Below are positions 1 to 64,000 of a stretch of 64,000 nt of DNA, piece by piece. Origin of the DNA: Dermatophagoides farinae (Eukaryota; Arthropoda; Arachnida; Sarcoptiformes; Pyroglyphidae). The position numbers and the translations under genes were made by a program. The notes under the pieces are model-generated. The model was not told the origin of the DNA and did not search any database. It saw only the letters and a list, made by a program, of their open reading frames with translations. Each line of letters begins with the position of its first letter. Position 1 is the stretch's first letter. The DNA is taken from NCBI RefSeq assembly GCF_024713945.1, contig NC_134680.1, positions 6,507,501-6,571,500 on the forward strand. Direction: 5' to 3'.

Positions 1-1
1 A

Positions 2-112
2 TCTACACAAAAAGCATCGAAAACCTCGCCATCTCGATCATCGGCTGAAATCAATACATCAAAATCATCGGTAATAGTTGAGAAAAATGAAAAATCCAAA
101 AAACAAGATTAA
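2..112 (+). CDS. C-terminal end of an upstream gene (partial), possibly a fourth member of the membrane-protein array
   Basis: One frame is open from base 2 to a TAA at 110-112 and encodes 36 residues rich in Ser, Lys, Thr and Asn (it begins STQKASKTSPSRSS and ends EKSKKQD). The other two forward frames are less convincing; one closes at a TGA near base 46. The composition resembles the Ser/Lys/Asn-rich cytoplasmic tail of the third array member (3,153-4,517). The next gene starts only 110 bp downstream on the same strand, as in the rest of the array. Membership in the family is inference: no membrane segment or conserved cysteine is inside the window. It could be the end of an unrelated gene. 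Confidence 0.55.
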   Translation, partial: STQKASKTSPSRSSAEINTSKSSVIVEKNEKSKKQD

Positions 113-222
113 AATTTTAAATTAAATTTTAAAATTTTCGAATTCTTTTTGTTCCATATAAATTTGGAATTGATTTTGTTCGATTAGTTTTCGTGTGTTT
201 ACTGTTTTGATATTCATGAAAA

Positions 223-1587
223 ATGATAATAATACGGTGGTGGTGGTTGTTTCTGTTGCCACTGCTGCTGCGGATATCGAAACATTCTAATTCCAAAATT
301 CTTCTTGATCAACAACAATCATTTCGTTCTGATTTATCATCATCATCATCATCACCACAATCATTATGGTTTCGTAATGATTCATTGGGCACGACAATTG
401 AATGTGGAACAAACTATCAAATGGTTGGCCTATCAATTGTTGATGGTTATATTTTTCAATTTCTACACAATTGTAGTGTAATCATTTATCCACCAAATGA
501 TGATGATTCGCACATCATCAATGATGGTGAAGAATTATCGTTGACCAATGGTCGTTTATATGGATTCAATAAAATGTTGCCAGAAAATCTGACAAAATTG
601 TTTTGTATCAATCAACAGCAGCAGCAAAAGAAATTTGGTTATTCATTGAATCGTAAATCAAAAAATATGCTCATTTTACATTATTGGTCATCGAAACAAT
701 CAATGCAAACAACAACACAAATCGATTATTTACAATTGATCATAAGGAATTCATTTTATTCATTAAAACAAGAAAATTATGAATCAAACAACAACCAGGA
801 AGTACATTTTTTTATGATCAATAATGATGGCAGATCAACATTGTTCATCACGAATGAATCTAATGATAATAAAAAGATTCATCATCAATACGGAATAATA
901 AGCAATCCATTGAAAACGAAAAAACAAAAAATTGGCTATTTTTGCCTGATAACGTCATCTGATGGCAAACAACAAAATCATTCATATCATTCATCGATCA
1001 CCATTCAATTACAATCAGAACCATGTACATCGAATTGGCAATTAATGAATGAATTATTCGCCGATATTGATTTTGGTTTCACTTGTGGAGAAAAATTATT
1101 TCTAATCACCAGCAAACAAATGGAATTTTTCATGCTGATTTCACAAAGAAAAATGTTGACAAAATGGAATCAAATTTTCACCATTCAAATGGCAACATTT
1201 GACGATGTTTTCATTTGTAATGATTGGAATGTTCATCATATCAACACGAACAAGCGATGGAATAAAACATCGGCAACAATGATCACTACTACTGGAATGC
1301 AGCAGAAATTGATTAATCATTGGAAAATGGTCGCAATCGTTTTGATGATATTCATTTTTACATCATTATTCGCTATATTCTTATACGGTTGTTTTGTGGC
1401 CCATTGTCGTAAACGTAAAATTCTATATGTGATGGTTTCATCGCCATCATCACCAACAGGGTGGACAACGATTCCATCAATCGATGATTATTCATATAGT
1501 AATCGAAACAAAAGAATGAATCAAAAACTACTGGATAACCACCGTCAACAACAACAACAATATCGTCGTGTACGAGAAAAATATTGA
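223..1587 (+). CDS. Type I membrane protein of an unrecognised six-cysteine ectodomain family, member A
   Basis: Single-exon gene for 454 residues; I do not recognise the family. Seen: a hydrophobic N-terminal signal (WWWLFLLPLLL, about residues 6-16), a Ser-rich linker, an ectodomain to about residue 367, one transmembrane helix (about 369-395) and a basic Gln/Ser tail of about 55 residues starting CRKRK. Family blocks in order: ECGTNYQMVGLSIVDGYIFQF, NCSVIIYPP, LFCINQ, FFMINNDG, GYFCLI, EPCTSNW, EKLFLITSKQ, DVFICND. The six shared cysteines sit in these blocks, with an extra one in FTCGEK. Several N-x-S/T sites suggest glycosylation, so a cell-surface or endomembrane location is likely. The start is the ATG at 223; an overlapping out-of-frame ATG lies 7 bp upstream (216). 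AATAAA follows at 1,651. Of the three tandem copies this is the most diverged. Confidence 0.85.
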   Translation: MIIIRWWWLFLLPLLLRISKHSNSKILLDQQQSFRSDLSSSSSSPQSLWFRNDSLGTTIECGTNYQMVGLSIVDGYIFQFLHNCSVIIYPPNDDDSHIINDGEELSLTNGRLYGFNKMLPENLTKLFCINQQQQQKKFGYSLNRKSKNMLILHYWSSKQSMQTTTQIDYLQLIIRNSFYSLKQENYESNNNQEVHFFMINNDGRSTLFITNESNDNKKIHHQYGIISNPLKTKKQKIGYFCLITSSDGKQQNHSYHSSITIQLQSEPCTSNWQLMNELFADIDFGFTCGEKLFLITSKQMEFFMLISQRKMLTKWNQIFTIQMATFDDVFICNDWNVHHINTNKRWNKTSATMITTTGMQQKLINHWKMVAIVLMIFIFTSLFAIFLYGCFVAHCRKRKILYVMVSSPSSPTGWTTIPSIDDYSYSNRNKRMNQKLLDNHRQQQQQYRRVREKY

Positions 1588-1650
1588 TTGATCGAAAATT
1601 GAATTTTTTTAAAAAAAAAACACATGTAATTTAATTTCAACATTTTCGTA

Positions 1651-1656
1651 AATAAA
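1651..1656 (+). terminator. Polyadenylation signal of membrane-protein gene A
   Basis: AATAAA lies 64 bp after the TGA of the 223-1,587 gene and 85 bp before the next ATG, so transcripts of the tandem genes can end separately. Confidence 0.6.
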
Positions 1657-1740
1657 AAGTGTTAGTTTTCCTTTCAGTGTAGAATTCGAATTTTATGTTT
1701 TTTAATGGTCTAGTTTTTCTGTCAACGAATCTCAAATTGA

Positions 1741-3033
1741 ATGATGAAAAAAACTGCCAACATTTCCATGTTCATTATATTGTTATTGTTGATAATTATA
1801 CAAGAATCTTTTGCTGATTCCAAGTCCATATGGTTTGCTGATATTGCCAATTCTAAAATCCACGTTGATTGTGGTCTGGATTATGATATATTTGGCTTGT
1901 CCATAATCGATGATTATCTGTATCAATTTGAAAAATGTTCGGTCATCATTTATCCACCACCATTGCAAAAATATTTAATACACAATGATGATATACAATG
2001 GCAACAATTGTTATTGGCAAATGGTTATCGTTTTGGATTTGATCAAATTCGATTGTCATTCAATGATACGTTTTGTGAATGGGCCGATCAATCATCATTG
2101 ATGGAACCAATGTATTCATTGATACGGTTAAAATATCCGGGTCTACATTACAATAATCACATATTATTGTATTTAATATCGAAATATCAAAAAAATTCCA
2201 TTGAATATTATGTACATGATTCGAATATAAATTCAAACATTCATTTAACACGAAATCATAGAAATCCAAATATCCACTATATAATGGTCAATAATGATGG
2301 ACATGCGTTCATCATACACAATGATTATCATATGAATGATGATGATCAATCCAATGATGATAGTCAAGGTTCACAATATCAACTGATGAATGATCCATCC
2401 ATTTGGAAAGATAAAACAATAGGTTTTCTTTGCATTGGTGAATCTAAAAATCTAAAACAACAAAACGACAATAATGGTGGTGATAATCATCTTTGGATTT
2501 GTTTACAACGTAATCCATGTGTAACATGGCGTGAAACACGTACATTACTGGAATCGATTAATTTATCATTTTCGATGTCGGGAAAATTATATCTAATTTC
2601 AAAACAAAAAAAACAAGTGTTAATTACGGATCTAAAATTATTATCCAGTGTAGTAGAATTGGTAAACAAACCGGAAAATGATACTGAACATTTTTCATTG
2701 ATAATCAGATCATTGACGGATTTTATCGTTTGTAAAGAATCCGATAGTACAAAATTTCTAAACAATGGAAATAAAACAGCAGCAACAACAACATCGAAAA
2801 CGACGATAATAAAAAAATCAAATGTCATAAGAATCTCAAACATCATCGTGATTCTTGTGTTGGTGTCGTTTTTCATATGGATGATCGTTCATGTTATACG
2901 TAAAAGAAAGAAAACAAAAAATCAGCAACAGATGAAAAACAAAGACGTCAGTGCAACAACAACAACACCAACAACAAATGATACTGGTAACAATCTTTTC
3001 GTACTTTCAAAAACAATTCGAAAATTGAATTAA
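1741..3033 (+). CDS. Type I membrane protein of the six-cysteine ectodomain family, member B
   Basis: Single-exon gene, 430 residues, tandem copy of the neighbours. Seen: a signal peptide (FIILLLLIIIQESFA, residues about 11-25), an ectodomain to about residue 365, a transmembrane helix about 367-388 (NIIVILVLVSFFIWMIVHVI) and a Lys/Thr-rich tail of about 40 residues. Family blocks: DCGLDYDIFGLSIIDDYLYQF, KCSVIIYPP, TFCEWA, HYIMVNNDG, GFLCIGE, NPCVTWRETRTLLESI, GKLYLISKQKKQVLI, SLTDFIVCKE. It is closest to member C downstream; NPC-TWR, LYLISKQK and DFI-C are nearly identical. One extra cysteine is present in WICLQ. Two Met codons open the frame (1,741 and 1,744) and either leaves the signal peptide intact. 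The function is unknown; cell-surface receptor or adhesion roles are only guesses from topology. Confidence 0.85.
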   Translation: MMKKTANISMFIILLLLIIIQESFADSKSIWFADIANSKIHVDCGLDYDIFGLSIIDDYLYQFEKCSVIIYPPPLQKYLIHNDDIQWQQLLLANGYRFGFDQIRLSFNDTFCEWADQSSLMEPMYSLIRLKYPGLHYNNHILLYLISKYQKNSIEYYVHDSNINSNIHLTRNHRNPNIHYIMVNNDGHAFIIHNDYHMNDDDQSNDDSQGSQYQLMNDPSIWKDKTIGFLCIGESKNLKQQNDNNGGDNHLWICLQRNPCVTWRETRTLLESINLSFSMSGKLYLISKQKKQVLITDLKLLSSVVELVNKPENDTEHFSLIIRSLTDFIVCKESDSTKFLNNGNKTAATTTSKTTIIKKSNVIRISNIIVILVLVSFFIWMIVHVIRKRKKTKNQQQMKNKDVSATTTTPTTNDTGNNLFVLSKTIRKLN

Positions 3034-3059
3034 AGTAAAAAAAAAATTTTCTGTTCACG

Positions 3060-3065
3060 AATAAA
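3060..3065 (+). terminator. Polyadenylation signal of membrane-protein gene B
   Basis: AATAAA begins 26 bp after the TAA of member B and lies 88 bp before the ATG of member C; the intergenic space is among the shortest in the window. Confidence 0.55.
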
Positions 3066-3152
3066 AATTTAAATTTAAATTTATTGCAAATTTTTCATCA
3101 AATTTTGTTTTACTTTTACTGTTTTTTTTTGTGGTGGAAAAAATCAATTTTG

Positions 3153-4517
3153 ATGATTTTCTTCAAAATTTCAGCCACCAACATCATCGTAATAATAATA
3201 TTGCTGCTATTTCAATCCTCATCATTGACATTGGGGTCGATATGGTTTCCCGTGATCACTTATCATGGTCACATTTATTGTGGTCTTGATTATGGCATCA
3301 ACGGTATTTCAATTGTTGATGATTATCTATATCAATTTGTAAATTGTTCGGTCATCATTTATCCACCGCCCATAATAAGACGTTTCAATATTTATAACAG
3401 ACAATTTATGCTAGATAATGGTTATCAATATGAATTTGAAAAAATACACCCAGATTTAAAACGTTCTGTTTGTACTATGCAATTATTATCATCATCGACA
3501 ACAACTTATTCATTAACACGTTTACGACGTCCAGGTGTTAATTATATTGATGGTCATATTGTATTGTTTATATTGACAAAATATGGTGGTCATTCATATG
3601 ATTATTATGCACATGATTCACAAACAAATATGCTTGTACGGCCAAAAAAACGTCGTGAATATCGAAATCCAAATATTCATTTGATAATGATAAATAATCA
3701 TAATGATGGAAAACAATTTCTCATTCATAATGATTATCATTCCATCAATGATGACGATGATCATGAAAGTCAAGGTCATCAATATCAGATGATAATGGAC
3801 ACAATATTTTTTGATGGTAATCCATTGGGATTTTTATGCATAAAATCCAATGATATGAATGATAATAGTGGTATGATCAATCTACAACAGAATCCATGTA
3901 AAACATGGCGACAGACTGGCCCATTACTGCGAACAATTGATCAATCAATCACATATTCTGGACAATTGTATTTGATTTCGAAACAAAAACAACAAGTTTT
4001 ATTCTTTGATCAAGAATTGTTAAAAAATATTTCAAAAGAATTTCCATTGTCAATAAAATCTTTATCAGATTTTATTATCTGTAAATTTCGTCCAAATTCC
4101 AATAAACAACCGGATGAAACAATGAATGCAACAACGATATTGACAGAAATCGAAACAGAAACCGAAACAACAACAAATAAATGGAGAATATCGACGATAA
4201 TCATGATTGTTTTCGTATTTATTGTCCTTTGTTTATGGATCGTTTATCATATGATGATTGTTCGTCGTCGTCGTCGTCGTAATAAAAAACGAACAAATTC
4301 CAAAATTGCTGAAAATTCAAAAAAATCAATCAGTATTACGGATAAGAACAGCGAAAACATCATGAATAAAGCCATTGCAAATAAGATTATTGTTCAGCTA
4401 ACACCAATGATGAAAAAATATTTTACAACAACAACAAGTATAACAACCCGAAGTGATAGCAGTAGTAGTAATACAACAACTTTGAATAAAACTTCACCAA
4501 TAATTAAAAAACGTTAA
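3153..4517 (+). CDS. Type I membrane protein of the six-cysteine ectodomain family, member C
   Basis: Single-exon gene. The frame opens at 3,084 without an ATG; the first ATG is at 3,153 and is followed at once by a textbook signal peptide (IIVIIILLLFQSSSLTLG), so I place the start there (454 residues). The ectodomain has exactly the six family cysteines: YCGLDY, NCSVIIYPP, SVCTMQ, GFLCIK, NPCKTWRQT, DFIICK. Other blocks are GISIVDDYLYQF, IHLIMIN, and GQLYLISKQKQQVL. The transmembrane helix is about residues 347-370 (IIMIVFVFIVLCLWIVYHMM), followed by an unusually basic stop-transfer (VRRRRRRNKKR) and an approximately 80-residue Ser/Thr/Asn/Lys tail, the longest of the family. It is convergent with GPATCH11, 86 bp between stop codons. 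Confidence 0.85.
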   Translation: MIFFKISATNIIVIIILLLFQSSSLTLGSIWFPVITYHGHIYCGLDYGINGISIVDDYLYQFVNCSVIIYPPPIIRRFNIYNRQFMLDNGYQYEFEKIHPDLKRSVCTMQLLSSSTTTYSLTRLRRPGVNYIDGHIVLFILTKYGGHSYDYYAHDSQTNMLVRPKKRREYRNPNIHLIMINNHNDGKQFLIHNDYHSINDDDDHESQGHQYQMIMDTIFFDGNPLGFLCIKSNDMNDNSGMINLQQNPCKTWRQTGPLLRTIDQSITYSGQLYLISKQKQQVLFFDQELLKNISKEFPLSIKSLSDFIICKFRPNSNKQPDETMNATTILTEIETETETTTNKWRISTIIMIVFVFIVLCLWIVYHMMIVRRRRRRNKKRTNSKIAENSKKSISITDKNSENIMNKAIANKIIVQLTPMMKKYFTTTTSITTRSDSSSSNTTTLNKTSPIIKKR

Positions 4518-4562
4518 CGAGAAACAAAAATACACATACACAGAATATTTAATTTAAATGAA

Positions 4563-4568
4563 TTTATT
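4563..4568 (-). terminator. Polyadenylation signal of GPATCH11
   Basis: TTTATT on the + strand reads AATAAA on the - strand, 36 bp beyond the GPATCH11 stop and inside the 3' UTR of the opposing membrane-protein gene. Confidence 0.5.
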
Positions 4569-4591
4569 TTGTACAAAATGTAACAAATAAT

Positions 4592-4597
4592 AATAAA
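4592..4597 (+). terminator. Polyadenylation signal of membrane-protein gene C
   Basis: AATAAA 75 bp after the TAA of member C and 7 bp before the stop codon of the convergent GPATCH11 gene, so the two 3' ends must overlap. Confidence 0.5.
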
Positions 4598-4603
4598 AAA
4601 AAA

Positions 4604-5610
4604 TCAATGCAATTGTCGTGTATTGCCAGGACAATTATCGATGAGATCAACATTTGAATCATAACGACAGCCACACCAAAGACAATAAAAATATTCTGAA
4701 CGAACATAATGATCCAGTTGTTCTAATCGTTCTTGATAATCAATTTCATTCTCATCATCTTCATCATCCTCGTCTTCATCATCATTTTTTTCATCTTCAT
4801 TTTCTTCGTCATCATTTTTCGCTCTAAGAGCAGCTAAAAATTCTTTAGGCCAATACCATTCTTCTTGTGGTGGTGGTGGTGGTGACCCAGTGATTGATTC
4901 GTTCGATTGATGATCTAGATTATAACAAATTTTTTGTAATGAAAAATAATCTTTTTTCGCCAATAATTTTTCCGATTTTTCCACACGATAACGAAGAAAT
5001 TTATCTTGATCAATTTGATCGAAATTTCGTTTGTTATCTTTATTTATTGATTCTGATTTCAAGCGTTTATTTCGCACTGATGATTCATGTCCAAGACCTT
5101 TACGGCCAATTCGTAGTTCAATATCGATTGGTCGTCGTTCCATTATTAATTGTTCAACGGTTTTTCGTTTTAAATTCGTTTCTTGATCACATGATGATGA
5201 CGAACCAATCTTATCATTTGTTTTTGTCATCATTTTCTGTAATAAACGAAATCCTTTATTCTCTGGATCCAATAATGGTTTCGAAAGGCCGGCCTGTCGT
5301 TTTTCTTCTTCCATTGCTTTTATTATTTGTTTAGATTTTGGTTGACATTCCATACGCCGTTTATATCTTTCATGTTCATATTTTTGTTTATGACTATGTA
5401 ATAATGATGTTTTTTGGCTAGAAAGTAAAAAAAAATTAGCAAATTGTCAAGATGAATCGATGATGTTTACCTCGAATTATCATTGATTAGAAATTTATCT
5501 GACATATAATCATCATCATCATCATCGTCGCCGTTGTCGCTGGGGGCGGCATCATGTTTTTTGTTATCAACACCAACAACAAATTTACTCGTTTTCGATG
5601 AAATATTCAT
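4604..5610 (-). CDS. GPATCH11: G-patch domain-containing protein 11 homologue (two exons), with a degenerate G-patch
   Basis: Two coding exons: 5,610-5,471 and 5,417-4,604, separated by a 53-bp GT-AG intron (5,470-5,418); 317 residues. Recognised by order of motifs: acidic N-terminus ending in DYMSDKF (about 35-41), ENKGFRLLQKM (about 99-109) at the head of the G-patch, RPIDIELRIGRKGLGHE (about 142-158), an acidic Asp/Glu run (about 248-272), and a C-terminal DUF4187 module with YCLWCGCRYDS and NCPG (about 290-311). GPATCH11 proteins are nuclear and associated with spliceosomal or kinetochore functions; G-patches activate DEAH-box helicases. Here the central G-patch glycines after LLQKM are mostly replaced (MTKTNDKIGSSSS), although flanking blocks are intact. 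Divergent from the large RCC1-repeat gene (382 bp between starts), convergent with membrane-protein gene C. Confidence 0.9.
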
Positions 5611-5992
5611 GATAATGTTGTTGTTGACAATATTTGGATTCGATTTAATTTAATTTTAATGATGCAAAAATAAAATTGTTTTGAAACTTTGATCCATCAA
5701 CAAAGATTTTCGATCGTGTTTATGCGGCGCCATTCATCAACAACGTAATTATATATAGCAGTAAATTGTTTGTTTACAATCACGCGCGCCGTTCTTGAAA
5801 GTGTCCTCGAACCAAAATCGAATTGAATAAATTTTTTTTCTGGACCAATGATCCATAATAATGAGAATTTAAAGTTACGAAATTTGTTACATTTGTGATA
5901 ACTCCATTTATCGATATTTAGCAATAATCAATCGATCGATGGCAATATAAACAAACAATGTACAGACATTCATTATCATAATCATCATCATA
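5611..5992. promoter_or_regulatory. Bidirectional promoter region between GPATCH11 and the RCC1-repeat gene
   Basis: The 382 bp between two divergent ATGs must hold both 5' UTRs and promoters. The sequence is the most G+C-rich non-coding stretch nearby (GGCGCC at about 5,724 and CACGCGCGCC at about 5,780) and lacks microsatellites. No clear TATA box is placed to serve either gene. Function is inferred from gene orientation only. Confidence 0.5.
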
Positions 5993-8900
5993 ATGGATAT
6001 ATTTCAAAAACGGCAATTTTTTCAATTAATTCCAAATGATGATAATCAAGAATGTTTCGACCAAAAATCAATTGGAATTGAATTGGCAACATATAGTCAT
6101 GTTGTTGATAATCGTCATTTCCATGAAAATGAACTTGGTGGCCAAAGAATTCATTCCGAACGTAATCTTGTACTCTATACAAATGATTATCGATTACATC
6201 TGTTTCAATATGGTTCATTCATTGATTTGAATCAATCAACGAACCAATCGAATAATGATGACGATGATGATGATGGAAAAGCGAAAAAATGGCGTCATTG
6301 GATCATACCGTTGGATTCGAAAAAAGGCCGTATCGTATCAATGTGTATGGATCAAAGTGGTGAACAATTATTAGCCATTACAAATGAATCAATCATCTAT
6401 GTGATACCATTTTATTTTATCACTTATTATGACCAATCGATCGATATGTATAGAACTGTGATTGAAAAAGATGCTAGTCTACGAATGAATTGCTGTAATA
6501 ATAAAACAATCGTCGAACCAACTTCAATTGTATGGTGGCAACGTAATGAACGTTATGTACAACAACGTTTATCCATCGCTGTGATTGGTACAAAACGTGG
6601 ACAAATATCAATGATAGATCTGGATACTGATCAGCAATTTAATCGCTATTCTGTACCATTACCGATTGAATCATTGAATATTTATGATGAAATGTATAAT
6701 CGATCATTATTGATAACATGTGCACAAGGAAAACAATATCAATTAATATTGGAAGAATTTCGTACCTCAACATCATCATTTTCATCGAATCAACATCAAC
6801 AATTATCAACGACAATTGAACATTGTGAGCCATCAATTCATTGTTTATCGCCAGCAACAGCAACAACGACAACAAAAAACATGACATCATCGACACCGTT
6901 GTCAAAATTATCTGGATTCTTTACATCACGGTCATCATCATCGAAAGAATCGATGACTAAAACATCGATAAAAAATCAAACTTCAGGATTACTTTCCGGT
7001 TTTAATAATTATTATCTTTCCTGTTTATTGAATTTGCCATTTGAAAATGAAAATGATGTATTGCTTGGTCGAATCACCGGTAATCCATCGAATACTGAAG
7101 ATGCTGACGGTGATGATGATGATGATGATGATTCATTAACAACCACAAAACCACAATTGATTACATTTAATAATAATGAATCGATTGTTTTACCAATTAG
7201 CAGTAAATCAACTGATAATGATGTATTTTCATTCAATGTTGATGATTTAATTGTACCGTTGATGCAAACCGCTAGTCATCAACCACAACAACAGCAGCAG
7301 CAACAACAACAACAATCTAGCCATCAAAATAATTGCGTGAAAATGGCAATTTATCCACCAAGAAATTTAAATTCCAAGACCACAAACAACAACAACAACA
7401 ATATCTATGTTGTTAAATATCAAAATTGTGCCAAATTAAAATTAAGTCAAACTTTATCATCATCATCATCATCTAATATTACCACTACAACAACAACAAC
7501 AACAGGAAATGAAGCCGATTTTTCCAATGATTCTGATTCTTCATCATCATCATCACCATCACAAGATTTAGATTTTCTTATAATATCAAAAAAGTCTTCC
7601 AATAGTTTAGATAATTTTTGTAATATATCTATTCATAATAATCAAATGTTGTTGGAATTGTATGAATTTCCATGGCAAAAATTTTGTACAAAAACAATTC
7701 TACTTTCATCGGCAAGATTATTTTCAATTTCATTAATGAATTCCGATACCGCTATTGGTGATGATCATGATGATGATCATGGTTCATCCACCACCAAGAA
7801 TAATTTATTACGAATAATCGATTGTTCATATCGATTTCTTATGCTTGTATTTTCTAATCGTCTATCATTGATATCGAAAACATTTTCTGAACAATCAAAT
7901 AAATCACATCGTACGATTAGTACCGGTAGTGTTGGTGGTGTCCGTGGTAGTAGTATCACTTCTGGTTCACCAAGATCACCATTATTATTGAAACGTAGTG
8001 ATTCAAGTGGACATCGAAGATCACCATCATCAAGGAATTTTCAATCAAATGGCAATAAATTTGGTGGTGGATCATTTCGAAGAAAATTACCAGGTTCATC
8101 ACGAACAACAACACCTCGATCAATATCCATGTCAAACATTTCGAATTCAATGTCAACTAATTGTTCTGCGATTGCTGAATTTAGATTCGATGAATATGAG
8201 AATAAATCAAATGAAATAATCGATGTATTTCTGGCTAATCAACAACAATGTACACATGGTATTAGTATACGTGATTATCTTTATTCAAAATTATCGATGG
8301 AAATTGCAGATCAACAACAACAACAATTGGATCATCAAGAAAGATATCTGATTGAATTACTTTCATCCACCGATCTGGATCAAGCTACCATTCAATTGGA
8401 TGAAGAATTCTTGGTGGTAACTAAATATTCTGTTTATATAATTGAATCCAAGGAAAAGTCTTTTGGTCGTATATTTCATTCAGAAATTTTATCTTTTTTA
8501 CATCATAATCAAGAAGAAGAAGGCTATTATCAAGATGGTGATCTTATAAATCGTGCTAAATTTTTAGTCGATTGTTTTAGTCCATCATCATCAGCATCAA
8601 TGGTGTATCATCATCGTTCAAGTTTGTATAATAAAACAAGCTGTTCATCAATCGATTCCCCGTCATTGAATCATCAATTAAATCCATCAACAATGGTAAT
8701 GATACCAAGTCAATCGTGGCAATTATGGTTATGTCGTTCAGCAATGTTATTAATGAATCAAATATTTGATGATAATGAACAACTTTGTTGTTTATCACAA
8801 AATGAACGTATTCGAATTGTATCGTTATTAGCGGAAAATACGAAACAATCAAACGATACAATCGATTGTACTTTTCATCTGAAACAATGGATTCAAAATC

Positions 8901-11900
8901 GAATGAATCAAATATTTCGATTACTTGAATTATGTCGTTGTCCAAAACGTCGTGTTATAACAGCATTGAATGTATTCAGATTTTGGTCTCTTTCCATTGG
9001 TCAAATACGGAAATTTTTTCATACACGAATCCTTTTTGAATTGAATGATGATGAACGAAATTATCTTTCATGGCAATTATTTGAAGCATTATTGGCCATT
9101 TATCAATTTCATCATCATTCTAGTCATGATGACCAAGAAAAATCATCTAGCAATAATGAAAAATCAACTTCATGTAGTGAACTTTATGAATATTTCTACA
9201 ATTATCGCCAATATTATAATCATCAATTAGTATTACGTCGATTAATCGATTTAAATCTTTATAAAATGAGTGAATATGTAGCAAGATTACATGGTGATTA
9301 TCTTTATTTAATTTATTTTATACTTCAATATAAATGTATGACGATGATGACAATGTTGGATGATCAACTTTCAAATTCAGATCGTCATTGTCGTCATCAG
9401 ATTCTTCGATTATTAACATCAAAGCATGTTACATATGCATTGATTCTAAGTACAGAATTTATTCATCATCATCATCATCATTCCAATTGTTTGATTACGT
9501 CAAATTGTATGGTCGGTGAATGTCGTTCAATTCGTTTGATTGAACGTTATCTGCAATTTTTATTCAGTCAATTACCACAATTATCATTAAGATTTCTTCG
9601 ACGTTCTACAAAAATTTTCGATCCAAGAAGATTAGCTGTACGTTTATTGATAAATCAAACATTATTTTATTGTAATCAAACATATCTTTGTAATACTGAT
9701 AAACGTGATGATGACGATGATGATGATAATGATGATGGACATCTGGATCATCATGATTCAGGTGATGTTCATATGATGAATGATTCTTTGTCCGAATCAG
9801 AATGTTCAAGTCTCATTACTACGAATGGAAAATTACGTAAAAGTTTATTGCCAATTAAACGTCGTGATTTATTGAATATGGAATTATTTTTAGAATCATT
9901 ATGTTTAAAAAAATTGACAACAAAATCTGAATCATCATATGATTGGTCATTCATACATACAGTTATCGGATTTATGCCAAAACATTTAAAAATTTATGAA
10001 CAAAAACTTGATGAACATTATCGCAGACAAAAATCTCATCAAGAATTATCATTGTGTCCGAAAACGACATATTTTGATCATCATATAGTTGCTGGTACTC
10101 ATTGTTCATTGATATTTGATCATCGTCAATATTGTTTATGGGGTCGATTTGATTATACATTCACCAATTCTGAACGTTTGGAACAAATCTTTTCATCATT
10201 CGATGATCAACAACGTAGCATAGCAGATGATCGAATACCACCACCATCAATCAAAACGAATCGATTATTAAAACCACAATTGAATCGTTTCTTTTCAACA
10301 ATCATTAATGATCCAATACGCTCCATATCGATTGGTTATCAACATATGATGATTTTAACTGATAATGGTATTTATGGACTTGGTTCATCTGCATTTGGAC
10401 AACTTGGATTAGGATCCGAAGTTTTACAAACACGTTATCCAACATTATTGGATTTTGGTCATGATATTCAGGATGAACGAAAAAAAATTTGGAAAATTGT
10501 ATGTGGATCATATCATACACTGTTGTTATCAAATGATGGTCATCTTTATTCATTTGGTTGGTCATTACACGGTCAACTTGGTCATGGTACATTGATCGAA
10601 GATCAATTTGAACCACGATTAGTGAGATATTTTATTGATACGATAAATGTATCGATTGCTGATGTGGCTGCTGGTTATGCACATACAGCCGGTAAGTTGA
10701 TTGAAATTTTTCATTTTTTGTTTTGGAACTAATTAATTTTCCCGAATTTTAGCCTTAACAACTACAGGTGATTTATACATGTTTGGTCAAAATTGTTATG
10801 GACAATTAGGCGTGGAACCAGCTGGATGTAATGGAAATAAATTTTTCATTCCACAAAAATTCACATTAATTTCTGGTCCAATACGAATGATTTGTTGTGG
10901 TCCATTTCATACGGTTGTTATTGCTGTATCTGATGAATCAGAATCATCACTAATTAGTGAAAAACTTTATTGTTGGGGTATTGATCCCAAAACATGGCGG
11001 TTAAAAATGCGTGCTGATCGTGCTGCATGGACTAATAATCAACGTAATATGAATATTGTTGTCATCTGTAAAAATCAAACCGTGGATTATTCAAAGATAC
11101 GTGAAATAAATTTGGAAAAATTACCACCTGGAAGTTGTATACAGAAAATGGCAGCCGGTCAATCGCATACATTATTGTTGACTGATCAAGGTTTAATCTA
11201 TACCTTCGGTAATGGACGTGATGGACAATTGGGTCTGTTGAAACAATCATCATTGGAAGCCGAATTTCAAGCACAACCTGTATCGATAAATTGTCAGGAT
11301 GATGATCATGACGCTGATGAATATTATCAACAAAATCATTTTATCGATATTGCATGTGGTTCATTTCATTCATTAGCCATTGATTTCGATGGTAATGTTT
11401 GGGGTTGGGGCCAAAATTCAAATGGACAACTTTTTGATGGACAATCAAATACAATGACTACCACTACTGCAACATCATCAGGTGATTGTGATGATTTAAC
11501 TGTAACATTATCACATGATGGCCATGGTAGTATTGGCAATGATTCACCGCGAAGATATGAATCGAGACATATTACAATTAATTTGAATTCTTCTTCTTCT
11601 TCTTCTTCAACCTCATCAAATCAAATGATTTTGGCATCTAGTGGTGGTTCACCAAAACATAATCATTGTCAACCATCAATTCTGTTTTGCATATCAAATA
11701 TAATGGAAGCGCATGATCAAAATTTCAATACATTTGATTATGATAATTTTACTGGTTGGCAAATACCAATCGATATTGATGATGATCGTCAATCGATTTT
11801 AAACAAGCCATTGAGATTGCAAAGAAAAATTCTTTTAACCATCCTGCATAATCGTCATGATTTAAATATCAATTCATTGATTCGAAGGTAAATCTTTCAT

Positions 11901-12973
11901 CTACGGATATTCAGTTTGCTAATTTTTTTCTTTATAATTTCTTTCCATTTAGATTTGAACGATTAGAATTATATCAACTTTGTTCATTTGTATCATGGAT
12001 AGCTAATGATTTAATTGGATCAGTAAAATTTCAGTTCAATGCCCTAAGACAAGAATTGAATGCAAAAAATGACGATGATGATGATGAAGTAGACATGAAA
12101 CGTAAAAAATTGATTAATGAAATTTCAAATTTGTTGAAATTTTATCTTGAACAAATTGATTTGAATCATCATAAAATTAAATCCTCACCTTCATCATCGA
12201 TACAATGTAAATTGACGGCAAAATTATTGGAAAATCTTTTACAATTTTGGAATGAATTTCAACTTCAGGATAATCATAATCAAATATATCCAGAAGATTT
12301 TATTGAAATTTTGGAACAAATTTTTTTTGCTGAATCAATGATTAATCCATATTTTGGTCCACAATTATTATGTCTTGTAAAACAACATGAACAAGATGAT
12401 ATTCGCCAACAAATAGGAATGACTGATCAATTATTAACAAGAATTGTCAAAAAATCTGATGAATTGATTCGAAAACAGTCATCATCTAAATCCGAAGATC
12501 ATCAAGATCCAATTGTAACATTACAAGAATTATTTTCGCAAACATTATCAACTGGTAGCTCGATATTTGAATGTCCAAATCGAATAGATGAACAACAACA
12601 ATCATCTAATCATTCACAATGGCCATTAGAAATACAATGGCAAAATATTGTTGATGAATATCTGAAGAAGCCACCACCATTAGTGAATCATAAACAACAA
12701 GATGATAATCATCAATCGATTGTTGAGATTGAAATTTCAAGCGATATTGAAAATGATCCATTATTATTGTTATTTAAATGTGGCCATTGTATGACTAGAA
12801 CAAAATTTCAATCACAATATCAATTGTCCAATTGTGATGGTTCATCATCAATCGAACCATTCACGGTGATTAATCAAAAATTATCAACAACAGAAATTGA
12901 TTCGGAATTTTTGAATGACGCTATTAAAGATTTAAAGTGTATCGAATGTTATCAACAACAGAAAAAAATATGA
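5993..12973 (+). CDS. Very large protein: N-terminal propeller-like region, helical middle, C-terminal RCC1-repeat propeller and terminal zinc-type motif
   Basis: Three exons, 5,993-10,691, 10,753-11,887 and 11,953-12,973, joined by 61- and 65-bp GT-AG introns that keep frame; 2,284 residues. Residues 1 to about 330 contain beta-rich repeats of WD40 type (for example GEQLLAITNESIIYVIPF, about 120). A low-complexity middle (polyQ near 432, Ser-, Asn- and Asp-runs) leads to a helical region (CRCPKRRVITALNVFRFW, about 980). From about 1,365 to 1,800 come RCC1 repeats: YGLGSSAFGQLGLG, YSFGWSLHGQLGHG, YMFGQNCYGQLG, LYCWG, YTFGNGRDGQLG, GWGQNSNGQL, each preceded by GxxHT/S. The C-terminus has FKCGHC (about 2,218) and CIEC (about 2,273), a possible zinc site. 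RCC1 propellers serve as GTPase exchange factors or scaffolds. The fly Claret protein is a possible relative, unproven, so no symbol is given. Convergent with RpS2. Confidence 0.85.
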
Positions 12974-12978
12974 ATAAA
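12973..12978 (+). terminator. Polyadenylation signal overlapping the stop codon of the RCC1-repeat gene
   Basis: AATAAA starts on the last base of the TGA (12,971-12,973), giving a near-minimal 3' UTR that abuts RpS2 (stop at 13,025-13,027 on the other strand). Confidence 0.5.
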
Positions 12979-12999
12979 AAATGGAAATTCTAAAAGAAT

Positions 13000-13005
13000 T
13001 TTATT
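13000..13005 (-). terminator. Polyadenylation signal of RpS2
   Basis: TTTATT on + reads AATAAA on -, 20 bp past the RpS2 stop codon and within the 51 bp separating RpS2 from the convergent gene. Confidence 0.55.
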
Positions 13006-13024
13006 TTCAAAAAAAAAAATTCAT

Positions 13025-14167
13025 TCAAAGAACAGCCTCTTGAAATGGCATTTTAGTCAATGTTGATACGGGCCATAAATCCGGTGTTAAATAGGAATAA
13101 GTTTTCTGTATAGCCAAATAGGTTGCTTTGGCAAAATTGCCCATAGTACATGTTGATCCACGTGATGATGTATAACAATCTTGAATACCAGCCATAGTTA
13201 ATAATTTTTTTGGTACTGGTGCCGATACAATACCGGTACCACGTGGTGCTGGAATCAAACGTACGGTTACTGAACCACATTTTCCAGTTACCTAATAATA
13301 TAAAATTAGAAAAATTTTAAAGAATTAGAATGTTTGAAGTATGGTCTTTCTTAATTGTCAGAGTAATATAAATCACAATACAAAAAGCTAATGGAATATA
13401 CTTCTGAAAATCAAGACCTCAAGTAATCTAAATATTAGAAAACGAAGTCGGATTTTCTACTATTCAACGTTGCCACGTAAAATCAGGACAATCTTAATAA
13501 TTATTATGTCCGACCAAAAGTGACTAAAAACATGGATCATAATCAATTGTCAAGTTCATCAAAGATTGAAAATCAATCCAATAAACCAACAGATTGATCA
13601 GATACCATGAACGTTGGTTAAAGTGTGTGTGTGTAGATTGAAAATGAAACCGATGCTTACCTTACAAGGTACGGTATGTGGTGCACCGATTTTATTACCC
13701 CAATAACCACGACGTACGGGTATTATGGATAATTTTGCCATAATAATAGCACCACGAATAGCCGTTGCTACTTCTTTACTACATTTTACGCCAAGACCAA
13801 CATGACCATTTGAATCACCAATAGCAACAAATGCTTTGAATCGGGTACGTTGACCGGCACGTGTTTGTTTCTGTACCGGTTTTACAGCCAAAACATCATC
13901 GGTTAAGTTTCCACGGATAAAATGGTCAATAATTTCTGCTTCTTTGATTGGCAAAGAAAATCGATAAATTTCTTCCAATGATTTAATATGGCCCTGTACA
14001 ACTAAACGGCCAAGTTTCGTCAATGGATTCCATGCTTTTTGAGCATCTTTATCGGAACGGCCACGTCCTCGACCACGGCCACGACCACGACCACGGCCAC
14101 CGAATCCGCCACGAAAACCACCACGACCACCTTCACGTTGTCCACCGGCTGGAGCAGCGTCCGCCAT
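13025..14167 (-). CDS. RpS2: Small-subunit ribosomal protein uS5 (RpS2), two coding exons
   Basis: Coding exons 14,167-13,661 and 13,291-13,025 flank a 369-bp intron with GTAAGC and TAG ends; 257 residues. The N-terminus has the typical RGG region ([20 protein letters not shown], about 14-35). It is followed by [11 protein letters not shown], then the S5 RNA-binding domain ([11 protein letters not shown] to [17 protein letters not shown], about 75-145) and the S5 C-terminal domain ([69 protein letters not shown]). It ends at MPFQEAVL, without the tail of roughly 25-30 residues seen after this point in vertebrate RPS2. The protein sits near the mRNA entry channel of the 40S subunit. Upstream, a 5' UTR intron is likely (14,331-14,170: CCC then GTAAGT; acceptor AAAATAG two bases before the ATG). 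Confidence 0.97.
13353..13514 (-). ncRNA. Possible intronic snoRNA (H/ACA-like layout) in the RpS2 intron
   Basis: On the - strand, GTCGGA (13,514-13,509) can pair with TCCGAC (13,452-13,447), enclosing smaller hairpins (GGACA/TGTCC with a TAATAATTATTA core). An ANANNA box (AGATTA, 13,429-13,424) follows. Then comes a second weak hairpin (CAGA-GTA pairing with TAC-TCTG) directly before ACA (13,358-13,356). This is the order of an H/ACA snoRNA, although the linker before the H box is long. A C/D alternative (TGATGA at 13,561-13,556, CTGA at 13,486-13,483) lacks a terminal stem. Vertebrate RPS2 introns host H/ACA snoRNAs, which makes the location plausible. Confidence 0.25.
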
Positions 14168-14919
14168 TTCTATTTTGAAACAAATGAAAGAATAAAAAAA
14201 ACGAAAAAAATCGACAAAAATGATAGAGAAAATTGACGAAATTCAATTCGAATTGTATATTTCTTCGATTACACGATGATCAGGGTTATTTTAAAATTAA
14301 TTAATCTCAAAAATTCCCGATCCAAACTTACGGGTAATGTCAAAAGAAAATTTGGTTGAAAAAAAGAACGAAAAACGAAATGATCACAACGAGGCTTCAG
14401 ACACTTGTGAGAGGAATAAATGAATTTCCACAGCACTCAACGTGTGAAAAGCAGGAAACACGCTGTCACATGCAAGAATTAGCAAGAAAGGAAGATCGGC
14501 CTTTTTTTTCGTTCGACGCAAGCGCATTAATCAATGGCCTATGACGCCATCTATTAGGTTAGAAAATCAATCCATAACTTAATGATTGATTTGAATTGAA
14601 TTGAATTTCTGATAAAATTTATTGATTTTTTATGATTTTCATTCAATAATTATAAAATTAATCAGATTAAAAATTGATTTTTAATCATAATAATCTTGAT
14701 TACTGGTGTTTGATTGAAGAAAATGGTTAAAAATAACTTTAATTCGTAACATCATTTATGAACGGTAATCAATGTCTTTTTTGCTCTTGTGTAAACTTGA
14801 ATGTTGTTTTCATATTTTGTTTTTTGGTGGTTGTTTGGTGGTGACTTTGAATCGGTAGAAAATTGAAATTTGTGGTTTTTTTGATGATAATTCATTAGAA
14901 GATTATTCGTTTAACCACC
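14168..14919. promoter_or_regulatory. RpS2 5' UTR intron and shared upstream region of RpS2 and ATP synthase b
   Basis: Contains the inferred RpS2 5' UTR intron (14,170-14,331) and a pyrimidine-rich - strand stretch upstream of 14,333, as expected for a translationally regulated ribosomal-protein promoter. The rest is promoter/5' UTR space for the divergent ATP synthase subunit b gene. A CTCF-like element (RC of GACGCCATCTATTAGG) lies at 14,543-14,558. No further gene is seen; the 62-codon frame at 14,356 looks accidental. Confidence 0.45.
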
Positions 14920-15965
14920 ATGCTTGTCCGAAACTTTTTTCAAGCCGGTTAGTTTTTTCTTAATTTTCTTTTAAATTGATGGTAATTCATTCATTGATTT
15001 CTATTTTTATTAGCACGATTGTTGAACAATGCTCAACATCGAACGGCATTGATAATGGCATTACAACAACAAAACCAGCAACAATTTCGTATGATTAGTT
15101 CACGATCAGCACCACCATTGCCGGCAATTGATGATGAAGTTGGCAATGAATATGATCCAAAAATGGATGGCTCATTGGAAGATTTTCTTAACATTCGTTT
15201 TGGTTCAAATATGCCAACTATAATGGATGAAAAAAGTGAACGTCGTGATTTAGTGAATTTTCCACGACCAGTGCATGTTGATTTTCCTGAACCATGTCGT
15301 TTAGGTATCATACCGGAATCATGGTTTCAAATGTTTTATGATAAAACCGGTGTTACTGGTCCTTATTGTTTCTTTTGGGGTTTTTTGACATTTCTATTAT
15401 CAAAAGAATGGCTTGTATTTGAACATGAATTATTGGTCGGTATTGAAGCTACAATTATTCTTGGTTTTGCTGCCAAAACATTTGGACCAGCCATTCGTAA
15501 TAAAAACTGTGCCAAAGTTGATGTAAGTGTTTTATTTTTCGAATACGAATTTTTTTCATATTTTGTTTTTGTTTCTTTTCTTGCAAAATTTAGGCAATCG
15601 AAAAATCATGGGATGATTGGCAAAAAGGAATGATTAAATTCTTGAATGATTTCATTAAATCAGAGGAATCTGTTCGTGATGCACCAAAACAACATTCAAT
15701 ACTGTTCGATGCAAAACGTGAAAATGTTCAATTACAATTGGAAGCTGAATATCGCCGTAGACAAATGGAAGCCTATCAAGAAGTACGACGACGTCTTAAT
15801 TATCTAGTAGCTAAAGAAGAAGCTGAACGACAATTTCAACAAAAATATATGGTACAATGGATTATCGATAATGTGGCTAAAGGTATAACACCAGCACAGG
15901 AAAAAGATACATTACGTACAACATTGGCCGATTTGAAACGTTTATCGAATACAGTGAAAATTTAA
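14920..15965 (+). CDS. ATPsynB: Mitochondrial ATP synthase subunit b (peripheral stalk, Fo)
   Basis: Three exons: 14,920-14,947, 15,014-15,522 and 15,594-15,965, with 66- and 71-bp GT-AG introns; 302 residues. The first exon (CCACC-ATG context) supplies MLVRNFFQA, which with the next codons forms an Arg-rich amphipathic mitochondrial targeting sequence. The mature part has FPRPVHVDFPEPCRLGIIPESWF, the membrane hairpin (GPYCFFWGFLTFLLSKEWLVF and GIEATIILGFAAKTFGP, about 115-165) and a long helical C-terminal stalk (AIEKSWDDWQKG onward, QLEAEYRRRQMEAYQEVRRRLNYLV). It anchors the F1 head to the Fo membrane sector in the inner mitochondrial membrane. Divergent from RpS2. AATAAA at 15,974. Confidence 0.95.
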
Positions 15966-15973
15966 ATTTCAAA

Positions 15974-15979
15974 AATAAA
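15974..15979 (+). terminator. Polyadenylation signal of ATP synthase subunit b
   Basis: AATAAA 9 bp after the TAA at 15,963-15,965. Confidence 0.6.
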
Positions 15980-17836
15980 TATAACTAAAATAAAATACAA
16001 TCAATTGATGATTGATTGAAATTAATTAATCAAATGAAATTTTTTTAGTTTTAATAATAATAAAAAAAATGTGTAATGAGATAAAAAAAAAAATTTCCAA
16101 TAAATCATTTCAATATAAATCGAATGAAAGACGATCTGGATATCGAAATATTAATTAGTATAAATAGATTGATGCAATGAATTTCATTATTAAACAATGA
16201 ATGTTCATGTAGCATCCAAAAAAATTTTTTTTATTATTCTAATTAATATTCAAGTCATGAAAGAATATTGTTGTTTGATTGATCTGATGTTACATTGGTT
16301 GTTAGGGTTATTTGTAATCCATTATCATCTATCCATCTATAATGAGATGTTTCTCTTGTTAGGATTTTTCATTCTCTTTATTGTTGTCATGTACAACGAT
16401 GAGATGAAAAAAGAACGAACGAATCCACCACTTATGGATATTCAATCATTCTGGCTGTGTTTTGTTTTTTATCTCCAAAAATTACATGTCGATTATAATC
16501 GAACATGAAAACAAAAACATCGATACATTCGTGCATCGAATCGTTCATCACATCATCAGAGATATATTCATATTGACTATTACAGCCACACACAAATACC
16601 TTCTAAACAAAACAAAACAAAGAAAAAGTTTCAAAACCAAAAAAAAAAAAAAAGAAAAATCGATTATTCAACAAAAAAAAAAAACACCAGAATAAATGTA
16701 TCGCTTTCACTAAATCATGAATGAATGCAAAAATTATGCTGTAATAAGCGTTTCAAGTTCAAGCAATCAAACAAAAAAAGAAGCAGCTTGTTCACACGCC
16801 CACAGCCAACTAAAAAAAAACGAGAACAAGAATCAAAAAATGATCAAAATCATTTTTTTTGGATGTGCTGATTTTGTTTTTTTTTTCATTACGCAAGAAT
16901 TGACAAAAATTATGAATGTTCAAATTGTGTGCATGTTTTTTTTTGGTCTGGCTGGCTGGGATTTTTTTTTGTTTTTGATTTCACTCATTTTAAAATCTTT
17001 CCAAATCTGTAATTATGAATAATGAATATTCAGTACATTTCATTTCATTTGATTTCATTTTTTTGTACGCAGAATAAAAATTCCAAAGATGGACCCAGAC
17101 AAATTTATGCTGCAATACGATTGCCGGGTTGACGACACGAAACGAAAAAAATTTTTTTCATTGGACATGATGGATATCGGAAGGTATAAAAAAAAATTCA
17201 CATTGATCCAATACTTTTGACGTCGTCAGGTAAGTGAAACTTTTGAAATTTTTTCGACAGCAATAGATAAACGTGTTGAAAAATCAATACAGACAACACC
17301 ATTTTTTTTTTGTTCATACCAGGAACAAAAAAATTTGCTTGACTGAACGAACGAACGAACCGAATTTCATTTCCTGAATATTTTTTTTTTATTATCAAGA
17401 ATCGCGATCATTATGGGGAAAAAAAATTCTTTATTGACAATATGGAGCATAAGCAAAAAAAACCGAATGTGTCTTTTTCTTAATTTCCGGACAAAGATGT
17501 TTGTGGACACACACACCCACACCCACATCTATCTATCTATTAATTTATAAAAGCAAAGAGAGAGAGAAAAAACATGGCTATCACATGATAATAATACAAG
17601 CAAATGTTTCTTGTATGTGCGTGTTTCGTGTGTTTGTGTTTTGTTTTGTTTCAATTTGTGAATTTTCACACATTTTCTCATCAAACAAACAAACAAACAT
17701 GCAACAGCATACGACGACAGCAAACGACGATTATGACATCAATAGTGACAACAAAAGTGGAGAAAAAAAAATGAAAAGATCAACTGGAAAAAAATATCGA
17801 TCTCGATCGATTTACAGAATATTCGATCTATTCGGT

Positions 17837-17874
<38 letters not shown>

Positions 17875-20800
17875 CATAGACAGGAAACATGAGAGAGTGA
17901 GTGAGAGACTATTATATTCTGTCCATCAAGAGAAGTTCTTTAATATCGATTAAAATATTATTGTCATTGTATGAGAAAGAGAAAAAAATCGATAAAAAAA
18001 ACAATTTTTTTCCAGTGTTGTTGTTGTTCCAGTTTAATCTGGTTTTTTTTCTCTCTCTCGATATTCTGTGTTTGTGTGTGTGTGTGTGTGTTTCATTAAT
18101 TTCATTCTATAAATCGATTCAATTAAGATATTTAGAAACTGTGTATTTTTTTCTGGGAAACAAAACAAATATCGATTGGTTTATCAACAAAAAAAAATAT
18201 GATAATAAACCACTACGACAAAGATTATTTTTTTATTATTGTTGTTGGGATTGTGGATGGTGGTGGTAGTTTTTTTTTCCGAATAAAATCAAAATATCAT
18301 CTTCATTATCATTTTCGTCAATTTTTTTTTTTTTTTTTGATTCGAGAAAACAGAGAGAAAAAAAATTGACAACCATGATGATCATAACAAGAGAAAATTC
18401 TGTGTCAAATAGAAAAATCAAACTTTATCTTTTCACCAAAAAAAAAAAAAAAAAATTATCAAAGATTGATGTCAATAGGAAAAAATTGATGAAAATAATT
18501 CATTATTTCCTGTTTCCACTAAACAATGCTGTTAGCATTTTGAAATCAAAAATCAAAACTAGCGGTATACGAATATAATATGTGTAATGTGTAATGTGCA
18601 CACATATATTTTTCTATCCACTCACTCGTACACGTTTGCCCATTCATAAACAGAATCAAATTCATTTGTTCAAGCACAATGAATAATAGAATCATGCGCT
18701 TGACATTTTTTTCTCTTTTTTTTTCATTCACAATGTTCCATTTGGAACACACGCACACAACCACAAATACAGACTTGTAAAAAGAAAAAGATCACGAGTC
18801 TTCTTCGTAGACTAGACTTTTGAAATATATCTTCATAGTAGACGACAGACGATGACGATCACAGCGGCTATCAGCGATCATGACTTGGCGCCCAAAATTC
18901 ATCTAAATTCCATACTTTGGTGCGTGTTTCGATTGTAAACAAAAAGAATATTCTTTTCGTCATTCTGGAATAACAGAGACAACAATGTTAACATCATCGA
19001 TAAATTCCATTGTGATGTGAATTTTTTTTTTGTTTTTGTCCATTTTTTTTTTATTATTGTCACCGTCCTCTGTGTCTATCCACATATAACATTCTTTTGA
19101 TTTTCAAATCAATCTATCAAATCGATATTTGATCGATTCATTGATTTATTATCAATTTCATTCATTCATTCATTTTTTTCTGTATTCTGTTTCCGATTCA
19201 TTTATTCTTTGTGTATGTGGGCTTGTGTGTATCTGTGTGTGTTTTGTTTTTGTTTTTGTTTTGAAAAATTCATCACTTTTCATCATCGACAACATCAACG
19301 ATCAACAAATCATGACATGAAAAATCAATTCAATTCGTCTGACCATTTCTCTTTTTTCTTTTCTATTGATTGATTGAATCAAATTGTATTTTCTCGTGCA
19401 TCATCAATCGTCATCTAGATCATCATCATCATCAAGATCATGTTTAAATTCAATTTATCATCAACAACAACAACAACATGATCACGTCTATAAAATAGTT
19501 CAGTGTTCGTGTTTTGTTTGAAAATTTTTTCATCCAGAATTTTTTCTTCTTTTGTTTTGCCAAAGAAAATTACATTACAATTTCATTCGATTCGATTCGT
19601 GGAAAAGATTCACTCATCATCATCATCGTCATCATCGAAAAAAAGTAAGTAAAAAAGAAAAACATTTCAAATGTCGTGATACCGTTGCACTTACGAAAAA
19701 AAACGATATTTTTATAAATAAATAAAAAAAAAATGAAAATCGATAGACGAATCAATGTGAAAAAAAAAGAAAATTTGACTATGTGAATTCCATGTTTTAT
19801 TTCCAGTCTGTTTGAGAACCAATGGTTTCCGTTTTTTCTGTTTTTTTTTTCATTTTCCATTTCATATTTGCTTTTTTTTTCGTTTATTCATATATCGCCA
19901 ATGTTTGTCGTCGATATCTATATTTTTTTTTTTTTTTTTGCTGTTTGTAATATAAATAAACATGGATATACACATGGTTGGTCCATTGAATTATTGAATA
20001 AAACTCATCGTCATCATCATCATTTCATCGTTCAACGTTTAAATAACCATTGAAGAAAATTCTGGAATTTTAAAATTGAAATGAAATTGAATTTTTTATT
20101 TTTATTTCATATTCAATGAATTCTGTTTCAATTCTCGTGACCATTTGTTTTCTCTTTCGCTCTCTCTCTCTCTCTCTCTCTTGAAACATCACAATTCTTG
20201 CACTGTGTGTGTGTGTGCCCTATTCTTGATGATGGATGAATCGAAATTGTGAATTTTTCTTCATTTATTTGAAATGTTTTTTTTTCGTTTTTTTTTGTTT
20301 CTGTTCAGTACCATTGTTTTTTTTTTCATTTGCCAAAACTTTTTTTTTAGTGATCATTATTCATATGATCATCATCATCATTCACAGAATACCTACTTAT
20401 CATAATGATGATGATAATAATGATAAGAAATCTATCAACTAGATAAGAGAAGAGAAAAAAAAATCCATTTCTCATGGGATATCTTTTACACCTTCGTCGG
20501 TGATGAACAATTCTTTTTGTTTTAATTTTGTCCACAACCTAATTCCTATATGTGTGTGTAGGTGTGTAGGTGTCAGATGTACGCAATAATTCATAGAATA
20601 AATGAATGAAAACAAACAAACAAATAAATAAATGGAAAAAAACATAAACTTGAAATTTCGTTGTTGTTGTTGTTGCTGTTCCAGAAACAGAATAAATAAA
20701 ATGCAATAAGTATAAAAAGAACTAACAAATAATGAATGAATGAATGAATGAATTTTTCATTATTCATCCTGTTTACCATTCTTCGTTGTTGTTGTTGTTG

Positions 20801-23800
20801 TCTATTTCCTAATGTCATTTATTTTTATTTTCATCTTCTATTCCTTTGTTATCATACATTCATTCATTTTCACCAATTAAAATGACCATTAGTTGGTCAA
20901 GGTCTTCGGTGTGTGTGTATGTTTGTTTGTTTGCTGTACATGTTAATTACTGGACATTATCAACAACAACTTGGCCTTTTTTGGCTCTATATTCCTGATT
21001 CGGAAGTTGTTTTTTTTGCACTAGATTCTCACTTGTACTAGTTGATATTTAATATTTTAATTATTCAGAATTGATTGTCATATTTTTGTACACTCGAGTA
21101 TGTGTCATCCGTTGATGAATGGTTGGTTTTTTCCGGTTTTTTTTTCTTCTGGTTGTCGAAAATATTCCAGATTTATGATGATCTGATCAGACTGTCATCA
21201 TTATCCAATTATTTTTCCATTTTCTCTCTGTGTATGTGGTGAGGTTGGAAAGAATGAAAAAAAAAAATTACTCGACGACGACCAATTTCTTGTCCAAAGA
21301 AAAACAAATCATTTGCATAAACCATGTGTGTGTGTGTGCGTGTTTGAGTTCGTTATATTGATAATGATGATCCATGGTTATAGTAGGTGTGTGTGTGTGT
21401 ACGAAAAAAAACGGTAATTTGAAACTTGAAATTTTCATCTCATGAAATAATAATTGTAATAATTTGTAATATGGGATTCGTTCGAATGTTAATTTGACAC
21501 TTTCTCTCTCTCTCTCTCTCTTTCTTTCTTTCGACTATTCATATATCTCATATACTAGTCACAAGATATCTTTCCATATTTCATTTTGTCTAGAAATTTC
21601 AATATTTATTTTGGGCGCACGTACGTTATTGTGTGTGTGTGTGTGTGTTATTTTGTATTTTTTTCTGGATCAATTTAGCGGATATTACAACATCATCTTT
21701 GTTGTTGACAATTTTGTTATTCCAATCATTCATTGATGATGATGTTAATGATGATGATCATATGATGATGACGATGATGATTGTGTCGTATGATCACTCA
21801 TCATAATTAATAATAACGATATTGATATTCTTTCCACTCTATCCATCCAAAACAAATAAAATAATTGAGCGAATGATTGAAAATGCTGCCCAAAATTAAC
21901 TCTTTTTTGATGCCAATAATGCTTCTCTAATGATATTTTTACGTGGCCCGACGAATTTTTTTTTCTTTTCATTCCAACATTCTTGACATCTTGTTTCGTC
22001 ATTTCGATTGTTTTTTTTTCTTTCTTCTTGTTCTTCTACTTTCATTTGATGAATGAGAATTGAACATTTCATTCAGTACACACAACAACAATTCATCATT
22101 TGCTAAACTAAATGAAATTATATACATCTGTCTCATCTGTCTTGTTTTGCATATCTCCCTCTTTGTGGGTGTGGTTCGCATTTTCTCTCTCTCTCTCTCT
22201 TCGAAAAAAAATCAGAAGAGACAGAATATATGCACTTAAAGAATGACAGTGCTATAGCGCTATAGAGCATAGAGAGAAAAAATAAATGAGTCTTGTGAAA
22301 TAATAGAATATGGTTCACACACACACACACAAACACATGCACTGACTACAATTCCCTTATCATGAATATATTCTTTTCAGGAGAGGATACCTGAAAAGAA
22401 TTTTTGTTTTTTTTTTCACCCATTAATATCATTTCTGTCTTTGCCAGTGTGTGTGTGTCATTGATGTTTGCGTGTGTGTGTGTGTGTTTTGCTTTGGTTC
22501 ATTTAATTGGATAATGTTCAACAACAATGGTGTTGTGAATTTTTTTCGTTTCGTTTCGTTTTTTTGTTTTAAATTAAAAAAAAAATTCTGAACGTGAAAA
22601 TGGCATTAATAATGGATTGACCATGATGGGAATTAGGTTTCCACCGCCACATCATCATTGTTGTGACAATTTTTTTTTTTTTTTGATGAAAAATTTAAAT
22701 ATCACGACTGTGTGCGTGGGAAAAAATGACATTTTTCATTTGGGAAAAAAAAAATTTTTTTTTCTCTCATATTCTTGGTGGACATTTTTCAAAAATTTTT
22801 TTTTCCTTTTTCATTTCACTGGCAAGAATCTTTCATTTTTTTTTTCATTTTTCGCAAAAGTTCCATTAACATTATCTGTCATGTCGAGTTTTCTTTTTTT
22901 TTCTTTGAAAAAAAATTTTTTTTTCTCTCTTGTTCCTTAATTCCGGCTGTGTTTGTTTTCGTCTAGTGGTTAGGTTAAAACTTTTGAAACGTTAAAAAAA
23001 ACGGGTAAAACTTGTGTATAGTTTTATGAGGAAAAACCGCTGAAAATATAAATAAATAATCGGTTGAAAACAACAAACTTTCACACACACACAAAAATAC
23101 TCATCATCACTCAATATATTCGTGTGTGTGTGTGTTGTTTTTTTTCGGTTGTTTGTGATGAAAAGTTTTTGAGAATTTAAAAAAAAATCACCCCATTCAC
23201 TTCCACAGAATCTACAGAATCCATAAACTTTTTAGTTTTACATTCCCGTAAATCGTTTTGTTGTTGTTGTTTATGTTTGAAAATTATCAAGTTGCAGAAT
23301 TTTTTTTTAAATAAAAAAATTCCTCCACCACCACTATCATCATCATCATCATTTCAATCAAGGTATTCTGAGGAATTTTTATTTCTTTGGTTCAAAAAAA
23401 AGAATCCACCTTGGCGATTTTTTTGTCTTTTCGGTTATTTTTAGCAACACTGAAAAAAAAAATTTTTTTGGTCAAACGAATGAATGAGAAAAAAAAATTG
23501 GTAATAAATTACCAATCAACAACGCCATCGAAATGATGAAAAATCATCAACAGTCTGTACATTGTTCATTGTGATATTGTAACTACGTGATTGGAATTTT
23601 TTCATTATTATCAAACTCATTCTCGGTGTGTGTGTGTGTGTGTGTTTGTTATCTGGGTCATTTCGATTTTTATTTTTTATTAGTATTTCACATGTTTCAA
23701 CAACAACAACCTTTTTTTCAAGTATTCTGTCTATAAACTAATATTTTCACCAACCACCAAATAAACCATATTTTCGGTTGATGGCTGTGGCTATTGTTCA

Positions 23801-24876
23801 TTTTTTTTTTGGATTCCACTATTCATTGATCATATCTCTCTTTCTCATTACATGGTCATTACCATACCCATTGGAACACAATGATCCATTTTCTGGTTCA
23901 TTATTCATTCGATAAAAAGAAGAAAATTTTTCAATTTGTTCATACTATTGTATTTGGTTGGACCAAAGTTTTGTTGTTGTTGTTGTTGTTGTCTCGTTTT
24001 TGTTCCACATAGAAAACAAATCATCAGAAATCATAAAAAGTTCATGTATATAATTAATAAATGGACATCAATCTTTTCAATACTTACTAGCATCATATGA
24101 TGTTGAGTTGATTGTTTTTTGTTGTTGTTGTTAATTGAAAAACAATATCGAATAGCTGAAAACAATGAAAATCATGGATAACGACGACGACAAGAAGATT
24201 GCATTTCGTGGAAATGAAATGAATTTTCTTTTGCTCTGCATAATGAATTTTTATTATCTGGTCCGGTTAATTTTACTTGTCCATTCATTTTCATTAATGG
24301 TACACATAAATTTTCATTTTCTTTTTTGTTATTAATTTGAAATCCGTTTTTTTCGTTTTTTTGTTTTTTGTTTTGTTTTGTTCATTGAATTTGTATGAAT
24401 AATTGGGCTTGTTGGTAGCCATTTTCATTTTCCATCAAATGCCAAACATGAACAACAACAGAATAAAATGGACAATCAAATTCATAAAGATAAAGAATCT
24501 GTGCAATAAAAAAAATAGAAATCAAACAGAATCAGAATTTGATCCAATTTTTTTTTGGCCACAATTGGCATTGTATTTTCTTCTGTGTTGTTTTATCGAT
24601 GTTTATTGTTTTTTTTTCTATTCTTGTTGTTCACTCATGTCGAAATAGTTGATTGTTTTTTTTTGAGGGGGTGTAAAAATAGGAAAAAAAAGAAAAGAAA
24701 ATTGGATTGAGGAAGAAAACCATTCCCTTTACAATAAAAATCAAGAATCAAGAATCGAGAATCGAGAATCAAATATCAATTGTCATATCAAATTAGTAGT
24801 ATCAGAACATGTATATAATATATCAGTTTTCCAGATTGTTGTTTTGCCTCAATTGAAAAAGTTTTGCACTTTTAAT
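15980..24876. other. Gene-poor, microsatellite-rich DNA
   Basis: About 8.9 kb of A+T-rich sequence dominated by poly-A/T, (TG)n (for example 17,842-17,868; 18,070-18,090; 21,632-21,648), (TC)n (20,157-20,181; 21,503-21,521; 22,184-22,200) and (CAA)n/(TTG)n runs. I see no intact gene. Two short frames look less random: a 43-codon frame at 17,089-17,220 (see findings) and a frame from ATG 17,699 (MQQHTTTANDDYDINSDN) that runs into (TG)n. A 14-bp palindrome CTATAGCGCTATAG is at 22,252-22,265. A run of A/G-variant AGAATC repeats lies at about 24,742-24,775. Confidence 0.6.
17842..17868. repeat. (TG)n microsatellite
   Basis: Uninterrupted TG dinucleotides for about 27 bp, one of the longer of dozens of (TG)n/(CA)n tracts in the non-coding half of the window. 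Confidence 0.9.
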
Positions 24877-25153
24877 TCACAAACAATCAACATCATCTGA
24901 TAATTTTTTTTTTGTTGTGTTCGTCCAAAAGTAAACTTTTCTTTTTCATTTTTCGGCCAACAATTTGGTTTGTACTTTTGAGAAACTTTTTTCTTCGTTC
25001 TCTTTTTGTTTATATTGAAATTGTTCCTTTTCAATTTCATCCAACATCGTCGAGAATTTTTTCTGAAGATCATTATCATTTGAATCTTTAGAATTTTCTT
25101 TCTTTCACACTTTTTTTCGCTTTCTCTTTTTTTCCTTTATTCAATTTTGCCAT
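24877..25153 (-). pseudogene. Broken coiled-coil reading frame (decayed gene or assembly-damaged gene)
   Basis: On the - strand an ATG at 25,153 opens MAKLNKGKKEKAKKSVKER before a stop. A neighbouring frame then continues with KENSKDSNDNDLQKKFSTML and DEIEKEQFQYKQKENEEKSF up to LLAEK and TGA. A third frame gives SLLLDEHNKK, and a fourth segment LSDDVDCL ends at TGA 24,879-24,877. Charged residues and heptad-like spacing are those of a coiled coil, and codon use is that of real genes here. Each break falls in or beside an A-run, the last in a run of ten A. I cannot name the parent protein. Either a decayed retrocopy or a real small gene with homopolymer errors. Confidence 0.5.
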
Positions 25154-26420
25154 ATGTTCGATTGTTCGATTATTCCATCAATAATTAATATTGTTTTCAA
25201 TATCGATCTATTCAGAATTTGTCCATTTTTGTCATCATTATCATCGATATATTGCGTATTGATCCTATTTAATGATACAGAATTCAATACACCTGCACAT
25301 TTAGTGGATTAATGTATATCGATCCAAGTTGAGTGGTGCACAAAAGTATCGATGGAAATAAAAATAGAAACGAAAAACTTCCTGGGAAGATTTTTTTCTT
25401 GCCAATGTCGTCATTGATGAAGATATATCATTTTTAATCAATCAATCTTTTGATTTAATTATGAATACCACATAGTATCGATGATGATGATTCTAGACTC
25501 TTCTTCTAGATTCTTGAGAAACAGAATTCATCAATTTTGAATAAATGAATGTGATTTCTTTCTGTGTGTGTGTGTGTCTGTGTCTGTGACGATGACGACA
25601 TTTGCGTTTATTTTAATCATATGATAATGACGATGGTGATGATCGTTTTTTTGTTGTTGTTGATAATGGATTCTATTCATTTTATATTTTCACATCAATG
25701 AATCTTTATTCTAATGGAAATTTTGTTTTTTTGGTTTTTTGTTTTTTTTTGTTGTTGAATTTCATTTTATTCAACGCCATTTGATTGGTTGTTTGTTTAC
25801 CGGTTGTTGTTGGTGGTTGTGGTGATCGCAGTGGTAGTGGTAATAATGTTATTTTTTTCTGAAGGAAATTGAAAGATTTTAAATCGATAATTTAGTGAAA
25901 AAAGATTTGAAAAATGCGATTATTTTTCCCATTCGGATGATCAAGCCCTGGTTTTTTTTTGTCTTTGCGGTTTTTTGTTTGATTCAATTTTTTTGATTGA
26001 TTTTCGATGATCACGCACAGAATTTTTTTTGTTGTTGTTGTTGCATTTGGTGAATTTGATTTCATATTTTATAAATCATTGAATGTAACTGCAATGCAAC
26101 AACAACTACAACAACAACAACGAAAACACAGTTGTTTGTTTGGTTCATATATCATCATTAATTTTATTTACTATCCACGTTTTTTTACCATCCATCCATG
26201 ATTTTTTTTTTTGACCACATTTACATATTGCACACATACATACACACACACGAATGGATTCATTGCTGTTTGACATTCAAACATTTTTTTTCAATTTAAA
26301 ATTCAAAAAATTTTTCAAAATTTTCACTCATGCGTGGCTACATTAATCATATTCATGGTTAATGATGATGATACGGTAAATGAAAGTGAAAAAAAAATTC
26401 ATAATTCATTCATATATATG

Positions 26421-26466
26421 TTAGGTTAGGTATGTTAACCTAACCAACCTAAACAACCTAACCTAA
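26421..26466. repeat. Short inverted repeat of arthropod telomere-like TTAGG units
   Basis: TTAGGTTAGG on one side is followed within a few bases by AACCTAACC, AACCTAA and AACCTAACCTAA on the other, so TTAGG units face their own complement. (TTAGG)n is the ancestral arthropod telomere repeat. Only two direct units are present in the first arm, so this is an interstitial fragment, not a telomere. Confidence 0.6.
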
Positions 26467-27636
26467 TGATAATGATTTTTGTTGCTTAGGCTACTGATTC
26501 GTTCGACAACGAGAATTGATTCTAGGAACAAACAAATCTGATAAATAGAGACGAATAAATGATTCTAATTATATTGATAAACACTGATGATTCATTCATT
26601 CATTCATACATTCATGTTATTTACACAGTAAATTACATTTTTTTTTATTATGTATTTTTCTTGGATTCCGTTTCATTCCATTTCATTTCATTTCATATAC
26701 AACTTGTCCATTTATTATTATTATCATCATCATCATCATCATCAATATCATAAATCATTCATAAATGATTATGATTACATGTTTTTAGCTGTTGTTTTGT
26801 TTATGTCAATGTCGTACCATTCCTGTTTTTTTTTTTCATTTATTTTCATATAAATAAATGAAAAAAAAAACACACACATACACAAACATAGTGACTATTG
26901 TTGTTGTCTCTATTACTATTTCTACCGGAAATTATTTTCATCTCATCGATATCATTATTATGTTAATATAGCCATTTGTGTATGTTTTGGTTGGTCGGTT
27001 GAAACGGAAAATAATGGAATATTTTCAATGTTCAATCCTATGATGTGTGTGTGTGTGTGTGTTTGTCTGATTCTATTTTTATCATCATCGTGTTTTGTTT
27101 TTTGATTTCTCCGATTCCTGTTCCTGTTTATTTATTTTATAAAATGAAATTCTATATATTCTCCGGTTTATTGATAACACGAATACGGAGAGAGTGAAAT
27201 TGTTGTCAAGAATTTTTTTATTTCTCGTTTTTTTTCGTTGTCATCCTATAATGTGTATGTTTGAATGTTCCAAGAACAATTAGCGTACAAATTCAAAATG
27301 ACAGTAAACATTTACTAGTAGTAATGATACACTACCGCTACTGCTACTACTACTACTGACTACCAAATGATGGCTGATTGTAAGATGTTTTCATATCATC
27401 CGTTTGACTTTGAAACAAAACAAACGAAAAAAAACCGAGAGAGAGAGAGAGAGAAAAAAAGACTTTTCCATCAACCCAGCAAGAAAAAAAAAATAAAATT
27501 ATCCCCAAACAACATCCAACAAAATCTTATTTTGGATCATATAATATTGCGTTGGCGTTTATTTTATTTTTTTTTTCGTTGTTGGAACAAATTTTCGTTT
27601 GTTTTATATGCTTTTTGGAAGCAATAACGTTTTTTT

Positions 27637-27641
<5 letters not shown>

Positions 27642-27673
<32 letters not shown>
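27642..27673. repeat. (TC)n microsatellite
   Basis: About 32 bp of TC dinucleotides. Confidence 0.9.
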
Positions 27674-27677
<4 letters not shown>

Positions 27678-28712
27678 TGATCTCATTTTCCATCTCCATT
27701 CTTTTTTTTAGTATATATTTAGTCGACTACAACGACAACGACAACGACGACGATGAAACACGGACAATTTGGTAATAAATCACTGAAAGATTTTTATTTT
27801 TTTTTCTCGGTGTTCAATAGATATTTAATAGCTGGCTGTTTGGTAAGTCGTTTAGTTAGTTGAAAGAAAAAAAAGCTAAAGATTAAGATTGAGAATCTCT
27901 TTCGCACATACGCACACGCACACACGTAAAAGTAAAAGAAAATCGAAACGGTGTGTATTTCTTTGTAAGCATTACACGGTTATACACGAATTATATTATC
28001 ATACACTGTCTTTCTTGGCCCCACATTTAGTATCGGTTCTTGGTACAGATTTTTTTTTATTATTTTTCATATTACAGATTTACTACTACTACTACTTCTT
28101 CTACCACTGTAACTGCTTCTACTTGACCGTGACCACAAATTTGATTATCAAGATGATACCGTATACCGTAAATCCGGTGATACGACATGATGATGATCCG
28201 ATTATATGATGGTGGACAGTGTTTTTTTTTTCTCATTTCAATCGTGTTAACAAATGTAATGAGATTTTGATTTTTTTTTTCATTTCAAAAATTCTTTGGA
28301 AATCTTTTTTTTTTATGTAAAAAATTTTCTTGTCATTGCTTCTGCTGCAAATGATGCAGCTGCTGATATTTATGGTAGTGAAGCCAACTTTTCGCATACG
28401 TCTGCTGTGCGTGTGTGTGCGAGTATGAATGATTGCCCAATCACCAGTGAAGTCAACTTGACTTTCGTGCTTGAGTAAAAAAATTTTTTTTTTTTTTCGA
28501 GAAAATTGTGAAATTTGTTATCGATGATTTTTGTGTTTTCTCGGAAAAAAAAATTGTTCTCATGTTGTTGTTTGATATCCACCATGATGAACAATGACAT
28601 GAATTGACAGGCCTTTTTTTTACTTTTGATCGATAACCACCACTAAATATATATATGTGTGTGGCCGCCATCAATTGAATTGCAATGATGATTAGCATGA
28701 TGATGACGACGC

Positions 28713-28740
28713 TTGTGTGTGTGTGTGTGTGTGTGTGTGT
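28713..28740. repeat. (TG)n microsatellite
   Basis: About 28 bp of uninterrupted TG dinucleotides. Confidence 0.9.
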
Positions 28741-29258
28741 CCACCATCGATTAATCGACCATAAACTCGTTCATCAAAAAAAAAAAGTTGAACTTGAAAT
28801 ATAATACACGCCTATTTGAACAGCAAAACGATAATCATGTCCATCAATTGATTGACCAATGAAGCTCAATAAAAAAAAAAATTCAGTCAATTGCGTTGGT
28901 CACATGTTTTATTTTATTGAACATTTTATTTTTTTTTTCTTTTTGTTTGGCGAGGGTGGATGGATTTTGAATTGAATTCCGGAATTTTATTTTATTTTTT
29001 TTTTGTTCATTGAAAAATCAACAACAAAAGACGTATAAGATGAACAAAAAAATAAAGTAAACGATAACAACAACAACATTGAACAATGTCAATGTTATTG
29101 CAAAAAAAAAAAAAATTTCTTCTGTGGTGGCGTGTTAACGTCATCGATGATGAACCCCAAGTCGAACAGATGAGTTGAATGAAAATGCGTTTTGAGTTTA
29201 GTTGAATAAATGTAGTTGATGATGATAATTACGCTACATATTACGGTGACCATCGACT

Positions 29259-30107
29259 TTGATTTTTTCGTTTCAAAATTTCATGTATCAAAATAGAAAT
29301 ATAACGATGTCAAGCAGCAGTTCGAAAGATGTTCCAACAAAGACCGAACCGGATTCGATTATTGGTATATCAAATCTGAATGAAATAATGAAAGTAATCA
29401 ATAATATGAATCGCGAAATTCGTAAGTTGCGAAAAGAAGTCAATAAAAATAAAGAACAAAATGCAACATCATCATCATCATCTGACGAGTTACGATCAGA
29501 TTTGATCGAAATGGCTAAATCAAAATCAACGAATTCATCCTGATGGATGGTTCTTATCTTGTGAAGCGGCTTTTAACGTTCAGGATATTATCGATGAGAA
29601 ACAAAAATATTTCAATATCATTAGTGCTTTGAATAAAGATCAATTAGCTAGCGTACAATATGTACATGCTAGGCCATATGTTTCTGGACATTTGCAAGCA
29701 TTGAAATCAGCATTGATAGTCGCATATAAGCCAACTGAAGAAGAAAGAATGAACAAGATTCTGTCCAAGATTCGTCTTTAGATATTGATCAACGACCATC
29801 GGCAGCATATAGACAGATGGCTAATTGGGCTAAGGGTATTTTGGATAAACGAGTTATTATGTCTCTTTGGTCGAAACTACTACCTGATAATATTGCTCCC
29901 ACAATTTTTCAAAACATTAATTACAAGGATTTAACTGATGAACGTATATGTCGTATTGTGGAATCTGCAGATGAATTAATGGCACGTCATGGTGATAAAA
30001 AACATGTAAATTCAATGAATCGATCGAGAAAATCATCACCATCTCGTTTGTCGGATTCGAATAAATCATCATACATACCAGCTTCACTTCGTTATTATTA
30101 TTATTGA
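29259..30107 (+). mobile_element. Frameshifted Gag-like remnant of an LTR retrotransposon
   Basis: Three collinear coding-like segments lie in two frames. The first, 29,304-29,543, has a coiled-coil start (EIMKVINNMNREIRKLRKEV). The second, about 29,533-29,781, includes YFNIISALNKDQLASVQYV and YKPTEEERMNKILSK. The third, about 29,779-30,107, includes AAYRQMANWAKG and SLWSKLLPDNIAPTIFQ. The run of W-aromatic, KYFNIISAL, EERMNKIL and LW-KLLP-NI motifs is the Gag-like domain common in arthropod Ty3/gypsy-type elements. Two compensating one-base shifts break it, near 29,536 and near 29,779. No zinc knuckle, protease, reverse transcriptase, integrase or matching LTRs were seen within the flanking kilobases. 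A domesticated gag gene with sequencing errors is the alternative. Confidence 0.65.
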
Positions 30108-33100
30108 ACAATTTTGTCAATTGAAATTTTCACCATTCCATTTGGATCTGTGAATTTTATGTTCATGTTCATGTGTCTGTGAATAGATTGAATTTTTTCT
30201 TCCTTATAAATGCATTAGTTAGGAATAAATTCTACTACGAATTTGTGATTCGTTCATTCAAAATTATTATTGCTTTTTTCTTTCTCTATCCATCTTCGAT
30301 TCTCAGTTGAATAAATTTCTAAGAAAAAAAAAATTCTTCATCATTCCAATTACGCATACCGTTCTCTTTGGTTCGTTTCTTTTTGACACCTGAATTTTTT
30401 TTTTTTTTTTTTTTTTTGACTCACCGATTGATTGATTACAATCGAATTGTATGTTTGTTTTGGTGTGTATAAACATGAATACCACTACTAGTACTACTAT
30501 TACCACCACCACTACTGTTGCTTGGAAAGAAAGATTCAAATTTTGAAAATGGAAAACGTTTTTCTACTGGTTCAATTTCAAATTCTGAATTTTTTTTTTT
30601 TTTTGTTTTAATCGATTCTGATGAATAAATTGTTTATTGGAATTTTGGATTTTTTTTCCATCTTTGTACTTGACATTACCGAAGAAGAAAAAAATTCCAA
30701 TGATTGATGATGATCATGAGGAAAAAAAAATTTTTTTTTTTTTGTTCAAAATCAGCTCAAGACACCGAAAAAGTGAATGAAGAAATGGCCAAGTCAAAGT
30801 CAGAGAATAAAATCGAATGAAAAATTTACACAATAAGACAATTATCGATTATATAAAGTTTTTGTTTTCCACAATTTTCACCATAATTTCATAAGTCACG
30901 ATACGTTTAAAACGAATGTAAACGTTGAAAAAAAAATTTCGTTTTTGTTTCAATCTAAATATAATGTACGTATTCCGTGATATTGGCAATATTTATTCTC
31001 ATTTTCAATCTGCAGAAATCATCCGCATCAATTTGGTCTGAATTTTGCAATAAAAACTGTGTAGAATGGCGTGTGTGTGTGTGTTTGAATGCAATTTTTG
31101 TTTATATTTGAGTGGGACGCGGGGAAAATGAAAATATTTTCCCAACTCTCAATGAAATGGTAAAAAAATTGACTATCATCATTTAATTGAATCATTAAAA
31201 TGTGTGGATACTCGAATAAAAAACGAAACAAAATTGAAACGAATGATTTGAATGTTGATTTTGATGATGATGATGATGATGATGATGACGGTAAAACACA
31301 CACACACACACACAGACGTGTGCATCTTGCATAATTTTTTGTGGAACATGAAAATGAAAACATTATTCCCGTCATCATTATCATCGACAAAAAAAAAATG
31401 AATTCCATCCATGCATATGGATAGTAGTAGTAGCAATGTAATTTGTATAACAAATCATCATTGGCTAAAGAATAAAGAAATGAAATGAAAATTGTTCCAA
31501 TGGGAATCGATTCTATTCAATGAGTGAATGAATGTAAATGATGATGATGATGCAAAACAAAACGAAAAAAAAAATTCCTGTTGACAATAAAAAAAAAATC
31601 CATAAAAATTGATGAATAATTAAAATTTCATTCAACAACAACAACACACACGCATTCACACGAAAAGAATATTCTTCTTTCGAATTGGCCATCCACATTC
31701 ACATTATTCTTGTTATTGTTGATGTTTACATCTTAATTGGTTACCATTTGGATATTCTTTCGTTGTTGTTGTTGCTGTTGTTGTTGTTGTTGTTGTGAAT
31801 CAAACAAAATTCTCACACAACTGCACCTGCCTCTTTTTTTCCATTTTGCACTTCACATTTGTTTTTCTACAATTTAATTCGACAATTTGATGCTAAAAAT
31901 AACAAACAGTGACAAATTGAAACAAAGAGAAAAGATGAGAAAAAAAATGACGTCAATTTTTTAAAATTCCAGGAAAAAAAACTTTGATTGTTTTTGATCA
32001 AAAAAAAAAAAAAAAAAAAACAAAAACCAAACACAAAAAAAAATCAAAACACAAGAGATTGTATTTCGTTCAACAACATTTTACTGATTTATAGAATGAT
32101 TGGTTCATTCATTCATTCATTCATTCGTTGGTTGGTTGGTTGATCGATTTGGTGGAAAACATGCATTTCACGCTCTATGATGGCTGTGGTGGTGTGGTGG
32201 TACTAAAAGTGTTGTTGTTTGGTGAAATTCTCTTTTAACTCCATTTCAGAATTTTTTTTATTTTAAATTTGTGATGGTAATGATGGTTGATGAGCATGGA
32301 AAAATTTATTCAAACGGAAATTCAACATTGTTGTTGTTGTTGTTGCTGTCGGGATGGGCTTTTGTTTTTTTTTTTAGTTTTTTTTTTTTTTTTTTTTTTG
32401 AAAGAAAAAAAAACATTTATCACGAATTTTTCTCGTTTGTTTGTTTTTCTGTTTTGTTTGGAAAATAAATTATTTTTTTTGTTTTGGCGCCGATGATTAA
32501 TTATAGTCGAATGATTTCAATGAAAACGACCGACGACTGAGTGTGTGTGTGTGTGTGTGTGGAATAGATTTGTTTTTTGTTTTTGTTTTTCATAATGAAA
32601 TTCTTTCCTGTTAAGATTAAGATTTTCATTATCTTACGGAATTTCAGTACATTTCATTCGATCATCATCATTGGTTCTTATTAATCATAGAAAAAATGCT
32701 GCTCACCTTGCCATAATTGATAAACAGAATCCATAAACAACAACAACAGCAACAACAAAGATAATTTAATGTGCCTAAATCCGTACCGTAAAAAAAACCG
32801 TAGGAAATTTTGGTCTTTTGAAAATTCTCATAACTTATCGGATTAAAAACGACAACGACAACGGCAACACAACAACAACAACGACGACGACGATACAGAT
32901 ACGGTGATAAATAACAATGGACGTTAATTGAAAACAAACAAAATGGTGGAAAAAAATTTTTTTGTAAACATGGAAAATCACTTAGAATTTTTTTTCCAAT
33001 TTTTTTCGTCAAAATTCTATTTTTTTCATGTGGTTTTTTTTTGTTCTTTGTTTGTTGATTTTTCGAATTTTAATCGATTATATTTATATTTCGATGAACA

Positions 33101-33260
33101 AATTTTTTTGGTCATGATTCAATCCGATTTTAGCAGTGAAAATTGTATGATTTATGCGTGAAAACATAAACAAACAGCAACAGTTTGTGTGTTTTCCCAT
33201 ATATATATATGAACATCATCAAACAAATTCGTTGATTCTTCTGTGTGTGAAATAATAATA
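30108..33260. other. Gene-poor, microsatellite-rich DNA
   Basis: About 3.1 kb with long poly-T/poly-A, (TTG)n (31,757-31,796), (TG)n (32,541-32,560) and (ATTC)n-like runs. A possible short terminal exon (acceptor CAAAATCAG, then 66 bp to a TGA at about 30,820) is described in the findings. On the - strand, AAG followed by GTGAGC near 32,703-32,712 is a good donor site without a recognisable exon around it. Upstream of the next gene a (TA)n run (33,201-33,211) could act as a TATA-like element. Confidence 0.5.
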
Positions 33261-34667
33261 ATGTGGCCATTTTTACATTCACAATCATTGATGATCACGA
33301 TGATTATTATTCTGTATCATCAATTGAATTTCATACAAACATTAGTACATTATGTTCGTAAAGATAATGGTCAAAATTATTCATATAATGATTTTAGCCA
33401 CCTTTCTGGCTGTGATGGTCCAGTATCGATGAAATTTTTTATCGATAAATTATTATCGATGGCCATTATTGATGATACATTGTATATTTATCAAATGGAT
33501 CATATTATCGGCATTTATCCGGGCATATCATGGCGTTTTTCGCCACAATTATCCGGTATCTATCTAATGGACGGTATTTATCATGATAATCACCGTTATT
33601 ATCCAACAATAGTTGATGAATGGCCATTGGATCGAATTGTTAATGAAATTTTTAATCCATTATTTAATGTTGATTCATTTGTGAAACTTGTTGAAGGTGA
33701 TTTGTCTGAATTCAATCAAATAGTTCCTACATTGTGGCCAAAAACAATAACGAGAATGCGCAATGATGTTAGAGTGACAATTACACGATCAGATCGATTG
33801 GATAATGATCAACAACAACAACAATTATCATCATTATCTATGAATCAATCTGGTTGGTTATATTTATCCAAATATTATACCGATGATTATATGATACATT
33901 TTTGGCTACGTAATAAACAGACCAATACTGGTTTCAAACATTATATGTATTATGAACATGAACATGAAGAATCAATCACTTTTGGTGAGCTACGTAGTCC
34001 TGATGATGAAAAATTCAATCTAATCACAATGAATATTGATGGTGAATTCTATGCACTGGTTATCGCATTGAACCCGTATGGCCAAAAAGGTGTCTATAAA
34101 GTACGAACATATCGTGGATCACCACGTCTGAACGAACCATATGGTGAAATTTGTCAGAAAAACAATCCGGATTCAGAAATTATTTATTTGAAATTAAATC
34201 TGGATAAACAATGTGAACATTTGACAGCAATGACATTGTTTGAAAATATTGAATTCGGTCTAACTATTAACGATGATCATATTTATTTTATTTCCATTGA
34301 TGCAGAAATTTTGTTTCGTGTAAACAAATCCATTCTGGCCGCCGTCGAGATGGCCGAAACGGCATTTGTGATTGAAAGATTGGAATTTTTACGATTTTTC
34401 CTATGCTTTTGGCCCACACGTTGGCCATTGCCGGGACTATCATTACAATCAATCGAAATGGTAAACGATAGTTTTGTACCGAAATTTTGGCTCCGTCAAC
34501 ATTTCGCCAAGATCGATAATATCATAGTCATATTGATCATAATAAAATTTATGGCCATCTCATTATATATGTTGTATGTTTGCGGTGTACGATTGCCTGA
34601 AGAACTGCTGTTGTCAACATTATCGACAAGATCATTTGAATGGATCACCACCACCGCACATCATTAA
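33261..34667 (+). CDS. Diverged, isolated member D of the cysteine-ectodomain membrane-protein family
   Basis: Single-exon gene of 468 residues; the first ATG is at 33,261, followed by a signal peptide (LMITMIIILYHQLNFIQTLV). It aligns block by block with array members A-C: AIIDDTLYIYQMDHIIGIYP with their SI-DDYLYQF--CSVIIYPP; NLITMNIDGEFY with IMINN-DG; EICQKN; KQCEHLTAMTLFENIEFGL with NPC-TWR-T-LL-I; DDHIYFISIDAEIL with G-LYLISKQK-QVL; and LEFLRFFLCFW with SL-DFI-C. A transmembrane helix is at about 420-443, but the tail is short (about 25 residues) and not basic. Two of the six family cysteines, those of CSVIIYPP and the following FC block, are both absent. Located about 29 kb from the array in repeat-rich DNA. 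Function unknown. AATAAA at 34,732. Confidence 0.85.
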   Translation: MWPFLHSQSLMITMIIILYHQLNFIQTLVHYVRKDNGQNYSYNDFSHLSGCDGPVSMKFFIDKLLSMAIIDDTLYIYQMDHIIGIYPGISWRFSPQLSGIYLMDGIYHDNHRYYPTIVDEWPLDRIVNEIFNPLFNVDSFVKLVEGDLSEFNQIVPTLWPKTITRMRNDVRVTITRSDRLDNDQQQQQLSSLSMNQSGWLYLSKYYTDDYMIHFWLRNKQTNTGFKHYMYYEHEHEESITFGELRSPDDEKFNLITMNIDGEFYALVIALNPYGQKGVYKVRTYRGSPRLNEPYGEICQKNNPDSEIIYLKLNLDKQCEHLTAMTLFENIEFGLTINDDHIYFISIDAEILFRVNKSILAAVEMAETAFVIERLEFLRFFLCFWPTRWPLPGLSLQSIEMVNDSFVPKFWLRQHFAKIDNIIVILIIIKFMAISLYMLYVCGVRLPEELLLSTLSTRSFEWITTTAHH

Positions 34668-36231
34668 CACTTTTGTGTGTGTGTGTGTGTGTGTATATAC
34701 TTGCTAATAATTGGGAATTTTTTTCTTAAAAAATAAAATTTTTTCAACAACCAAATTCTGTCGATAAAACACTGGATAAATGTCAACATTTTTTTTTCTT
34801 AATGATGATATTATCTTGTCATTCATTCATTTTACTATTAGCTATTTTGTCAATAATTTGGGTCTTGATTTTTCTTTTTCTTCTTCTTTATTTTTGTTTT
34901 TGGCCTTTAGTTTGATCTGTAAAAAAAAAACACACAAACATTCATGTATGTCATGTTGATGATGTCTTCCGGATAGACAACAACAACAACAACAGCAACG
35001 GCAAACACTTAGTTTAATTAGAATGCTGTTGATGCTGATGATTCTGTGTGTGTGTATGTGAACAGAATCAGGAAACTTGTCTTGAATAGCATAGAATCAA
35101 AATCAATGAGAAAAAAAATGTCAGCAAATTCTGTGTGTGTGTGTGTTTTTTATTATTATCATTCTCGTTCGTTGTCATCGTTTTCTTAGATATTCTTCTT
35201 CATGGGATGATCCATTCATTCGTTCATTCATTCATTTTCATCATTCTTTTTTTCGATCATGATTCATAATACATAATTCTTGCTGACACATTACACACGA
35301 ACAATGAATGTATTTTTGGTCGGTCATTTCTAAAATTCTTATAATCTGAATGTTGATTTTTCTTTGATATGATGATGATGAATTTTTTTTTCATGTTTGT
35401 TTGCATTCATACACACCATGTGGTTGTGCAAAATGTGGAATTTATTTCTCCATTTTGTTGTTGTTGTTGTTGTTGTTGTTATTGTCACATTGACAACAAC
35501 AACAACAAATAAAATGAAAGCAATGAATAACTCTGTGACTGTATAATGTACTGTATATTTAAAAAACAGTCATATCAAGAATATGTGACTGAATCATCAT
35601 CATCATAATAATCAAAGACCAAGCAGAATAAAACCAAAAAAAAAAAAAAAAAAAATTCTAACATCATTTTGACACGCAAACCTCATTTCAATGTCAGAAA
35701 TATAAAAAAAACAATGAATTTTTGTTTTAAAAAACAAACACACACAACAGCGCCCTCTTTGACTCAAGAATATTCTCTAGTTTTTCAGTTTTTGTTGTTG
35801 TTGTTGTTGTTGATAACAGATTGACAACATTATTTTAAATTGAATTAAATTTAATTTAAATCAAATAAAAAAAAATTTATTTTTTTTTGACAATTTCAAT
35901 CAATGTGAAAATTATTTCAACAACAGCAATCACGGAAATGGAAATTTTTTTTTCTCACTTCATTCAATTCACAAATCTCGATCGACAATGTTCCAATGAA
36001 TTTTGTCGCTCGGTTTTCTGTTCTTGTTGTTGTTGTTGTTGATCAACTTACCTGAGCATACATGGTACATTATGGAATCCAGAGGGAATTTTTTTTCCGT
36101 TTGACAAATTCCATGTTTTTTTTCTCTGTTTTTTTCCCAACTACTACCTGATAATGATGTTGAACATTCCTTGAATTTTTTTTTCTTTTCGTAATGAATT
36201 TAACGTTTTTTTTTCTTCTCTCTTTTTTAGG
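34668..36231. other. Intergenic/intronic DNA upstream of the 36.6-kb exon
   Basis: A+T-rich, with (TTG)n (35,457-35,480; 35,795-35,812; 36,025-36,041), (CAA)n and (TG)n tracts. It ends in a polypyrimidine tract and AG (TTCTCTCTTTTTTAG, to 36,231), which looks like an acceptor for the exon that starts at 36,232. GAGGGCGC-type sequence on the - strand at 35,748-35,757 resembles a CTCF core. No coding region was found. Confidence 0.5.
34732..34737 (+). terminator. Polyadenylation signal of membrane-protein gene D
   Basis: AATAAA 65 bp after the TAA, beyond a (GT)n tract in the 3' UTR. Confidence 0.5.
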
Positions 36232-36606
36232 ATTAATTCAACATCTGTATATTCATGTTGTGAATCGTGAAAACATTCCTATGAATGGGCCCATTGAATG
36301 AATTTGGCTGAATGAAATCATCGTGATGGTTGTATGAAAAACCAAACGATCCATCGATCGATTGTTTGATCGATATTTGTGCATCGATTTTTTTTCTGAA
36401 TTGGATTCCACTGTGATAATTCAAACGGAAAAAGATTGATGGCCACCAACAAATTTTTTTTATGTACCAAAATTCTTGGTATGATGAAGCGAAGAAAAAA
36501 AAATTCAAAAATCATACGACAATCATTCACCATCATCATCATCATTAATCGATCATGAATTGAATGAATCAATTTGAATATATTAAAAAAAAATGAAAAG
36601 TGAAAT
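36232..36606 (+). promoter_or_regulatory. 5' UTR part of the 36.6-kb exon, with several upstream ATGs
   Basis: Begins after a good acceptor (TTTTTTAG) and runs 375 bp to the ATG at 36,607. It contains several short upstream reading frames (for example the ATG in CCTATGAATGGG near 36,282), which would reduce or regulate translation of the main frame. An in-frame TGA at 36,601-36,603, one codon before the flanking AAT, fixes the main start at 36,607. Confidence 0.45.
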
Positions 36607-38393
36607 ATGAATGAAGAAAAATCATTGAAACAACAACAACAACAACAACAGCATCAGCAACCAACAAATAATGATGATCAGAAATGGAAACGACATCAAT
36701 TTAAGAATTTGAGACAAAAAAATAATCCCAATCAATCAATGATAATGATTGATATGACAGGAAATATTGAAAATCTAGATGAACCGGATGATGATACAAA
36801 TGAAATAACATCCATATTGACAACCGCTACGACCACTGCCAAAATGATGATGTTACAACAACAACAGCAACAACATCAACAACAGCCACAATTGATATCC
36901 GATTCAACAACATTAGAATCAACTTCCGATGTTAATTTTGGCGCCACATCACCAATACCAACATCAACGGCAACAACACAGCAACGATTATATAATAATC
37001 GTTTACAACAACATCCACCACCACCATTACGATTGAAAAAAATGTCACCAACATTTCAAATGTATTCCAGTGGTACAGCCATTAGACGTACATTTTCCAT
37101 ACATTATGATCAAATGATTGATCCATCAATTAATAATAGTGGTGGTAGTGGTAGTGGTAGTTATTCCACAACAACAAGTGGGAGTGGTGGTGGTGGTGTT
37201 AATGATTGTAGTTCAATTGATGAATTTATTTCATCACCAGATTTATTATCATCATCATCATCGTCAGCTGCTGCTGCTGCTGCTGCCACCACATTATCAT
37301 TACCAAATGTAAATAATAGTGGTGATTATCGTAATCAAAAATCATCGACAATAATCAAATGTCCATCATTACCAAATTCACCATTACCAAAATCATTTAC
37401 ATTGAAAATGGCAACAAATACTACTACGACTACGACTACAACGTCAACGTCAACAACCACAACTACGACTGGTAAACAACGTCGTTATCGTCTTACAAAA
37501 CGTCGTACAATGCCTGGTCGATCAAATTCAGTACCATTTCGTCCGGAAATTGAACAAAATATTAAAAATGTTGATGATGGAGATGATGATGATTCACATT
37601 GTTCACAGACAACAACAACAACATCATCAATGAATGCAACAACAACATCGCCATCCACGCCAAGATCAATTGATACACCTGGATCGGCAACAAGTACCGG
37701 TAGTAGTACATCATCGAATACAAGTTTACGAAAATTCACATATGGATCAATGGAAACAACATCATTTTTTCATAAACGTTTCAATCAAACAATCAGTTTT
37801 CTGCAACGACAAAATAGTTCAGAAGAAGCAATTAACGAACAACAACAACATCGGCTACAATCATCACCATCACCATCACCGACAGCAGCAGCGTCAACAA
37901 CAACGACAACAACAACAACAACAACAAATATATTACGTTCACCATTACGATCAAATCGTTTTCTACAATTTTCACATCATAAATCCAATTCATTACCGGC
38001 AAATGATCCAACAACTACGACTACTACTTCTGCTATTACCACTACGATTGCTACAACCACAGCGATTTCCGATTTACAGCAACATCAACAACAATCAATG
38101 ATGATGGCAAATTTATCTAAAACAAATTCCACTGAAAATGTTCTGATTAAACAACGTACAATTGATTGTTCATCATTATCATCACAAATAACAAAGAATG
38201 ATGATGATGATGAATTAATGACGGTGGGAAAATCAGCAACAACAACAACAACAACAATGAGTTTAAATGTACCAAACATAATAATTATCGATAATGATGA
38301 TGATAATGATCAATTTGGTCTTGGTAATCTTGGTGTTTGTGATAATTTGTATGATGTTGGATCCAAAACATCATCGATCATCGTCGGTATTCG
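36607..38393 (+). CDS. Long low-complexity coding exon, Ser/Thr/Gln-rich, unknown protein (partial: 3' exons elsewhere)
   Basis: Encodes about 595 residues from the ATG at 36,607 to a consensus donor (CG followed by GTAAGT, 38,394). I do not recognise the protein. It has polyQ, polyT, polyA and Gly/Ser stretches and short non-repetitive islands: MSPTFQMYSSGTAIRRTFSI, CPSLPNSPLPKSFTLKM, RYRLTKRRTMPGRSNSVPF, SLRKFTYGSMETTSFFHKRF, NRFLQFSHHKSNSLP. RSNSVP fits the RSxSxP 14-3-3 mode I pattern and KSNSLP is close to it. A soluble, disordered, phospho-regulated N-terminal region is likely. The exon leaves two bases of a split codon, the same phase as the exons at 51,090 and 58,618, so it may be an alternative 5' exon of the kinase locus downstream. 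It may instead join a candidate terminal exon at 42,069. Confidence 0.75.
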
Positions 38394-39298
38394 GTAAGTG
38401 GTTCAAACAATTTTTTTTTTGAAGAATTTCATATTCCAAAACAAAAAAAAAACACTAAATTCCTCATGAAATTCGATATATCGATTATCACGATTGTTTT
38501 TGATTGACAATATCAAATTCGTGATGAGTTAGGGAATTTTTTCTCTCATTTCTAAACATCATACACTTTTTCCTCCCCATTCACTTCCCCCACACCATAT
38601 TTGATTTGTTTGTTTTCATCGTAACATCTTGTTCTCTTGTTTTCTTGTTGTTGTTGTATTGTCAATCGATTTATCGATTTTTATGAATAATATGAACAAC
38701 AACAAACAACAAACAGTCATAAATAAATGTTTGTAACACCCAAATATTTGAACAAAGCAAAGTCATCACTTTTTTTTTACAACAACAGAAACAAAAGCCG
38801 CAAGCCAAAATGTCACTCTATCTATGGATGATGATCATTGATACAACTTTAGTAGCAATCTGCAAAAAAAAAAAAAAAATTAACACCAGACTTTCAGCTC
38901 TGAAAATTTTAAACTTTTTTTTTCGTCCACTACAGTTTCGTAACACTGTTATTGCTATATATATACAGTGGAAATAGATAAGAGATTGTTGAACTCTTTT
39001 TCAATGACCAAATGAGCAAGCAAATAAAATGAAAATGGAAAAAAAAATAATAGAAACTTTGGTCAATCCAGATGGCCAGCGATTTTTTTCCATTTTAAAT
39101 TTTTAACATTTTCACGCATAGATTGTAAAGTTTCTGCGTGTGTGTGTGTGTATTCTGTGTGTTTTTATCGAGAAACACAAAAAAAACCAATTTCATTTTT
39201 GACGTTTTTATCTCCATTCCCATTTCCATTTCCATTTCATTGATGGACGGAAAAAAACTTTACTTTTAAATTTTTTTTGGAACGAAAATTCTGTGATT

Positions 39299-39329
<31 letters not shown>

Positions 39330-41673
39330 CACCATAACACTTTTTTTGTGTACTATTTTGTTGAATTCCCAATTGAATTGGATAATAATGATGACGTTAA
39401 GAAAACATTTTAACTTCTTGTCGTTGTTTGTTGTTGTTGTTGTTGTTGTTGATTCTTAATTCTTGATTCTAGACGCACACACACACACACATTCGAATTG
39501 ATTCGATCTTCATATTTATTTATTCAATTTTTTTCATTCATTCATTTATTCAATCAATCAATCAATTGTTCATTGATTGATTCTATTTATAGAATTATTA
39601 TTATTTTTTTGTTTGAATATTCTTGTTTTGACTATTTTGACTTGTCTAACCATTCTAATCTAACTGGTTATTCAATGGAAAATGTTTTTTTTTTTTTTTT
39701 TTTTTTTTGCTATATTTTTCATGAATATAAATTCTGTGTTGGAATTTTTTCAAGTTTTGATTATCATTGTGTTATCTCCCATGTGTGTTTGTGGCTATTG
39801 AAATGGATCCACATCGAATGACGTAATCTGTAACAACGTAAAGGATGAACAACAAAAAAAAGACGAGTAAAAAAAATAAAACTTTCAATCAACAAATAAA
39901 AACGATGATGATGATGCTTGAATTCTGAATTCGTTTCGTTTCGTTTTGTTTTTTTGATTGTTTTTTTGTTTGTTTGTTTGTTTGTTTGATTGCTTTTGGC
40001 CTTTTTTTTCTTCATTGATGTTCCATCGAAACGATGATGTATGTTCATTGGTGATTCGGATAATTTTATTCATTTTCGTTTTTGTTTTTACTCTCAATCG
40101 AAAATGAAATCGTAAGATTGAATCGATTATTACTGGGAAAAAAATATTTAATTAATTCAAAAAAAAAGGCGTGGTAGTGAAACAAAAAAGAATGCTGATC
40201 ATGATTGTAATGGTATTTTGAGTTGAAAATTAATATTCCCCGATATATATATTGATGACAGAGGCTGCAACGCCCACGAACCGAATGGTACATTCAAATT
40301 ATTCAATTAATTTGGACGTTGATGAAATTCTGCAAGAATACAGTGTACATACACGTACATTGCAAATGAATGTGACTGTAATTTGTAGTGGGGAAAAAAA
40401 AGTAAATAATGCACAAATTTTTCCAACAAAAAATAAAAATAAAAAATTCTGATTCTGATAATCAACGGTGGAAAAAAAATCATTCTTTGATTTCTCCTTC
40501 TCTTCCACTTCTTGTTTTTTTTTTTATTTTTTTTCACTTTGCATTTGATTATCGTCTCTGTATATATATATTGAAATTTTTCTACCGGTATAACAAAGTG
40601 TCGTCGATCGGTAGTCGTTCCAATATTAATGATAATGATGATGATGATGATGATAATAGTGCTAGTTGGTTGCCATGAAAATATGGTGCACTAGAACCAA
40701 AATGAGAGAGAGAGAAAAAGATAGAGAAAATGAAAGAAAAAAAAACAGGAACCAAACGGCGCCAAAGAGAAAAAAAAATCTTATTGAATTCATTCATTTC
40801 TTCAACGGGACATAGATAGCGTCGTCATCAATCAATAATTTTTTTTTCTTGCCCATTCTTTTGTACTTGGGTTCATTTATTTTTTTTCGAGTAAACTTTT
40901 TCCACTTCTTTTTTTTCCTAGCCAACAACAAAATAAAAAAAAACGGTAATTTTTCTTGCGACCAAGAAAAAAAGAAAACCTCTGCATTGAAATGTCGATA
41001 CATGATATGATTCTTTTCGTCTGATGATGATCATCAAGATCATCATCATCATCATCATTGTGTTCCACAAAAGATTCTTTCTTTTGTATTCAATTTTCTC
41101 CATTTATTTTTGTATTTCAAATTTGAAAAAAATTACATTTTCCACTCCCTCTCCCTCTCCCTGTCTCATTCACTTTTTTTTCGATTTATTCCCATAGTGA
41201 GATGTGAAAAAAAAAATTCTGTTTCTGTTGTCGATGTTGTTGTTGTTGTTTTTATTGCTGCTGCTGCTGCTGTTATTATTATTATTATCGTGACTTTGTG
41301 AATGGTGGAAAATCTCAAATTTTTTTTTCTATTTTCATTATTTTTTTGTTGAAAAAGATAAAAAAAAATTACATTTTCCTGCCATTGTTATTTTGCGCGT
41401 GTGTGTGTGTGTGTCTGTTAGTGCGAGAGAGATAGATAGAGAACACACACACACACACACTCATTTCATTTCCGTAACAAATTTGAAACATTTTTTTTCA
41501 CATTGAATTGAATGAAAAAAAAATTCTTTACATGAAATAATGATAATCATCATCAACATCATTCATTGAGTGTGTAAAAGAGAGAATGAGAGAGCAAGCA
41601 CATAAAGAATTTTGAAATTCAATGAATGAATGAAAAATGAAAATAAAATTTCGATTCTGGTTCTTTTGAACAT

Positions 41674-41700
41674 CCACACACACACACACACACACACACA
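41674..41700. repeat. (CA)n microsatellite
   Basis: About 27 bp of CA dinucleotides. Confidence 0.85.
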
Positions 41701-42068
41701 GGGGGTGGAAAAAAATTCACATGACGTGATTATCATAAATCGGAAATTATTAATAAGTTAGAATGTGGCGTTTCCATTGTTTTTTTTTCTCTTTTTTTGG
41801 AAATTTAAATTTAAAAAATTCATTCTTCTACAAATTCTGTGCATAGATTCTTTTTTGGAATAACGAAGAAAAAACAGATGAAGATTATCATTATTTATCG
41901 GTGGAAAATTCATCGATAATTGTGATTAGACACGTAATTGATTTTTCTCCTTTTTTTCCTTTTTTTTTGTTTTGTTTTCTCACGTTTCCATGTGATGACT
42001 ATCAATCATGTTGAATCGATTCGATTCATTTAATTCAATTGTTCATTTGATCTTTTTGTTCTCAACAG

Positions 42069-42213
42069 TGATCATGATGATGATGATGATGATGATTACA
42101 ATCTCAATCAAGCACAGAACAAGAGAAATCACTTGATGTTATCGGATCGAAAAACAATTGATAGAAAAAAAAAAGAAATCCATGAACAACAAAAAACAAC
42201 AATCACGAATTAA
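42069..42213 (+). other. Candidate terminal exon for the 36.6-kb gene
   Basis: A polypyrimidine tract and acceptor (TTTTTGTTCTCAACAG) precede a frame open for 48 codons in the phase delivered by the 38,393 donor. It starts with an Asp run and includes YNLNQAQNKRNHLMLSDRKT before TAA at 42,211-42,213. AATAAA signals follow at 42,354 and 42,361. If used, the protein would be 643 residues. A (GAT)n start and A-rich content make chance openness plausible. Confidence 0.35.
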
Positions 42214-44523
42214 TCGATTCTTATTATAATTAGAATGTGAATCATCATCATTATCAAGTATGTCACGATTTAGATCACATTAGATTAGATTAAATAGATT
42301 CTTTGATTCATTTATATACACACACACAAAAAAAAACTTATAGATCAAAAACTAATAAAGAATAAATTGGAAAAAAATATTTAGACAAAGTCTCTGCAAA
42401 ATCAACGTAAAAATGTCCATATATAAATTTCCAATTGTTTTATCATGATGATTACATCACATTAGTCATGTGATAAGCCTCCAAGAACTATTCAATGAAT
42501 GAATGAATGAATGAAAAAGAATAAAAGAAAGCGAATATAATATTCTAGCTTTATTCTGGAACCTCTCTCTCTCTCTTTTCGATAATATTCAATTGATGGA
42601 TTAATGTTGAATTGAATGTTAGAGAGATGAAAATGTTCATTCATATCAATTCGTTTTCATTCTTTTTTTTTTTTTTTTTATTCGTTATAACAAACAGAAT
42701 AGTAGATATTCGGATGGCTTTAGTATTCATAAAGAATTTATTTGTTTTTTATTCCATTCTGCTCTCTCTCTCTCTCTCTCTATCTCTTTGGCTGCTTGTG
42801 TTTTTTCGTTCAAATTTTTTTTTATCTCATTCTTTTTTTTCTGTGCCCATTATGCATCATTTATTTATAAGTGAAAAAAAAAATTTTTTTCCAAATTCAA
42901 TTTCTAATCCAACGGTCCATCGGAGTATATGGGGAATTTCGTTTTTTTTTCTTGGTTGTCGTATTATTGATTTTTGAATTTTCAATGAACTAAAAGCAAA
43001 AACAAAAACAAAAAACGATTTGTTGACAAAAAGTTTCCAATTTCAATTTGTTGTTGTTGTTGTTGTTGCGAAATATCATCATCATCATCATCATTTCAAA
43101 CCAAAATAATCGCCCACACACACACACATTATAAGTGTGTTTTTTTCAACCAAAGCCACCAATCTCCACACTTTTCCTGTTACTTGATGTTGTTTTTTTT
43201 TTTGATTTTTTGATTTTTATGTATACACATAAAATACTTTGTATTTAGCATTTCTATTGATCAAATAAATTCAATCAGCCACAGTTTTTTTTTCACACAA
43301 TACAGAATTTCAAACGCTCGCCCACACACACACACACACAATAATCATCATCAATAAACGATTCTGATGACATTTTCATTCTTGAATTGATTCTGTTCAC
43401 TGCCATTTGAATGCAAAAAATAATTCATGAATTCCATAAACTATTTCAATTTATATTGGGGTGTGAATATAGTTTTGCCTATGGTGAACAACAAAATGGT
43501 GAAAAAAAAAACAAATCTGAAGCAGTAAAAATCTGATCAATTGAATTGCTGAATTTGAAAAGGAAAAAAAATCGATCCAACAAAAAATGGATTCATCCTG
43601 ATTCTTGTTTATGTACTGATGATGATGATATACGCCTTGAAATGACAATAACAGACTGCAAACTAATAATAATCGAATATTGAGCAACGACAAAAATTGA
43701 ATTGAATTGAATTGAATTCTGATTTAGTCGAGGAATATAAGCCGAAAAAAAAGTCTTGTTGATGTAGTTGCCATCATCATTATTATGACGAAACCGTTCT
43801 GGTCGAAATAGAAATACATCGAAATTGAATCGATAGTGAAGAAATATACAAAAAAAACACAACGACAACAACAGTAAAACCAAAATCCGATTAGGTTCAT
43901 TTGTTCGTTCGTTTGTTCGTTTGTTTTTTTTAGGTTAGCCAATTTTCGTTTTTCCGTTTATTATTATTATTATTATTTCACGATTGATTCTTGATTCTTG
44001 ACAAGTTTTTCTTTTCGCTCTCTTGCTCTTTCTTTCTTCGTTTAGATACGAATAATTAACTTGGATCCAATTTTCTCTTCTTGTTACAGCCAACATTTAT
44101 GGCAAAAAAAAAACAAATTTATTTTTCCATTTTGTAAATTGATTCGATAGAAATGTTTTTTCATCTCTTTGGCATTAAATTAATGACAATTAATTTGAAT
44201 CAATTTATTCGACATTTTGGATCCAAATTAAATTTGCATAACATAATTTTTTTTTTGTTTCTACTTTTGAAACAATTGAATTTAAATGGAATTTTTTTTC
44301 GTTCGTTCGTTCATTCGTTTGTTTGTTATTGTAACCTGAATTCATTCTATAGGATTTCTGGTGTTTTGTTTTGTTTTTTTTTTTTTTTTTTTTTTTTTTT
44401 TTGTTGCTATTGAAAATATCCGCTGCTCCTGAAGCTAAATTCGGATTTTAATTATTATTATATTATTTCAATGCAGATTTTGTGAATTTTGAATAGGAAA
44501 AAAAATTACAATAGAATTATTCT

Positions 44524-44690
44524 CGACATCTGGTGGTGAAATTTAGAAATTATTAAACTACATTCTGTGAAGAATATATAAAGAATTTGTTCAGAAAAAA
44601 AATATTTCTGTAACACGCACTTGTAACGACATCTATTGGAGAAATATATTTTTAAATGTTTTTTCTCGACACGAGATGGCGATATTGGTT
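44524..44690. promoter_or_regulatory. Cluster of three CTCF-like motifs
   Basis: Within 167 bp lie CGACATCTGGTGG (44,524), CGACATCTATTGGAG (44,627) and CACGAGATGGCGATA (44,670). Read on the appropriate strand each fits the CTCF core CCA-(C/A)-(C/T/G)-AGATG(G/T)CG. The first two are on the - strand and the third is on the + strand. The sequence around them is free of microsatellites, unlike its surroundings. Binding is inference. Confidence 0.35.
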
Positions 44691-47267
44691 TCATTAATTG
44701 ACAAACTGACAAAAAATCATGATTCCTGAAACTATCTGTGAATAAGAAATGGGAAAAAAAAACTTTGCCATATCCATGTTTTCAATTTCACGAAAACAAT
44801 ACGATAATGGCAATGAAAGAAGTGAAAAAAAACTTTTCAATTTAACACTTTTCCGCCCATCCATTCATCAATCATACACACACTTTTCATTTGAAAAAAA
44901 AGGATTTAAAACTGCACACACACACACACACACAGCACATCACTTAGGCGTGGAAACGAATAAAAAAGAAATGAAATGAAATTGGAAAAATCTCAATCAT
45001 CGGCAAAAAAAAAAAAATAAAAGATGAAGAATGAGCTGAAAAAAAATTGATCCGAAAGTGAAACATTTAAGAAAAATTTAATTTCAATTCGTTCAATCCA
45101 TCATCATCATCATCATCATCAAGAATCATGTGAAAGATCATGAAAAATTCAACGACAATTTTCACTTTTGGATTTTCGATTCTAAAACACTGAACTGTAG
45201 TGAACACACACACACAAACATTGGATGTAACCAAAACGAAATGAAATATTTTCAGCTGCCTATAGTTGCTGCACATGTGTTGAATTTCTCATCATCCATC
45301 CAACAATGATGACAACAACAATTGATCAAATCGAATGTGTGTTTTTTTTTTGTATTTTCAAATTTCGATTTTTTCCATTATTATTATTTGAATGATAAAC
45401 TCTACAAACGAGTTTCTGAAAGTTTTTGGAAATAACAATTTTCAATTTCTTCGTTTTATTTTTTTACTGAAACCATCTTCAAAACCATTTGATCATCGAA
45501 TTGAATCATAGAATTCGATTGAATTGAAAGAAATAGAAAAAAAATTTTTTTTTTAATATTAAATCGAGATTCGTTTTTTTTTTGCACAATGTCGATTCGT
45601 CTGATTCCTAGCTAGAATCTACAAAATAAATTCTGTAAATTTGAAAAAAATACACACATATTTTCACTATAAAAAAAACAGACAAACAAACAATTTTATT
45701 TCACTTTCAAGCCAATAATAATCATCGTCATATGGTGTAGAAGAAATTTTGAATTTAATTAAATTCCCAGAAAATTTCTTGGCCCCTTCGTCTCTCTTTC
45801 TCTCTCTCTCTCTCTCTCTTGTTGTTTACCTATGTGTTATATTTATGATTTCCAAGAAATTTTTCCATATCTGATTCAAAATATGAACATAACAACAACA
45901 CATTCTGTTACTATTTTTTTTATATGTGTGTGTGTGTTTATGTGTTGTGGAGACGAAATTGAAAATTTGAAATCATTTTTTTTTTTTTTTTTTTGGTTTG
46001 AAGCACGTATTTGCCGTCATCACTTGATGTGGACGTGTGCACCTGTGTTTCAAATCAAATGTTTATTTTTTTTTTTTTGATTTAATTTCAAAACATCAAA
46101 ACACATAAAGCACGTATTTACTGCTGAACCCGAAAACCCAGCAAAAAAATATGATCCACATCAAGCATAGAGTGGTCTTTTGTTGTTGTTGTTGTTTTCG
46201 ATAAATCGATTTTGGTGTAGTGGTGATGATGATGATGACCTGAAATACTTGGGTTTTTTCTTGTTATCATGGAATGTTTTTTTTGTTCTCTCATTTCCAT
46301 TCATTATTCTGCACATGTTGTAATGTGGATAGATGGAACTAAAAAATCGATAAATTTGAAATTCAAATTATCATCATCATCATCATCATTATATTATTGT
46401 CATTCATTCAAAGTGACAATCGAATTATGCAATTTATCCAATTATCGTCATCATCATCATCATCAACATCGACATTCGTTTTCTGTACACACAATTTTTG
46501 TCTTGTCATTATTATTCTGTCAATTTATTTTGATTCAATTCAAATTCGTTTGATTTTCACTCATTCACATTGTTTCATTCATATTGAATATATTCATTAT
46601 TATTATTGGTGGATGTATCAAAATTGATTGTAAGCTGCTAAACATAACACAACACTTTGCATTTCATTAAGTGAAAATATGCATAAAAATAATCACTGTG
46701 TGTGTGTGTATGTCGAAATACCAATGAGAAATCATTTTCAGTGCTGTTGATGGGCGTTACTTCATGTTTTTTTTTCTAAGTTGGCGTGTACAAAGTGTTT
46801 TCAGAGGGAAAACAAAAACAAACAAAATCAGATTGATTTGCATGAATAATCTCTCTCTCTCTCTATTCCCCGTTGCTATTGATGTTGAAAATCTTTTGCT
46901 CCCATTTTTGTTGTTGTTGTTGTTGTTGTTATTGTTGTAAAATTCATTTATTCATTTCTTTTGCATAATATGAGCAAATAAAATTGAAAAAAAAATTCCA
47001 AATCGCAATAAAATATAAAAATCAAAAAAAAAAAAAAAAAACAAATTGCAAACGATTCCAATCAAATCTATAAAAAAAAGAAGAAAATCAACGACCCAGA
47101 TCTAGAATCAGAATAGAAAAACAAAACAAAACAAAACCAAAAAAAAAAAAAAAAAACATTTCGAATCCAATTTAAAATGAAAATTCCGATTCATGCTAAT
47201 TTATTTTTTTCACTCGACGATAAATTCTTGTTTTTTATTTTCTACAATCACAGATGTGTATGTGTGC

Positions 47268-47298
<31 letters not shown>

Positions 47299-50200
47299 CT
47301 CGTCGAAAAAAAAACATTGATGAAAATGATAAGGTCAATGAATGCAATGAAGGACAACAAATAACGAATAAAACCAAATTTTGATCAAGCGAAAAAGTTT
47401 TCTTTTTTTTTCATTGCTTGAAAAAAAAATCAATTTGATTGCTATTGCTGCTGCTGCAAGGTCGCCATACGGTTGGTGTTTGTCGTTGTTGTAGCTAACC
47501 GTTGCAATAACCGCAAAAAGTTTTTTGCACATTTTCATTGGTTTTTTTTAAAAAAAAGTTCAGTGTGCATTGCATTCCTGATAATATATATCGTACACTT
47601 ATTATTATTCGATCAACGTTCATCTGTCATTCATATAGAATAATATAGAATCGATCACAATCATCAAGAATAAATGAGAAAAATGAAAAATGAAATTTTT
47701 TCATATTAATTTATCGATTTTTCACCATTTTAAATGGAAAATCGATATATAGTTTATATACCTGTATGTGTGTTTATGAAAGTTTTTTTTGTTGTTGTGG
47801 TTGTTGTTGTTGTTGTTGTTTATAAGTCAAATGACTCACAACGACAATTCTCTATTTGTCAATCGATATTGCTTCATTTCATGTGATGAAAAAAAAAAAA
47901 AAAATAATATGGAATGATTTCCAACAAGAAAAAAAAACAAACAATAATTTTCAAAAGATAAAAACGAAAACCTAAAAAAAAAGTTCAAGTATTGTTTGTG
48001 TGTGTGTGTGTGCGGTAATAACCGAAAAACGTCTAGTAATCGAAAGATTGAAAGTACAGAATATATTCATTGAGAATAATCTGCACACACTCTGGTTATA
48101 TGTGTGTTATATAGAATCATGATGGTAATCATTTTACCGGATATGGTAGTAGCATAGATTCTGTTTTTCTTTCTCTTTCTCTCTCTAGATGATGTTGATA
48201 TTGATTATTTTCTATGGCACATTTGGGCGCAAAATCTTTATTTTATCAGTGTGTATTTTTTTTTTGTTGTAGGTAAACATTTGGAATAGAATTGTATAAA
48301 CACACATACACACACACACACAAACACCGAGAGAGAGACCATAAGGTTCTTTTTTATATAATTTTTTCCATTCATTGTTGGTGTGTTGGTTTTATCGGAC
48401 ACACACACACACACATCGACCACACAACGTACAATAATTGGTCGATGAAAAAATATCTTCGAATATGAATGAAACCATATCTTGTTTGTTTCTTCATTCA
48501 TTCACTTTCTTTATATTGTAATGTTTGCGCGCCAAAAAAAAAAAAAAAATCTGATTGGTTTTTGTTTCTTTTTTTTTGAAATTGAAATTTTTTGTTTTGT
48601 TTTTTGAATTTTCCTGTTCATCACCATCATCATCGGATTTTTGTGTGTGTATGTGTGTTTTTCAGTGTGTTTTTAATTTTTCTTCGTTTTCCAAGTGTGT
48701 GGTTTTTGTTTTTGTTTTTTTTTTAGTTTTTTTTTGTCGTTGTCGTTGACGTTGGCAATATCAAACTTTTGTTTTATTTTTAAAAAATTGATTTCGAATA
48801 TATTGCAAACATCGCCTCTTCCAAGACATTAAAATAAACAATTTCATTTCATTTTTTTGGCTAAATTTCAATTAAAATTGTATCGATTCTGCTACTGCTA
48901 CGGCTGAAAATACATTTGATGACCAATTGAAAATCTTCATTCATTTCACGAAGCTTTTATTTATCTGTCTGTCTCTGTTGTTCATTCTCATCCAAATCAA
49001 TTTTATGGATGTGTGGGCAACAACAACAACAACAACAACAGCAATTTTTTTCATTCATTCATTCTGTATTTTTGTCATCAATTAATCACCAGGCAATTTT
49101 TGTCAAACTAAACAGATTTTGTTTTTTCATCCATTTATTTACACAATAAAATTCTATGCTCACCATTGAATGAAAATTGAAGAGATTTGTCGGTGTTTGT
49201 GTGTGTGTGTATGTTCCGGTATTGTTGAATTTCGTGAAAATTTTCTTCTTGTCATCATCATTTGTCATTATTAATCACCATTATCCATGTGTATTACATT
49301 TTCGAAAATAAACACACACACACAATCGATCGATCGATCGATCGATTAATCAATCAATCAAATTGATAGAAAATTTTTTAGTTAGTTACATATTAACCGA
49401 CAATCGACAGAAGAAAAAAAAATACAACAAGAATTAATGATGATGATGATGATGACAAACTTCAACATTTATCACTAATCGATACAATCGATTGTTTTGG
49501 CCTATATTTTTTTTGGTGCTTCTCATAAACAAGGTGCTTATTTGTATCATCATCATCATCATCAAGAATCAATTTATTAACCAACTGCTGCTGCTGCTGC
49601 ATCAGTAAATTTTATCGGAAGAAAAAGTTTGAAACAATCAACTTGATATATAAAAAAAATATCGATTCAATTAATATAAAATTCAACCGATAACGTCGAC
49701 GACGACGAAGAATTATCATATTGTGCAGTGGGATTGTCATCTATCGATTCAATTATCGATTTGATTATTGATTGATTTTTTTCTCTTCTTGTTGTTGTTG
49801 TTGTTGTCGTCGTTGAAATTTAATCACCGGAAATATTTCATTCATTCAGTCGATAAACATAAATAGCAATATATTTATTTCCATTTCAAGAAAATCTTGT
49901 CTCAAAAAAAAGGCTGGAACGATATCGGGGTAGCTAGCAAAAAAAAATTCCATATTTCAATTCTGTACATGAATGTTATCTGATTACACACACACACACA
50001 CACACACATACATGAGTCATTTTGGATCATTTATAACCAAAAGTAAAAGCTTTTTCATAAATTGAAAATCAACCGAAATAAAAAAAAACAAAAAATTTTC
50101 TCCTCCTTCTCCTTCTCTTCAAATTCTTTCGTTTTTGGAAATTCACGAATTCCATAATTCCAATTCCGGTCGATAACCACCACCACCACCACCACCACCA

Positions 50201-51089
50201 CCACTACTACTACTGCTACTACCTCCATTTTCTTCATCAATATTTCCGTATAAACAACAACAACAACAACAAAAAACAACCATCAATGACAATCAGATGA
50301 ATTTTTATTTTGTTTCAATTGAATTGAATGATGATGATGATGATTTTCAATCTTTAAATGTCAAATCATTTTGATGAAGAAAATAAAAAAAAAATCGAGA
50401 CAATTATTCATTCTTGATCTCTGTGTACGAGAAAAATCCCAAATTCAATTGTGGCCGAAAAAAAATATTTTTGGAGACGAAATGAAAAAAAAAATAAAAT
50501 AACAGCCAACTAATGTCCATTAAATAAATTCCACAGCAATCAATGCAAGCAAAAAAGATTTATCATTTATGTTTCAAGTTTCTAAAGAAAAAAAAAATTC
50601 TCTCATCCGATAGACAAATTGATCCTGATCATCGTTAATGGGCCCATCACCAATAACAGAAAAAAAATGTGCTCTAATGAACAACAACAACAACAGCAGC
50701 AGCAACAACAACAACAACAACAGGCAGAGAAAAACATCTTAATTTTTCATTTTCTCGTCCATAAATAAATCCATAAAAGTGAAAAAAAAACGAGAAAAAA
50801 AAACCATTTGACAAAACGTCAACAAGATAATTTCAAAGAATTTCTCTGAATTCTTTTTATTTTTTTTTTTTGGCTCAACTTGATTTTTTTTTTGTTCTTG
50901 CAACATTTCACAAATAGCAATAAATAAAATTCAGAAATTCAGAAATGAAATGAAATCATTACACATATCACACACACACAGAGAAGAAGAAAATGAATTT
51001 GTGATATAGCCGAAAAACTTGGAAAAATTCAATTTATTTTTTGTTCAAAACGAAAAATTCTGAAATTCTACAAAAAAAAAAATCAAAAA

Positions 51090-51811
51090 ATGCAACGAAT
51101 ACGTGATACATTTCGACGTCGTGGTGGTACCAGTGGTGGCGGTGGTAATGAACAACGACAATCACAAGCACCATCATCATCATCATCATCAATGATAATT
51201 GGTTCATCAGAATCATCATCAACATCATCGACATCATCACCGGCTGCTATAATTACTACAACTGGTTATTATTCTTCTACTACACCATCAACATTAGAAC
51301 AACAAGCTAAAGCGGAAGCTTGTAGACAACAGAATAGACATCGGCGTCAAATGTTATTGTTACAACAACAGCAACAACAACAACAAAAAATAATGAAAAA
51401 ACATCAACATTATCGTAATAATAGTGGAAGTAATGGTGGTGGTGGTGGTGGTGGAAGTTTATACGGTGGCGCTAATATCGGAAGCGGCGGAAATATTCAT
51501 ACTGGATTTAGTAGTAGTACAAATTCAACGCCAACACATTTAGCATCATCAATTGGATCTGGTCATCAATCATCATCACAACAATCATCACCATCACATT
51601 CATATACTGAAGAAATTATTACCGGAATTGGAAACACTGCTGGCACTACCAGTGGTGGTGGGGGTGGTGTTGGTGTTAGTAGTAGTGGTGGTGGTGGTGG
51701 CAGTGGTAATTTCTGGTGTAGTACAGGTGGTATATATCCATATGATATGACAATGACAATGATGATTGAACCAAGACGTGATGTACAACAAATTCAGCAA
51801 CAACAATATCG

Positions 51812-51842
<31 letters not shown>

Positions 51843-52550
51843 CCACAATCAACATCATCAACACCATCGCCATTAAAATTATCATCGTCATCAACAATAA
51901 TCGATAATGATGATGATGATAATCAGCATCATTTTAATTTTGAAATTAATAATGATCAATCAAATAGTAATAATAATGAAATGATGAAAACGTGCCTTAA
52001 TAATAATAATAAAACGAATGATGTAATAATTACTGGTGGTAGTGGTAATGATGGAACACTAATTATTGATGAATATCAACAAAAATCAATCAATACAAAG
52101 CAATTAATGGTGGATATTCAATCAACAAAAATCGATTATTCAACACCATCATCATCATTATCATTGCAGGTACCATATAATAAAATACGTTCAGCATCAT
52201 TTGATGATTCACGTCAAGTGGTTCCAAATGGTGGTGGCGGCTTATATGTACCACAAGATGCGCGTAATGTAAGATCAAAATCATTTGATCATTCAGCCAC
52301 TATGTATTCAAATGGAAATCCATCACAACCTCAGCCACCAATTCAACAGACAATGAATAAATCACAAACAATAATAAATTCTGATGTTACGAATCGTTCA
52401 ACAATGACAAGCAATATGATGATGAATAAACGTAGTGATTCTAATGCTTCCAATACATCAACAGCATCAACGGTGGTTACATTTTTAGATGTACCAAAAT
52501 GGAAATTATTGATACGACGATCATCAGCTACCAATAATCAACAACAACAG

Positions 52551-52588
<38 letters not shown>

Positions 52589-53455
52589 ACAACAACAACA
52601 ACAACAACAATCCTCAACAACAACAAATTCCAATTCTTCCAATGATTATTATTCGCAATTATCATTAATGTGTAAAGACTGTATTCACTGTCAATATATG
52701 TATGAATTGATTCAAGAACAACAACAACAGCTGCAGCAGCAGCAACAAAGATTGCCTACTGTTGATGAATACGGTAGATCAATATCACCACAATCAGAAT
52801 CGATTGATGATGATCAAAATTCACCATCATCAGACCATTCATCATATAATGATGATGATTCATCACAACAACAACAACAACAACAGCTACAACAGCAACA
52901 AATTCATCAAATTCTAACTACAGAATCATCAACGGATTCAAAACGTTCATTAGATCGTACCGAAAGTAATGGCACTGTTGGTCAATTAGAAGCAATGGAT
53001 GAATTTGATGTTGATGAATTTATTGAACCAATTGAAGGTCTACCAATTGTAACATTGTGTCCACCAGAATTATCAATAACTGATACTGCTACTACTAGTA
53101 CTGGCAGTAGTGGTGGTGTTAGTGGTGTTGGTGGTGATAGTAATTGTAATAATAATAATGATGGCTATAATATACAACAAATCAATAATGGTATCGATGA
53201 AGAAGATGATGATAATGGTTCCGGTATCACAGTGGTATCGTTAGAAGTACCTATAATGGGACAAAATTCATCAAAACAATCACGATCAGCATCAGTAGAT
53301 TCACCATATCTATTACAGGTGCCTAAACGTGATGATATTGAAGTTGGTGAAGGGCCACCAAAAGCTCGATCAAAATCAGTGGATATTGTATTGCCAACAC
53401 GACCAGGTGGTCCATATCTTTTGATACCACCACGACATCCACCAACAACAACAAA
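51090..53455 (+). CDS. rdgA: N-terminal exon of an RdgA-type (DGK zeta/iota class) diacylglycerol kinase (partial)
   Basis: Encodes about 788 residues from the ATG at 51,090 (in-frame TGA at 50,994 upstream) to a donor (AA followed by GTAAGT, 53,456). Identification rests on motifs shared with the long N-terminus of fly RdgA: MQRIRDTFRRRG at the start, repeated (L)xVP...RSxS(F/V)D units (RSASFDDSRQ about 366, VRSKSFDH about 394, LDVPKWKLLIRRSS about 461, RSASVDSPY about 732, ARSKSVDIVLPT about 759) and CKDCIHCQYMYE (about 528). RdgA phosphorylates diacylglycerol to phosphatidic acid in photoreceptor and neuronal phosphoinositide signalling. The C1 zinc fingers, catalytic domain and ankyrin repeats are not in the window and must be encoded downstream. 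Lineage-specific polyQ (24 Gln at about 484-507), poly-Gly and poly-Ser inserts inflate the exon. Confidence 0.75.
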
Positions 53456-56400
53456 GTAAGTTACATTTCAATGCACACACCTACACACAGTCATTAATTT
53501 ACAAATGACAGCGGAAAAGAAAATCATTTTTCAATTTACATGGAAAATTGTCTCGAACAATGCATGCGGAAATTATTTTGTTCATTTTAAAAATTTAATT
53601 CTCAAAAATCTTTCTACAGCAAACGTTATAATAGTGGGAATGAGAAAATTTCCCGAAATTAAAAAAAAAAATTTACATCAATATGACAGTTTGACTGGAA
53701 CATTTTTTCAATTTGTTTTTTTTCTGGTCGTGTCAATTTTGATATTTTTTAAATTTTTCTCCCTCACACACACACAAGTTATCATTTTCATGTGTAATCA
53801 CCAACCACGGATTGTCTTATAAATAATTCAAAAAATTTTTTTTTTTTTGTGTTTTTTTGTCATTTTTGATTCTTGAACATGACAAAAACAAAACAAAAAA
53901 AAAAATTCCATTGAAACAAAAAATATGTTCAATTTTTTTGACTGATTGAGAATCATAATTTTTTTTTCGAGTACATTTATTCCCGGGAAAATTTTTCCCA
54001 TTGAAAATTGACAGCAGTGTGAAGGAACAAAAAAAAAAATTCTGTTCATTTGGACATCTCATTGGTTTGACATCGTCATCATTTTTTCATTAGAATTGCC
54101 AATCATATGATAATGTGGTATTTTTTTTTTGTTTGTTGACACTAGAAACGATTGCAGATCGTGTGGTCAGGTTTTTGAATTGAAAAAAATTTTTTTCCCA
54201 TTTTTTTTCGTTGAAAATCGGATTATGGTCATTCTGTGTTCTTGTGCGTGTGGCCATCCATTTAAAAAAAATCCTATAAAAAGTAACCAATGAATATCCA
54301 ATAACAACAACAAAAACACCGCTAATATGAATGAATTTGGCCAAGATTTGGCCAAAATTTAAATTCCATGTATACATTTCCGGATAAATTTATTCAAATT
54401 TTTTTTTATATATATATATTCAATGCTCAAAGAGAAAAAAAAGAGATTTAAAAGGAAAAATAATCGCCCATTTTGCAAACAACCATTCTGCTGACCAACA
54501 ACAACGGCAAAATAAATTCAAAATTGAAAAAAAATAAATGATAATGGATGATCAATCACTATTTTCATTCATTTGTAATGTAAATGAAAATTCAAACGAT
54601 AATCTTGCACAAGTGATAATGTTTTTTTTTGTTTGAATGAATTAATGAATTTTGAAAAAAAAGAGAGAAAAAGACATTAATTTTAATCATCAAGAGTGTG
54701 GATGCTTGTGTCATAACAACAACAACAATGATGATGAGATAATCAACTGAAAATTTTGAAAGAATGGGAAAAAATAATGAATTCAAAACAAACAAACAAA
54801 CAAACAGACAAGAATCGATTGAAGTTGTTTATGAAAGGAATCTGGTGGAAAAATGTACCAGAAATGAAAATGAAAAAAAAAATTCTCTGCATTTTTAATG
54901 AGCGCAAATGAATGATTTGAAAATGGAAATTTAATTTTTGCATTAAAATTAATTTTTTTTTCTATTTTTTGGTTGAATGCAATTAATTCTCGTTTGACCT
55001 TTTCTATAGAACAAAAAAAAATTTCCGAAAAGTTTTTTCCCGAAAACTTTTCCTCTTGTCATAGATGAACAGACAGACAAACAAACAAACAAACAAAAAA
55101 GTTTTCCATTCACGAATAACTTTTTTTTTCAATTGTCATTCTGCATTCGTAAATAATTCATGCAGCAATCAATTTTTTTAGTCTTCCATTTCCAATGAAT
55201 TTTCTTTCTTTCTATGTATCGAAATTCTTTCAATTCAATAAATTTTCAAGAATATGTATGGTAATTATTCACAATCACTACACGATTCAATAATTTTGAT
55301 TTATATAAATATCAGGAAAGGAAAAAAATTTTCAATTTTTTCAAACAAACGAATGAAAAAAAAAACCAAAATTCTTCAAGTCACCAGGTTTTTTTTTCTC
55401 ATTTTGATTCTAGGGAATTTGATGAACATTGATGATGGTGTAGTGAAAAAAATTAACGGGAGAAAAAGAGAAAGCCAAATGCAATTCGGGAATTTCAAAA
55501 TTCCCGAATTGCCAAGATTATGTGTGTAATTTTTGGAACGAAAAAAAAAATCATTCGTCGTCATCATCATCGTTGTATTTAATGATGATGATGACGATGA
55601 TGATGATGATATTAAAAATTAATTTGAAACAAATGACAACAAAAGACAACGCCCATTTATGAATGATAAGAAATAGGTATCGCTAGCGGTTTATGTTTCT
55701 ATTTGTGTGTGTATATGTGTGTTTGTGGAAATCATCATCATTTCACAATGACAATTTCACCGACATTGATGATGATGATGATGATGACGATGATGATGGA
55801 TTGCATGATATTGCAATTTTATTTCTCATTTTTTTCCCAATAAATAATTCACTGTCATTTATATGATTATGATGACGGTGATGATGATGATGATAATTTG
55901 ATGATTTCCGTTTTTGGATTTTGTTTTGCTTTGTTTTTTGGAGTACTTTTTTTTATCGATGATAAAATTAACTTAATGATTGATCAATAATAAAACACAG
56001 GTAAAATGTCAAATGTCAACTGTAATAAATGGATAGAAAGAAAAAAAAACTTGACCAAATAAAACAGTGGACGCCCATTTTTTTTCCAGTTTTCCAAGAA
56101 TATTCTACTTTCAATTTTTCAATAGAAAATCAAAGAAAATTGGCTTGACGAGTAAATTGTCACGTGTGTGTTTGTGTGTGTGTGTGTATTTGTGAGGTAA
56201 CGAAAAACAAAAACAAAAAACCAAAAAAAAAAAATTTGCACATAAATTACACCCATTAAAAACGGGTGGAAACCAGAAATTTTTTTTTTCGTTTTGTTTT
56301 GTTTTTTTTGTTGATTTAGAATTTCAAATTCAATGATTCCGTTCATATACACTATGACGTTTTCATTGTTTTTGTTTTGATTCCCTCCTCAAATCGTCGT

Positions 56401-58617
56401 CGTCGTCGTCGTCGTCGTCATTGTGTTGCCTGTTGCATGTGGTGATGTGTGTGTTTTTATAAGAAAACAAAACAAACAAAAAAAATCGTATGAGAAACAA
56501 AAAAAAAACCGATAAAAATACTTGTCAGTTTTCAATTTTCCTGGTGATGATCATTATGATGATGATGTAATCCAGAAAAAAAACTCCACTCAATCCGTGG
56601 TAACCATTGATAACCAAAAAAAAAATCCATGGATCAATCCACTTGTCATTTGTTGTTGCTTCACACAGATTATTGCCAAATTTTGTTGATGTTTGACTGA
56701 GTTGAAACAAGAAAAAAGCCAAAAAGAAAATCGATTGATTGAGATATATAAATAAATAATAAATGCAACAGTGAGAAATCATCATACAATTAACTGGCGA
56801 CCTTGTCATTTTAAATATTTTGAAAATCATTATCATCATCATCATCATTTTACAAATCAACCGCTTTTTCTTATGAATCTTTATTGTGGTAATTTTTTTT
56901 CTCACAAATTTATTATCGATCTACGAATTGAATTTTTCTCCTTTTTTTTCACCACAGACTGTACACATCCTACCCTCCCCCGTATAAAAAAAGGTTCGAA
57001 CCGCATGTTTTTTTTACAGTTCTAAAAATTCGGTACGTTTTTTTTTGTTTGATTTTAAGTTTTTTTCCGATTTATTTTTGTTTTGTTTTTTGTTTTTCAT
57101 TTTTCATTTTAGCTTTACCATTCCAATTGTTTTTGTTTATTCATGATTTGTATTGGATGATTCAATTGAAACGAAAATCATTCCAATTTGCTCAATCAAC
57201 AAAGAAAAAACGTCCGTCAGTCCGTTTGTTTATATCCGCGAAAATTTAATTCTGCTCTCTTTTCCCCCCCCCCTGTTTCATTGTTGGTTATTTGAAATTC
57301 AAATTCGAATTTGAATTTGAATTTTTAAACCCACATCATCAGAAATTTTTTTTCTGTTTTGTTAATTTTTTTTTTTGGCCTTATTTTACGTCATCAAGAG
57401 TGTTATTGATTTTTCCCGTTTTTTGGAAAATATAACTGGACGGAAACAACAAAAAAAAATTTCCATCAAGAATGAGAATCAAATTATACGATTCTGAAAC
57501 AAAACGACTGAATCAATCTTTACTCTGCCATATGATGATGATGATGATAATGTGAATAACGTAGATTCAAAAAATAGAATCGCTACAATAATAACAACAA
57601 CAACAACAACCTACTACTACTACTACTATTATTATGAAGCAATGAAATCACAAATTCTTTTGAATGAAACATTAATTCAAAACATACGAAGAATCGTTGT
57701 TAAAATTCTTCCATCAAGTTCGATGAACTTTTCATCATTCAAACTTTTTTTTTTTTGGTCTCTATATACATACATGAAAGACGAGAATATAGAATACAGA
57801 ATTAAGGACGATCGAAATAATAAATAATAATAATGTGTGTGTGTGTGTTATGAATATTTATAATGAATATTTGTTGTTGTTGTTGTTGTTTTGGCAACCA
57901 AATCGAAATTTATTCTTGTCGTATTATTTATGATTATTATCATCATCATCATTATTTCCTGTCTATATTTGGTTGGACATCATTAAATGAATCATCAGAA
58001 TCAGAATAATATATAAAGAACAAAAAAAAGAAGAATAGAAAAAGAAAAGATTTTTGCACTTTGATTCAAATATATCGATAGTATCGTTCATTATTGTTAT
58101 TATCATCATCATCATCATTCTTTTTAATCATACAATCGATTTATTGAAATATTTCAAAACGGGAATATTTCTTTTTCTGATTCCATTTGAAAAAAATTTT
58201 TTGATTTTGGAAGAAAAAAATCAAACAAACAAGAAGCAAACACTACAATAATGATAAGAAGAAGAAGGAAAAGAAGAAAGAAAAACGAAATGCAAATGAA
58301 TCCATTTGAAACAAATTTTGTTGAATTTCTACAATAATAAAAAAAGAAAATTATATTTCATTTTGGATCGATGATTAATAGCCACTGCCAATTCGATTGA
58401 TTCAATTGGATATTTATGCAATTTTCAGTCAAGAATCGAGATTGATAATAATAATAAGTAATCTTCTGTGATATATTGCTCTTCTCTATTTTCGCACGAA
58501 TTGAAGAAAATTATTTTTTTATAAAAAAAATTTTTTGTTGTTGGAATCCATATATATCCAAATTATTATTTTGTTTTTATTTCGTACGAATAATAATAAT
58601 AAAAAAAACCGGAAGAA
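53456..58617. other. Long intron (or upstream region of the 58.6-kb exon)
   Basis: About 5.2 kb with poly-T/A, (GAT)n (55,577-55,610; 55,766-55,800), (CGT)n (56,396-56,420), (TG)n (56,165-56,186) and (CTA)n (57,609-57,630). A perfect 24-bp palindrome is at 57,295-57,318. A TATAAAA box near 56,982 is followed by GGTTCGAACC, but no exon follows. A 29-codon frame at 58,250-58,339 (ends NPFETNFVEFLQ) may be an upstream ORF of a transcript starting before the 58,618 ATG. No other gene is seen. Confidence 0.5.
57295..57318. repeat. Perfect 24-bp palindrome
   Basis: Two AAATTC units followed directly by two GAATTT units; the sequence equals its own reverse complement over all 24 bases. It can form a cruciform or a symmetric protein site, but in A+T-rich DNA it may be accidental. 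Confidence 0.7.
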
Positions 58618-59103
58618 ATGGTCCATTTGACCAGTATATGTGGTAAATTATTCTGTATAAATCAATGTACAAATAAATTATACAATCATCATCATCATCA
58701 ACAACAACAGAATGGTCGTAAAAATAATCATCATGATCATCAACATCATCAACAAAAACAGAATAATGAAAAATCAGCTGATATTTTGATGGTGAAAACA
58801 AAAAAATCTGAAATTATCATCAACATCATTATCATCGACAATAACATCATCATCTGGCACATTGTCGTCACCTAATTTAAATTCTACATTCATTATTGAT
58901 GATGATGATGATAAAAATTGTCTGTCTCTCAACCATTGTAATGGCCATTATAAGTCATCAAAAATATTGACGCCAAAATCAGAGATTAAAAATAATAGTG
59001 ATCATCATCATCATCATAATCATCATCATCAACGAAGATCAAGTTTACCATTTAAATTTTGTAGTAAATTTCATCATCACAGTGATACATTTGATTCTTT
59101 GAT
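58618..59103 (+). CDS. Candidate alternative 5' coding exon, interrupted by a +1 shift in an A-run
   Basis: Starts at an ATG in a good context (GGAAGAAATGG) with MVHLTSICGKLFCINQCTNK and His/Gln-rich repeats. That frame continues to about 58,800; then, in a run of seven A (58,800-58,806), the coding-like sequence moves to the next frame. It goes on with SSTSLSSTITSSSGTLSSPN, LNSTFIIDDDDD, HYKSSKILTPKSEIKN and RRSSLPFKFCSKFHHHSDTF to a consensus donor (AT followed by GTAAGT, 59,104). The original frame closes at 58,875. One A fewer would give a single open frame of about 161 codons. The donor phase matches the exons at 36,607 and 51,090. I do not recognise the protein. It could be another N-terminus for the kinase gene or the start of a separate gene. 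Confidence 0.5.
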
Positions 59104-59871
59104 GTAAGTTTTTTGTTTTTTTTTGTTTTGGTCTTTTATTCTTTACTATTTATATAATTCTTTAATTGATTCATTTGATGAATCATTGGTGGACTATTCT
59201 ATTTCACAATTATACCTGGCTGGTTGTTTTTTGTATTTTGTATTTTTAGAAATTCTATTTGCCGAAAAACGAAAAAAATCGATGTTGGCTATTTTTTTCC
59301 ATCTGTTTCTTTCAATTTTTTTTTGTGTGTGTGTGTGTGTGTATGCATGTACATGTGTGTTTCTAAATTTAGTATCCGATTACATACACACAAGAATAAA
59401 TTCTTGCTAGAATCATGATGATGCTTGTTTTTTTTTCATGCATTTTTGATTCCTGTTGGGAATTTTTCGGTTCCATTGTTTGTTTTTTGTTGTTGTTGTT
59501 GTTGTTATAATGTTAATAATGTGTGTTGTTCCCGTTTCACCTAGTCTTAGCTCTCCATGTTATTGTTGTTGATGATGATGATAACGTTAATGCTGGAATT
59601 CATTTTCTTTGAATTTCTATCCATTTTTGATCATTTTCGTTGTTGTTGTTGTTGTTTTCCTCTTTACTCATAATTACATTCTCTCTATACATTGTATCAT
59701 CATCATCGTTTGAATGTTCATAATGGATGTATATGTTGAATTTATTTGAATTTTTTTTTCTACTTCGGCTGCTGCTGCTGTTGTTGTTGTTGTTTTTTTC
59801 CAACTGAACTACAACTGATACGATTTTTTGTTTTATTTTGAAACTTTATTTTTAAATTTTTAAACAAATAG

Positions 59872-59978
59872 AAAACAAGATAATAGTAGCAGTAGTAGTA
59901 GTAGTTGGGCAACGAAGCACACTTTAATGATGGCGAACGATGATGTTGATGATGATGATGATAATGATGTTACCGGAG
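59872..59978 (+). CDS. Small internal exon open in the phase of the three upstream exons
   Basis: Flanked by an acceptor (AAACAAATAG) and a donor (GGAG followed by GTAAAC), 107 bp. Of three frames only one is open: the first base completes a split codon, then AAACAAGAT... encodes KQD, a Ser run, WATKHTLMMANDD and an Asp run to VTG, ending with one base of the next codon. This is the phase delivered by the donors at 38,393, 53,455 and 59,103. Low complexity makes identification impossible; it would sit just N-terminal to the C1 region if it belongs to the kinase. Confidence 0.5.
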
Positions 59979-63968
<3,990 letters not shown>

Positions 63969-64000
63969 CATACACACACACAACCTTTTTTATTCTTTAA

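Follow-up and report, generated by a model that had tools for sequence, protein, structure and literature searches.

A divergent tandem family of type I membrane proteins in the dust mite Dermatophagoides farinae, probably of the 4BetaP kind

The A-B-C array

The window is a 64,000-nucleotide stretch of the Dermatophagoides farinae genome. Elsewhere in this genome, an exon at C1:893129-893452 encodes a stretch that agrees at 107/108 residues with the solved Der f 2 allergen and scores higher against it (241 bits) than against Der p 2 (222 bits), which points to D. farinae or a very near relative. Three adjacent intronless genes, here called A, B and C, lie at its start, preceded by the end of a fourth (D), and a fifth (E) is found further downstream:

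1..112, plus strand: 3′ end of gene D; last codon ends at 109, stop codon at 110-112, body of the gene upstream of the window
223..1587, plus strand: gene A, intronless ORF of 454 aa, type I membrane protein
367..1230, plus strand: ectodomain of A (alignment segment)
1651..1656, plus strand: AATAAA 3′ of gene A (motif position only)
1741..3033, plus strand: gene B, intronless ORF of 430 aa, type I membrane protein
1831..2745, plus strand: ectodomain of B (alignment segment)
3060..3065, plus strand: AATAAA 3′ of gene B (motif position only)
3153..4517, plus strand: gene C, intronless ORF of 454 aa, type I membrane protein
3243..4094, plus strand: ectodomain of C (alignment segment)
4592..4597, plus strand: AATAAA 3′ of gene C (motif position only)
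33261..34667, plus strand: gene E, 468 aa, divergent solitary member, ~29 kb downstream of C

The original prediction described three single-exon genes lying head to tail, 119-153 bp apart, and the ORF coordinates agree, with 153 bp from stop to start between A and B and 119 bp between B and C. The AATAAA following A is consistent with a separate transcript, a motif that is frequent in this AT-rich stretch. Used as protein query against the 62.4-Mb genome, gene B retrieved C at E 8.1e-81 (44% identity) and A at E 3.1e-25 (29% identity), so that the relatedness of the three is far above chance. The common signal peptide and single membrane helix that had been predicted were both recovered by hydropathy: N-terminal hydrophobic windows occupy residues 1-19 of A, 6-24 of B and 2-20 of C, and there is one C-terminal membrane stretch in each (369-387, 356-374 and 346-364, respectively), followed by basic, low-complexity tails of 67, 44 and 88 aa. 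Among 18 full-length family members compared in this way (the remaining three rows are fragments), 13 have an N-terminal window over the same threshold and 16 have the C-terminal stretch. A tandem, divergent family of type I membrane proteins is supported.

The tandem origin of the array is clear, and in a 22-row tree the A-B-C group is supported at 97/96; D and the C9 clusters fall apart from it, mostly on long branches whose placement is weakly supported. The duplications had been taken to be recent as well, which is not supported: B and C, the closest pair, have only 44% of residues in common over 396 codons, and where codons are otherwise unchanged, 23 of the 42 fourfold sites differ.

Further members in the genome

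A family of three genes proved too narrow a description. Gene D, directly upstream of A, is an open frame of 615 aa (L048:2265-4109), whose last codons and stop occupy bases 2-112 of the window; a profile of the A, B and C ectodomains picked it up with E 5.5e-12. Run on frames from regions chosen by earlier matches, this profile gave eleven further frames at E < 1e-5, D among them. One of these is a truncated gene start, and an additional frame scoring 0.0024 belongs to the opposite end of another of the eleven. Gene E is absent from the seed-profile list and was found by the iterated profile (E 1.1e-10, 2574 frames); it has relatives elsewhere in the genome at C4:6583859 (E 6.8e-9) and C4:4192480 (E 2.7e-4). 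Genome protein searches with eight members, together with the profiles (E <= 0.01, or by profile), bring the A-E branch to 25 loci: nine on C4, five on C6, eight on C9, one on C10 and two on C2. A single frame through the ectodomain could be read for 22 of these.

Some members depart from the common plan. Two single-frame members on the minus strand (L034:4081-5253 and L034:5504-6589) end soon after the last cysteine and have no membrane stretch; these are possibly secreted versions, or their membrane part lies in another exon. One member is split across the overlapping frames L044:4391-5194 and L044:5172-6020, which may reflect an assembly error, an intron or a gene copy that is broken.

We found a second, intron-containing branch in a 10-kb stretch at C3:6.40 Mb (L042:766-9329), where five tandem genes carry the ectodomain in its own exon. 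GTAAGT directly follows the ectodomain in all five, with a membrane-helix stretch after it, and in the one gene that was read further upstream an intron also precedes the ectodomain. Against the seed profile the five reach only 0.09-0.66, improving to 5.6e-4 to 5.2e-3 at the next iteration. The profiles of the two branches align over 78 columns at the C-terminal end (91.3% probability, E 9.6e-7; reversed control 0.1%), the remainder of the domain giving no alignment in this comparison. On these iterated-profile scores and the C-terminal match the intron branch is joined to A-E.

With one C3 gene as query, 16 loci were found at E <= 0.01 on C2, C3, C7 and C8, the query included. Counting these (16 of the 17 rows of that search) with the 25 of the A-E branch brings the set in this genome to at least 41 related loci, for which the Pfam copy searched has no model; the number is a lower bound because only the best candidates were scored. 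The two-part frame C9:488.4-490.0 kb was entered once, C6:4702.5 kb (0.058 by protein search, 9.4e-6 by profile) and C9:490.2 kb were counted by profile only, and the weak C2:3573605 (0.0049) was kept. Left out were C10:2671135 (0.0195), C1:7557273 (0.064), C1:8193473 (0.0568) and the other rows above 0.01 in two of the protein searches, many of which fall on the membrane or tail region.

Cysteine core and comparison with known folds

Six ectodomain cysteines at fixed positions had been proposed, and six are invariant among A (61/84/128/241/268/332), B (44/66/112/231/260/331) and C (43/65/107/229/249/310), with one additional cysteine in A (C288) and in B (C254). The family at large has four. 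An alignment of 22 ectodomains has the first cysteine in 19 rows and the last in 21. The two inner ones (that of GYLC and one preceding the LL...YGF block) occur in 17 rows apiece; at both inner columns 20 rows have a residue, and it is the same five rows, all from C9, that have neither inner cysteine. One C9 row (C9x6) lacks all four, first and last being lost together there. Gene E was scored as lacking the first cysteine and has one a few residues earlier. The remaining pair, CSVII...C, lines up among A, B and C, and no column there has cysteine in four or more of the 22 rows; because of this the six cysteines resolve into a four-cysteine core and a third pair that is a local elaboration particular to A-C. 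The pattern of presence and co-loss suggests that the disulfides pair first with last and inner with inner. The block motifs given for the family are exact mainly in B and C; A has GYFCL, LFLITSKQ, DVFIC and PCTSNW, and C has VC in place of FC. Annotators may use as signature CG...G.SI...YQF...VIIY, G[YF][LF]C, YGF...LYLIS and DFFxC, together with the four-cysteine core.

That the ectodomain matches no known domain held up in profile searches. Neither A-C nor 10 further members match any Pfam family above its cut-off, and for 18 ectodomains no Pfam family matches more than one member. The best match, Cupin_2 (E 2.1e-4), concerns one of the 18 and was treated as chance. Also set aside were TMEM9, Rifin, Orf78, SARAF and the calsyntenin C-terminal family, all under their cut-offs and lying on or beside the membrane segment, and the only matches from PDB sequence searches, a Sqt1 chain (E 0.29) and a Fab heavy chain (E 0.96), neither of them credible. 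The ectodomain of C alone gave 7 pattern matches in viral contigs and 26 in prokaryote contigs, none confirmed, in a search that reaches close relatives only.

The structure models are of low confidence and do not establish a propeller: of the 511 rows that Foldseek listed at E <= 10, not one reached E <= 0.001. Internal four-fold symmetry was looked for by matching the domain to itself. The best self-match was equalled or exceeded in 11/200 column shuffles and 45/200 block shuffles, the sum of the four best was reached in 0/200 and 16/200, and a transitive triangle arose in 20/200 and 24/200, respectively; such symmetry was not proven.

One named candidate is the hemopexin domain (PF00045), from which the family could descend as a propeller diverged past recognition. 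The strand motifs and the closure of the domain by its first and last cysteines, judged by position and co-loss, recall hemopexin domains, a four-bladed propeller is proposed here too, and the VIA rows include seven hemopexin-fold chains (low-confidence structure models). The outer cysteines of hemopexin domains are about 200 residues apart, while those of A-C are further apart, at 268-288 residues. No PF00045 row appeared in A-C, the 10 further members or the 18 ectodomains, and when profiles were compared, the probability of a match to a hemopexin domain encoded in this genome was 0.1% for the single-exon branch and 1.4% for the intron branch, against 0.0% and 0.2% for reversed controls and 97.8% for the two halves of that hemopexin domain. 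Membership was dropped on these values, A-C having no sequence or profile relation to the domain, and we consider such descent very improbable.

Relation to 4BetaP and proposed role

A same-layout family has been described in the sister species D. pteronyssinus (PMC12105342, 2025), and to this extent the ectodomain is not unrecognised. That paper reports at least 119 genes of a family not described before, named 4BetaP, whose expression in males exceeds that in females 2.7- to 429.7-fold. Its proteins have an N-terminal transmembrane or signal helix, a predicted four-bladed beta-propeller, at least one C-terminal transmembrane helix, no other recognised domain and a putatively disordered cytoplasmic tail of variable length. 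Two C. elegans proteins, Q22625 and Q19393, are given there as germline-expressed and structurally similar to one 4BetaP protein; no other paper of the literature searched names them. Literature searches for such a propeller in male mites gave PMC12105342 alone, and one for the family name gave no other mite paper among the matches listed.

Like 4BetaP, the D. farinae proteins combine an N-terminal helix, a single extracellular domain beside which no further domain is recognised, a membrane helix and a variable tail, and they likewise belong to a large multigene family, in the same genus. Unlike 4BetaP as described there, 2 of the 18 full-length D. farinae members have no C-terminal membrane stretch in frame, and the intron branch has an intron after the ectodomain exon in all five genes examined. 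Because layout, lack of known domains, gene number and genus agree, we file A-E with the published family: likened to it by layout, not sequence, they are probably its D. farinae members. They might instead form a separate six-cysteine family with its own fold and function, resembling 4BetaP in layout only, in line with the original prediction, as the third cysteine pair, aligned in A-C and found in fewer than four of 22 rows at any column, could indicate, and the comparison with the published genes is one of layout alone. We think this improbable, for A-C are linked to at least 38 other loci (E <= 0.01 or profile), the other two cysteine pairs are present in 17 to 21 of the 22 rows, and it would be surprising if a single genus had two such large families of this layout that were unrelated.

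Our preferred reading, held with some confidence, is that A-E are 4BetaP-type surface proteins that most likely serve as binders on male reproductive cells. Genes, membrane signals, family size, cysteine pattern and divergence were observed in D. farinae, and the fold prediction and male expression come from the sister species (PMC12105342). Each protein would begin with a signal peptide, followed by one mostly-beta, propeller-like domain of ~270-290 residues, in which a disulfide from first to last cysteine closes the domain and a second, inner disulfide braces it. One membrane helix would come next, and the chain would end in a short, basic tail of low complexity. Displayed on sperm or gland cells, the propeller face might bind a partner during mating or fertilisation, and the rapid divergence of tandem copies would diversify that face. 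Tandem arrays and strong divergence suit any arms race, and the proteins could also be type I receptors on gut cells or haemocytes that have diversified in response to microbes or to molecules in food; the NxS/T motifs of A, B and C (6, 6 and 5, with 6, 4 and 3 between signal and membrane helix) are in keeping with that role. The 2.7- to 429.7-fold male bias reported for the sister-species family in PMC12105342 counts against it, and we regard an immune or host-environment role as unlikely.

Within the reading as male reproductive binders, we offer tentatively, as possible though doubtful, the more specific proposal that these are propeller receptors of the sperm surface, mite-specific and still diversifying. 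Their copies would serve as recognition tags, specific to a species or to males, when mites mate or eggs are fertilised, and D. farinae and D. pteronyssinus would have different sets. Such a propeller family is not known in that role, and if the proposal is true, dust mites would become a model for gamete recognition by such a family. Should expression be male-specific in D. farinae too, comparison of the two Dermatophagoides species would test the propeller family as a fast-evolving reproductive recognition system.

Other frames of the window were also noted. Two long plus-strand ORFs, 36607-38397 (596 aa, very rich in simple repeats) and 51090-53459 (789 aa), have no Pfam match at E <= 0.001. 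The adjacent plus-strand frames 5993-10732 and 10779-11891 both contain RCC1 repeats and are probably a single large gene. A minus-strand frame (4604-5353) runs towards gene C, with 86 bp separating it from the stop codon of C; it matches DUF4187 at E 1.9e-18 and is likely a GPATCH11-type gene.
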